Below, in pieces: positions 1-46,152 of a stretch of 46,152 nt of DNA. Both the position numbers and the translations under genes were made by a program. The stretch is from Candidatus Gastranaerophilales bacterium. Its GTDB lineage: Bacteria > Cyanobacteriota > Vampirovibrionia > Gastranaerophilales > Gastranaerophilaceae. Each line of letters begins with the position of its first letter. Position 1 is the first letter of the stretch. Below the pieces are notes generated by a model, which was not told the origin of the DNA, did not search any database, and was given only the letters and a program-made list of their open reading frames with translations. The DNA is taken from positions 1 to 46,152 of the forward strand of contig CALUWK010000011.1 in assembly GCA_944324475.1 (NCBI GenBank), read 5' to 3'.

Positions 1-1096
1 TGGTAATGCGGAGTAACTTACAAAAGAAGAATTGGATAAAAAAGGAATAACAAAAGAGCATCCTAATTATGAAAATTTGAAAAATGAAGCTCTCGAAAAA
101 GCTCGACTAATAACTCAAAAAGAACATGATGAGGTTGTTAAGTTGGGTGGATTGCATGTTATAGGAACAGAACGCCATGAATCTCGTCGTATAGATAACC
201 AACTAAGAGGTCGTGCAGCACGTCAAGGAGACCCTGGATCAACTAAATTTTTCTTATCTTTAGAAGATGATTTGATGAGAATTTTTGGCGGAGAAAAAAT
301 TGCAAAATTGATGACTATGTTAAATGTAGATGATGATACGGCTATTGAAAATGTTTTGATTACTCGTCAAATTGAATCCGCTCAAAAGAAAGTTGAAACT
401 TATCATTTTGATATCAGAAAGTCTGTTCTTGAATATGATGATGTTATGAATATACAACGTGAAAAGTTTTATCATCAAAGAAGAAGGGTTCTTGCCAGCG
501 AAAATTTGTCGGATGATATTAAGTATATGATGCTAAAAGAAGTAGACAGGATTTTATCTCAATATATAAGTAAGGATATGTCTCCTCAAGAATATATATA
601 TGAAGACCTTGTTATGATGGTTAAAGAATTTATAAGTGTTTTTCCGCAACTTAAAAATAAAATTAATGTTGAAAGTATTAGAGATTTAAGAGTTTTTGAA
701 ATAAGTTCAAAGCTAAAAGATTTGGTATTAGAATGTTATAAACAATTTGAGTTGGAGACTGTTGATAATTTTAATTCTGTTATGGAAAAATATTATGGTA
801 GCGATTTTGTTCGCCAAGAACCATTTAGAGATGATAATATTTTAAGGAACATTGAAAGAGATATATTGTTACAAGTGGTCGATGCTAAATGGATTGATCA
901 TTTAGGAAATATTGATATGTTAAAAGATTCAATAGGGCTTGTTGCATATGGTCAAAAAGACCCATTGATTGAATATAAAAAAGAAGCATATAATTTATTT
1001 AATGCTTTAATGGCAGAAATTCAATCTGAGACTGTAAGACATCTATTTAGGGCTAAATTTGGCGTACAAGTTTTTGATGAATCTGAACATACTTAA
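1..1096 (+). CDS. secA: SecA preprotein translocase ATPase, C-terminal part (5' end outside window)
   Basis: SecA is the ATPase motor that pushes unfolded preproteins through the SecYEG channel. The window holds its C-terminal third. The motor-2 signature GTERHESRRIDNQLRGRAAR and the QGDPGS stretch are intact, followed by the helical scaffold region around DIRKSVLEYDDVMN. The protein ends in FDESEHT without the cysteine-rich zinc-binding tail found in many SecA proteins. Frame 2 reads G-N-A-E, then an in-frame TAA at 14-16, then L-T-K-E-E-L. Family members have an aromatic residue at that point (GGNxE-Y/F-L), so a Tyr codon appears to have become a stop. The contig seems to begin here, so a terminal base error is likely; a true nonsense mutation in an essential gene would be surprising. 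The stop codon lies 3 bp from the convergent dxr gene. Confidence 0.95.
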
Positions 1097-1099
1097 AAT

Positions 1100-2230
1100 T
1101 TATAACTTGGAAAGTTTTAAGCGAATTTCTTTATCTTTTTCAAAAATTTCTTCTATAGTGGGATTGATTGAATTTTTTGCATTTTCAATTTCTTTGAATA
1201 CGATTTTTTCTATATCTAGAAAATTTATTTTGCCTTCTAAAAATTTATATACAGCAATTTCATTTGCAGCATTTAAAATTGCAGGCATGAGTCCACCTTG
1301 TATACCACAATCAATAGTTAATTTTAACAGTGGGAATTTTTTAAAGTCAGGTTCAAAAAAGTTCATTTGTTTATTCCAAGGACAAAAACTGTTTGTTTTA
1401 ATACCTTTTTTTCTTGTTGGATATGTTAGAGCATATTGAATAGGAATATGCATAGAGGGTGTTCCAATTTGTGCCAAGAAAGATCCGTCTTCAAATTCAA
1501 CAAAAGAATGTACCAAGCTTTCAGGATGTATTGCAATTTTAATATTGTCGTAATTGAAATTGTATAAATGGTGCGCTTCAATGACTTCAAGCCCTTTATT
1601 TACAAGCGTTGCGCAATCAACTGTAATTTTTTTACCCATGCTCCATCTTGGATGGTTTAGTGCATCTTTTGCGCTAAATTTTTTCATTTCTTCTCTTGTA
1701 TTATTTAAAAAAGGTCCGCCCGAGGCTGTAATCCATAGTCTTTTAGCGTAGGGATTATCAACTTTGTTTAAACATTGCAATATTGCAGAGTGTTCTGAAT
1801 CAATAGGTAAAATTGGTGTTTTATATTTTTTAGCTTTTTTCATTACGATATCACCTGCCATTACAAGAGTTTCTTTGTTGGCAAGGGCTATTGTTTTTTT
1901 ATTTTCTATTGCTTTAATAACAGCTTTTACACTCACTATTCCGCTTGTTGCCACAACTAAGACGTCATATTTATTGTCAATTAATTCTAAAAGTCCTTCT
2001 TCTCCCCATAAAAATTTGATATTAGGATAAATTACAGATAAGTTTTTAGCATCTTGCAGGTTTTGTAAGCAAATAAATTTAGGAGAAAATTTTTCTATTT
2101 GTTTTTTAATAAGTTCAATATTTTTACCACAAGAAAGTCCTAGTACTTTATAATTTTCCAATTTTTCTATGACTTCCAGTGTTTGAGTTCCGATTGAGCC
2201 TGTTGAACCTAAAATTATTACATTTTTCAT
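1100..2230 (-). CDS. dxr: 1-deoxy-D-xylulose 5-phosphate reductoisomerase
   Basis: Converts 1-deoxy-D-xylulose 5-phosphate to 2-C-methyl-D-erythritol 4-phosphate with NADPH, the committed step of the MEP isoprenoid pathway in the cytosol. The N-terminus has the NADPH-binding motif GSTGSIGTQTLE. The metal/substrate region PIDSEHSAILQCL and the segment ASGGPF follow, then the flexible loop around HPRWSMGKKITVD. The protein is 376 residues, normal for the family. I place the start at the ATG at 2230 (MKNVIILGSTG) rather than 15 codons upstream, because the Rossmann motif then begins immediately, as in homologues. It is the last gene of a leftward operon; the preceding gene stops 2 bp upstream. 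It lies tail-to-tail with secA with no room for a separate terminator. Confidence 0.97.
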   Translation of the reverse strand: MKNVIILGSTGSIGTQTLEVIEKLENYKVLGLSCGKNIELIKKQIEKFSPKFICLQNLQDAKNLSVIYPNIKFLWGEEGLLELIDNKYDVLVVATSGIVSVKAVIKAIENKKTIALANKETLVMAGDIVMKKAKKYKTPILPIDSEHSAILQCLNKVDNPYAKRLWITASGGPFLNNTREEMKKFSAKDALNHPRWSMGKKITVDCATLVNKGLEVIEAHHLYNFNYDNIKIAIHPESLVHSFVEFEDGSFLAQIGTPSMHIPIQYALTYPTRKKGIKTNSFCPWNKQMNFFEPDFKKFPLLKLTIDCGIQGGLMPAILNAANEIAVYKFLEGKINFLDIEKIVFKEIENAKNSINPTIEEIFEKDKEIRLKLSKL

Positions 2231-2232
2231 AA

Positions 2233-2550
2233 TTAGTTGTTTTCTTTTTGAGAATCTTTTTTGATAAAATTGCAAATCTCTTCAAGACGCTTGTCTTCTG
2301 TTTTTTGCATATATTCTTCTATGTTTTTAATTTTGTTTAGTTTAAGTGCAAGTTCATATAAAAGCACACAATCATTGCATAGTCTGTATTTTGAGTATTG
2401 TATTGAACCTGCAAGAGGTTGAGTTTTTGCACAAGCGCTACAGTTAAACATTTCATATTCGCTATTTGGGTTTTCTTCTATATCATCAAGTTTCATCTGA
2501 TAAATTACTTCTTGCATATCTTTAATGATTTTTTGTTTATTATTATCCAT
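2233..2550 (-). CDS. small zinc-ribbon-like protein, function unknown
   Basis: A 105-residue acidic protein I cannot assign to a named family. The visible feature is a pair of CxxC knuckles, CSAC at about residues 37-40 and CNDC at about 58-61, spaced like a four-cysteine zinc ribbon. Amphipathic, charged helices lie on both sides (KIIKDMQEVIYQMKLDD and IEEYMQKTEDKRLEEI). There is no signal peptide or membrane segment, so it is probably cytosolic. It overlaps the upstream gene by 8 bp and ends 2 bp before dxr, so the three genes are very likely co-transcribed and translationally coupled. Metal binding is inferred from cysteine spacing only. Confidence 0.75.
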   Translation of the reverse strand: MDNNKQKIIKDMQEVIYQMKLDDIEENPNSEYEMFNCSACAKTQPLAGSIQYSKYRLCNDCVLLYELALKLNKIKNIEEYMQKTEDKRLEEICNFIKKDSQKENN

Positions 2551-2896
2551 TTTCTTCTTTCAGACTTGTGAATATTCCTTGCATTATATTTTGAAAGTCT
2601 TCATCTTGCAAGCTCGAGGCACTTTTAAAGACCCTGTTTATGGGCAGATTTTTGTCATACCATCTTCTTTTATAACTTTGTGAAAATAAACCAACAACTC
2701 TATCTACCCCTATGCTTAAGGGTGGATCATCTAATTCTCTTGAGTTTGCTTTTATAACGTCAATTACTTTAAGCACTTCTCTTGCTATGTCATAGTGAGA
2801 TTGTAGTGACAAATCTTTTAATATATCTAAAACTTCACTTGTATATGGTTTTATATCATACCATCTTTTGAGTTCATATTTTTTAGTTGTTCGCAT
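2543..2896 (-). CDS. hypothetical 117-residue protein, first gene of the dxr operon
   Basis: Soluble protein of 117 residues with no motif I recognise. It has a basic N-terminus (MRTTKKYELKRWYDIKPY), a mainly helical middle, and a region with paired basic and aromatic residues (SYKRRWYDKNLPINRVF). No cysteines, signal peptide or membrane helix are seen. The ATG at 2896 has no Shine-Dalgarno sequence. It does have a well-spaced promoter (TTGCAT, 17 nt, TAAAAT) whose -10 ends exactly 6 nt before the ATG, so the transcript probably starts at or next to the start codon. It leads the operon 117-aa gene, zinc-ribbon gene, dxr. The promoter and coupling support a real gene; the function is unknown. 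Confidence 0.75.
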   Translation of the reverse strand: MRTTKKYELKRWYDIKPYTSEVLDILKDLSLQSHYDIAREVLKVIDVIKANSRELDDPPLSIGVDRVVGLFSQSYKRRWYDKNLPINRVFKSASSLQDEDFQNIMQGIFTSLKEENG

Positions 2897-2931
2897 ACTT
2901 GAATTTTAAACCATATAATAATTTCATGCAA
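2897..2931 (-). promoter_or_regulatory. leaderless-type promoter of the dxr operon
   Basis: On the minus strand, TTGCAT (2931-2926) and TAAAAT (2908-2903) are separated by 17 nt, and the -10 is separated from the ATG (2896) by exactly 6 nt. No Shine-Dalgarno sequence would fit between the expected transcript start and the ATG. Confidence 0.65.
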
Positions 2932-2953
2932 TTTTTTAAATTTTGTAAATAAT

Positions 2954-4039
2954 CTATATTTCTATAAATTCGCATAGTATTTCGTTTGAAATAAGTATAC
3001 CTTTTAAACTTAATTTAACTCCATTTTTTGTTTTTTTCATTAGGCCTTTGTGGGTAAATTGTTTGAATAGTTTTTCATATTTTTTGTATATGTCGATATT
3101 GTATTTTTGGTTAATTTTGTTGAAATTAATTCCATCTTTTAATCTTAATCCAAGGAATATTTCTTCTTCAATTTCGTTTTGTTTTGTTAAAAGTTCAAAA
3201 TTTTTTGTTGTTGGATTATTTAAGTATTTTTGCATGTTAAAAGTGTTTGTATATCTTTTATTTTCTATGAAACCTGATGCGCTTAAACCAAAGCCGTAAT
3301 ATGATTTTCTTGTCCAGTATGTAATATTGTGTTTAGAGTAATATTTGTTGGATTTTGCAAAATTTGAAAATTCGTAATGTTTATAATTTGTGAGTTTTTC
3401 AGTTAAAATTGTGTACATTTTTGCTTGTGTGGATTCATCGGGCAGATTTTCAGGTTTGTTTTTTTCAAAATATGTTCCTTTTTCAATTTTTAATCCATAA
3501 GCTGAAATGTGTTTTGGATTTAGTTTTATAGCTTCGTCTATTGTTTTTTCCCATTTTTTAATATTTTGTTTTGGCAGACCATATATTAAATCAATGCTAA
3601 TATTTTCAATGTTTGCCATATCTGCCCATTCTATGGCATTATAAATATCCTTTTTGTTGTGTTGTCTGCCTATAATTTTTAAAATTTCATCGTCAAAGGT
3701 TTGAGCTCCTATGCTAATTCTGTTAATTCCGAGTTTTTTATAGTTTTTTAATTTTTTTATATTTAAACTGTTTGGATTTGCTTCAAGTGTTATTTCTGTT
3801 TTTTTATTATAAGTAAAACAACTTAAGATTTTTTCAATTTCATTTTCGTTAAGCAGTGTTGGAGTGCCACCACCTATATATAGCGTATCTAATGTTTCAT
3901 TTTTGTAATGAAACTTAATCTCTTTGATTAAAGCGTTAAGATATTTTTCTTTGTAAGAAAGCAATGGAAATGAGCAAAATGAGCAATAATGACATTTTTT
4001 TTCACAAAAAGGAATATGAATATAGACACAACTTACCAT
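2954..4039 (-). CDS. hemW: HemW-like radical SAM protein
   Basis: Member of the radical SAM family long annotated as oxygen-independent coproporphyrinogen III oxidase but better described as HemW, a haem chaperone. The radical SAM cluster motif CxxxCxxC sits at the N-terminus (VYIHIPFCEKKCHYCSFCSF). GGGTPTLL follows, then EANP and GINRISIGAQTFDDEIL, and the HemW C-terminal winged region (GLRLKDGINF). At 361 residues it has normal length. The ATG at 4039 places VYIHIPFC right at the start, as in homologues. Its -10 (TATAAT) ends 6 nt before the ATG, so the mRNA is probably leaderless, and it overlaps the -10 of the divergent SIS gene. Whether this organism makes or imports haem cannot be judged here. 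Confidence 0.92.
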   Translation of the reverse strand: MVSCVYIHIPFCEKKCHYCSFCSFPLLSYKEKYLNALIKEIKFHYKNETLDTLYIGGGTPTLLNENEIEKILSCFTYNKKTEITLEANPNSLNIKKLKNYKKLGINRISIGAQTFDDEILKIIGRQHNKKDIYNAIEWADMANIENISIDLIYGLPKQNIKKWEKTIDEAIKLNPKHISAYGLKIEKGTYFEKNKPENLPDESTQAKMYTILTEKLTNYKHYEFSNFAKSNKYYSKHNITYWTRKSYYGFGLSASGFIENKRYTNTFNMQKYLNNPTTKNFELLTKQNEIEEEIFLGLRLKDGINFNKINQKYNIDIYKKYEKLFKQFTHKGLMKKTKNGVKLSLKGILISNEILCEFIEI

Positions 4040-4059
4040 TTTTACATTATAATATGAAC
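4040..4059. promoter_or_regulatory. overlapping divergent -10 elements between hemW and the SIS gene
   Basis: Only 20 bp separate the hemW ATG (4039, minus) and the SIS gene ATG (4060, plus). The stretch ATTATAAT is nearly palindromic: minus-strand TATAAT occupies 4051-4046 and plus-strand TATAAT occupies 4048-4053. Each lies exactly 6 nt from its start codon. The -35 regions must lie inside the opposite coding sequences and are weak by eye. Confidence 0.6.
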
Positions 4060-5106
4060 ATGAGTTATGTGATGGAAGCTGAGATATATTCTCAAGGTCA
4101 GATTATTGAGGATTTAATAAGAAAATATGCGATAAATTATTGTATATTGATGGATATACCCATTGATGTAAAAAGAATTTCGATTATTGCTGCAGGTTCT
4201 TCTTATAACGCAGGAGTTTTTGGAAAATATTTTTTCGAAGGAATTTCTAATGTTGAAACTTGTGTAAACTATGCAAGTGAGGTTGCAAATAGTAGTTTTT
4301 CTAATTTTAGTAATGACACACTTTATATCTTGATTAGTCAATCCGGTGAGAGTGTTGACACTGTTTTTGCTATGAAAAAAATTCAAGAATCAGGTGCCAG
4401 AGTTTTGTGTATTACAAATAATTTAGATTCTACAATGTACAAAAATGCAGATTTTAAATTTGATATAAACGCCGGTAGAGAAAAGGCAATAGCTGCAACT
4501 AAAACTTTTAGTGCAACAGTTGTTATGTTATGGTTGATTGCATTAAAAATAGCTCAAAATAAACATATAGATGTTTCAGGTGAAACAAAAAATATTTATC
4601 TGATTAGAAACAATTTTGAATCTTTTATAAAAGACATTGATAATATTGACTTGGCAGCGAAATTTTTGTCTAAAAAGAGGGCTGTGTCTATTTTGGGCTT
4701 AGGTTGTAATTATGCACTCAGTCTTGAGACTGCTTTAAAAATCAAAGAAACAAGTTATATTGCTACATCTGCTTATCCTTTAGGTGAATTTATACATGGT
4801 CATTTTGCTGTATTAAATAAAGAAAATACATTCTTGACTTTTATTACAAGTGATTGTGGTGAATTCGAGTTAAAGTTATTGGATAAAATTATAAGAACTT
4901 ATAAGACGAAATCTGTCGTAATTTCTGATATATATGAGGATTATGATTGTGATATTTTGGTAAAGTTTAATAAAGGACAGTCAAAAATGGCAACAATAAT
5001 TAATATGATTGCCTTGATACAGCTTTTGGCACTTAAAATTGCTGTTAATTTAAATAAAAATGTTGATAATCCTAAAGGTTTAAATAAGGTTGTGAGGGGC
5101 AGTTAA
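4060..5106 (+). CDS. SIS-domain sugar-phosphate protein, GlmS isomerase-half-like
   Basis: Cytosolic protein of about 348 residues with two sugar isomerase (SIS) domains resembling the isomerase half of glucosamine-6-phosphate synthase, but with no glutaminase domain. Visible motifs are AAGSSYNAG, ISQSGESVDT (phosphosugar-binding serines), AATKTFSA in domain one, and LGLGCNYALSLETALKIKET with AYPLGEFIHGHFA in domain two. Such proteins act as aminosugar-phosphate isomerases, deaminases or deglycases (AgaS/FrlB-like); the substrate is not evident. I choose ATG 4060 because a TATAAT ends 6 nt before it; ATGs at 4054 and 4072 are alternatives. etfB begins 4 bp after the stop, so the SIS gene and etfBA appear to be one operon, an unusual pairing. 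Confidence 0.85.
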   Translation: MSYVMEAEIYSQGQIIEDLIRKYAINYCILMDIPIDVKRISIIAAGSSYNAGVFGKYFFEGISNVETCVNYASEVANSSFSNFSNDTLYILISQSGESVDTVFAMKKIQESGARVLCITNNLDSTMYKNADFKFDINAGREKAIAATKTFSATVVMLWLIALKIAQNKHIDVSGETKNIYLIRNNFESFIKDIDNIDLAAKFLSKKRAVSILGLGCNYALSLETALKIKETSYIATSAYPLGEFIHGHFAVLNKENTFLTFITSDCGEFELKLLDKIIRTYKTKSVVISDIYEDYDCDILVKFNKGQSKMATIINMIALIQLLALKIAVNLNKNVDNPKGLNKVVRGS

Positions 5107-5110
5107 CTTT

Positions 5111-5887
5111 ATGAATATCGTGGTTTGTATAAAACAGGTGCCTGATGTTGATGATATAAAATGGACAAAAGAAAATAATCTTGATAGGGCTAATATGCTC
5201 TCCAGATTAAATCAGAATGACGAGTGGGCTCTTGATTATGCAATGAAAATTAAAAAACAATTTAAAGATGTTAAAGTAACGGTAATTTCAATGGGACCTA
5301 TGCAGGCAATGGAAGCAATAAAATATGCTATTGCAAAAGGAGCTGACAGGGGAATTTTGTTATCTGATAAGTTGTTCTCTGGTTCGGATACGTATGTAAC
5401 TGCTAAAATTTTAGCATGTGCCATAAGTAAAGTTGTTAAAGATTTTGATATTATTTTAACAGGGCAGATTGCCTCAGACGGTGATACTGCGCAAACTCCT
5501 GTTAGTCTTGCTCAGATGCTTGATATTATAGATGTTACAAATGTTGTTGAAATTTATAATGCAGACAAAAATACTGCCATTGTTTCTCAAAAAATTAATG
5601 ATGTTATAAATATGTTTGAAGTTTCAACTCCTTGTCTTATCGCTGTAAAAAAACCCTGCAAGGAGATTTTTAAACCGAAGATTGATGATTATATAAGAGC
5701 GCAAGATATAGTTGTTGATGTGATTGATGCAGAAAAGTTAAATCTTAAAAAAGAAGATATTGGAATATTAGGGTCGCCTACCATGGTATATAGAGCTTTT
5801 AAACCTGAATTTTTAAAAAATACCATTGAAATAAATACTGATATTTCAAAAAAAATTGTTGAACTAATGTTAAAGGTTAATGAATAA
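5111..5887 (+). CDS. etfB: electron transfer flavoprotein beta subunit
   Basis: Beta (FixA-type) subunit of the heterodimeric electron transfer flavoprotein. The N-terminus MNIVVCIKQVPDVDDIKW is typical. The AMP/FAD-proximal region follows (DWALDYA-like EWALDYAMKIK, then ILTGQIASDGDTAQTP at about residues 118-133), matching the nucleotide-binding TGxxxxDxDTxQxP signature. Length is 258 residues, normal. With EtfA it shuttles electrons between a dehydrogenase and a quinone or ferredoxin-linked partner; in fermenters, bifurcating ETFs pair with acyl-CoA dehydrogenases. No such partner is encoded in this window. A GAGGGG sequence about 12 nt before the ATG is a usable ribosome binding site. The stop codon overlaps the etfA start. 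Confidence 0.95.
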   Translation: MNIVVCIKQVPDVDDIKWTKENNLDRANMLSRLNQNDEWALDYAMKIKKQFKDVKVTVISMGPMQAMEAIKYAIAKGADRGILLSDKLFSGSDTYVTAKILACAISKVVKDFDIILTGQIASDGDTAQTPVSLAQMLDIIDVTNVVEIYNADKNTAIVSQKINDVINMFEVSTPCLIAVKKPCKEIFKPKIDDYIRAQDIVVDVIDAEKLNLKKEDIGILGSPTMVYRAFKPEFLKNTIEINTDISKKIVELMLKVNE

Positions 5888-6915
5888 TGAGCAAAATTGC
5901 TGTTTATCTGGAGACAAATTTGAATAATTATACTTTAAATGATGTTTCTTATGAGTTGCTTACAAAAGCGAGACAATTAAAAACTTCGGCTAAAGAAATT
6001 GATTGTAAAGACAATGATTTTGAAGTAATAGGCATTGCTTTAAGTAAGAATATCGATAAAGATTCGGTTAAAAAAGCTTTTTGCGCAGGTGCAGATTATT
6101 TTGTTCATATTAAAGACAGTTCTTTGGAGATATTTTCTCAGACTGTATTTTCACTTTCTTTTGTTGAATATTTTTCTTCTAATCCTTGTGAGATAATTTT
6201 ATTTCCTGCAACTCCTCAAGGAAGGATTGTTGCTCCAAGAATAACCACAATGCTTGATGTCGGACTTGTAGCAGATTGTACGGGTTTGGATTTGATTAAG
6301 AAAAATGATAATATAATGCTTGCTGCAACACGACCAACATTTGGTTCGGAATTGATGGCAACTATATTGTCAAAGAAAAACCCGCAATGTGCAACTGTCA
6401 GACCAAAAACTTTTCAGGTCGATTTTACTTCGGATTTAGGTGATATTTCTGATAGATTTTCTGAATATGAACTTAAATATCCTATTAATGAAACCAGAAT
6501 AAAATTACTTCGATCGTTTTTTGAAAAAGAAGTTGAAGGCGTTGACTTTGATAATGCAAAGATTATACTGGCAGGCGGGTATGGTTTATATATGGGAAAA
6601 AATGTTGAATATTTTGAAAAATTGGAAAATTTAGCAAAAAAAATTAATGCAAAATTTGCCGCAACAAGAAAAGTCGTGGATTTGAATTTGGTACCAAAGG
6701 CTTATCAGGTTGGTCAAACGGGTTCTACAGTTAATCCTGATTTATATGTTGCTTTTGGTATTTCGGGCGCTATTCAACATATGGTTGGTTCTAAAAATGC
6801 AAAGAAGATTATTGCCATAAATTCTGATGAAAACGCTGATATATTTAAATATGCCGATTATAAGATTGTTGCTGATGCTAAAAAAGTTATAGATGAGTTA
6901 TTGAATTATTTTTAA
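5887..6915 (+). CDS. etfA: electron transfer flavoprotein alpha subunit
   Basis: Alpha (FixB-type) subunit of ETF, 342 residues. The C-terminal FAD-binding domain shows the family motifs: ILAGGYGLYMGKN (normally G-R-G), then YQVGQTGSTVNPDLYVAFGISGAIQH at about residues 277-302, then IIAINSDENADIFKYADY. The N-terminal half is the Rossmann-like domain that pairs with EtfB. The ATG overlaps the etfB stop (ATGA-type coupling), which implies equal production. The gene is followed by about 200 bp without a plus-strand gene, which holds the leftward small RNA candidate. A bifurcating or a conventional type cannot be decided from these motifs alone. Confidence 0.95.
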   Translation: MSKIAVYLETNLNNYTLNDVSYELLTKARQLKTSAKEIDCKDNDFEVIGIALSKNIDKDSVKKAFCAGADYFVHIKDSSLEIFSQTVFSLSFVEYFSSNPCEIILFPATPQGRIVAPRITTMLDVGLVADCTGLDLIKKNDNIMLAATRPTFGSELMATILSKKNPQCATVRPKTFQVDFTSDLGDISDRFSEYELKYPINETRIKLLRSFFEKEVEGVDFDNAKIILAGGYGLYMGKNVEYFEKLENLAKKINAKFAATRKVVDLNLVPKAYQVGQTGSTVNPDLYVAFGISGAIQHMVGSKNAKKIIAINSDENADIFKYADYKIVADAKKVIDELLNYF

Positions 6916-6917
6916 AA

Positions 6918-6991
6918 TAAAAAAAAGCCGTCATAAGGCGGCTACTAGACTTGGGGAGGAGGTTTTGATAAAGAGCATTTGCTCTAAATCA
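6918..6991 (-). ncRNA. candidate Yfr1-like small RNA with CU-rich single-stranded motif
   Basis: Reading the minus strand from about 6991 there are three elements. First, a hairpin AGAGC-AAAT-GCTCT (6985-6972). Second, an unpaired stretch containing CCTCCTCCCC (6962-6953). Third, a terminator hairpin AGCCGCC-TTAT-GACGGCT (6943-6926) followed by a run of T (6925-6919). The U-tract lies on the minus side only; on the plus side the hairpin is followed by ACTAGAC, so this is not an etfA terminator. Two hairpins flanking an exposed CU-rich motif is the layout of the cyanobacterial sRNA Yfr1, and the CU-rich core would pair with Shine-Dalgarno sequences. The promoter is not clear (TTGACG at 7019-7014, possible TATATC at 7003-6998), so the 5' end is a guess. 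Confidence 0.5.
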
Positions 6992-7119
6992 AATTTTGAT
7001 ATATTTTTATTCTCGTCAAAAATAAAAATTTACTTTAATTTTATTTTTTAATTTCATCTAAAAGTTGTAATTTTTAATAAAAATATAAAAAATGCGTCAT
7101 ATTTGTTAAAATTATTAGT

Positions 7120-7860
7120 ATGAAAAAAACAGTTTCTTTTTTGTTGATTTTTGTTATGTTTCTTTGTTTTGGTTCGGCTTTTGCCGCTAAAAAGAAAAAG
7201 GAAATTCCAGTCAAGCATAAAATTGAATTTGTAACAAAGGATAAGTTTATTTTATCGGGTGATATTTATTTTGCTTTAAACAGGTCAAATAAGCCTTTGG
7301 TTATATTGCTGCACTCTTTCGGATTGAATTCGTCAACTTGGAAAGATTTAGCTATGGCATTAAGACAGAAAGATTTTAATGTTTTAGCCATGGATTTAAG
7401 GGGGCATGGAAGATCTGTATACAATGAGAATTTAAAGTTAAAATCAAGATATAAATTTACTCAAGACGAATGGAGAAAACTTCCTGATGATGTTATACAA
7501 TCTGTAAGTTATATAAAATCAAACTATCCTTATATAAATTGTGATGATGTAATTATTGTAGGGGCAGATTTAGGCGCAAGTGCAGGTGTTTTAGCGGGCA
7601 GACTTATGAAAAAAGAACCTTTAAAGTTTGTTATGATTTCTCCTATGCTTAATTTTAAGGGTCTATATATTCCATATAAAGTTGCAAATTATTCTGATAC
7701 AAAGTTTTTGGTTTTGCTTTCGAAATCGGATAAAATTTTATTTAATTTTTATACTAAAACAAAACCTATAATTAAAACATATCCTTTAGGTGGTCCGGGA
7801 AATCAGCTTTTAAAGGTTAACCCTCAAAGTATTGATGATATAGTTAATTTTATAAATTGA
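7120..7860 (+). CDS. exported alpha/beta-hydrolase-fold protein with altered catalytic residues
   Basis: 246-residue protein with an N-terminal signal peptide: MKK, then a hydrophobic run, then SAFA/AKKKK (cleavage near residue 22). It therefore acts outside the cytoplasmic membrane. The fold signature is clear: VILLHSFGLNSSTWKDLAMALR (oxyanion region) and VLAMDLRGHGRS. The nucleophile elbow, normally GxSxG, reads GADLG with Asp at about residue 150. The usual catalytic His near the C-terminus (G-x-x-H-G-x-x-L) is replaced by Asn at about 228 (GGPGNQLL). An Asp nucleophile occurs in dehalogenase/epoxide hydrolase relatives, but losing the His as well suggests a weak or non-enzymatic protein. 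A TAAAAT ends 7 nt before the ATG and no SD is present. It meets the next gene tail-to-tail with no gap. Confidence 0.85.
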   Translation: MKKTVSFLLIFVMFLCFGSAFAAKKKKEIPVKHKIEFVTKDKFILSGDIYFALNRSNKPLVILLHSFGLNSSTWKDLAMALRQKDFNVLAMDLRGHGRSVYNENLKLKSRYKFTQDEWRKLPDDVIQSVSYIKSNYPYINCDDVIIVGADLGASAGVLAGRLMKKEPLKFVMISPMLNFKGLYIPYKVANYSDTKFLVLLSKSDKILFNFYTKTKPIIKTYPLGGPGNQLLKVNPQSIDDIVNFIN

Positions 7861-8691
7861 TTATTTCTTTTTATATCTTTTTCCAAAAACTTCATGTACA
7901 TTTTCGGTTGATAAAAAGGCGTCTTTGTCGATTGAAAGAACAAGTTCTTTTAGTTTATAAAGTTCAATTCTTGGAACTACGCAATATACCATTGTTTTTT
8001 TAGCTTTACTGTATCCGCCCTGAGCATCAATATATGTTACGGTTTTGTTAAGGTTTTCGATGATAGCTTGTCCTAGTTCTCTGCCTTTGTCTGAAATAAT
8101 TCTGATTGATTTTTCTTCGCTCAAACCTTGTACTATACTATCTATTGCTCTATATGCAACAAGATATGTCAAGGTTGAATACATTGCTTGTTCCCAACCA
8201 TATAGAAAACCTGCACTAATAAAGATAAATACGTTTATGAACATTATTATTTCGCCAACAGAGTATGGGTATTTTTTTGAAATTTTCATTGCTAAAATTT
8301 CTGTTCCATCCATACAGGCATTATTTTTTAATACAATTCCGACTCCAATTCCAAGTATTCCCCCTCCAAAAAGAGCTGACAATAAAAGGTCATCTGTAAC
8401 TTTTGGAATGTTGTGATAAAAATTGACAAAGCCAGCTAAAGCAACAACGCTGTATAAAGCAGTAAAAATAAACTTTTTTCCAAACTCGTTTATCGCAAGT
8501 AGAACAAAAGGTATATTTAGAATTATAAGGAATATACCCAGATTTAGTTTTGTTATATAACTTGCCATAATTGAGATACCTACTATGCCTCCATCTATTA
8601 TTTGATTTGGAACCAAGAAGCATTCAAGTGCAAATGCTGCCAAAAAAGCTCCAAAAGTGCAAAATATTAAATTTAAAATAATTTCTTTCAT
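7861..8691 (-). CDS. YitT family membrane protein (DUF161/DUF2179)
   Basis: 276-residue integral membrane protein of the YitT family. About five hydrophobic helices occupy the first 180 residues, including the family-typical segment FLVPNQIIDGGIVGISIM and the GIGVGIVLKNNACMDGTEILA region. A soluble C-terminal DUF2179 domain (about residues 190-272) has the pattern KGRELGQAIIENLNKTVTYIDAQGGYSKAKKTMVYCVVPRIEL. DUF2179 folds like a small ligand-binding ferredoxin-like domain. The family's transported substrate is not established. The ATG at 8691 is only 23 bp from the divergent lipoprotein gene. A TATCAT lies 7 nt upstream of the ATG and there is no SD, so this start may also be leaderless. Confidence 0.9.
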   Translation of the reverse strand: MKEIILNLIFCTFGAFLAAFALECFLVPNQIIDGGIVGISIMASYITKLNLGIFLIILNIPFVLLAINEFGKKFIFTALYSVVALAGFVNFYHNIPKVTDDLLLSALFGGGILGIGVGIVLKNNACMDGTEILAMKISKKYPYSVGEIIMFINVFIFISAGFLYGWEQAMYSTLTYLVAYRAIDSIVQGLSEEKSIRIISDKGRELGQAIIENLNKTVTYIDAQGGYSKAKKTMVYCVVPRIELYKLKELVLSIDKDAFLSTENVHEVFGKRYKKK

Positions 8692-8714
8692 AAGATTTAT
8701 GATAAAATATTTTT
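8692..8714. promoter_or_regulatory. 23-bp divergent intergenic region with two -10 elements
   Basis: Plus strand: TAAAAT at 8703-8708, preceded by TGA (extended -10), then 6 nt, then the lipoprotein ATG at 8715. Minus strand: TATCAT at 8704-8699, then 7 nt, then the YitT ATG at 8691. There is no space for Shine-Dalgarno leaders, so transcription probably starts at the ATGs. Confidence 0.5.
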
Positions 8715-9500
8715 ATGAAAAAGTACATAACTTTTGCAATAATTTTTTTGGTTACTGTTTTATTATCGGGTTGTTCTTTTTTGAAGAAAGAAAAAGAATT
8801 GAGTGATTTTGATGTAATCAAAAAAAGAGGATATTTAATAGTTGGTGTAAAAAGTGATTCTCCTCCTTTTGGATATTATAAGGATGGTAAATTAACAGGG
8901 ATTGATGTTGAAATTGCTCACAATATAGCTAATTATATTTTTAAAAATGATTCTCCTGCAAATATTAGATTTGTTAATGTTAATGCTCAAAATAGAATTC
9001 AAAAGCTTAATTCAAGAGAAGTTGATATTTTGGTTGCTACAATGAGTATAAATGAAAAAAGAAGGCTTATTATGAGTTTTTCTATTCCTTATTTTGTTGC
9101 AAGTCAAAAAATAATGGTAAAAAAAATATCAAAGATTTCTCATCTTCAATATTTTAATAAAAATGGTAGATTGGCAGTTGTTATGGGTACTACAGGAGAA
9201 AAAATATCTCGTTTAATTGCACCTAATGCGCTATTTATTGGGGCTAAAACGTATAATGAAGCATATAATTTACTTCTAAATTCTCAAGTTGATGCAATTT
9301 TAGGTGATGATTGTATTTTGGCTGGATATAACGACGGGAGATTTAAAATTATAAATAGGGCGTATTCCAGAGAATATTATGCTGTTGCTATAAGAAAAAG
9401 TGAAAATTCTAAAGAATTGTTAAATTGTATTAACGCCGCTATAACAGTGTTGATTGATGAAAAGAAAATTAATTTAATAAAAGCAAAATATTTTATTTAA
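8715..9500 (+). CDS. solute-binding lipoprotein (SBP family 3, amino-acid type)
   Basis: 261-residue extracytoplasmic binding protein of the kind that feeds polar amino acid ABC transporters. A lipoprotein signal with lipobox LLSGC places the acylated Cys at about residue 20. The body follows the family 3 pattern: DVIKKRGYLIVGVKSDSPPFGYYKDGKLTGIDVEIA, then VDILVATMSINEKRR, YFVASQKIMV and the hinge region VVMGTTGEKI; VDAILGDD is near the C-terminal lobe. No permease or ATPase genes lie nearby, so it either serves a transporter encoded elsewhere or works as a stand-alone sensor or binding protein. The start is well supported by the lipobox and by a TAAAAT 6 nt upstream. Confidence 0.9.
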   Translation: MKKYITFAIIFLVTVLLSGCSFLKKEKELSDFDVIKKRGYLIVGVKSDSPPFGYYKDGKLTGIDVEIAHNIANYIFKNDSPANIRFVNVNAQNRIQKLNSREVDILVATMSINEKRRLIMSFSIPYFVASQKIMVKKISKISHLQYFNKNGRLAVVMGTTGEKISRLIAPNALFIGAKTYNEAYNLLLNSQVDAILGDDCILAGYNDGRFKIINRAYSREYYAVAIRKSENSKELLNCINAAITVLIDEKKINLIKAKYFI

Positions 9501-9550
9501 AAAAATAAGGTTTTTTAATATAATAATTCCGAATATATTTTGGTATTTTT

Positions 9551-11650
9551 ATGGATAGAAATAAAATTAGAAAAAAGATAATTTTTTGGAATTTTTTTGT
9601 TTGGTTGTTTTTGATAATTGCGCTTTATCAAAGTTATGCAGTATATTTTGTTGATTTAACTTCAACAAAGTCAAAGTGGGTCGGGCTTTTTGCTGGTGCG
9701 GTTGCGGTTTTATTTGCTTCTGTTCGAATTTTAGAAAATTTGTTTTATGGTGATAAGAATGATTCTATACAAAAGATAGGTAATTATTTTTATAATGGAG
9801 CTTTGGTTTTTTTTAGGTCTCAAATAAAATTTCTTTTTATTTTTGCGGTTTTAATTTTTTGGTTTCTTTTTAAAAAAATCGGTGTTTCTTTTTTGATTTG
9901 TTTTATTTTTGGAATTATAACTTTTTTATTTTCTTATTTTATTTCTGTCTTTATGTGTTCGAAAACAATAATCAGAGTTGTTAAAGCTATTGAAGAATCT
10001 GGAACATTAGCTTCAAAAATGGCTCTTAATTCGGGGGTTGTTTCATCTTTCATGGGGGTTGGAGTTAGTTTGTGTGTTGTTACAATATTGTTTCATTTAT
10101 ATAAGGATTATCAAACTATAAACGGTTTTTTACTGGGTGCAAGTTTTGCTTGTTTATTTGGTTGTGTTTGTTCTGCTATTATAAAAAAGTCCGCTTCTTG
10201 TGCTTTGGGAGTAGTTTCTGGCCATGTTGCAGATATTGATTTATATGATAAAAGGTCTCCTGTTTTATTGTTGAACGGACTTTCCAAAATAATTTTTAAT
10301 GTTGGTTCTGTATCGTCTGATATGCTACTTACTTTTTGTGCTATTTTGATTGCTTCTATGACCATTGGAGCTTTTGCTTATAATCTTATGGGGTGTTTTT
10401 TGCCTATTGTAATTTGTGCAGGTGGTGTTTTTGCTTCTGTGTTAAGTATTTTGTTGATGAAAATTAATAAAGTTCAAAATTATTTTAAAATTTTTTATTT
10501 TTCTATTATAAAAGCTGTTGTGATTTTAGCTATTATATCTTTTTATTGTATTAAAATTTGGATTCCTGATGGTATTGGATTATTTTATTCAATATTGGTT
10601 GGTCTTTTTTCTTCTGTTTTGGTATGTTTTGTGGGTTTTAAATATTTAAATGGTTATTCTAAAGCTGTTAAAAAAGTTGCTAATGTTGCAATTTCGGGTT
10701 TTGTGCCTGCTTTTTTACAAACTTTACAAGAAAGTTTTATGAGTCTTTTTTTGCCTGCTGTTTTAATTTCTTTAAATATAATATTATCTTTTTTGTTGGC
10801 AGAAGGAATTGAGTCTCCTCTTTTTGGCATTTATGGAATAGCTTTATCTATTCTTTCAATGATTTCAACTATGGGAGTAGTATTGTGTATTAATAATTTT
10901 TCGGTTATTTTGAACTCATCGGGAGAAGTAATTGAATCTTATGAGAATAACGATGTTAAAGTTAAAGCTCAAGAGTTATATTTCGGTGGTGCTACATATA
11001 GCAGTGTGATTTTTGGAAAGAATTTTTTTGATATTTCTGCTATTTTATCTTCAATATTAGTGTTTATTGCATATACTTTTGTAGCCGAGCTTGAAATGAT
11101 TGATGTTTTAAATCCTTATGTTCTAGGTTCGCTTTTTATAGGTGTTTCTTTGCCTTTTTTGTATATTGCATTTATTTTAAGTGGTGTTAATAATATTTCT
11201 AAGAGACTCGTTTTTGAGTCAAAAAAACAATTTAGAAATTATCCTCAAATTTTAAGGTTTGAAATGCGACCTGATTATGAAAAGTGCATTGATATTGCTT
11301 CTTTAAATTCTATAATTCAAGTTGTATTTTATACTATGTTGATAGTTATAATTTTTGTTTTTATTGCACTTTACTTAAAATCTGAGGCCGTTGGCGGATT
11401 GGTTATTGGTGCTATTTTGTCTTCTTCTTGTTTGTTATTTTTTGCAGGTAGTTCATCTTTTATTGCAAGAAGTGCTAAGAAGTTTTTAAGAAAAGAGTAT
11501 GAAAACTCCAATTTGTCTGATGAGTATGCAGTGTTAATTCAAAATGATGAAGTTTTTAATTCAATAAAAGAGTTGTTTATTCCAACCATAAAAAGTTTGA
11601 TTAAATTTTTAGCTATTTTGTTATTGACCTTGGCTCCGTTGTTTATGTAG
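9551..11650 (+). CDS. degenerate membrane-bound pyrophosphatase homologue lacking catalytic residues
   Basis: 699-residue polytopic membrane protein with about 15-16 hydrophobic segments, the size of ion-pumping membrane pyrophosphatases (HppA). Alignment by eye is colinear. The region around residues 210-228 (IIKKSASCALGVVSGHV) matches canonical IYTKAADVGADLVGKVE. Residues 235-262 match the NPATIADNVGDNVGDVAG block. GIYGIALSILSMISTMGVVL matches GLYGIALAxxGMLxTxGxxLA. RPDYEKCIDIAS matches KPDYxxCVDIST. SFIARSAKKFLR matches AWDNAKKYIE. In every acidic motif the metal- and pyrophosphate-binding Asp residues are gone (for example DVGAD to SCALG, and GDTVGDPFKDT to QNDEVFNSIKEL). It therefore cannot hydrolyse pyrophosphate by the known mechanism. 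Its role is unknown; structural or regulatory use of the fold is possible. Confidence 0.8.
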   Translation: MDRNKIRKKIIFWNFFVWLFLIIALYQSYAVYFVDLTSTKSKWVGLFAGAVAVLFASVRILENLFYGDKNDSIQKIGNYFYNGALVFFRSQIKFLFIFAVLIFWFLFKKIGVSFLICFIFGIITFLFSYFISVFMCSKTIIRVVKAIEESGTLASKMALNSGVVSSFMGVGVSLCVVTILFHLYKDYQTINGFLLGASFACLFGCVCSAIIKKSASCALGVVSGHVADIDLYDKRSPVLLLNGLSKIIFNVGSVSSDMLLTFCAILIASMTIGAFAYNLMGCFLPIVICAGGVFASVLSILLMKINKVQNYFKIFYFSIIKAVVILAIISFYCIKIWIPDGIGLFYSILVGLFSSVLVCFVGFKYLNGYSKAVKKVANVAISGFVPAFLQTLQESFMSLFLPAVLISLNIILSFLLAEGIESPLFGIYGIALSILSMISTMGVVLCINNFSVILNSSGEVIESYENNDVKVKAQELYFGGATYSSVIFGKNFFDISAILSSILVFIAYTFVAELEMIDVLNPYVLGSLFIGVSLPFLYIAFILSGVNNISKRLVFESKKQFRNYPQILRFEMRPDYEKCIDIASLNSIIQVVFYTMLIVIIFVFIALYLKSEAVGGLVIGAILSSSCLLFFAGSSSFIARSAKKFLRKEYENSNLSDEYAVLIQNDEVFNSIKELFIPTIKSLIKFLAILLLTLAPLFM

Positions 11651-11667
11651 TATTAGTAGAGTATAAT
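11639..11667 (+). promoter_or_regulatory. leaderless-type promoter of the yjbQ-pepP-trmH operon
   Basis: TTGTTT (11639-11644), 17 nt, TATAAT (11662-11667), 6 nt, ATG (11674). It lies across the end of the upstream gene. Confidence 0.6.
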
Positions 11668-11673
11668 TAAGAA

Positions 11674-12090
11674 ATGAGTGTAAAAATAGAGAAATTTACA
11701 ATTTCAACAAAGGGTTTTGATGATATTATTGATATAACATCAAAAATTCAAGGAATTGTTTCGGGTTTTGATGTTAAGGACGCATTGCTTAGCGTTTTTG
11801 TTGCTGCATCTACAGCTTCTGTTGTTACTATTGAATATGAACCGGGGCTTGTTGTTGATTTACCTGAGTTGTTAAATACACTAGTTCCGATTAATAGGGT
11901 ATATGAACATGACAAAAAGTGGCATGACGGTAACGGATATTCACATTTGCGCTCGACATTACTGGGAAATTCTTTAACAATTCCTGTTGTTAACGGTAAA
12001 TTAGAATTGGGTAGCTGGCAACAGATAGTTTTGGTTGATTTTGATAATAAGCCTAGAGTTCGTGAAATTATAGTTACTGCTATATTTTGA
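11674..12090 (+). CDS. yjbQ: YjbQ / UPF0047 family protein
   Basis: 138-residue protein of the YjbQ (UPF0047) family, often labelled secondary thiamine-phosphate synthase because E. coli YjbQ can complement thiE mutants. Family landmarks are FTISTKGFDDIIDITSKIQGIV, then VFVAASTASVVTIEYEPGLVVDL, then HDKKWHDGNGYSHLRSTLLGNSLTIPVVNGKLELGSWQQIVLVDFDNKPRVREI. The conserved His/Asp residues of the cavity (WHDGNGYSHLR) are present. It is complete and of normal length. It begins the cluster with pepP and trmH; the pepP start follows within a few bases of its stop. The true physiological reaction of the family remains uncertain, so no thiamine role is claimed. Confidence 0.93.
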   Translation: MSVKIEKFTISTKGFDDIIDITSKIQGIVSGFDVKDALLSVFVAASTASVVTIEYEPGLVVDLPELLNTLVPINRVYEHDKKWHDGNGYSHLRSTLLGNSLTIPVVNGKLELGSWQQIVLVDFDNKPRVREIIVTAIF

Positions 12091-12095
12091 TTTGT

Positions 12096-13727
12096 ATGGT
12101 TATGAATAGTAATAAAAGAAAAAAACAAATAAAATTATATACAGATATTTTAAATGATGGAGAGTTTTTGCTTTTAAAGTCTGTTGATTCTTATTTTAAC
12201 GCTCCTTTTAAAGGATCTGCTTTAAATTTGTTGACTAATTTTTCCGGCAGTTGCGCAGAGGCGATTGTTGATAAAAATGGTAAAATAAAAATATTTGTTG
12301 ATCCAAGGTATCATATTTTAGTTGAAAAACAAGTTTTTTCTGATATTGATATATACAAAATGCCTCTGAGTGAGACCTTTTTTGAAGCATTTAAAAAAAA
12401 TTATCCGAAGAATTCTATTTTGCATATTCCAATAGATATAAAATTTTCAGATTATATGGAGTTGGATAAATATTTTGATTTAAGAACTTATAAAATTCCT
12501 GATAAGTATATTAAAAATTTCGATTTAATTAAAAGTGCCCCTGTTTTTTTAGCTGATAAGGAGGTTTGCAAGAATGATTTTAAAAGTAAATTAAATAAAT
12601 TAAAAAAGCTTTATCCTAAAAAGCAGAAGTTTATTATTTTTAATCCTGATATTATATGTTGGTTAACTAATTTAAGAAGTTTTCAAACATTATATTCTTC
12701 GGCTTTTCGTTCTATATTGTATATCGATTTAAAAAATTTTAATAATGTTCTTTTTCTTGATAATCCTTCAAAGGCGGAAAAAATTGAAAATTTAAAGTAT
12801 ATGAAATTGTCTGCATTTAAGAATTTTGTTAATTCAATTAATGACAGAATTGAAATTAAATTCGAAGATGTAACATTGGATAATTTTTTAGCTATTAAAA
12901 AACCTATGGAGGATAAAGAAGACTGTTTTTCTTTAATTTCATCAGTAAAATTTGATTCTGAAGTTGAATATTTGAAAAAGTGTTATAAAAATTTGGATAA
13001 TGCGATTTTTAATTTTAAAAAAAGATTAAAAGTTGGCTTGAGTGAGTTTGATTTAGTGAAAATATTTGAAGAAGAATTATTAAAAACCGGTGCTATATCT
13101 ACTTCTTTTAAAACAATACTTTCTATAAATGAAAATACTGCTTCAATTCACTATTCTTCTTATGATAAGAATAAAATTTTAAAAAATGAAAGCATAATTC
13201 TTCTTGATTGTGGCGGTTATTGGTCTAATGGTTATGCAACTGATATTACACGTACTTTTTATTTTGGCACAAATCCTTTAACAATATATAAAAAAATATA
13301 TACTTATGTTTTAAAGGCATTTATAAATTGTTATTTGTCAAAGAAAACTGGCGCTAAGGAACTTGATTTAATTGCAAGAAATATTTTATCTTGTTGTAAT
13401 AATGAAGGATTTTGTTTTAACCATGGTTTAGGTCATGGAATTGGAACGAATGTTCATCAAAATCCGCCAAGGTTGTCTTTAAACAGTAATGATATAATTT
13501 TACCTTATCAAGTACATTCGATTGAACCTGGTTTATATGGCAAGTCTGATAATGTAGAATTTGGTGTAAGATTAGAAAATTGCGTATATTTTGATGTTGA
13601 CTACAGTAGACATTCTTTGTCAAAATTTCCTTTTGAGGGGATTTTAATAGATTATAAGATTCTTGATGTAAAAGAAAAAGAATTTGTTGAATTATGGCAA
13701 CGTGGAATATATGATGAAAGAAATTGA
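12096..13727 (+). CDS. M24-family aminopeptidase P-like metallopeptidase
   Basis: About 543-residue cytosolic peptidase of the Xaa-Pro aminopeptidase type. The N-terminal creatinase-like domains (about residues 1-290) are divergent. The C-terminal pita-bread domain has all five metal ligands: Asp in LLDCGGYW, Asp in GYATDITRTFYFG, His in NHGLGHGIG, Glu in SIEPGLYG and Glu in GVRLENCVYF. FNHGLGHGIGTNVHQNPP is the classic M24B signature. It would release N-terminal residues before proline, useful for peptide breakdown. No SD is visible, and the ATG at 12096 or 12102 follows the yjbQ stop at 12090, so reinitiation is likely. Its end overlaps the methyltransferase start. Confidence 0.92.
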   Translation: MVMNSNKRKKQIKLYTDILNDGEFLLLKSVDSYFNAPFKGSALNLLTNFSGSCAEAIVDKNGKIKIFVDPRYHILVEKQVFSDIDIYKMPLSETFFEAFKKNYPKNSILHIPIDIKFSDYMELDKYFDLRTYKIPDKYIKNFDLIKSAPVFLADKEVCKNDFKSKLNKLKKLYPKKQKFIIFNPDIICWLTNLRSFQTLYSSAFRSILYIDLKNFNNVLFLDNPSKAEKIENLKYMKLSAFKNFVNSINDRIEIKFEDVTLDNFLAIKKPMEDKEDCFSLISSVKFDSEVEYLKKCYKNLDNAIFNFKKRLKVGLSEFDLVKIFEEELLKTGAISTSFKTILSINENTASIHYSSYDKNKILKNESIILLDCGGYWSNGYATDITRTFYFGTNPLTIYKKIYTYVLKAFINCYLSKKTGAKELDLIARNILSCCNNEGFCFNHGLGHGIGTNVHQNPPRLSLNSNDIILPYQVHSIEPGLYGKSDNVEFGVRLENCVYFDVDYSRHSLSKFPFEGILIDYKILDVKEKEFVELWQRGIYDERN

Positions 13728-14487
13728 AATTACAAGTGTGCAAAATGAATTGGTAAAATTTGCAGTTAAACTTCAAAATGCCAAATTCAGAAAAAAACAA
13801 AAGTTGATTTTTGTTGATGGAGATAAGTCGATTATCGGTTTAGTTAATGATGGGGTTGAATTTGAATATATTTTTTTAAAAAAAGATAATCCTTATATAA
13901 ATAAGGTTATAGCAAAAGAAATTATATATGTGAATGATAAAATTTTAGAAAAAATTTCATCTGTTGTAAGCCCGTCTTCTATGGTAGGAATTATAAAAGA
14001 ACCAAAAATACTTGTCGATGAATTTATTAATTTTAAAAAAATTGCTTTGCTTGATGGAATTAAAGATGCTGGTAATTTAGGTACAATTATTCGTTCTGCA
14101 AGCGCATTTTCTATAGATGGAATTTTGCTTATTAATGATTGTGTTGATATTTATAATCCTAAAACAATAAGGGCTGCAGCTCAAAATATGTTTAAAATTC
14201 CCGTTGCAAAAGTTGATTTGGATTTTATAAAGTTACTTAAAAAAACTCATGTTTTAATTTCAACTGTTGTAAATTCAAATAATGATTTTATGGACTATAA
14301 TTTTCCTGATAAGTTTATTGTTGCTTTTGGTTCTGAAGCAAATGGGTTAAGTAATGAAATTGTTGAATTGAGTGATGAAAAAATAACATTATTTATGGAT
14401 AATGAAGTTGAATCATTAAATCTTGCTGTATGTTCATCGGTTGTGTTTGCATTAATAAAATTAAACCAAAGATTTATTCTTTCCTAG
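13711..14487 (+). CDS. SpoU/TrmH-type RNA 2'-O-methyltransferase
   Basis: About 258-residue SPOUT-class methyltransferase that adds 2'-O-methyl groups to rRNA or tRNA using SAM. The N-terminal substrate-binding region (VQNELVKFAVKLQNAKFRKKQKLIFVDGDKSI) is the SpoU_sub_bind type. The three knot motifs are LLDGIKDAGNLGTIIRSASAF, IVAFGSEANGLSNEI and VESLNLAVCSSVVFAL, all well conserved, so it should be active. The target nucleotide cannot be predicted. I choose the ATG at 13711 (or 13714); a longer reading frame from TTG 13684 would lie deeper inside the peptidase gene. It overlaps the upstream gene by 17 bp, which implies translational coupling. Confidence 0.9.
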   Translation: MMKEIEITSVQNELVKFAVKLQNAKFRKKQKLIFVDGDKSIIGLVNDGVEFEYIFLKKDNPYINKVIAKEIIYVNDKILEKISSVVSPSSMVGIIKEPKILVDEFINFKKIALLDGIKDAGNLGTIIRSASAFSIDGILLINDCVDIYNPKTIRAAAQNMFKIPVAKVDLDFIKLLKKTHVLISTVVNSNNDFMDYNFPDKFIVAFGSEANGLSNEIVELSDEKITLFMDNEVESLNLAVCSSVVFALIKLNQRFILS

Positions 14488-14564
14488 CCTAATTATTTAT
14501 TGCCTTGGAGCTGATATTGTGCTATTATTATCCTACAGTGTAGATTAATTTTAAAGAGGTATAA

Positions 14565-14771
14565 ATGCGAATTGTTCCATTAACTTACAGCGGAAGTTTT
14601 AATAAGGTTAACAATAAAAACACCGTAAAAACAAGATTTGAAAGTAATGGAAGCTATAGCCAGAAAAAATTACCTCATCAATATACAGGTGAAATAAGTT
14701 ATGATTTAGCTTATGCAAGCATGTTTGATTCGAAAATTGCAAATGATTTAAAATTAATGGGTTTGATATAA
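14565..14771 (+). CDS. small hypothetical protein, 68 residues
   Basis: Begins at an ATG 8-9 nt after an AAAGAGG ribosome binding site, one of the clearer SD sequences in the window, which supports a real gene. The product is polar, rich in Asn, Lys, Ser and Tyr (for example YSGSFNKVNNKN near the N-terminus and GEISYDLAYASMFDS near the C-terminus). It has no signal peptide, cysteines or hydrophobic helix. I recognise no family. It ends 29 bp before the MTA phosphorylase start and probably shares its transcript. The polar N-terminus resembles those of other lineage-type small proteins in this window. Confidence 0.6.
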   Translation: MRIVPLTYSGSFNKVNNKNTVKTRFESNGSYSQKKLPHQYTGEISYDLAYASMFDSKIANDLKLMGLI

Positions 14772-14800
14772 ATTTTTGTTTTAGGTTGGGGTATGTTGGC

Positions 14801-15586
14801 ATGAAAGATTTGGCAAGTATTGGTATTTTTGGCGGTTCAGGTTTTTATAAATTTTTGGATAATATTCAAGAAGTTTACTTAGAAACGCCTTATGGCAAGA
14901 CTTCAGATGCTATTATGCTTGGTACTATTGCAAATAAAAAAGTTGCATTTATGCCACGTCATGGAAGAAATCATTCCATTGCACCTCATAAAGTTAATTA
15001 TAAAGCAAACGTTTGGGCAATGAAGGAGATTGGTTGTAAAAGAGTTATATCTCCTTGTGCAGCAGGCTCATTGCAAAAGGACGTAAAACCAGGCGATATT
15101 GTTTTTTGCGATCAGTATGTTAACTGGACTAGTGGTCGAGGTGATACTTTTTTTGATAAAAATGATATTCAACATATTTCTGCCGCTGAGCCTTATTGTC
15201 CTCAATTAAGAGAGATAGCAATAAGTTGTGCAAGTGACTTAGGTTTTTCAATTCATAAGACAGGAACGGTTGTTGTTATTCAAGGACCTAGGTTTAGTAC
15301 AAAAGCCGAAAGTGCCTTTTTTAGTAAGCAAGGTTGGCAAGTTATTAATATGACTCAATATCCTGAAGCTCATCTTGTTAAGGAGTTAAATATGTGTCCT
15401 TTGAATATATCTTTAATTACGGATTATGATGCAGGTCTGGTTGCAGATTGTGAGCCAGTTTCCCATGAAGCCGTTATGAAAGTTTTTAGTGATAATATTC
15501 AAAAATTGCAAAAATTATTATTTAAAATTGTTGAAATGACTGATGACACAAAAACTTGTGATTGTGATAATCAAGCAAAATGGTAA
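14801..15586 (+). CDS. mtnP: S-methyl-5'-thioadenosine phosphorylase
   Basis: Cleaves 5'-methylthioadenosine with phosphate to adenine and 5-methylthioribose-1-phosphate, salvaging purine and methionine sulfur after polyamine or related SAM use. The sequence shows the PNP/MTAP family core: IGIFGGSGFYKFL, the phosphate-binding MPRHGRNHSIAPHKVNYKANVWAMKE, ISPCAAGSLQ, GTVVVIQGPRFSTKAES and the substrate-side VINMTQYPEAHLVKEL (Met-Thr-x-x-x-E). Length from ATG 14801 is 261 residues. An upstream in-frame TTG (14786) is less likely because homologues begin near MKDLASIGIFGG. It is followed by yggT after 9 bp. Related 5'-methylthioinosine phosphorylases share most motifs, so the exact nucleoside is the main doubt. 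Confidence 0.92.
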   Translation: MKDLASIGIFGGSGFYKFLDNIQEVYLETPYGKTSDAIMLGTIANKKVAFMPRHGRNHSIAPHKVNYKANVWAMKEIGCKRVISPCAAGSLQKDVKPGDIVFCDQYVNWTSGRGDTFFDKNDIQHISAAEPYCPQLREIAISCASDLGFSIHKTGTVVVIQGPRFSTKAESAFFSKQGWQVINMTQYPEAHLVKELNMCPLNISLITDYDAGLVADCEPVSHEAVMKVFSDNIQKLQKLLFKIVEMTDDTKTCDCDNQAKW

Positions 15587-15595
15587 AGGTGAGAT

Positions 15596-15862
15596 ATGGG
15601 TTTAGCAGTTGCAGTTGCAAGAGTTTTTGATTTAATTTTTTTAGTATTGTTTGTCACAATATTGCTTTCATGGTTTCCAAAAATTAATTGGTATAATGAG
15701 CCGTTTCGCTCCATGAGGGCGTTTAGCGAGATATTTTTAGCTCCCTTTAGGAGACTTATCCCTCCAATAGGAATGATTGATATTTCTCCTATTGTAGCAT
15801 TTTTTTGTTTATCAATTTTAAGGAATATATTGGTTGGAGTGCTTGTTAAAGTTGGAATTTAG
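15596..15862 (+). CDS. yggT: YggT family membrane protein
   Basis: 88-residue integral membrane protein of the YggT family (Ycf19 in cyanobacteria and plastids). It has two hydrophobic helices (about residues 8-26 and 60-85) around the conserved loop SWFPKINWYNEPFRSMRAFSEIFLAPFRRLIPPIGMIDISPI. YggT proteins are linked to cell division, membrane organisation and osmotic shock, but no biochemical activity is settled. A good SD (AAAGGTGAG) precedes the ATG. The gene ends the small-protein/mtnP transcript and is followed by a strong bidirectional terminator shared with the convergent fabF. Confidence 0.93.
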   Translation: MGLAVAVARVFDLIFLVLFVTILLSWFPKINWYNEPFRSMRAFSEIFLAPFRRLIPPIGMIDISPIVAFFCLSILRNILVGVLVKVGI

Positions 15863-15873
15863 ATTTTTAAAAA

Positions 15874-15897
15874 AAGACCTCAAATTTTTGAGGTCTT
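15874..15897. terminator. bidirectional intrinsic terminator between yggT and fabF
   Basis: An 11-bp perfect stem (AAGACCTCAAA / TTTGAGGTCTT, loop TT) flanked by an A-run on the left and a T-rich run on the right, so it can end both yggT (plus) and fabF (minus). Confidence 0.85.
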
Positions 15898-15911
15898 CTC
15901 TTTATTTTGTT

Positions 15912-17150
15912 TTATTTTTTAAACACTAAAACTGCATTGCATCCTCCAAAACCAAATGAGTTTGACAATACCGTGTTAATCTCTTTTTTTCGTGCTTTAT
16001 GCGGGACATAATCCAGATTTGCGACCTCAGGATCTTGTTCATCTAGATTTATTGTTGGTGGTACAATGCCGTCTATCATTGCTTTTATTGCAATTATGGC
16101 TTCAACTGAGCCTGCTCCTCCTAGCATGTGCCCTGTCATTGATTTTGTTGAGGAGACAAGAAGTTTTGTATTTTGAGTTTTATCTCCAAAAACTTTTGCT
16201 ATTGCTTTTGATTCTGCTATGTCTCCTACATGTGTTGAAGTGCCATGGGCATTAATATAATCTATATCTTCGGGTTTTAAACCAGCATCTTTAAGGGCTA
16301 GGTTCATAGCTAATATAGCGCCGTTTCCTTCGGGATCCGGTGCTACCATATCGTAAGCATCTGATGATTGCCCATATCCAACTAGTTCTGCATAAATTTT
16401 TGCACCACGTTTAATTGCATGTTCTCTTTCTTCAAGAATTAATATTCCTGCTCCTTCTGACATAATAAAACCATCTCTTTTTGTGTCATAGGGGCGTGAA
16501 GCTTTTTTGGGATCCTCATTTGCTTTTGATAAAGTTTTTGCAGAAGTGAATGCTCCAATACCCATATCACATATGCCGGCTTCGGCTCCACCTGCAACCA
16601 TTATATCTGCATCATTGCACTGTATCGCCCTTGCTGCGTCTCCAATGGAGTGAGCGCCTGTGGCACAGGCAGTTACAACGGATTTTGACATGCCTCTAAG
16701 CCCATATTTAATTGAAATTTTACCCGCCGCCATATTTGTTATCATCATAGGTACCATAAATGGTGAGCATTTATGGTACCCTCTTGTCTGCATTATTTCA
16801 TGATTTTTTTGTATGGTTTCAAGCCCGCCTGCTGCAGAGCCTGCAATTACACCTATTCTTGTTAAATCTTCTTTTTCAAGATTAAGTTTTGAATCTTCCA
16901 TTGCTTCTGTTGCAGCTACAACCGAACATAAGATAAATTTATCCATTCTTCTTGCATCTTTAGGGTCAACATATTTTGAACAATCAAAGTCTGGAACTTG
17001 CCCGCCGATATGGACAAGGTGTTTTTCTAAATCTAAATTGAGGTATCTTATACCGCTTTCGCCTTTTTTTAAATTATTCCACAGTGTCTCGACACCAACT
17101 CCAAAAGGTGATACGCATCCCATACCGGTTATTACGACTCTTCTTTTCAT
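15912..17150 (-). CDS. fabF: 3-oxoacyl-[ACP] synthase II
   Basis: Beta-ketoacyl-ACP synthase II, which condenses malonyl-ACP with acyl-ACP in chain elongation. The catalytic Cys lies in SVVTACATGAHSIGDAARAI at about residue 163. The two active-site His are in INAHGTSTHVGD and SSTKSMTGHMLGGAGSVEA, and the C-terminal NSFGFGGCNAVLVF is canonical. At 412 residues it is of normal length. A GGAG ribosome binding site precedes the ATG by about 12 nt. It is the last gene of a six-gene leftward operon: VOR ferredoxin, alpha, beta, gamma, fabH, fabF. No acpP lies beside it, which is unusual, since fabF often follows acpP. Confidence 0.97.
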   Translation of the reverse strand: MKRRVVITGMGCVSPFGVGVETLWNNLKKGESGIRYLNLDLEKHLVHIGGQVPDFDCSKYVDPKDARRMDKFILCSVVAATEAMEDSKLNLEKEDLTRIGVIAGSAAGGLETIQKNHEIMQTRGYHKCSPFMVPMMITNMAAGKISIKYGLRGMSKSVVTACATGAHSIGDAARAIQCNDADIMVAGGAEAGICDMGIGAFTSAKTLSKANEDPKKASRPYDTKRDGFIMSEGAGILILEEREHAIKRGAKIYAELVGYGQSSDAYDMVAPDPEGNGAILAMNLALKDAGLKPEDIDYINAHGTSTHVGDIAESKAIAKVFGDKTQNTKLLVSSTKSMTGHMLGGAGSVEAIIAIKAMIDGIVPPTINLDEQDPEVANLDYVPHKARKKEINTVLSNSFGFGGCNAVLVFKK

Positions 17151-17179
17151 ACTTTTTGTTTACTCCTTTGTTATATATT

Positions 17180-18187
17180 TTAAACTTCTTCATCCAGTGT
17201 TATTATTGCATTTGCACCGGTCATGCCTGCACCAAAAGCACTAAGCATGATTTTTGCGGGTAATTTTATTTTTCCGTTGTCAATAGATTCTCTTATTGCA
17301 ACAGGTATTGAGGCCGCTGACATATTTCCGTAGTGTTCAATATTTGAAATGACTTTTGAATTGTCTATTGTGAGTCTGTCTGCTAGAGCATCAATCATCC
17401 TTTGGTTTGATTGATGTGGTATGAAATAATCAATATCTTTTACATCAGTCTTTGTTGTTTCAAGTAATTCTTCAAGTTTGGGCGGAATAGTGTGCATAAC
17501 AAATTTGTATACATCTTTTCCTTTCATTTCTATAAAAGGTTTAATATGATTTGTTAAATCATTTAAAAGCGGACAATTCTTGCCTTGTGTTTTTAGAGTT
17601 ATATAATCTCCGCATTCTCCGTCGGAGATAAGATTGATGCCTATAATATCATCTTTTTTATCTTCGGTTGCACAAATAACCATTGCTCCTGCGCCATCTC
17701 CAAAAAGGACACAAACTGATCTATCAGTCCAGTCTGTAAATTTTGTTGTGGCATCTGTTGCAACAATCAGAATATTTTTGTATAGGCCTGATTTTATAAA
17801 AGCTCTTGCATTTTCCATTGCATATATAAAACCAGAACAAGCAGCTTTTATGTCAAAACAAGCGGCTTTTTTTGCTCCTATTGCTGCTTGTATTAAACAA
17901 GCGACTGATGGATATATATCTTCGGGGGCTGAAGCTGCGGCAATTATTAAATCTATATCTTCAGTTTTTATGCCTCTCTTTTTGGCTCTTTCAAGTGTTT
18001 TTTGAGCTGCTTTTATTCCAAGAGTGGTCGATGTATCATCTCCATCTATTATTCTTCTTTGTTTTATACCTGTTCTTGTTGTAATCCAATCATCTGAAGT
18101 GTCTAGAATTTTTGTTAAATCATCATTTGTAACTACGTTTTTTGCAACTTCAAAATCTATGGCTATTATTTTTGTATTAATTGTCAT
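17180..18187 (-). CDS. fabH: 3-oxoacyl-[ACP] synthase III
   Basis: Initiates fatty-acid synthesis by condensing an acyl-CoA primer with malonyl-ACP. The Cys-His-Asn triad is visible: Cys in IKAACSGFIYAM (about residue 115), His in DYFIPHQSNQRMID and Asn in EHYGNMSAASIP. The N-terminal DDWITTRTGIKQRR motif is intact. At 335 residues it is normal. It starts 1 bp after the VOR gamma gene ends, so translation is coupled. FabH primer choice (acetyl-CoA or branched acyl-CoA) depends on pocket residues that cannot be judged without a structural comparison. The operon partner VOR would supply branched acyl-CoA, which makes a branched-chain preference a reasonable hypothesis. Confidence 0.96.
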   Translation of the reverse strand: MTINTKIIAIDFEVAKNVVTNDDLTKILDTSDDWITTRTGIKQRRIIDGDDTSTTLGIKAAQKTLERAKKRGIKTEDIDLIIAAASAPEDIYPSVACLIQAAIGAKKAACFDIKAACSGFIYAMENARAFIKSGLYKNILIVATDATTKFTDWTDRSVCVLFGDGAGAMVICATEDKKDDIIGINLISDGECGDYITLKTQGKNCPLLNDLTNHIKPFIEMKGKDVYKFVMHTIPPKLEELLETTKTDVKDIDYFIPHQSNQRMIDALADRLTIDNSKVISNIEHYGNMSAASIPVAIRESIDNGKIKLPAKIMLSAFGAGMTGANAIITLDEEV

Positions 18188-18188
18188 T

Positions 18189-18731
18189 TTATTGCCTTTC
18201 TAGCAGATAGTTGTATCCGGTTAAATATGCTTCAAGATTTTTTTGGATAAGTTCGGTTTTGTTTTTCAAAATTTTTTCGTATGCTTCTTTAACTTTTTCT
18301 ATTGAAAAATTATCTGTGATTTTTGAAATTATACCAAGGGCGATTGAGTTTGCAATTTTTATATTGCCAAGTCTTACCGCTTCTTGAGTCATTGGAGCAA
18401 ATATGTATTTTATGTCGTCTCTAGTTTTATTTATTTTTGCAAGGGATGAATTAACTATTATTGTTCCATTTCTTTTAACTTTTGAAATAAATTTGTCAAA
18501 TGAAGTCTGATTGAGGGCAACAACTATATCTACTTCACTGTTTTGTAGAGTTAAAAGTTCATTATCCGAGGCATTTATTTCGCAGTTTACTGCTCCTCCT
18601 CTCATTTCGGCGCCATAGCAAGGGCAGAAATTTACATATTTATTGCTTAACATAAATATGTTAGCTAGAATTGTTCCTATTGATAAAACCCCTTGTCCTC
18701 CTGATCCTGATATAATAAAATTTCTAATCAT
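18189..18731 (-). CDS. 2-oxoacid:ferredoxin oxidoreductase, gamma subunit
   Basis: 180-residue gamma-domain subunit of the pyruvate/ketoisovalerate ferredoxin oxidoreductase family. The start motif MIRNFIISGSGGQGVLSIGTILANI is diagnostic, followed by PCYGAEMRGGAVNCEI and VDIVVALNQTSFDKF. This domain helps bind CoA and closes the catalytic cavity. I place the start at 18731, where homologues begin, 40 codons downstream of the longest frame; it overlaps the beta gene by 8 bp. The subunit order ferredoxin-alpha-beta-gamma is typical of VOR- and KOR-type four-subunit enzymes. Confidence 0.93.
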   Translation of the reverse strand: MIRNFIISGSGGQGVLSIGTILANIFMLSNKYVNFCPCYGAEMRGGAVNCEINASDNELLTLQNSEVDIVVALNQTSFDKFISKVKRNGTIIVNSSLAKINKTRDDIKYIFAPMTQEAVRLGNIKIANSIALGIISKITDNFSIEKVKEAYEKILKNKTELIQKNLEAYLTGYNYLLERQ

Positions 18732-19479
18732 TTTTAATGTCCTTAAATATGCCCAGTGGAAATGTTTTGGAAAGTTCGTTTTTGATTTTCTCATGCGATT
18801 CTTTTGGCGATAGTTTCCAATTAGTCGGACAGCTTGATAATATTTCAACAAAACTAAAACCTAAATTTTCGATTTGATATTCAAAAGCTTTTTTTATTGT
18901 ATTTTTAGCATTTATAATATTTTTAATATCATATAGTGCGACTCTTGCACTAAAACTTGTTCCTTCACATAAAGCTATTTGTTCTGCTGTTTTTATCGGA
19001 AATCCGTGATATTCTTTGTTTCTGCCGTTTTGGCTTGTTGTTGTAATTTGCCCCATAATTGTTGTGGGACCGAGCTGTCCTCCTGTCATCCCGTAATTTG
19101 TGTTATTAATACATATTGCAGTTATGTTTTCGCCTCTTAGAGCGCTATGCATTGATTCACTAAGACCTATTGACGCAAAATCTCCGTCTCCTTGGTATGT
19201 AAAAACAAATTTATTATCTCCATTGGCTTTATGTGCTCTTTTAACTCCGGTTGCAACGGCACATGCTCTACCATGAGGGGATTCTATGCAGTCTACATCC
19301 AAAAAGTTATATAAAAATACAGAACATCCTGATGATGCAACAGCAATAGTATTTTCTTTTAGATTAAGTTCATCAATAATTTGCGCAACGATTTTAATTG
19401 CAAGTCCATGGTCGCAACCTGGACAAAATGTAAAATCAGAATTTTCTTTTATTGTTTTTGGAGCGCTATATACTTGCAT
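18724..19479 (-). CDS. vorA: 2-oxoacid:ferredoxin oxidoreductase, beta (TPP) subunit, VOR type
   Basis: 251-residue thiamine-diphosphate subunit. The TPP motif begins at GDGDFASIGLSESMHSALR and ends at NNTNYGMTGGQLGPTT. The iron-sulfur/pyrophosphate cysteines appear in FCPGCDHG and SSGCSVF. SPHGRACAVATGVKRA closely resembles ketoisovalerate:ferredoxin oxidoreductase (VOR) and 2-oxoglutarate (KOR) enzymes. It decarboxylates a 2-oxoacid, passing electrons to ferredoxin and the acyl group to CoA. It lies between the alpha gene (14-bp overlap) and the gamma gene (8-bp overlap). Substrate specificity for branched 2-oxoacids is inferred from overall resemblance and is not proven. Confidence 0.92.
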   Translation of the reverse strand: MQVYSAPKTIKENSDFTFCPGCDHGLAIKIVAQIIDELNLKENTIAVASSGCSVFLYNFLDVDCIESPHGRACAVATGVKRAHKANGDNKFVFTYQGDGDFASIGLSESMHSALRGENITAICINNTNYGMTGGQLGPTTIMGQITTTSQNGRNKEYHGFPIKTAEQIALCEGTSFSARVALYDIKNIINAKNTIKKAFEYQIENLGFSFVEILSSCPTNWKLSPKESHEKIKNELSKTFPLGIFKDIKND

Positions 19480-20536
19480 AATGTTCCTTTATGATATTAT
19501 CTGTTGCATTTATTATTTCTTCTTCTTTTAGCCAATTTCCAACAGGTTTTCCTATGAAAGATATTCTTGCATTTGATAGTATTGCTAATCTTATATCTTT
19601 TAACATTTGCCCCATATTCATTTCAACATCTATGAAAATAGGAGTTTTTTTAGATAATTCATTTAGTTTTTTGTATGGAAAAGGGTATAATGTTTTTGGT
19701 CTAAAGAGTCCAACTTTTATGCCTTTGCTTCTGTAATAATTACAAACAGATTTAACATGTCTTGCCAGAGAACCAAAAGCAGTAAAAATTATTTGTGCAT
19801 CTTCACAAAGATATTCTTCAAAATCACATTCATCTTTTTCAATAGCTTCATATTTTTTATATATATTTATAATGTGTTGATTAAGTTTGTTTTGATTTAT
19901 TTCAAGCGAATGTATTTCTCTTGAAGGACGAGAATTTGCTCCATCGAGTCTCCAGTTTGAATTGTCAATTTGGGGATAGGGGTTGTCTGTTAATTCGGCA
20001 GGCTCTGCCATTTGCCCTAACAATCCATCAGCAAGCAGAATAACGGGATTTCTGTATTTTTGTGCTAAATAAAAAGCCTTGTATGTTAAATCAATGCATT
20101 CTTGAACATTTGTTGGTGATAATACAATAGTGTGATAATCACCGTTTCCTCCACCAACTGTTGCTTGGTTGTAGTCTCCCTGCGAGGGGAATATATAGCC
20201 TTGTCCTGGACCTGCTCTCATGACGTTTACTATTACAATGGGAAGTTCATCCGAACAGGCGTATGAAATTGTTTCTTGCATTAGAGAAACAGCACAAGAG
20301 GAGCTGGACGTCATAACTTTTGCTCCTGTTGAAGCAGCTCCAAGAGCCATATTTATTGCCGCAATTTCGGATTCTGCACACACATAGGCTAATTTATTTT
20401 TTTGCATTTCAAGGCTTAAATATTCTCCAATTTCTGTTTGAGGAGTAATAGGGTAACCAAAATAACACGTACAGCCACAGTTGAGTGCTGCTTTTGCTAT
20501 TGCGATATTACCTTTTAAAAGTTCTTTTGTATTCAT
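19466..20536 (-). CDS. vorB: 2-oxoacid:ferredoxin oxidoreductase, alpha subunit (VorB type)
   Basis: 356-residue alpha subunit. The N-terminal motif GCTCYFGYPITPQTEIGEYL and the conserved AESEIAAINMALGAASTGAKVMTSSSS are typical of the pyrimidine-binding domain. NVMRAGPGQGYIFPSQGDYNQATVGGGNGDYHTIVLSP closely follows VorB proteins (3-methyl-2-oxobutanoate dehydrogenase subunit). A C-terminal domain II (IFTAFGSLARHVKSV, LFRPKTLYPFP) completes it. Together with the beta, gamma and ferredoxin subunits it would make isobutyryl-, isovaleryl- or 2-methylbutyryl-CoA from amino-acid-derived 2-oxoacids and reduce ferredoxin. The start overlaps the ferredoxin gene stop by 4 bp (ATGA type). Confidence 0.93.
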   Translation of the reverse strand: MNTKELLKGNIAIAKAALNCGCTCYFGYPITPQTEIGEYLSLEMQKNKLAYVCAESEIAAINMALGAASTGAKVMTSSSSCAVSLMQETISYACSDELPIVIVNVMRAGPGQGYIFPSQGDYNQATVGGGNGDYHTIVLSPTNVQECIDLTYKAFYLAQKYRNPVILLADGLLGQMAEPAELTDNPYPQIDNSNWRLDGANSRPSREIHSLEINQNKLNQHIINIYKKYEAIEKDECDFEEYLCEDAQIIFTAFGSLARHVKSVCNYYRSKGIKVGLFRPKTLYPFPYKKLNELSKKTPIFIDVEMNMGQMLKDIRLAILSNARISFIGKPVGNWLKEEEIINATDNIIKEHYASI

Positions 20537-20745
20537 TCTTTATGAACTTCCGTTATAGCTATTTCAGGACACATAATAGCGCATTGACTACATCCCAGAC
20601 ATTGGTTTTCTTTATCATCAAATTCAACGATAAATTCACCTGTTTTTCCTATTTCATTGCTTTTTTTGATAAGACCTTTAGGGCAGACATCTATACATAA
20701 ATAGCAAGATTTACACTTGTTTTTGTTTAATTTTATATATGACAT
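20533..20745 (-). CDS. 2-oxoacid:ferredoxin oxidoreductase, ferredoxin (delta) subunit
   Basis: 70-residue (or 79 from ATG 20772) 2[4Fe-4S] ferredoxin subunit. Two cluster motifs are present: CKSCYLCIDVCPKG and CLGCSQCAIMCPE, each CxxCxxCxxxCP. It takes electrons from the catalytic subunits and passes them to soluble ferredoxin. The ATG at 20745 (MSYIKLNKNKC) matches where homologues begin. The ATG at 20772 is also possible because TATATT lies 7 nt upstream and no SD serves either start well. It is the first gene of the VOR-fabH-fabF operon and is divergent from the sugar porter across 68 bp (from 20772). Confidence 0.9.
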   Translation of the reverse strand: MSYIKLNKNKCKSCYLCIDVCPKGLIKKSNEIGKTGEFIVEFDDKENQCLGCSQCAIMCPEIAITEVHKE

Positions 20746-20828
20746 CAGACCTAGTCCCCATAATTTACCCATGTGTCTAAATATATTGTCTCACAAAATA
20801 AAAAAAAGTGAATTTGTAAATTAAATGG

Positions 20829-20834
20829 TATAAT
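20829..20834 (+). promoter_or_regulatory. extended -10 element of the sugar porter gene
   Basis: TATAAT preceded by TGG (extended -10) ends 6 nt before the ATG at 20841. No Shine-Dalgarno sequence is present, so the mRNA is probably leaderless. Confidence 0.6.
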
Positions 20835-20840
20835 GAACAT

Positions 20841-22169
20841 ATGAGAAATTATTTATTTTTATATTTTTGTGCTCTAACTGCTTCTTTGGGAGGTTTGTTG
20901 AGCGGGTACGATACAGGAGTTATTTCAGGTGCTTTGTTGTATATTGGGCAAAGCTTTGAGCTTACTCCTTCTTTACTTGGATTTTTGGTAAGTTCAGTGT
21001 CAATTGGAGCTGTAGTCGGTGCATTGATTAATGGTGCCCTGATTGATAAAATAGGCAGAAAAAAAATCCTTTTAATTACAGCTTTTGTTTTCATTGTAGC
21101 TTCTGTTTTTTGTTATTTATCCCAAAATATAATTGAACTTATTTTATCAAGAATGTTGATAGGATGTGCGGTTGGAGCGGTTAGTTTTGCCGGTCCTTTG
21201 TATTTATCCGAGATTTCAATTAAGGAAAAAAGAGGTGAAATTGTTTCTTTTCATCAACTGGCAATTACTTTTGGAATACTCTTTTCGTATTTAACTAATT
21301 ATTTTTGTGCAAATTTAGATGATAATTGGCGTATTATGCTTCTTGTGGGTGCGTTTCCTGCAATTATTTTATTTATTGCTATGATATTTTTTCATGATAC
21401 TCCTCGTTGGTATGTTACCAAGGGTAAAATTGAAAAAGCAAAATCTGTTTTAAAGAGAATAGATAGTAAAATGGATGTGGATTGTGAAATTAGTAATATT
21501 AAAAACACTCTTGAGGAAAGTGAAAAAATAAAGTTTGAAAAAAAATTAATTATGCCTTTTGTAATTGGAATAGGTATTATGTTTGCTCAAATTGCAACAG
21601 GTATAAACGCAATAATATATTATGCCCCCACTATATTTAAAATGGTAGGTTTTTCTTCAAATCAAGATGTTTTGTTTGCAACAATTTTTATTGGTTTAAT
21701 TAATTTTCTTATGACTTTTGTTGCAATAGTACTCGTTGATAAAATTGGAAGAAAACCCCTTTTGTATATTGGTTTATCTGGTATGCTTGTTAATCTTTTG
21801 ATTTTAGCTGTGACATTTTGTTTCGATTTTATGTTTGCTAAGTATCTTGCTGTTATTTGTTGTGCTTTATATATTGTGTCTTTTTCAATGTCGCTGGGAC
21901 CTGTTGGGTTGTTGTTGGTTGCCGAGGTTTTTCCGTTGAGATATCGGGGAAGTGCTATGAGCATAGCCATTCTTTCAAATTTTGTGTTTAACTTTGTAGT
22001 AACGGGACTATTTCCTATTTCTTTGCATAAAGTTGGTGGATGCGCAACATTTTTGGTGTTTGCTTTGATTTGTGTTATTTCAATTTTGTTTGTTAAATAT
22101 ATAGTTCCAGAGACTAAGGGAGTTAGTCTTGAAGAAATTGAAGAAAAAATGGGCAAATTTATGAGTTAA
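20841..22169 (+). CDS. sugar porter (MFS, SP family)
   Basis: 442-residue 12-helix major facilitator of the sugar porter family, related to XylE/AraE/GalP proton symporters. Signatures are GGLLSGYDTGVISGALLYI in helix 1, GALIDKIGRKKIL between helices 2 and 3, SRMLIGCAVGAVSFAGPLYLSEISIKEKRGEIVS with helices 4-5, and HDTPRWYV in the central loop. QIATGINAIIYYAPTIF in helix 7 and VPETKGVSLEEIEE at the C-terminus (PETKG motif) complete the set. It imports a pentose or hexose with H+; the exact sugar is not predictable, and no sugar-catabolic genes flank it. The last 11 bp overlap the convergent 131-residue gene. Confidence 0.95.
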   Translation: MRNYLFLYFCALTASLGGLLSGYDTGVISGALLYIGQSFELTPSLLGFLVSSVSIGAVVGALINGALIDKIGRKKILLITAFVFIVASVFCYLSQNIIELILSRMLIGCAVGAVSFAGPLYLSEISIKEKRGEIVSFHQLAITFGILFSYLTNYFCANLDDNWRIMLLVGAFPAIILFIAMIFFHDTPRWYVTKGKIEKAKSVLKRIDSKMDVDCEISNIKNTLEESEKIKFEKKLIMPFVIGIGIMFAQIATGINAIIYYAPTIFKMVGFSSNQDVLFATIFIGLINFLMTFVAIVLVDKIGRKPLLYIGLSGMLVNLLILAVTFCFDFMFAKYLAVICCALYIVSFSMSLGPVGLLLVAEVFPLRYRGSAMSIAILSNFVFNFVVTGLFPISLHKVGGCATFLVFALICVISILFVKYIVPETKGVSLEEIEEKMGKFMS

Positions 22170-22554
22170 GATATTTTTTGTAAGCAAATTCTGCTGAGCT
22201 TAATATTTTTGGTATATTTTTTTCATTTCCCAAGAAATCGAGTATTTCTTGTTTATTTCCTCTTTTTAATACCATACTTATCATGTTTTCTTCTTCTTCT
22301 ATTTCGTATGCAACAGAAAGCACTCTTTCATCAGGCGAATTTTTGTCGGCAGAAGGTGAAACATATAATATGTATTTGTCATTTTTATCAACAAAACATT
22401 CATAAATAGTGTTGAATTTACCTTCTTGAGTAATTTCAAGTCTGCTTTTTGTGTATAATTTATTGGCAGCTTCTTTTGCTATGTCTTTCATTGATTTTTC
22501 CATAGTTTGACCTTTAAAATTAGTTTTTATAGTGTAGTTATTTTTTATTTTCAT
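22159..22554 (-). CDS. 131-residue hypothetical protein, candidate partner/immunity of the giant EF-hand protein
   Basis: Small soluble protein with no family I recognise. The N-terminus carries the TNFKG motif (residues 11-15) seen in other proteins here. The rest looks like an alpha+beta fold: a helix (MKDIAKEAANKLYTKS), then strands (LEITQEGKFNTIYECFVDKNDKYILYVSP and RVLSVAYEIEEEENMISMVLKRG), then helices. Its ATG lies 16 bp inside the 3' end of the giant gene, so the two are co-transcribed and probably translationally coupled. A small gene directly after a large multidomain gene with a C-terminal nucleotide-synthetase domain is the usual place for an immunity protein, antitoxin or dedicated chaperone. 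That role is inferred from position only. Confidence 0.7.
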   Translation of the reverse strand: MKIKNNYTIKTNFKGQTMEKSMKDIAKEAANKLYTKSRLEITQEGKFNTIYECFVDKNDKYILYVSPSADKNSPDERVLSVAYEIEEEENMISMVLKRGNKQEILDFLGNEKNIPKILSSAEFAYKKYLNS

Positions 22555-25500
22555 GTTTCATTTTCTCCACTCTTGTATGTAAATCCATTACACCATCAAG
22601 ACTCATTATGTATAGCTCTTCTTGTGAAAGATTTGAAGACAGACCTGTGTAACTTTCTACGTTTGGAAATTCTGCGTTTATTCCTAGTTCTTGTTTTCTT
22701 CCTGATATGTAAATTTCATTGTAGTAGCTGTAAAATTCGTTTAATAGGTCTGAATTTTTGTTTAATTTGTCAATGTTGCGTATTTTTTCGATTACTTCTT
22801 TTAAATCATCATATATTGGATCTGATACTGTTTCTTTGTCATTTATTATATCATAAATGATATGTTCTGTTTCTGCTATTTTATTCAATACGGAACTTCT
22901 GAATTGCAATTCTGTTTGTTGGTTATACGAATTTACTACATTAAATTGTGCTCCTGTGTATCCGCTCTTTTTTATTCCTGAGTCGTTTGTTGTTATGGTT
23001 GCACTTTTTGTTGGGATTGTGCTTTTAAATTCGCTTTGTGATATTGAATCAAATAAATATTCTTCTCCGTGGCTATCTACTCTGATTTCATATTGACTAA
23101 TTTCGGGGTGTTTTTTTGTAAAATTATAGATTTTTTGGTACAAAACTTCATATGCTTTTTGTATTTGTTCTACTTGTCCTGCACTAAGGTATGGAATTCC
23201 GTTTGCGCCGGAGTAATTATTAATTTCACTTATTATAATATCTTCATTAATTATGCTTTCGCATAGTTTGTCAACAAATCCTTGAGTTTGTAGTTCTGCA
23301 AGAGCGCCAATAACTTCATTTTCTATACCTTGAAAATATGTAATTTTGTCTTGTGGAATATTTGATGTGTCTCCTTGAAGGTATCTGCACATAAAATCAA
23401 GGTCACTTGCAGTATTTAAGCCTTCTATGTTTAATTTTGATAATGTATCGGGTGTTAATTCGCTTTCGTTGATTACAATTCTTATACCTTGACTGTCGCC
23501 AACTGCAGCTCTAGCTTCCGCTATGCTTGTTGGAGCATCAATTTTAAATTCAAGAATCTTGTTTTTTAACTTGCTAAATGTTGAATCAACACTTTTTGCC
23601 CTGCCGGATATTGTAGCTGTGCCTGATTGAGCTATATATATGCCATCAGAATTTTTAGAAATATCTCCGTTGATTTTTATGTCAAAACATTTTGCTATTT
23701 CTTCTAAGGTATCAAGTGTATATGTTCCACTTGCATGCTCTTGAGCAAGTTCACTTGCAAGTTCTAGTGTATGTTCGTATGTTGCTCCTCTTGCAATTAT
23801 ATCTTCTGCTGCTGCAAGTTTTTCCGGAGTTATTGTTATTCCTTTTTTTCTTGCTTTTTCTAATGCTTCATTAAATGTTTTTCTTGCATAGTATTCATAC
23901 GTATCCGGAATGTTTGTTGCTTTTGCACTGCTTTCAAAAGATATATCACTTGCTAAGCTTGAATCAAATGTATCCGGTCTTGTTGTTTGGATATCTGTAG
24001 TTTCAACTATTCCTTGACTGCTTTCAAAAGATATATCACTTGCTAAGCTTGAATCAAATGTATCCGGTCTTGTTGTTTGGATATCTGTAGTTTCAACTAT
24101 TCCTTGACTGCTTTCAAATGCCACATCTTTTGCGGGTGTTAAATCTTGTGCATCGGGTTTAGTTGTTTCAATACTAACGTCGCTACTGTACCTTGATGCA
24201 ATTGCTTTATACCCCCTTATACCACTTATAATATCCAATAATCCTGCAAGGCCGTTTCCACTTAAATTAATGTCGCCTGTTGTAATATAATCGGTTGCAA
24301 TGCTTAATCCTACATCGGCACCTGTTTCTACTATGGTCCCCATTATTGAAGCTGATTTTAAACTAATTTTTTTGTTTAAAAGTAAATCTTTTATTTTTGA
24401 GCCAAGTTGTGAAGATGCTTTTCCTATTCCCATACCGACTGCAATCATTGCTGCTTCATATGCGGTTTCTTCTAACCATGATTTCCAGTCATCTTCTTTT
24501 GAATTTGTTAATATATTAATACCATCAATCGTGTTATCTATTCCTGCTCCAACTAGAGCACCAATGCCTGCGGGAGGAAAAATAAAACTTAAGCCTATTG
24601 AACCCATGGAGATTATCATAGAAAGCTTGTCTGCATAGCTATCCATATCATTTATATAATTGCTAAGTGTATTTTGTAATTCACTGTCTCCTATTGCAAG
24701 ATTATACGATTCAAAATATTGTTCATATACTTCTTCAAGGCTAAGTCCGTTCGTTTCTTCAAAACTTTTTTCAAATCTGTTCGTTAGAATATTATTTAAT
24801 TTTACATCTTGATTTATTTGGTAAAAAATATTTTCAAAGGTATTTGATAAATTAGAATATTGTATAAATTCATTATTATTTTGATTTTCAGATAAATCTT
24901 CTAGTTTAGAAGGATTATATATAAATTCTCTTAGCCCGTTTTTTTCTGTGTATTCTCCTAAATAATCTAAAATGTAGTCATTTTGATTATTTGCTTCAAT
25001 TCCGATTACATATTCAATTTCTCCTTCGTCATTTAATCTTGCATTTATTGATCTAATTGTGCTATTTTCTCCGATTTGGTTTGTAATTATACCTTCAGTA
25101 TCTTCTTCATTCAAAATAGAATTATAGTAGTTGTTAAATTGTTCTATTGCACTTTGTGTGTCATTATCATTTAAAATTAAAAATTGCTCAAATGTGTCCT
25201 CGAGACTTTTTTCGCTTAAACTGTTTTGTAACTCCATTGCAGTGTAATATCCGGCATTTGCACTTGTGTACAGATAGTTTTTTTGTATAAAATCTTCTAT
25301 ATTTTCTGCATTATATTCAACTCCATTTAGAAATTTATATGTGGAATTAAAATCTGTTCCAATGGTTGTATTAAAGTAATTTTCATCTGTTATTTTAGCT
25401 TCATCTAATTTATAATTAAAAATTAATAGTGGATTTGAGCTAAAATCTATAAGATCATCTAGTTTTTGTGGTTCACTTTCTCCTATATTGATTAATAATT

Positions 25501-26383
25501 CACCATTTTCTGATTTGGATATTGATATTTCAGGGGTGTTTTCTTCTCTTGATTTTGATGTAAATTCGTTAAATTTTTCAATAGCAGTATCTTCATCTTC
25601 GTAATATTCAACAAATGTATAAAATTGTTCTATAATATTGCCATTGCTTTCTTGATTGACTTTTCTTATGAATTCTTCTTTTAAAACCTCGTTTGTTGTT
25701 GCGTAGTCTCGATCGACAAAAGAACTAAGGGCTTTAATTGTATTGAAATGGCTATTGAATTCATTTTCAACCATTTCTCTTGTTATTCCAAGGTCAAATA
25801 AATCTTTAAGATAGTTATATGTATTATCAATAAAGCCTTCGGAGCTATTTTGATTCAAATATTGTGTGTATGCGTCACCAAAAATATTTTCTATTTGATT
25901 TATTGCTATTATTTGTTCGTAATCTTGTAAAGTCAAGTTGGTTCTTTGAGTGTATTTTTCTGCCATTTCATTTAATTGTTGAACGGATATATTTTCCAAT
26001 TCAATATTTAAAATTGCTTCTTGAATTTCTGTAGACGTTGCTTCTTCAATAAATTTTTCAAAATCATCACTTGTAAATTTTTCATCTTTGTTAAATTCTT
26101 TTAGATAGTTTATTTCATTGTAGTCTAATTTTCCGTCTTGGTTGGTGTCAAGAATTGTATAGATATCTTCAATGTTATATCCAGAATTTTGCAGTTGCTG
26201 GTTTAAAATTTGTATTGAAGTATCATCTGATTTATTTAAGCTTTCAATAGAATCTTCAAATATATTTGAGTCAAGCTCAATTTTTGTGTCAAAAATTTCT
26301 GTAGGCTTTTTTGTACCGTTTTGTAATCTTTTTAGTGCTTCAAATTGTTGCTCTTTTAAATTTTCAATATCAAATCCAGCCAT
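22538..26383 (-). CDS. giant EF-hand protein with C-terminal RelA/SpoT-like synthetase domain
   Basis: 1281 residues from the ATG at 26383, which follows an AAAGGTG ribosome site; there is no signal peptide. A canonical EF-hand calcium loop runs from D79 to E90 (DTNQDGKLDYNE), followed by a weaker second loop. About 400 polar helical residues come next. A glycine-rich hydrophobic region near residues 580-760 follows (for example IGLSFIFPPAGIGALVGAGI). Then comes a 30-residue tandem repeat linker (about 756-822). From about 920 the pattern is that of the RelA/SpoT (p)ppGpp synthetase fold: GRAKS (927-931), D963 in DSQGIRIVI, SGYTGAQFNV near 1135, and E1158 in TELQFRSS followed by ETEHIIYDI. 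D and E match the two catalytic acids. The layout, with the enzyme domain at the C-terminus and a small overlapping gene behind, suggests a polymorphic-toxin-like effector. Confidence 0.75.
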   Translation of the reverse strand: MAGFDIENLKEQQFEALKRLQNGTKKPTEIFDTKIELDSNIFEDSIESLNKSDDTSIQILNQQLQNSGYNIEDIYTILDTNQDGKLDYNEINYLKEFNKDEKFTSDDFEKFIEEATSTEIQEAILNIELENISVQQLNEMAEKYTQRTNLTLQDYEQIIAINQIENIFGDAYTQYLNQNSSEGFIDNTYNYLKDLFDLGITREMVENEFNSHFNTIKALSSFVDRDYATTNEVLKEEFIRKVNQESNGNIIEQFYTFVEYYEDEDTAIEKFNEFTSKSREENTPEISISKSENGELLINIGESEPQKLDDLIDFSSNPLLIFNYKLDEAKITDENYFNTTIGTDFNSTYKFLNGVEYNAENIEDFIQKNYLYTSANAGYYTAMELQNSLSEKSLEDTFEQFLILNDNDTQSAIEQFNNYYNSILNEEDTEGIITNQIGENSTIRSINARLNDEGEIEYVIGIEANNQNDYILDYLGEYTEKNGLREFIYNPSKLEDLSENQNNNEFIQYSNLSNTFENIFYQINQDVKLNNILTNRFEKSFEETNGLSLEEVYEQYFESYNLAIGDSELQNTLSNYINDMDSYADKLSMIISMGSIGLSFIFPPAGIGALVGAGIDNTIDGINILTNSKEDDWKSWLEETAYEAAMIAVGMGIGKASSQLGSKIKDLLLNKKISLKSASIMGTIVETGADVGLSIATDYITTGDINLSGNGLAGLLDIISGIRGYKAIASRYSSDVSIETTKPDAQDLTPAKDVAFESSQGIVETTDIQTTRPDTFDSSLASDISFESSQGIVETTDIQTTRPDTFDSSLASDISFESSAKATNIPDTYEYYARKTFNEALEKARKKGITITPEKLAAAEDIIARGATYEHTLELASELAQEHASGTYTLDTLEEIAKCFDIKINGDISKNSDGIYIAQSGTATISGRAKSVDSTFSKLKNKILEFKIDAPTSIAEARAAVGDSQGIRIVINESELTPDTLSKLNIEGLNTASDLDFMCRYLQGDTSNIPQDKITYFQGIENEVIGALAELQTQGFVDKLCESIINEDIIISEINNYSGANGIPYLSAGQVEQIQKAYEVLYQKIYNFTKKHPEISQYEIRVDSHGEEYLFDSISQSEFKSTIPTKSATITTNDSGIKKSGYTGAQFNVVNSYNQQTELQFRSSVLNKIAETEHIIYDIINDKETVSDPIYDDLKEVIEKIRNIDKLNKNSDLLNEFYSYYNEIYISGRKQELGINAEFPNVESYTGLSSNLSQEELYIMSLDGVMDLHTRVEKMKHENKK
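23927..24118 (-). repeat. 90-bp tandem direct repeat inside the giant gene
   Basis: Two identical 90-bp copies (23927-24016 and 24017-24106) plus the first 12 bases of a third. They encode 30-residue units around IVETTDIQTTRPDTFDSSLA. A diverged unit (IETTKPDAQDL) follows on the plus-strand right side. The perfect identity suggests a recent duplication, and copy number may vary or be mis-assembled. Confidence 0.9.
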
Positions 26384-26455
26384 ATACCACACCTTTTTTT
26401 ATGTTTTCGACATAATGTGTTTGGTACTTTAGCGATTTTTAAGAAATATTTACTT

Positions 26456-27076
26456 TTATGAATTTTTTAGATTTTTGAAATGGTGCCAAATATATATGCA
26501 ACCTAGAATTAAACATATAATTATAATTAGAGCATCAAATTTATGCCAAATGTGCTTTAGTGTTTGCGTGTTTTCTCCAAGTTTAACTCCAGCATATATT
26601 AACAAATAACTCCATATCAGTGAGCCAAAAAATGTAAAAGTAAAGAAAAATCTTTTTTTAGCTTTAAGTATTCCCGCAGGTAGCGATATAAAAGTTCTGA
26701 CAACAGGCAACATTCTGCATATAAAAAAAGACCAGTCGCCATATTTTTCAACCCATTTATCTGCAATTTCAAGGTCATGATGGGAAATTAGAAAATATTT
26801 TCCGTATTTTTCAATGAATTTTCTTCCGCCAAAATACCCTAGATAATATGATGGTATTGAACCTAATACGCAACCTATGGCGCCGTATAATGCGGCTGTA
26901 TGAATTGAAAAAGCACCTTTAGTTACCATATACCCAGCAAAAGGTAGTATTGCTTCGGATGGTAAAGGAATATTACAAGACTCTATAGCCATTAAAAGAG
27001 CTATACCCCAAGGTCCCATTTCTACTATAACATTTTGAATCCAATTAATAATTGTTGTTAATATTGTAGTGATCAT
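26456..27076 (-). CDS. DedA family membrane protein
   Basis: 206-residue integral membrane protein of the DedA/SNARE-associated family; some members flip undecaprenyl phosphate or phosphatidylethanolamine. Family motifs are ESCNIPLPSEAILPFAGYMV (E..xPxPSE..L), GAIGCVLGSIPSYYLGYFGGRKFIEKYGKY, and FFICRMLPVVRTFISLPAGILKAKKRFF (F-x-R-x-x-P-x-x-R). Four to five hydrophobic helices follow the expected layout. The start at ATG 27076 has an AAAGGAG ribosome site; the longer frame to 27136 does not. It follows the unknown 391-residue gene by 67 bp and may share its transcript. The exact lipid substrate is not known. Confidence 0.93.
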   Translation of the reverse strand: MITTILTTIINWIQNVIVEMGPWGIALLMAIESCNIPLPSEAILPFAGYMVTKGAFSIHTAALYGAIGCVLGSIPSYYLGYFGGRKFIEKYGKYFLISHHDLEIADKWVEKYGDWSFFICRMLPVVRTFISLPAGILKAKKRFFFTFTFFGSLIWSYLLIYAGVKLGENTQTLKHIWHKFDALIIIICLILGCIYIWHHFKNLKNS

Positions 27077-27143
27077 TTTTTCTCCTTTTCTTAATTCTAT
27101 ACTAATTGTTAATTTAAGACAAATTAAAATGGTCACTTATCAA

Positions 27144-28319
27144 TTATTCCATGAATTGCTGGAATAGTTTTATTTCATGTGGTTTCACAATTTTTTTTAT
27201 AATTTCAGTGTGGTCTGATTTGTTACCTTTGTGTTTATGGGTAAAATCAGGGTTATCTTTAAGATATTTTCGCTCTAGTCTCTTTTGATTTAAAGCAGGT
27301 AAACCAAAACCAAGGTATATTGTCTCAACTGCAAGAGCCATTGTTTTTAATATTGCAGTGAGTCTTTTTGCTTCTTTTACAAGAGTGTTGTCTTTGTCTT
27401 TAAAGAATTGAATTAGGATATTTTTTGTTCTTTGATCAAGCTGCTTATTTTTAAATGCTTCATAGCCTTCTTTTCTGATTGTTTCAAAGGTTTCTTTTAT
27501 TGCTCTTGCATTGTTTATTTGTTCTTGTACAGCTTCAGTTGTTGAACCGCCTTGATTTGCGGTTTCTATAGACATTTTAATGAGGCCTTTAGTTTTTTTG
27601 TCTCCTTCAAGAAGTACTTTTTGTTCTTGAATGATAGAATCCATAATCATATTAAAGACTTTGTTTCTGTCTCCACCTTGTGAAGGGAGCGAATCAATTA
27701 TTTTTTCTATTTCTTCAACTGAAGAATAGCCTGAATATTTCGAAATGAATTCATCATTATTAAGTGCAACAACCCCATTTGTAGGATGAATGGTGTCTAG
27801 AATATTTTTTCCTATTGTTTTTAATTTTTGAATAGGATGTTTTAAAAATTCACCGGATTTTTCTTTAAGTCCTTTTAATCCTTTTTCTGTACTATCGAAT
27901 ACTTTTTTGTATGGCTTATTTATCATTGGTAAGCCTTTTAGTTTTGTTGCTATGTTTGCAATTATAGAATTGGCAGATTTAAGCGCAAATAATATTATTA
28001 AAACTGTTTGACAATCTCTAAATAGAATTTCTTTTATTTCATCTTTTGTTGCTTCTTTGTTGTTTGGATTTCTTTTTGAGGCAGTCATTACTCTGGGTAT
28101 TATGACTGTTCCAACCATCAAAGTAGCGAGTGTTATGAAAGAATTATTTGCACCAGTGGGTTCAACTGCCCTTAAGAATTTTGAGATAAATTTGTCTTTA
28201 TTGGGAGTTTTGTTTAATGAGCTTGCTAGTTTATTTCCTACTGTTGTACAAATAGAATCTGCTTTTCTTGTAATGCTTTGAGCAAAGGAGTTTGAGGATA
28301 ATTTATTTAGCGCTATCAC
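27144..28319 (-). CDS. uncharacterised membrane-associated protein, paralogue family A
   Basis: 391 residues from a GTG at 28319, preceded by GAGG at the end of the upstream gene, which it overlaps by 17 bp. Two or three hydrophobic segments are seen: SFITLATLMVGTVIIP near residue 60, TVLIILFALKSANSIIANIA near 112, and AILKTMALAVETIYLGFGLP near 340. Between them is a long charged helical region with runs of Lys and Glu. Its C-terminus (GFGLPALNQKRLERKYLKDNP) resembles those of the neighbour at 28303 and the protein at 43374, pointing to one family. I recognise no known domain. The N-terminus (MIALNKLSSNSFAQSITRKAD) is polar, with no signal peptide. Confidence 0.75.
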   Translation of the reverse strand: MIALNKLSSNSFAQSITRKADSICTTVGNKLASSLNKTPNKDKFISKFLRAVEPTGANNSFITLATLMVGTVIIPRVMTASKRNPNNKEATKDEIKEILFRDCQTVLIILFALKSANSIIANIATKLKGLPMINKPYKKVFDSTEKGLKGLKEKSGEFLKHPIQKLKTIGKNILDTIHPTNGVVALNNDEFISKYSGYSSVEEIEKIIDSLPSQGGDRNKVFNMIMDSIIQEQKVLLEGDKKTKGLIKMSIETANQGGSTTEAVQEQINNARAIKETFETIRKEGYEAFKNKQLDQRTKNILIQFFKDKDNTLVKEAKRLTAILKTMALAVETIYLGFGLPALNQKRLERKYLKDNPDFTHKHKGNKSDHTEIIKKIVKPHEIKLFQQFME

Positions 28320-29352
28320 TTTTTACCTCATTTTCTTGTTTGTTTTTGTTTATTTCATTTTCTTGTTTATTTTTGTCTGCTTCTTTGTATATTGCAGTTG
28401 CATTTGGATTTATTCTGCCAGATGCTAAAGTGTATACTTTTGGTATAAAAGACATCAGTATGCCAGTAATTGCAAACATAGAAGCAAAAGTGAGAATGCG
28501 TTTTCCCATGAACGATGATTTAAATTTTGAGATATTATCTTGAGTAGCATTTATAATGCCATCTTTGCTATATCTTTTGGTGAAATCTTGTATATATGAG
28601 TTAATATATTCGATATAATTTTTAAAGCTGGTTGAACCTTGTTTACCTGATTCATTGATTGTATATTTGACTTGCGTGAAGTCTGTATTTTTATAATTTT
28701 CTTTTGTTCTTTTGATTATACTTTCAAAGACATTTTGGAGATTTTCCATAGCTGTTGCTATATTTGCCTTTGCAGTTTTTTTGCCTGTCTTTTTAAGCAA
28801 TTCTTTGTTGTTTAAGATATTTGCTTCATTTACGTATTTGTTTATTGCTTTTAATAATTCTTCTACATCTTCTGAATTAGCTTCTTTGGCAGATGTTTTG
28901 GTAATTAAATCTTTAATTACTGTTCTTAAGAAATCATCTTGACCTATAGAGTTTTTTGATTGAACTGCTTGTTTCATTAAGTATGATAAGTTTTCAATGT
29001 TTTCGATGTGAGTGTTTACGGTTTTACCTGATTTTTTAGCCATTGCCAAAACGGCAACAGGTGTTATGCACATTATTGGTCCGGTTAAAAATTCTCTAAT
29101 TGCTTCTTGCAATAGTGCTGGAACGTTGATTTTACCTGTGTATTTATATCCTGCCATTGCTCCTTTATATGTTCTTGGAAAATTTGTTCCAAACATATCT
29201 TCTACTGTGAATTGAAGCGCCCTTCCGCCATTATCAACAAATTGCCAAAAATTGACAAGACAATCAACCCCTCCTTTGAATGGTATGTTATTTTTGTAAT
29301 TAAGGCTTTTATTTTGTTTAATGTTAATATTGTTTGTGGCTGAAATTTTCAC
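28303..29352 (-). CDS. uncharacterised membrane-associated protein, paralogue family A, F-K-G motif
   Basis: 349 residues if started at the GTG at 29352, which follows AAAGGAGG by 10 nt; the longer frame to 29379 would read through that ribosome site. The polar Asn/Lys-rich N-terminus contains NNIPFKGGVD (about residues 21-30). Hydrophobic stretches lie near 80-110 (LTGPIMCITPVAVLAMA) and near the C-terminus (ILTFASMFAITGILMSFIP). The C-terminal module, a hydrophobic helix, then PK, then R-x-NP, matches the two relatives. The tail has a duplicated NKQENE unit (NKQENEINKNKQENEV). It overlaps the following gene by 17 bp. The function is unknown. Confidence 0.75.
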   Translation of the reverse strand: MKISATNNINIKQNKSLNYKNNIPFKGGVDCLVNFWQFVDNGGRALQFTVEDMFGTNFPRTYKGAMAGYKYTGKINVPALLQEAIREFLTGPIMCITPVAVLAMAKKSGKTVNTHIENIENLSYLMKQAVQSKNSIGQDDFLRTVIKDLITKTSAKEANSEDVEELLKAINKYVNEANILNNKELLKKTGKKTAKANIATAMENLQNVFESIIKRTKENYKNTDFTQVKYTINESGKQGSTSFKNYIEYINSYIQDFTKRYSKDGIINATQDNISKFKSSFMGKRILTFASMFAITGILMSFIPKVYTLASGRINPNATAIYKEADKNKQENEINKNKQENEVKSDSAK

Positions 29353-29652
29353 TAAGCCTTTTCCTCCTTTGGAACACAAATGGTTAAAAACATGTAAATA
29401 TATTTTTTTGACATTTTTTTAAAAAAAATTTTAATTTCTTAACAATAGAGAGTCGTTAATGCAGAAAGACAATAACATGTTGTATGAAAAAAGTAAATAG
29501 AAAATTAATTTTTATTAATAAAAATAACATATCCTACAAGCTAGTTTTAATTTTTTATATTTAAAATTATTATCGAAAATATGGTTAGCTTGAAAAAAAC
29601 TTTATATTTTATGTTTTTAAATTATATTTTTACTGTATTGTTTTTGGCAAAT
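29353..29652. other. intergenic region, no gene seen
   Basis: 300 bp of very AT-rich sequence upstream of the two family A genes and downstream of ribF. The only features noted are a Shine-Dalgarno sequence for the GTG at 29352 and a separated inverted repeat CAAGCTA / TAGCTTG (near 29538 and 29587). No convincing ORF, tRNA or terminator. Confidence 0.5.
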
Positions 29653-30576
29653 TTATTTCATTAATCTTGCCCATTTTTCAAATGCGCTATAATCTTTTTG
29701 GAGTTGAGTTTTTAGGACTCTAATGTTTCCAAAATTTTCTTCGTCCCTTACTTTTTTTACAAAAACAACATTTATAATTTTTCCGTATATATTTTCGCTA
29801 AAATCATATAAATGTGCTTCCAGTACTTCGTTTGAACCGTCTGTAAGTGTTGGTTTTGTTCCCCAAGAGATTAAAGCGGGGTTCATTTTGGATTCTGCCT
29901 GAACAAACCCGTAATATACGCCATAGGGTAGTTTTATCATGCTGTTTGGCCAAACAAGGTTTGCCGTAGGGTAACCTAGCATTGTTGCAGTTTTATCACC
30001 TTTTATGACAGAATTTCTTACTGAAAAATATCTTCCTAAAAGCGCATGCACTGCGTTTAAATGTCCGTATAAAATTCTTTTTCTGATTTCGGTTGAGCTC
30101 ACTTTTTCTTTGTCTTTATATTTGTACTCCGGAACAACGATACATTCATAATTGTAATTTGTTGAATAATCTTTTAAAAATTCTGGGTTTCCGCTTTTTT
30201 CTTTTCCAAATGTATGATTATAGCCTACAACTATAATTTCTGGTTCAAAATTTTTTACTATTATGTTTGTTAAATATTCGTGTGCATTTAAATCTTTGTA
30301 TTTTTCAAAATTTAATTCATAAAGATAATCTATCCCAAGTGAGCCCATTATTAATTCTTTATCTTTAAAACTTTGTATAGCGGGAATTTTTTCATTGCTG
30401 AAATAATTTGCCGGATTATCATCAAATGTTATGACGGCGGAAGGAACACCCTTTAATTTTGCTTGTTGAACCAATGTGGTTAATATTTTTTTGTGTCCTA
30501 TATGAATACCGTCAAAAAACCCCAATGCAAGGGCGAGCTTTTTTTTATCCTCGGTTATTTCATGAAAAATTTTCAT
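29653..30576 (-). CDS. ribF: bifunctional riboflavin kinase / FAD synthetase
   Basis: 307-residue bifunctional enzyme that makes FMN from riboflavin and then FAD. The N-terminal nucleotidylyltransferase domain has GFFDGIHIGHKKIL (GxFDGxHxGH), VVGYNHTFGKEKSGN and SSTEIRKRI. The C-terminal kinase domain has VIKGDKTATMLGYPTANLVWP (G-x-x-G-x-P-T-A-N) and GVYYGFVQAE. All key motifs are intact and the length is standard. It begins directly after the rel stop, so rel-ribF form an operon. It is one of the flavin sources for EtfAB encoded elsewhere in the window. Confidence 0.96.
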   Translation of the reverse strand: MKIFHEITEDKKKLALALGFFDGIHIGHKKILTTLVQQAKLKGVPSAVITFDDNPANYFSNEKIPAIQSFKDKELIMGSLGIDYLYELNFEKYKDLNAHEYLTNIIVKNFEPEIIVVGYNHTFGKEKSGNPEFLKDYSTNYNYECIVVPEYKYKDKEKVSSTEIRKRILYGHLNAVHALLGRYFSVRNSVIKGDKTATMLGYPTANLVWPNSMIKLPYGVYYGFVQAESKMNPALISWGTKPTLTDGSNEVLEAHLYDFSENIYGKIINVVFVKKVRDEENFGNIRVLKTQLQKDYSAFEKWARLMK

Positions 30577-32814
30577 TTAATTTTTTGTTTCCTTGTTCGT
30601 GTTATTTTTATGTTTTGTTTTTTTCTTTGAGCTTTTTGGCTGATTTAAATTTTCTTTTTGTTGAAGTCTTCGGACAGAATAAACATCATTTATTGATTGA
30701 ATTGCAAGTATAACTTTTTTGAGAGTTTCAATGTTGTCGAGTTCAAAACCAAGGTCAATTATTCCAAATTTTCTGCCTTTAAGGTATGTATTTGAGTATA
30801 TTATATTAATTCCCAAATCCCCTGTTTTCATAAGCACATCCCTTAAGATGCCAACTCTGTCAAGACATTCTATTCTAATGTGAGCCATATATGTTGATTT
30901 AGTGGTGTTTTCTGCCCATTGAATATCAATCATTCTTTCAGGTTCAATGTTGTATAAGCATTTGCAGTCTAGCCTGTGAACACTTACGCCTTTTGAACGT
31001 GTAACTACTCCTATGATGGGCTCACCAGGTATTGGTGAGCAACATTTTGCAAGTGACCATAAAAGACCTTCAAGTCCTATTATATCATTTTTTTTGGTTT
31101 TTGGTTTTCTTGTTTGCAGGTTTTGTCCTTGACTTGCTGCAAGTTCTTCATTGGTTTTTGGAGTTTCATATTTTTTGAGAGTATTTAGGACTTTATGGAT
31201 TGTGGTTTCGCCGTAGCCTATTGCCGCATATAGGTCTTCTGCTGATTTGTAATTCATTTCCTTTGCAGCTTTTTCAATGAGTCCCGCTTTTGAAAATTCA
31301 TCAAAACAGGCTTTTGTGAGTTCTATTTCAAGATTTGTTTTTCCAAGTTGTATATTATCTTCTCTGTTGAATTTTTTAAACCATTGTCTTATCTTTGAAC
31401 TAGCGTTTTTTGTTACGACAAAATTAAGCCAATCAATTTTTGGCATAAATTGTTTTGAAGTTAAAATTTCAACAATGTCGCCATTTTTTAATTTTGTATC
31501 AAGTTGAGCAATTCTACCGTTGATTAGGGCACCTACTGTTCTGTGACCAACTTCAGTGTGGATTCTGTATGCAAAATCAACAGGTGTTGAATTTTGCGGC
31601 AAGTCAAATACATCTCCGTTTGGAGTAAATACAAATACTTGGTTCGTGAATAAATCAAATTTAACACTTTCTACAAAATCTTTTGCGTCCGTTGAATCTT
31701 TGTCAAGTTCCATTACCTTTCTCATCCAAGAAAATTGCATATCTTGTTTATTATTTGCTTTAATGGAACCAGATTCCTTATATCTCCAATGTGCTGCAAC
31801 CCCATATTCTGCTACTTCATGCATTTTATGAGTTCTAATTTGAATTTCAACAGGTTTATTTTTAGCACCTATTACTGATGTGTGTAATGAGCGATATAAA
31901 TTTCCTTTTGGCATTGCAATGTAGTCTTTAAACCTTCCTGGAATTGGTTTAAAAAGTTGATGGATTATTCCTAATACTTGATAACACTCTGCTTCTGTAT
32001 CAACTATTACTCTTACTGCGGTAATATCATATAATTGGTCAAAAGTTACATTTAGGCGTTTCATTTTGTTGTAAATGCTATAGTAATGTTTTGCTCTGCC
32101 TTTTATTGTTGCTTTGATTTTATGTTTTTCAAGTTCTTTCTTTATTATTTCAATTAATGAGTTAACTGTTGAGTCTCTCATAGCTTTTGTTTCTGCTACA
32201 AGCTTTGCTATTTCATAATATTTTTCGGGGTATAAGTATCTTAAAGATAGGTCTTCAAGCTCTGCTTTTATTTTTCCCATCCCTAATCGGTTTGCAAGAG
32301 GTGCAAATATATCGAGCGTTTCTTGTGCAATTTTTTTTTGTTTTGTTGATGCCATAAAAGAAAGAGTGCGCATGTTATGAAGTCTGTCTGCAAGCTTTAA
32401 GATTACTATTCTAATGTCTTGAGCCATTGCGATGAACATTCTTCTAAAATTTTCTGCTTGGCGTTCTTCTTTTGATTTAAATTGATATTTTCCTAATTTT
32501 GTTACTCCTTGAACCAGATTAACAACATCTAAGCCAAATTTTTCTTGCATTTGTTCGGCTGTTGTTTCGGTATCTTCAAGGACATCATGTAAAAAAGCTG
32601 CAATTATAGTGTTTTTATCTAGCTTTAAGTCAACTAAAATTTTTGCAACTTCAACAGGATGCACTATGTACGGTTCTTGTGAAATTCGATATTGTCCGTT
32701 ATGAAGTTCCTTTGCCCAGTTATATGCAAGTTCGATTTGTTCAATATCTTCCTTGCTTCTCTTTTGTTTTATTAATTGTTCTTTAATTTCATCAAATTTT
32801 TCTTGATAATCCAT
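30577..32814 (-). CDS. rel: bifunctional (p)ppGpp synthetase/hydrolase
   Basis: 745-residue long RSH protein controlling the stringent response. Domains in order: HD hydrolase with AAFLHDVLEDTETT and LKLADRLHNMRTL (both active motifs intact); synthetase with GRAKHYYSIYNKM, AVRVIVDT, DYIAMPKGNLYRSLHTSV and VEIQIRTHKMHEVAEYGVAAHW; TGS (VFVFTPNGDVFDLPQNSTPVDFAYRIH); zinc-finger-like region with CCSPIPGEPIIG and CKC; and a C-terminal ACT domain. Intact motifs in both halves predict synthesis and hydrolysis. I choose ATG 32814 because TATAAT ends 6 nt before it; a TTG at 32829 is the longer alternative. It is followed at once by ribF. Confidence 0.96.
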   Translation of the reverse strand: MDYQEKFDEIKEQLIKQKRSKEDIEQIELAYNWAKELHNGQYRISQEPYIVHPVEVAKILVDLKLDKNTIIAAFLHDVLEDTETTAEQMQEKFGLDVVNLVQGVTKLGKYQFKSKEERQAENFRRMFIAMAQDIRIVILKLADRLHNMRTLSFMASTKQKKIAQETLDIFAPLANRLGMGKIKAELEDLSLRYLYPEKYYEIAKLVAETKAMRDSTVNSLIEIIKKELEKHKIKATIKGRAKHYYSIYNKMKRLNVTFDQLYDITAVRVIVDTEAECYQVLGIIHQLFKPIPGRFKDYIAMPKGNLYRSLHTSVIGAKNKPVEIQIRTHKMHEVAEYGVAAHWRYKESGSIKANNKQDMQFSWMRKVMELDKDSTDAKDFVESVKFDLFTNQVFVFTPNGDVFDLPQNSTPVDFAYRIHTEVGHRTVGALINGRIAQLDTKLKNGDIVEILTSKQFMPKIDWLNFVVTKNASSKIRQWFKKFNREDNIQLGKTNLEIELTKACFDEFSKAGLIEKAAKEMNYKSAEDLYAAIGYGETTIHKVLNTLKKYETPKTNEELAASQGQNLQTRKPKTKKNDIIGLEGLLWSLAKCCSPIPGEPIIGVVTRSKGVSVHRLDCKCLYNIEPERMIDIQWAENTTKSTYMAHIRIECLDRVGILRDVLMKTGDLGINIIYSNTYLKGRKFGIIDLGFELDNIETLKKVILAIQSINDVYSVRRLQQKENLNQPKSSKKKTKHKNNTNKETKN

Positions 32815-32820
32815 TTTTAC

Positions 32821-32826
32821 ATTATA
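32821..32826 (-). promoter_or_regulatory. -10 element of rel, leaderless spacing
   Basis: Minus-strand TATAAT followed by GTAAAA and the ATG at 32814. The 16-base string TATAATGTAAAAATGG is identical at the hemW start (4051-4036), where the spacing is also 6 nt. No -35 is obvious. Confidence 0.5.
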
Positions 32827-32884
32827 CAACTTATCTTGTTTTTAGTGTATATTATTTGTTGTATTTATTATTTGGTTGCTTGTT

Positions 32885-33157
32885 ATGGCGTTTAAGAGTT
32901 TTGACGAACTAAGAAATTTTATTTTTGAAAATAAGACTGCAAAGTTTAAAATCAAGGTTATTCCGTCTTCTAAAGATATTAATGCAGAGTTCACGAACGA
33001 ATTTATAAAAGTAAAAATTAGAGAAAAAGCTATAGAGGGTCGTGCAAATAAGGCTGTTATAGAATTTTTTTCAAATGCGTTAGATATTCCTAAGAGTAAA
33101 ATTTCTATTTCGTCTGGGCATAAAAGTTCTTTTAAGTTAATCGAAGTAAATTTATAG
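32885..33157 (+). CDS. DUF167 / YggU family protein
   Basis: 90-residue small alpha+beta protein of the YggU (DUF167) family. The family pattern is recognisable: FKIKVIPSSKDINAEFTNEFIKVKIREKAIEGRANKAVIEFFSNALDIPKSKISISSGHKSSFKLIEV, with the usual P-x-A-x-x-G-x-A-N-x-x-L region read here as REKAIEGRANKAVIEFF and the closing S-G-x-x-S-x-x-K. The biochemical role is unknown across bacteria. The ATG at 32885 is chosen over a TTG at 32876; no SD is present. It is divergent from rel with 70 bp between the starts. Confidence 0.9.
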   Translation: MAFKSFDELRNFIFENKTAKFKIKVIPSSKDINAEFTNEFIKVKIREKAIEGRANKAVIEFFSNALDIPKSKISISSGHKSSFKLIEVNL

Positions 33158-33214
33158 TCCATTTTCAAGTTTTTACATGTTTATGGAATTGTAAAGATAT
33201 GTTATAATTTTCTG

Positions 33215-33295
33215 ATGTTTGAGCATTTTTTTTATTTAGTGCACTTAAGAATATTGTTGAATAGTGAAAGGTTGAAATGGATTTTAATAATATAA
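33215..33295 (+). CDS. possible 26-codon upstream ORF overlapping the GGDEF/HD-GYP gene start
   Basis: An extended -10 (TGTTATAAT, hexamer 33203-33208) lies exactly 6 nt before ATG 33215, the same spacing as the leaderless starts elsewhere in the window. The ORF encodes a short hydrophobic/basic peptide (MFEHFFYLVHLRILL...). It runs out of frame past the downstream gene's ATG at 33277 and stops at 33295. It may only mark the transcript's 5' end, or it may regulate translation of the downstream gene. It is not known to make a stable product. Confidence 0.3.
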   Translation: MFEHFFYLVHLRILLNSERLKWILII

Positions 33296-35118
33296 AAGAA
33301 GAAAATTCAAATTCTTTTGTTCCGGATGGTTTGATTAATCAAAAAATTTCAAACCCCATTGATAAACCCAAAATTATGCCACTTAATGCCAGAACTTCTG
33401 CAAATAGGCTGTTTGGAGGCTATACGAACTCATATTGCAAGGTTAATGATATAAATTATTTTGAATTAATTAATGCTATAAATCATTCTTTTTCTAATCA
33501 AAGTGATATAGTGCACTTGTTTCATTCTATTTATGCTAATATATGCTCCAAATTAAATCTTAATTTTTTAGCTCTTGGAATTTATAATCATAATTCTAAT
33601 TACATCAATTTAAAATTAATTGATAAAACTGGTTCATCCTATAATTCAAAAGTAATGATTTCTGATAACGAAAATATTATTGTTAAAGCCTTTAAAAATA
33701 AACAGATTATACTGACAACTGATTGTGAATATTTAAAGTTTAATTATCTTGATAATGTTGCTACACATGTTATTCCATTGGTTGCTTTTGGCGAATGTGA
33801 GGGAGTTATAATATTTGCGGATAATGGCGCTAATCAATATTTTGAATTTTATAAATTAATTGCAAATTATGTTGCTATGTTCTATAAAAACCTTATTTTG
33901 TCGGATTTGGTGGATAGAAATACAGATACTGATTCTTTAACAGGTCTTTCTAATCATAAAAAACTTCAGGAAGATTTAGCTTTTGAGATTACACAATGCA
34001 GCAATTATGACAAAAAATTGGCTTTTTGCATTATTGATATTGCTAATATTTCTGAAATAAATAATGAATTAGGACATGCTAAAGGTGATGAAATTATTAA
34101 AGAAGTGGCAAAAAAAATTAAAAAGAATGTAAGAAATACTGATATATTGGGTAGATATGGCGGTGATAAAGTTGGAATTATTATGCCCGATACAAATATT
34201 GAAGAAGCAAAGTATGTGTGCGAGTATTTGTTGTATAACCTTTCTTGTACTATGTTTGATGATTTGGGTCAATTAAAATTTTCATGTGGAATTTCTATTT
34301 TTCCAGATGCTACAAATAAACAGGAAAAGTTGACAATATTAGCAGAACAAGCTTTATACATCTCAAAAAGTAAAAGAAGCGAAACAGGTCAATCCACCAT
34401 TGTTGCAACTAATGATTTTAACTTTTGGGATGATGAGGCATTAAAATGTTTTGCTCAGGTTCTGACAAAAAAACATGCTTCAGTAGGTGTAAATATTGAA
34501 GAAGAGCTAATTAATCAGTTTCATAGTGAAAAAATTGTTTCAAGTGAACATTTATTGGATGTGGTTTCCTCTCTGGCAGCTGCAATCGATGCTAAAGATA
34601 CGTATACAAAGGGTCATTCTGCAGCAGTATCTCGATATGCCGAAGCTCTTGCGAGAGCCTTTAATTTGCCTACAAGTGAAGTTGAACGGATTAAATTAGG
34701 TGCGCTTTTGCATGATATAGGAAAAATTGGCATACCTGAACATGTTTTAAGAAAACCAGACATGCTTTCAGACGATGAATGGAAAATTATGAAGCAGCAT
34801 CCTATAATTGGTGCTGATAAAGTTTTAAAACCTAATAAATCATTACATGATTTAATTCCTATGGTAAAATATCATCACGAACATATAGATGGCTCAGGTT
34901 ACCCTTCCGGTTTAAAGGGCGATGATATTCCTTTGTCGGCAAGAATTGTTGCGATTGCCGATGCTTATCATGCCTTAATTTCTGATAGGCCTTATAGAAA
35001 AGGCTTATCGGTTCATAAAGCTTGTGAAATTTTAAAAATGGGTGCAGGAATTCAGTGGGATAGAGAATTAGTTAGAAAATTCATAATTATTGCACCTAGT
35101 TTGGCAACTAACATATAA
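33277..35118 (+). CDS. GAF-like / degenerate GGDEF / HD-GYP protein
   Basis: 613-residue cytosolic signalling protein. Residues about 60-205 look like a GAF-type sensor. Residues about 215-370 are a GGDEF domain (DSLTGLSNHKKLQEDL) whose signature reads GGDKV instead of GGDEF, so diguanylate cyclase activity is probably lost, though GTP binding could remain. Residues about 430-600 form a complete HD-GYP phosphodiesterase: TKGHSAAVSRYAEALA, LGALLHDIGKIGIPEHVL, MKQHPIIGADKV, KYHHEHIDGSGYPSGLKGDDIPLSARIVAIADAYHALISDRPYRKG. It most likely degrades cyclic di-GMP (or a related dinucleotide). There is a weak GAAAGG ribosome site before the ATG. The stop lies 4 bp from the convergent GT2 gene. Confidence 0.93.
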   Translation: MDFNNIKEENSNSFVPDGLINQKISNPIDKPKIMPLNARTSANRLFGGYTNSYCKVNDINYFELINAINHSFSNQSDIVHLFHSIYANICSKLNLNFLALGIYNHNSNYINLKLIDKTGSSYNSKVMISDNENIIVKAFKNKQIILTTDCEYLKFNYLDNVATHVIPLVAFGECEGVIIFADNGANQYFEFYKLIANYVAMFYKNLILSDLVDRNTDTDSLTGLSNHKKLQEDLAFEITQCSNYDKKLAFCIIDIANISEINNELGHAKGDEIIKEVAKKIKKNVRNTDILGRYGGDKVGIIMPDTNIEEAKYVCEYLLYNLSCTMFDDLGQLKFSCGISIFPDATNKQEKLTILAEQALYISKSKRSETGQSTIVATNDFNFWDDEALKCFAQVLTKKHASVGVNIEEELINQFHSEKIVSSEHLLDVVSSLAAAIDAKDTYTKGHSAAVSRYAEALARAFNLPTSEVERIKLGALLHDIGKIGIPEHVLRKPDMLSDDEWKIMKQHPIIGADKVLKPNKSLHDLIPMVKYHHEHIDGSGYPSGLKGDDIPLSARIVAIADAYHALISDRPYRKGLSVHKACEILKMGAGIQWDRELVRKFIIIAPSLATNI

Positions 35119-35122
35119 TATT

Positions 35123-35845
35123 TTATTTTTGTGAAATATTATTTTTGAAAAAGTATTTTATATTAGTATGAATAACTCCTAATCCGTATTTGCAGGAGTT
35201 TTTAAAGTTAATAGAACTTGCTTCATTAAAATATCTTGCAGGAGTTGATATTTCGCCTATTGAAAAATTGTTATAGCAAATTAATGCTATAAGTTCATTA
35301 TCAAATATAAAATCGTTACTTAAAGAATTGTAGTCAATTTTTTTAAGTATTTCCGAACTAAATGCTCTATATCCACTGTGATATTCCGATAAATCTTTAT
35401 TTAAAAGTAAGTTTTGAAAAGATGTTAAGAATTTATTTGCAAAATATTTATAGCGAGGCATTTTACTTTTTTTTGCACTGCCTGCTAGAAACCTTGAGGC
35501 GATAACAAAATCATAGTTATTATATGCTATCATTGATGCCATAGCCGGTATCAATTTTGGATTATATTGGTAGTCCGGATGGAGCATGATTATAATATCG
35601 GCTTTGTTTTCAAGGGCTTTATTGTAACAAGTTTTTTGATTTGCGCCATAGCCAAGATTTTTGTTGTGGCAAAAGGTTTTAATTCCCAGTCGTTTTGATA
35701 TTTCAACAGTTTTGTCTTTTGAAAAATCATCGACTAAAATAATTTCGTCAACAAATTCTTTTGGAATTTCACTATAAGTTTTTTCTAAAGTAGCCTGCGC
35801 ATTGTACGCAGGCATTACTACAATTATTTTTTTGTTATTTAACAT
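35123..35845 (-). CDS. family 2 glycosyltransferase
   Basis: 240-residue GT2 enzyme with GT-A fold, resembling dolichyl-phosphate-mannose synthase-like enzymes but lacking membrane helices. Motifs are IIVVMPAYNAQATLEKTY, EIILVDDFSKDKTVEI (nucleotide-binding Asp), HNKNLGYGANQKTCYNKAL and the metal-binding DxD-like segment LHPDYQYNPKLIPAM. It transfers a sugar from a nucleotide- or lipid-linked donor in cell-envelope or exopolysaccharide synthesis; donor and acceptor are not predictable. It starts 2 bp after the aspS stop with AAGG before its ATG, so it is cotranscribed with aspS. Confidence 0.92.
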   Translation of the reverse strand: MLNNKKIIVVMPAYNAQATLEKTYSEIPKEFVDEIILVDDFSKDKTVEISKRLGIKTFCHNKNLGYGANQKTCYNKALENKADIIIMLHPDYQYNPKLIPAMASMIAYNNYDFVIASRFLAGSAKKSKMPRYKYFANKFLTSFQNLLLNKDLSEYHSGYRAFSSEILKKIDYNSLSNDFIFDNELIALICYNNFSIGEISTPARYFNEASSINFKNSCKYGLGVIHTNIKYFFKNNISQK

Positions 35846-35847
35846 TT

Positions 35848-37623
35848 TTATACCTTAGGTAAATTTCTTAATTTTAAATGTAGTTCTCTTAGTTGTTCTT
35901 CTGAAGCTGCGGATGGGGCATTTGTCATTAAATCTTTTGCAGCAGAATTTTTAGGAAACGCAATGACTTCTCTGATTGAATTAGCTCTCAGTAAGAGCGC
36001 AACAAGCCTGTCCAACCCTATTGCAAGGCCACCATGGGGAGGTGTTCCGTATTTGAATGCATCAATCATAAATTCAAATTTTTCATTTATTTCTTCTTGA
36101 GTTAAACCAAGAGCATGGAATACTTTTCTTTGAATTTCGGCATCATGAATTCTTATTGAGCCGCCACCAAGTTCATTTCCGTTGTAGATTATATCGTATG
36201 CTATTGATTTGACATTGCCTTTATCATTTTCGAGTTTATCTATGTCTTCTATGGCAGGCATTGTGAACGGATGGTGCATAGATTTATATGTGTTATCTTC
36301 AAAACTGTATTCAAATAATGGGAAGTCCACAACCCAAAGTAGATCGTGTTTTGATTTATCTATCAAATTGAGCTTTTCACCAAAATATAATCTGAATCTT
36401 CCAAGTACATCAAATACAATTTGCGGATAATCTGCAACAAAAAATACAATATCGCCGTTTTGAGCTTCTGCTCTTGATTGAATTTCTTTAATTTGATCTT
36501 CATTTAAGAATTTTAAAACAGGTGATTTAACTGTGCCGTCTTCCATATATGTTATCCAAGCAAGACCTTTTGCCCCGAATGAAATCGCAAGATTCCTTAT
36601 ATCATCCATTTCTTTTCTTGAATACCCTGCAATTTCGGGGATTTTAATTGCTCTTACTGTTCCGCCGTTATTGATGACTGCTTTAAATGCTTCAAAAGTT
36701 GACGCTTGCATAATATCGCTTACATCAAAAAGTTCCAAACCAAAGCGTGTGTCCGGTTTATCTGAACCAAATCTGTCCATTGCTTCTTTGTATGTAATTC
36801 TTTTAAAAGGAGCTTTAACTTCAACTCCTGCTGCAGCAAATGCACTTTCGATTAGTCCTTCTGTAATTTTTATAACGTCATCTTGATTTACAAAAGACAT
36901 TTCCATGTCAACTTGAGTAAATTCAGGTTGTCTATCTGCCCTTAAGTCTTCATCTCTGAAACATTTTGCTATTTGATAATATTTTTCAAAACCTGCAACC
37001 ATTAAAAGTTGTTTAAAAATTTGAGGCGATTGAGGCAGTGCATAAAATTTTCCGTCGTGGATTCTTGAGGGGACTAAGTAATCTCTTGCTCCTTCGGGGG
37101 TCGCTTTAATCAAGATAGGGGTTTCCACTTCCATAAAATCAAGGTTATTAAGGTAATTTCTTATGGCTGTTACAATTTTATGACGAAGTTGAAAATTATT
37201 CATCATTTTTTCGCGTCTTAAATCCAAATATCGATATTTTAAGCGTACATCTTCAGACACGTTATCATCATCCAAAACAAAAGGGAGAGTTTGAGCAATA
37301 GATAAAACATTAACTGATTCTGGATACATTTCGATTGTGCCTGTTTTAAGTTTATTGTTTATGGTGTCATCAGGTCTTTTTGTAATTTCACCTTCAACTT
37401 GAATAACATATTCTGGTTTTATTTTTGATAAAATTTTATGCACTTCAGGGTTTATGGTTGGATCTGCAACAAGTTGAAAAAGTCCTGTTTTATCTCTTAA
37501 TTCAACAAAAATTATTCCGCCTAAATCACGGATTGTGCTTGCCCATCCTGCTAAAAGTGCCGTTTTTCCGATATCGGATTCGTTTAATTCCGTACAACCT
37601 TGTTTTTTATATGTTAATTCCAT
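35848..37623 (-). CDS. aspS: aspartyl-tRNA synthetase
   Basis: 591-residue class IIb synthetase charging tRNA-Asp (or tRNA-Asp and tRNA-Asn). An N-terminal OB-fold anticodon-binding domain (about residues 1-110) is followed by motif 1, motif 2 (YYQIAKCFRDEDLRADRQPEFTQVDMEMSF) and motif 3 (GGLAIGLDRLVALLL). The bacterial insertion domain (GAD, about 290-420) is present. Length and motifs are standard for the bacterial type. The RBS GGGAGA precedes ATG 37623. Whether it is discriminating or also charges tRNA-Asn depends on gatCAB, which is not in this window. It is followed by the GT2 gene. Confidence 0.98.
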   Translation of the reverse strand: MELTYKKQGCTELNESDIGKTALLAGWASTIRDLGGIIFVELRDKTGLFQLVADPTINPEVHKILSKIKPEYVIQVEGEITKRPDDTINNKLKTGTIEMYPESVNVLSIAQTLPFVLDDDNVSEDVRLKYRYLDLRREKMMNNFQLRHKIVTAIRNYLNNLDFMEVETPILIKATPEGARDYLVPSRIHDGKFYALPQSPQIFKQLLMVAGFEKYYQIAKCFRDEDLRADRQPEFTQVDMEMSFVNQDDVIKITEGLIESAFAAAGVEVKAPFKRITYKEAMDRFGSDKPDTRFGLELFDVSDIMQASTFEAFKAVINNGGTVRAIKIPEIAGYSRKEMDDIRNLAISFGAKGLAWITYMEDGTVKSPVLKFLNEDQIKEIQSRAEAQNGDIVFFVADYPQIVFDVLGRFRLYFGEKLNLIDKSKHDLLWVVDFPLFEYSFEDNTYKSMHHPFTMPAIEDIDKLENDKGNVKSIAYDIIYNGNELGGGSIRIHDAEIQRKVFHALGLTQEEINEKFEFMIDAFKYGTPPHGGLAIGLDRLVALLLRANSIREVIAFPKNSAAKDLMTNAPSAASEEQLRELHLKLRNLPKV

Positions 37624-37733
37624 ATTCTCCCTCTCGTTTAATTATTAATGTAGCTTTATTATAAAATAAACATGAAATTTTAACTAATTTTTTTGTGTTA
37701 AGGGTTTAAATTGTATTTAAATTTTTTATATTT

Positions 37734-37777
37734 AAAAATCTTCCTTGGATTTTAAGCATTTTCCAAGGAAGATTTTT
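37734..37777 (-). terminator. intrinsic terminator of the repeat-protein gene at 37793
   Basis: A perfect 16-bp stem (AAAAATCTTCCTTGGA / TCCAAGGAAGATTTTT) with a 12-nt loop, followed on the minus strand by a T-rich run. It lies 15 bp downstream of the stop of the repeat-protein gene. Confidence 0.85.
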
Positions 37778-37792
37778 GTTTTATGAAGTCTA

Positions 37793-38944
37793 TTATTCGA
37801 TTTCTGGTTCCATTTTAACTAATTCGCCCGCTTCGTTGCGGATAAAACTTTCTGCCCAGCTTTGAGCTCCGTCTGCGGTTAATTTATAATCTTTGAAAAA
37901 TTCATCAAGTTTACCATTACTATAGGAATAGCCTTCTGCCAAGCTTACAGTTCCGTCTGCGGTTAATTTACTATCTTTGAAAAATTTATCTAGTCCACCA
38001 TTACTATAGGAATATATTTCTGCCCAGCTTTTAGTTCCGTCTGCGGTTGATTTATAATCTTTGGTAAATTCATTAAGCTTACCATTACTATATAAATATC
38101 TTTCTGCCCAGCTTTCAGTTCCGTCTGCAGTTGATTTATAGTCTTTAGTATAACTAAAAAGTGTATTATTGTAGTAGCTATAGTTTTCTGCCCAGCTTTT
38201 AGCTCCGTCTGCGGTTGATTTATAATCTTTGAAAAATTCATCAAGTTCACCATCGGCATATAAATAGCCTTCTGCCCAGCTTTTAGTTCCGTTAGAATCT
38301 ATGTTGAAGTTTTTATATATATTTTCTATTTCAAGAGTATCTGAATCAAATTCTGTTCTTCTTACAATTTTGTCTCCATCTAATTCATCCATTATTTTTT
38401 TTGTTGTCTCTGAATTTTCGCTACTAAATCTTCTTATAGTTCTTCCTGATTCATCGACTACATCGCTAAAACCTTTTTCTCTTGCTTCTTCTAAAATTGC
38501 CATAACCTCTTTATATTGTTCTTGTGCCCTGTTTGCTATTTTTTCTCCCTGTTGTTTAATTTTTTCACTTTCACTTAGAATTTCTTCCCCACGTTGTTTA
38601 ACTTTTTCACTTTCACTTAAGACTACTTCTCCCTGTTGTTTAACTTTTTCACTTTCAGTTAAAATTTCATTAGTTTTTTCTTTAATTTTTCCTTTAAAAA
38701 TTATTCCCTTTTTAATTCCATATATAAGTGCGCCTGTTATGGCAACTAATCCAACTGCTCCTGCAATTAAAAGTTTTTTATTAGCTTTTATTTTATCTAA
38801 AAAGCTTTTGTCATTAGTTTTTTCTAAAGACATTGGATTATCTATACTTGTTTCTGTCAGTTTTGTTTTAGGGTTGTTTTGGTTGTTATTTGGTCTTTGA
38901 TTTGAAATCACGTTTCGATTTGCAGGACTTATTCCATTTATCAT
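37793..38944 (-). CDS. membrane-anchored repeat protein (tandem family B, copy 1)
   Basis: 383 residues. Asn-rich N-terminus (INGISPANRNVISNQ), then a single transmembrane helix at about residues 54-74 (KLLIAGAVGLVAITGALIY) and the segment KKGIIFKGKIKE. Next are three 14-residue coiled-coil-like repeats (S-E-S-E-K-V-K-Q-x-G-E-x-x-L), then a shared core domain (YKEVMAILEEAREKGFSDVVDESG... KIMDELDGDKIVRRTEFDSDTLEI). Six repeats of 28 residues follow, each around K-S-T-A-D-G-x-x-S-W-A-E-x-Y-x-Y-x-N-G-x-L-x-x-F-x-K-D-Y. The repeats resemble MORN/YwqK-like beta-hairpins only loosely, and the function is unknown. A GAAAGG ribosome site precedes ATG 38944. Topology is uncertain; the repeat domain could face either side. 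Confidence 0.8.
   Translation of the reverse strand: MINGISPANRNVISNQRPNNNQNNPKTKLTETSIDNPMSLEKTNDKSFLDKIKANKKLLIAGAVGLVAITGALIYGIKKGIIFKGKIKEKTNEILTESEKVKQQGEVVLSESEKVKQRGEEILSESEKIKQQGEKIANRAQEQYKEVMAILEEAREKGFSDVVDESGRTIRRFSSENSETTKKIMDELDGDKIVRRTEFDSDTLEIENIYKNFNIDSNGTKSWAEGYLYADGELDEFFKDYKSTADGAKSWAENYSYYNNTLFSYTKDYKSTADGTESWAERYLYSNGKLNEFTKDYKSTADGTKSWAEIYSYSNGGLDKFFKDSKLTADGTVSLAEGYSYSNGKLDEFFKDYKLTADGAQSWAESFIRNEAGELVKMEPEIE
37802..38308 (-). repeat. array of six 84-bp coding repeats (copy 1)
   Basis: Five units of 84 bp (28 codons) preceded by one 87-bp unit. Each carries the Ser-Trp-Ala-Glu (SWAE or SLAE) landmark. Adjacent units are highly similar at DNA level, for example the shared string CTGCCCAGCTTTTAG, so they can recombine. 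Confidence 0.9.
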
Positions 38945-39064
38945 TATTTATCCTTTCGTTAATATTGTGCTTAGTGTAAAAATCCTAAAATATTTTTTTT
39001 GCTAATAAATACGCTATTATAAATTAATGTTAAGTTTTGCAATTATCATTTTGCCTATTGTTAC

Positions 39065-40141
39065 TTAATTTTCTGGTTTAATTTTAACTAATTCGCCCGC
39101 TTCGTTGCGGATAAATTTTTCTGCAAAGCTTTTGGTTCCGTCTGTGCTTAATTTATAATCTTTAATAAATTCATCTAGTTCACCATTGTAATATAAATAG
39201 CTTTCCGCCCAGCTTTTTATTATGTTAAAACCTAATGTATAGTTTTTTGTATAGTTAATGAGCTTATCGTTATAGTATTGGTATTTTTCTGCCCAGCTTT
39301 CAGCTCCGTCTGCGGTTGATTTATAGCCCTTGGTAAATCTATAAGGCTTATTATCACAATATAAATAGTTTTCTGCTGAGTTTTCTGTTTTGTCAGAATT
39401 TAATGTGTAGTTTTTTGTATAATTGTTAAGTGTATTATTGTAGTAGCTATATTTTTCTGCCCAGCTTTTAGCTCCGTCTGCGGTTGATTTATAGTCTTTG
39501 AAAAATTTATCAAGTTCACCATTGGCATATAAATAGCCTTCTGCAAAGCTTTCAGTTCCGTCAGAATCTATATTAAAGTCTTTATATATTCCTTTTATTT
39601 CAAGAGTATCTGAATCAAATTCTGTTCTTCTTGTAATTTTGTCTCCGTCCCATTCGTCCATTATTTTTTCTGTTGTTTCCAGACCCGTATCATTGAAACT
39701 TATTGTGATTTTTCCTGATTCATCGACTACATCGCTAAAGCCTTTTTCTCTTGCTTCTTCTAAAATTGCCATAGCATCTTTGTATTGGTTTTTACTTTCA
39801 TTTATAATTTCTTCCCCACGTTGTTGAATTTGTCTACTTTTGCTTAAAATTTTTTTTCCCTGTTGTTGAACTTTACTACTTTCATTTAAAATTTCTTCCC
39901 CACGTTGTTGAATTTGTCTACTTTCACTTAAAATTTCTTCTTCGCTTCGTTGAATTCTTCCTTTAAAGCTTATTCCTTTTTTGATTTCATAGGCAAGTGT
40001 GTCTATTATGGTTGTGTTATCTGTAAAATTTATTTCATTTGTTTTTAAAGGTGCATTGTTTGAAATTGTATTTGTTTTAAATTTGCTTAATTTATTGCTT
40101 GAAATTACGTTTTGATTTACAGAGCTTACTTTGTTTATCAT
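39065..40141 (-). CDS. repeat protein lacking the membrane anchor (tandem family B, copy 2)
   Basis: 358 residues from the ATG at 40141 (AAAGGA ribosome site, 6-nt spacing); an in-frame ATG at 40156 has no RBS. The N-terminus (MINKVSSVNQNVIS) parallels copy 1. The transmembrane helix is missing: sequence runs from NTTIIDTLAYEIKKGISFKG, where copy 1 has its full hydrophobic segment before IKKGIIFKG. The 14-residue coiled-coil repeats, the core domain (YKDAMAILEEAREKGFSDVVDESG) and six 28-residue repeats follow. Two repeat units have diverged (for example TLNSDKTENSAENYLY). It may be a soluble version of copy 1, or a decaying duplicate; the open frame is intact. Confidence 0.8.
   Translation of the reverse strand: MINKVSSVNQNVISSNKLSKFKTNTISNNAPLKTNEINFTDNTTIIDTLAYEIKKGISFKGRIQRSEEEILSESRQIQQRGEEILNESSKVQQQGKKILSKSRQIQQRGEEIINESKNQYKDAMAILEEAREKGFSDVVDESGKITISFNDTGLETTEKIMDEWDGDKITRRTEFDSDTLEIKGIYKDFNIDSDGTESFAEGYLYANGELDKFFKDYKSTADGAKSWAEKYSYYNNTLNNYTKNYTLNSDKTENSAENYLYCDNKPYRFTKGYKSTADGAESWAEKYQYYNDKLINYTKNYTLGFNIIKSWAESYLYYNGELDEFIKDYKLSTDGTKSFAEKFIRNEAGELVKIKPEN
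39071..39577 (-). repeat. array of six 84-bp coding repeats (copy 2)
   Basis: Same period and consensus as the copy 1 array, one 87-bp unit then five of 84 bp. Some units are nearly identical to copy 1 units, others are diverged. Confidence 0.88.
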
Positions 40142-40203
40142 ATTTATTCCTTTCATTAATATTGTGCTTAGTGTAAAAATTCTAAAATATTTTTTGTATA
40201 AAT

Positions 40204-40953
40204 TTAGTTTGTTTTTTTATAGTGTACGAGTTGTTGATTTTTGTCAATTTTGTATGTATTTGTTACTGTTTTGATTTGATTATTTTTAATTTTAATACCT
40301 TCCTGATATTCTTGTAATCTGCCATTAAAAAACTTAAACAATCTTCTTATTTTCCCTGTGTTATTTCTATTTATTCTCGGATATTGTGCTATAGATAAAA
40401 TTTCGAATGTATTATCTTGTGTTTGTGTAAAGTTTGTAATTCTCGTTGTTTTGCCTTTATTAAATTCTTCCATTATTTTATTTGAGGTGTTTTCTTTGCT
40501 ATTTATAAATCTTATTATTAAATTGCCTGAATTGTCTGTTATGTTTTGAAAATTATTTTTTCTTCCTTCTTCAATTAAACTCATAACATCATTGTATTGT
40601 TTTTGACTTTCACCCAGAATTTTATTAATATTATTTTTTTTTGGTGTGTTAGGGTTAAAATTATGGTTTATTTCTTTATTTTTATTTTTTGAGAATGATT
40701 TTTCAAATATTCCTTTCTTATATGCGATAATCAGTCCGATTGCAGTTAAAGTTAAACCAATAAGAACTGCAATTATAAAATTTTTATTGTTTTTTGTTTT
40801 TTCAATTGGATTTATATTTTTATTTAAGGAATTAATATTATTTGTTGTTATATTTAGTTCTGTTTGTTGGGTTTGATTATTATTCTTAGAATTAATGTTT
40901 TTTATTTGTTTTCTTTGAATTATTGCTTGATTAAGCGGACTGATTATATGCAT
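40204..40953 (-). CDS. membrane-anchored protein (tandem family B, copy 3, no repeat array)
   Basis: 249 residues from ATG 40953 (GAGAG upstream), with the longer frame to 40992 unlikely. It has the same plan as copy 1: an Asn-rich N-terminus (MHIISPLNQAIIQRKQ), one transmembrane helix at about residues 56-77 (NFIIAVLIGLTLTAIGLIIAY), a charged linker, then the core (ESQKQYNDVMSLIEEGRKNNFQNITDNSGNLIIRF... KIMEEFNKGKTTRITNF). Instead of the six-unit array it has a short C-terminal region with two diverged units at most (YPRINRNNTGKIRRLFKFFNGRLQEYQEG). It shows that the core plus TM is the ancestral part. The function is unknown. Confidence 0.75.
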   Translation of the reverse strand: MHIISPLNQAIIQRKQIKNINSKNNNQTQQTELNITTNNINSLNKNINPIEKTKNNKNFIIAVLIGLTLTAIGLIIAYKKGIFEKSFSKNKNKEINHNFNPNTPKKNNINKILGESQKQYNDVMSLIEEGRKNNFQNITDNSGNLIIRFINSKENTSNKIMEEFNKGKTTRITNFTQTQDNTFEILSIAQYPRINRNNTGKIRRLFKFFNGRLQEYQEGIKIKNNQIKTVTNTYKIDKNQQLVHYKKTN

Positions 40954-41052
40954 TTTTTCTCTCTTTTGGAATACATTATTAATAAAACTCAAAAAGAAAG
41001 TTTTTTGTTGTTTTAAGAAATGTTAAATTTATTTTTTATTTTTTATTTGTAA

Positions 41053-41128
41053 TATAATTTTGAATACAATGTTATTGCCGGGTCGGAATTAAAAACCTTA
41101 CCGGTATAGATAAATTAAGGAGAAAAAA
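41053..41128 (+). promoter_or_regulatory. metK promoter and candidate pseudoknot riboswitch in the leader
   Basis: A -10 TATAAT lies at 41053-41058, giving a leader of about 64 nt. The leader can fold as an H-type pseudoknot. Stem 1 pairs TGCCGG (41076-41081) with CCGGTA (41101-41106). Stem 2 pairs CCTTA (41096-41100) in the loop with TAAGG (41116-41120), which is the 5' part of the metK Shine-Dalgarno AAGGAG. An outer TTAT/ATAA pairing (41072-41075 / 41110-41113) could extend stem 1. SD capture by a small pseudoknot upstream of metK is how SAM-II-like and SAM/SAH riboswitches work. It does not obviously match a named class. Confidence 0.45.
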
Positions 41129-42394
41129 ATGACACTAAAAAATTTTTTGTTTACATCTGAGTCGGTTACTGAGGGGCATCCTGATAAAGTTTGTGATCAG
41201 ATTTCGGATGCTATTTTGGATGAATTTTTAACAAAAGATCCAAAATCGAGAGTTGCAGCCGAAACAACTGTTACAACAGGTATGGCTTTAGTTTGCGGTG
41301 AAATTACATCCAGTTGTTATGTTGATATTCCTTCGATCGTCAGAAATACAATTAAATCTATAGGATATAATGGTGAAGAAGGCGGCGGATTTGATTATAA
41401 AACTTGTGCAGTTTTAACTTCGATTGATGAGCAATCTACAGATATTGCAGGTGGAGTTAATAAGGCTTTGGAAACTCGCTTAGATAATGCTGATACTTCA
41501 AAAGATGAGACTTTGGATATTGGTGCTGGTGATCAAGGTATTATGTTTGGTTATGCATGTTCTGAAACAAAAGAACTTATGCCACTTCCGATTTCATTGG
41601 CTCACAAGCTTGCATATAGATTGTCCCAAGTAAGAAAACAAAAATTACTCGATTATTTGAGACCTGACGGTAAAAGTCAGGTTACTGTTGAATATGAAAA
41701 TGGCAAGCCAAAAAGGATTGATACAATAGTTATCTCGACACAACATGATCCCGAAATAAGAGGAATTAAAGATAATCAGAAAATTCAAGAAATAATAAGA
41801 GAGGATATGATTAATCTTGTTATTAAACCTGTTTTTGATAATTATGAAATTAAGCCGGATGAAACAACAAAGTATTTGATTAATCCTTCAGGAAGATTTG
41901 TTATTGGTGGTCCTCAGGGTGACGCAGGTTTAACTGGCAGAAAAATTATTGTTGATACTTATGGCGGATACGCGCGTCATGGTGGCGGTGCATTTTCTGG
42001 TAAAGATCCTACTAAAGTTGACCGTTCTGCTGCTTATGCTGCTCGTTGGGTCGCTAAAAATATAGTAAAAGCAGGTTTGGCGGAAAAATGTGAAATTGAG
42101 TTAGCATACGCAATTGGACGTGCTCAACCTGTTTCTGTTTTGGTTGATACTTTTGGAACAGGTAAAATCGCCGATGAGATTTTGTCTGATATTGTGGTTG
42201 AAACTTTTGATTTGAGACCTGCTGCTATAATAAAACAATTTGATTTGAGGAATTTGCCTGCAAAAAATGGTGGTAAATTTTATCAAAAACTTGCAGCATA
42301 TGGACATGTCGGAAGGGAAGATTTTTTAATTCCATGGGAAGAAACGCAGATGGCGGATGTTTTAGCAAAAAAAGCTTCTGCTGTTTTGGTTTAG
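41129..42394 (+). CDS. metK: S-adenosylmethionine synthetase
   Basis: Makes SAM from methionine and ATP. 421 residues, slightly longer than typical because of an acidic/helical insert around [22 protein letters not shown]. Signatures are [24 protein letters not shown] at the N-terminus, [12 protein letters not shown] (ATP-binding hexapeptide region), [51 protein letters not shown], and [17 protein letters not shown]. All catalytic residues of the family are present. A good SD (AAGGAGA) precedes ATG 41129 but can be sequestered in the leader pseudoknot. A strong terminator follows. It works in the same cycle as MTA phosphorylase in this window. Confidence 0.98.
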
Positions 42395-42400
42395 TTGTTT

Positions 42401-42426
42401 AACCGCCCTTTGTAGGGCGGTTTTTT
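42401..42426 (+). terminator. intrinsic terminator after metK
   Basis: Stem AACCGCCCT / AGGGCGGTT (9 bp, loop TTGT) followed by a T-run. It lies 6 bp after the metK stop. Confidence 0.92.
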
Positions 42427-42434
42427 GGGTTTTT

Positions 42435-42986
42435 ATGCAGAGAAATAATGAAACAAAAACAATAGGTTCTTTAATTGAAGCTTCAGTGTTTGCAGATAAT
42501 TTAAAAAAAGATAAAATGCAAGAAGTTATAAAACAATCGACTGTTTTTTCTTTCTGGAGTGATATTGCGGGAAAAAAGTTTAAAGATCTTTCAATTCCAT
42601 ATTTAATTAAAGGATCAAATTTGTATGTTGCGGTCAAAAGTCCTGTTATTTTGCAGGAGCTTTCTTTAAACAAAAAGCTTTTAATTAATAAAGTTAATTC
42701 ATATTCTTTGCCTTTGGGAATTAAAATTGTAAATATCGTTTTTGATTATAAGAAATTTGACGAAATTAATTTTTCTAAAATGGATAATTTAATCGAAGAT
42801 AGACCGTTATGGTACAGTAATTGTGAGCTTGAAAAAGTTAATTTGGATAAAGATTTTGAACAAAAGATTTTAAATTCAATTTCAAAAATTAAATTTTTAG
42901 ATGCTTCTCAAAAGCAAAAATTGGCAAAAAAGATTTTTCTTACATACAAAGCTAAAATTCTGGGTAAAATTAATATATACGAATAA
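42435..42986 (+). CDS. DUF721 / DciA-like protein
   Basis: 183-residue protein with the DUF721 fold (about residues 15-110): KQSTVFSFWSDIAGKKFKDLSIPYLIKGSNLYVAVKSPVILQELSLNKKLLINKVNSY. This matches the family pattern W..v.G..i...s.P..l.....L.V...s..w..eL......l. DciA is the ancestral bacterial DnaB helicase loader, and DUF721 proteins in lineages without DnaC often fill that role. The C-terminal 75 residues are helical and lineage-specific. There is no clear SD (the ATG lies right after the metK terminator), so its promoter is unclear. Helicase loading is a family-level inference. Confidence 0.8.
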   Translation: MQRNNETKTIGSLIEASVFADNLKKDKMQEVIKQSTVFSFWSDIAGKKFKDLSIPYLIKGSNLYVAVKSPVILQELSLNKKLLINKVNSYSLPLGIKIVNIVFDYKKFDEINFSKMDNLIEDRPLWYSNCELEKVNLDKDFEQKILNSISKIKFLDASQKQKLAKKIFLTYKAKILGKINIYE

Positions 42987-43003
42987 TTTTTTCGTTTATA
43001 CAC

Positions 43004-43031
43004 TGGACAAAATTTAAAAATGGTGTATAAT
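43004..43031 (+). promoter_or_regulatory. sigma-70-like promoter of a 28-residue peptide gene
   Basis: TGGACA (43004-43009), 16 nt, TATAAT (43026-43031), about 30 nt upstream of the start codon at 43062. Confidence 0.65.
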
Positions 43032-43061
43032 AAATATTGCTGGCATATTTTGAGGATAATT

Positions 43062-43148
43062 ATGATTAAAATTCTATTTGGATTTATGCGAAGACTTAGC
43101 CTTTTTTGTGAAAGAGGTCTGGTTTATGTTCCGATTAGGAAAGATTAA
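43062..43148 (+). CDS. 28-residue small protein
   Basis: A complete transcription unit of its own: promoter at 43004-43031, ribosome site GAGGA 5-6 nt before the ATG, a 28-codon ORF, then a strong intrinsic terminator at 43171-43199. The peptide begins with a short hydrophobic stretch (MIKILFGFM), then RRLSLFCERG, and ends VPIRKD. It is amphipathic and basic, with one Cys. It is too short for a full transmembrane helix but could lie on a membrane. No regulated gene follows it within the transcript, so it is not a classical leader peptide. It may be a small structural or regulatory protein, or the ORF may sit within a regulatory RNA. No family recognised. Confidence 0.55.
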   Translation: MIKILFGFMRRLSLFCERGLVYVPIRKD

Positions 43149-43170
43149 TTTAATTTAATAGATTAATTTT

Positions 43171-43199
43171 AAAAAAGACCTTTAAAAAAGGTCTTTTTT
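43171..43199 (+). terminator. intrinsic terminator after the 28-residue peptide gene
   Basis: AAAAAAGACCTTT / AAAGGTCTTTTTT, a stem of about 13 bp with a very short AA loop, followed by the T-run. It could act on both strands. Confidence 0.88.
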
Positions 43200-43373
43200 A
43201 ATGTTAAAAATTGTTTTATTTTGAAAATATTTAAGCAAGAAAATTTTTTTAGTTGTTTTAAAAGGTGAGTGAAGGATTATTGTGATGAAAAAATCTAATT
43301 TGCAAATAAAAAGACGAGTTCAAAAATTAATGAATTTAATTTGGGGACTATAATATAACTTTAAAGGAAGCAT

Positions 43374-44708
43374 ATGACTGTACCAAGCATTATAACAAAC
43401 GGATTTATAAAAACTTTATCTGGTTTAGGTGATAATTCTGATTCAATTATACCTTTGGTTGCAAAAGATGTAATTTCTGATTGTACCCTTGTACATACAT
43501 ATAAAAAAGAAGGCGGGATTGATGATGTTAGAGAAAAAGCTATAGAAGAATTTGGCACGGGCGCTCTTTGGCTTTTTGGGATTCCTACTTTTAAATTTTT
43601 GGTTGATAAAGCAATTTATCCTATGTTTGGATTAAAACCTGAATTAGATCCAAGGGTTTTGGATAATAAAAATGGAAGGTTTGATTTTTTAAAGTCTGTT
43701 GCTTCGAGTAGCGAAAAGGAAGTTTTTTCTTCTTTATCTAATAAAGCAAAGTTTTTGAATAAATTTGAACTTCCATTTACAAATATGCAGATGTATAAAG
43801 GTGCTTATGTTGCTAAATTTTTAACCTCAACTCTTTTGTGTGCTTTTGCATTAACTAAACTTATAAAATATAAACAAAAAACGACTGATGAAAGAATTAA
43901 AAAAGATATTCAATCTAAAAAAAGTTCTTTGCAATTTGAAAAATTTGTTAAGAACGATTCGATTTATGGAGATTTTGTAAATAAGAATAAATCCAAAAAT
44001 ATTTCTTTTGGTTCTTTTGCACCTTCTAATGCAGGTGAGTTTGTTTCGGATTTTATGTTCAACCCTTTAAAAAATACATCAATTTTGGATCTTTTTATAG
44101 GAGGTACAAGATTTAAGGAAGGGCGCAAGGGCGAAAGAAAAGAGATTGTTTTAAAAGAATTATTTCAAGTATTTTTTATTTATGGTCTAGCACAACCAAT
44201 TCAAAAGACTTTTGAGTTTATTGGCAAGAAGTTAAATTTGCCTATTGAGCTTGATGCAAGGGTAATTTTTGATTCAAAACTCAAAGATAAACTTGTTGAA
44301 GCAAAATCAGAAATAAATAAGTTGAATAATTCTAAAAATCTGTTAAATGATATTTATAAATTAAACCCGCAAGGTGCTCTTGTTGAAATATTGGCTAATA
44401 ATGGCACTTTGTCTGTTGTTAAAGATAAAAATAGAATTAAAAATATTACAACATTTAAACCCATTGATGAAAACGATATTAAGAGTGCTTTGAAACATAT
44501 TGAGAATCTTTCTGAAGCTGTGTCTTCAATTAATAAAATAAAGATATTTAAGACATTTGCAACTTTGGGTAACGTTGCTATTGCAATATGGGCTATGGGG
44601 GTATTACAACCGAAAATTAATATTTGGATGAGAAAGAAATTGAATAATGGTGATAATAGAAACCCTGCAATAGTTCAAAAAGAAAAAGAAATGCAAAAAT
44701 TAGCATGA
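43374..44708 (+). CDS. uncharacterised membrane-associated protein, paralogue family A
   Basis: 444 residues from ATG 43374 with an AAAGGAAG ribosome site. Hydrophobic segments are seen near residues 65-85 (GALWLFGIPTFKFLVDKAIYPMFG), 145-160 (FLTSTLLCAFALTKL), 260-275 (LFQVFFIYGLAQPI) and 400-417 (TFATLGNVAIAIWAMGVL). A central segment KNISFGSFAPSNAGEF (about residues 203-218) has an F-G-S version of the F-K-G motif. The C-terminal module GVLQPKINIWMRKKLNNGDNRNP resembles those of the proteins at 27144 and 28303. A promoter TATAAT lies at about 43349-43354. No known domain; the function is unknown. Confidence 0.8.
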   Translation: MTVPSIITNGFIKTLSGLGDNSDSIIPLVAKDVISDCTLVHTYKKEGGIDDVREKAIEEFGTGALWLFGIPTFKFLVDKAIYPMFGLKPELDPRVLDNKNGRFDFLKSVASSSEKEVFSSLSNKAKFLNKFELPFTNMQMYKGAYVAKFLTSTLLCAFALTKLIKYKQKTTDERIKKDIQSKKSSLQFEKFVKNDSIYGDFVNKNKSKNISFGSFAPSNAGEFVSDFMFNPLKNTSILDLFIGGTRFKEGRKGERKEIVLKELFQVFFIYGLAQPIQKTFEFIGKKLNLPIELDARVIFDSKLKDKLVEAKSEINKLNNSKNLLNDIYKLNPQGALVEILANNGTLSVVKDKNRIKNITTFKPIDENDIKSALKHIENLSEAVSSINKIKIFKTFATLGNVAIAIWAMGVLQPKINIWMRKKLNNGDNRNPAIVQKEKEMQKLA

Positions 44709-44713
44709 TAAAT

Positions 44714-44962
44714 TTATACTTCTATAAATAGTTTTCTTCCAACTATGTTTGGTTTTCCATTGTAATAGCCTGCAAAATACCCGCCTGCTACAGGTTGATT
44801 TTTGCCGTAATTATACCCTGAACCAAATGATGTTGATAAAAAAGGATTTTCATTTTCTCCCTTGAACGGGTTGTTAGATTGAATGGAAGTTCTTGAGATT
44901 GTTGCAATTTGATTTGTTGAAGCCATTGTTTTTGTAATCAATGATACTAAGTTTGATAACAT
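44714..44962 (-). CDS. 82-residue hypothetical protein with F-K-G motif
   Basis: Begins at ATG 44962 with a good AAAGGA ribosome site 5-6 nt upstream. The N-terminal 25 residues form a helix with hydrophobic and Thr/Ser character (MLSNLVSLITKTMASTNQI). NNPFKG follows at residues 30-35, then a second, similar NPFLSTSFGSG. The C-terminal half is rich in Gly, Tyr and Asn (GSGYNYGKNQPVAGGYFAGYYNGKP), typical of flexible or aggregating sequence. It converges on the 444-residue gene with only 5 bp between stops. The function is unknown. Confidence 0.7.
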   Translation of the reverse strand: MLSNLVSLITKTMASTNQIATISRTSIQSNNPFKGENENPFLSTSFGSGYNYGKNQPVAGGYFAGYYNGKPNIVGRKLFIEV

Positions 44963-45178
44963 ATAATATTCCTTTTGTTTTATATTTAATGAAAATTACC
45001 TCACATGTCAATTTTATTTTAGCATTTTTTTATTTTTTAAAATCACATATTTAATGGGTAAAATTTTAAAAAATATTAAATTATTATTCAAATTTAAAAT
45101 CTTATGATAGAATTGTATTATTAAGATGACTTTTATCATTTTTTATATAGAAAATTAAATATGTATTAGTCAATCTGT

Positions 45179-46152
45179 GTGATTGTAGGCAACAAGAGGA
45201 CTGGGACAATTTTTACAGTTTTATACGCAATTTTAGCCATTTTGGTTTTAACAACCGCAACTATGACCGTTTTATTTGTTAGGTCAAAAGCCAAGGTGGA
45301 AGTGCTCGAAAAAAATGAACAAAAATATATTGAAGATTTTAAAGAAAAAGAAGCTTTTTTAAAAAAAGAAGCGTTGGTGTCCGCAAAAGAGCAACTGCAC
45401 AAAGAACGTTTTGAATTTGAGGAGTCTTCAAGGGAAAAGAAACTTGAATTAGAGAAGATTCAACAAGATTTATTTAAAAAAGAGGATGAACTCGAAGCAA
45501 AAAATCAATCTATTGTTGATAAAGAGCTTGTTTTATCAAAAAAAGAAGACATGCTTGATGAAAAAGAAGATTATTTGGCAGAGACTATTGCAAAACAAAT
45601 TTCAGAATTGGAAAGAGTTGCTCAGATGTCTCGGGAAGAGGCAAAGGAAATGCTTTTAAATCAATTAAAAGATGAACTTGCAAATGAAAAAATACAACTA
45701 ATTAGGGAAAATGAAATAAAAATTAAAGAAACTGCAGAAGAACAGGCAAGAGAAATATTAAGCCAAACAATGCAACGTTGTGCAATAGAGCAAGTTATTG
45801 AGACAAGTGTTTCTGTTGTATCTTTGCCTTCTGATGAAATGAAGGGCAGAATAATAGGTCGTGAGGGCAGAAATATAAGGACACTTGAAACTCTTACTGG
45901 TGTTGATTTAATTATTGATGATACCCCAGAAGCAGTTGTGTTGTCTTCTTTTGATCCTGTTAGGCGCGAAATAGCAAAATTAACTATTGAAAAGTTAATA
46001 CAGGATGGTAGAATTCACCCTGTTCGAATAGAAGAGGTGTATGAGAAATCTGTTAAAGAGATAGAAAATAAAATAAAACAAGAAGGTGAACGGGCTGCTG
46101 TTGACCTCGGAATTATGAACCTTAACAAAGAGCTTTCAAAAACACTTGGACG
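45179..46152 (+). CDS. rny: ribonuclease Y, N-terminal part (3' end outside window)
   Basis: RNase Y is the membrane-anchored endonuclease that starts mRNA decay in many bacteria. Visible in order: a transmembrane helix at about residues 8-30 (IFTVLYAILAILVLTTATMTVLFV), a long coiled coil (residues about 33-210, Lys/Glu-rich), then the KH RNA-binding domain with GRIIGREGRNIRTLETLTGVDLIIDD. The catalytic HD domain is cut off by the window end. The start is uncertain. In this frame the only upstream candidate before an in-frame stop is a GTG at 45179, with no SD. The 200 bp before it, to 44963, hold no other gene. Confidence 0.93.
   Translation, partial: MIVGNKRTGTIFTVLYAILAILVLTTATMTVLFVRSKAKVEVLEKNEQKYIEDFKEKEAFLKKEALVSAKEQLHKERFEFEESSREKKLELEKIQQDLFKKEDELEAKNQSIVDKELVLSKKEDMLDEKEDYLAETIAKQISELERVAQMSREEAKEMLLNQLKDELANEKIQLIRENEIKIKETAEEQAREILSQTMQRCAIEQVIETSVSVVSLPSDEMKGRIIGREGRNIRTLETLTGVDLIIDDTPEAVVLSSFDPVRREIAKLTIEKLIQDGRIHPVRIEEVYEKSVKEIENKIKQEGERAAVDLGIMNLNKELSKTLG

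Follow-up and report, generated by a model that had tools for sequence, protein, structure and literature searches.

A conserved candidate small RNA of the anti-Shine-Dalgarno kind behind a sigma28-type promoter in Gastranaerophilales

A free-standing element on the minus strand

The window that we analyzed is a stretch of 46,152 nucleotides (nt) from the genome assembly of a Candidatus Gastranaerophilales bacterium (contig CALUWK010000011.1). On its minus strand, at ~7003 to 6918 and beside etfA and an alpha/beta hydrolase gene, lies a free-standing candidate small RNA (sRNA) gene of ~80 to 85 nt. Three parts follow one another along the RNA: a 5' hairpin with covarying arms, then a core that stays unpaired (AACCUCCUCCCCAAGUC), and last an intrinsic terminator. 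Transcription is expected to start near 7003 (7000 to 7006), judging from the -10 box and the layout of sigma28 promoters. Hairpin 1 (6993 to 6964; TTTGAT-TT-AGAGC-AAAT-GCTCT-TT-ATCAAA) varies in sequence among copies while its pairing is kept, as seen in folds and covariation. It leads into the motif ACCTCCTCCCC / ACCUCCUCCCC (6963 to 6953), unpaired according to direct reading and the fold, which is part of the core AACCTCCTCCCCAAGTC (6948 to 6964). This core is an anti-Shine-Dalgarno (anti-SD) motif, near-invariant across Gastranaerophilales and predicted to be unpaired. The terminator stem-loop AGCCG CCTTATGA CGGCT (6926 to 6943) is evident in the sequence, the fold, and the alignment, and it is followed by a U tract (6914 to 6925) that is conserved among aligned copies and places the RNA 3' end near 6918.

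Predicted structures agree with this reading. When the 109-nt minus strand was folded with RNAfold, the hairpin, open motif, and terminator were obtained with a z score of -3.7 relative to shuffles. Folding of 73 copies returned the hairpin in nearly all of them, along with the open motif and the terminator. The mean unpaired probability of the motif was 0.87, with lower values of 0.5 to 0.7 in some copies. Hairpin 1 probably shields the 5' end of the sRNA and holds the motif open.

The direction of the element can be read from its terminator. On the plus strand, an A run precedes the stem and no T run follows it, so the terminator would be active leftwards only. A first-pass annotation of this DNA had described an orphan leftward terminator and, with it, a leftward sRNA gene in which two hairpins surround an exposed CU-rich motif; both descriptions are borne out, the latter by sequence, RNAfold, and conservation. 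The element that it had boxed at 6918 to 6991 is real, but the box misses the first bases of hairpin 1 and leaves out the promoter at 7037 to 7010. Taken by itself, the terminator does not exceed chance in such AT-rich DNA (5 terminator-like sites in 15 kb versus 5.0 expected), and the case for the element therefore rests on comparison among genomes.

Conservation, covariation, and distribution

The 109-nt stretch had a strong match in all 27 of the other sampled genomes of the genus, nearly always over most of its length, and the 3' core AACCTCCTCCCC(A/G)AGTCTAG plus terminator matched across the whole order Gastranaerophilales. Conservation on this scale excludes a chance origin. With a covariance model, the RNA was found in 275 of 286 Gastranaerophilales genomes (E ≤ 1.5e-14), and the order of hairpin, motif, and terminator proposed at first pass is thus kept in hundreds of relatives. 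Among further class families, f9 and f15 yielded copies, identified by direct reading, in which the AACCTCCTCCCCAAGTC core is unchanged and the terminator stem differs; in other orders of the class this stem is GCTACCG/CGGTAGC, at the same position. An exact 19-mer containing the core occurred in 17 records among 84,980 species genomes. Three of these are unrelated strays; the other fourteen come from Gastranaerophilales, from Vampirovibrionales, or from uncultured cyanobacterial MAGs, with Vampirovibrio chlorellavorus NCIMB 11383 and Candidatus Adamsella avium among them. The RNA was absent from the Cyanobacteriia that we sampled, where the weak model matches that we inspected were attributable to chance. 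Such matches, with E values between ~1e-7 and 1e-3 in Cyanobacteriia and in certain families of the class, resemble coding sequence or bare terminators, which is why we counted only matches below ~1e-8 or those that had been inspected.

Within the genus, hairpin 1 covaries. The mean energy of its native arms was -11.4 kcal/mol compared with ~-7.7 kcal/mol for re-paired arms, and none of 500 permutations reached the native mean. Similarly, 19 cells of the genus alignment had changed on both sides of a pair, versus 10.6 in shuffles (0/500), while two further measures (pairs with double change and additional pair types) did not rise above shuffles. Covariation support for hairpin 1 is clear, with a small number of variable pairs as its source. 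The terminator stem is invariant within the genus and hence uninformative in this respect. On the order-wide alignment, RNAalifold recovered the terminator alone because hairpin 1 cannot be aligned between families; for this reason hairpin 1 was evaluated by permuting its arms and by counting pairs within the genus instead.

Genomic context and coding potential bear on what kind of element this is. Conservation of the neighboring etfA and alpha/beta hydrolase genes ends at the genus, and other genera retain the RNA among other neighbors. Furthermore, no open reading frame (ORF) is kept across copies in any frame of either strand. Since the neighbors change and no ORF is kept, the element is neither a 3' untranslated region (UTR) of etfA nor a small coding gene. 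An argument can still be made for a functional element on the plus strand, either the etfA 3' UTR or GGGGAGGAGG as the ribosome-binding site of a small ORF, given that the plus strand also folds well and that in 78 of 84 copies a possible start codon (ATG, GTG, or TTG) lies 3 to 12 nt beyond GGGGAGGAGG. We find this explanation very improbable: the U tract and the sigma28-type promoter point leftwards in the copies, and outside the genus etfA is not even a neighbor. The reading of GGGGAGGAGG as a ribosome-binding site was rejected, since it is followed by no conserved ORF (10 to 17 of 84 copies per frame).

Copy number raises another alternative, namely, that of a dispersed repeat or mobile element devoid of regulatory function. 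Several genomes do carry multiple and sometimes tandem copies, such as three at ~362-nt spacing in L043. However, the genus mostly has one copy at a syntenic place, the promoter is kept together with the RNA, the hairpin covaries, and the core is near-invariant across the order and in further orders, which leaves this alternative with almost no probability. In other genera of family f1, we observed a second type of RNA at L122, L124, and L129 (matches near 1501 to 1585), consisting of CAACTATCCCCAAATCTCCTCCCAAGATTATTG and a terminator without a sigma28-type promoter.

A sigma28-type promoter and the distribution of FliA

The consensus for sigma28, the FliA family of sigma factors, is TAAAGTTT-N11-GCCGATAA. 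Upstream of the candidate sRNA, alignment and matrix score identify a -35 box, TAAAG (7033 to 7037, minus strand), 17 nt upstream of the CGA of a -10 box, GACGAGAA (7010 to 7017, minus strand), that departs from the consensus GCCGATAA in the window. The arrangement TAAAG-N16/17-(G)NCGA, which agrees with the sigma28 consensus, lies upstream of 77 of the 84 copies, 29 to 55 nt before the core, and a few copies from the class have TCAAG in the promoter.

A matrix derived from the sRNA promoters also recognizes flagellin promoters. Scores of at least 15.9 were obtained before 19 of 30 flagellin loci in the same genomes, compared with ~0.4% of background 400-mers. When the matrix was trained without the window copy, the sRNA promoter ranked as the ninth-best sigma28-type site in its assembly. 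The top-ranked sites there are mostly intergenic, 48 to 140 nt upstream of genes, and the genes behind them include a flagellin. Other genes behind top sites presumably encode an HD-GYP-type response regulator and a prepilin, names that we assigned from sequence. The sigma28-type promoter, absent from the first-pass annotation, points to flagellar control of the putative transcript.

Other sequences near the promoter, and elsewhere in the window, are worth recording. The element TTACAACTTTTAGATGAAATT (7050 to 7070, minus strand) lies upstream of the -35 box, and most copies of the genus have a similar sequence, TTACAmCTTTTrGAkGAAAT, 13 to 17 nt upstream of this box, which may be a regulator site. 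Copies from family f3 have TTTACAAAGCGTTACAAA-like direct repeats in its place. A further sigma28-type promoter, the tenth best in the assembly, is found at 26431 to 26387 on the window's minus strand, 48 nt before an ORF of 1,281 amino acids.

FliA was found above its curated cut-off in 52 of 58 sampled genomes. Among families of the class, FliA and the RNA occur together in f9 and f15; f8 and f13 have neither FliA above the cut-off nor the RNA; and in f10, f11, f12, and f14, FliA is present and the RNA was undetected. We did not find fliA in the assembly from which the window derives. Yet ~16 kb around fliA in a related genome (G001), including the triose-phosphate isomerase gene (tpiA), is likewise unmatched in that assembly, and so the missing fliA is probably an assembly gap. 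In four genomes (G028, G029, G033, and G034), flagellin was not detected while FliA and the sRNA are retained, a pattern suggesting functions other than in the filament. One of them, G033, has flagellar rod-like genes close to fliA. In the window's own assembly there are two sets of export-apparatus homologues (FlhA, FlhB, and FliP/Q/R), on contigs C1, C3, and C14 versus C15, one of which is a second type III-like secretion set alongside the flagellar set. Partial or complete sets of flagellar genes have been described for gut Melainabacteria (PMC3787301).

Proposed function and relation to known RNAs

Our preferred reading, to which we assign a probability of about 0.7, is that the element encodes a trans-acting, sigma28-dependent sRNA of ~80 to 85 nt that represses mRNAs with strong GGAGG SD sequences, where both transcription and targets are inferred. 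FliA-bound RNA polymerase would transcribe the gene once the flagellum reaches a late stage. The exposed CCUCCUCCCC would then pair with the SD region of mRNAs whose SD is unusually strong (GGAGG or AGGAGG, ~4% of genes in this genome), and pairing there would block the 30S subunit. As a consequence, strong-SD genes would be turned down in motile or late-assembly cells, analogous to what has been proposed for CjNC1 and CjNC4 in Campylobacter.

The composition of the core and of the host's translation start sites is compatible with such a function. Within the core, the anti-SD sequence CCUCC continues into UCCCC. GGAGG precedes the start of 59 of ~1,550 called genes in the assembly (versus 2 in a control interval), and the genes open to the motif would thus form a small strong-SD class. 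The idea that an anti-SD motif could discriminate among mRNAs, put forward at first pass together with the remark that many genes lack an SD, fits these numbers; of the 1,549 ORFs that were called in the assembly, 514 are without any SD match reaching 4 nt. Because a search of the assembly with Escherichia coli Hfq as the query returned no homologue, pairing is probably Hfq independent.

Target prediction with the CU-rich motif, which the first-pass annotation had envisaged, was less informative. Ranking of targets in the assembly did not produce a coherent set, and low-energy partners showed no enrichment of flagellar structural genes (P = 0.12). A search for a 12-nt complement at a conserved target found none. 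Sites that differ from the 12-nt complement TTGGGGAGGAGG by at most one mismatch were mainly the sRNA itself and scattered sites; the sole such site in the assembly outside the sRNA lies within a histidine-kinase gene, in the ATP-binding region. Near-matches to TTGGGGAGGAGG were also screened for an RNA that could pair with the candidate in the way that Yfr2 complements Yfr1, and none was found. Genome G042 has ~50 TTGGGGAGGGGG sites on many contigs, apparently a dispersed repeat of its own. With predicted targets incoherent, repression by SD occlusion is deduced from the motif and from the precedent of CjNC1 and CjNC4.

The invariant core, at 17 nt, is longer than SD pairing needs, and the excess length could reflect a protein ligand or a second function. 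Decoy RNAs often occur in tandem copies. An RNA that binds protein instead of pairing with mRNA, for example a decoy for a CU-binding RNA-binding protein, would account for a core whose length and strict conservation exceed the needs of an SD complement, for the incoherent target set, and for the tandem copies in some genomes. Nevertheless, the region of the RNA that is most accessible carries the anti-SD stretch of 16S rRNA extended by CCCC, and comparable CCUCCUCCC RNAs of Rhizobiales have been described as anti-SD RNAs (PMC3927594). Although the assembly contains a match to CsrA, the motif lacks GGA and is therefore not a CsrA decoy. We give the protein-binding explanation a small but appreciable chance.

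The first-pass annotation had likened the element to Yfr1, an sRNA of the sister class Cyanobacteriia in the same phylum, and had guessed at homology. The likeness is one of layout: Yfr1 loci have a 5' hairpin, an exposed CU-rich motif with CUCCUC, and a terminator hairpin, such that the motif is single-stranded between two stem-loops. Because layout and CUCCUC are common to both, the RNA may work like Yfr1. Homology is another matter. The Rfam model of Yfr1 (RF01116) matched 85 Cyanobacteriia genomes and no member of this class, without a match at E ≤ 10 on the window element or the Vampirovibrio copy; the core is ACCUCCUCCCCAAGUC in aligned copies as opposed to the Yfr1 motif ACUCCUCACAC; and six Yfr1 loci that we inspected have CACTCCTCACAC and no sigma28-type promoter. 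On these grounds, identity with Yfr1 was rejected. A Vampirovibrionia orthologue of Yfr1, that is, a roughly constitutive housekeeping sRNA inherited from a Cyanobacteriota ancestor, would be in keeping with the complementary distributions of the two RNAs in our phylum sample. Pairwise alignments of the RNA to Yfr1 cut both ways, with one of three exceeding all 300 shuffles and two at shuffle level. Expression of Yfr1 is high and nearly constant (PMC6778093), which the sigma28-type promoter disfavors here. We judge orthology of this kind improbable. Descent of both RNAs from one ancestral CU-rich sRNA, which would have been under sigma28 control in the flagellated class and constitutive in the photosynthetic line after loss of the flagellum, is a speculative and rather unlikely scenario.

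An Rfam scan of the window element returned no family at its cut-off. The best weak match was BjrC1505 (E = 0.16), and such matches were dismissed as chance. A literature search, covering few subscription journals, found no description of an sRNA in this bacterial group. We classify the candidate as a new sRNA family of the anti-SD kind under putative sigma28 control, so far uncatalogued in Rfam. To our knowledge, the sigma28-dependent sRNAs of E. coli have no anti-SD core. These sRNAs (UhpU, MotR, FliX, and FlgO) resemble the candidate as an sRNA layer below FliA but are UTR derived, have been studied with Hfq, and have targets that include coding sequences (PMC10578931).

Close parallels in design come from distant bacteria. 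CjNC1 and CjNC4 of thermophilic Campylobacter are paralogous, short, intergenic, sigma28-dependent sRNAs with a highly conserved pairing region predicted over ribosome-binding sites and a variable downstream terminator stem; they differ in length (44 nt), have no described 5' hairpin, belong to another organism, and are likened here by description rather than sequence (PMC4626219). Their dependence on fliA was measured, their targets (sigma54 flagellar genes) were tested in an E. coli reporter, and they repress reporters without Hfq (PMC4626219). Alphaproteobacterial CCUCCUCCC RNAs (SmelA075/SmelA099, NfeR1, and "cuckoo") share the same near-invariant anti-SD motif amid variable stems; they carry it in the loops of three or four hairpins, whereas the window RNA has a single motif, in a linker (PMC3927594, PMC10746234, PMC10253847). 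LhrC of Listeria, a multicopy sRNA that surfaced among CU-rich pairing RNAs, is induced by the LisRK system under envelope stress (PMC4132741).

If our interpretation is correct, gut Melainabacteria and Vampirovibrio would share a class-wide family of regulatory RNA, and the control of flagellar genes would be tied to the translation of strong-SD mRNAs. The sRNA offers a concrete probe for the regulation of motility in bacteria that are mostly uncultured. As a sister-class counterpart to Yfr1, it would also make the origin of a near-universal cyanobacterial RNA a question that can be addressed with data.
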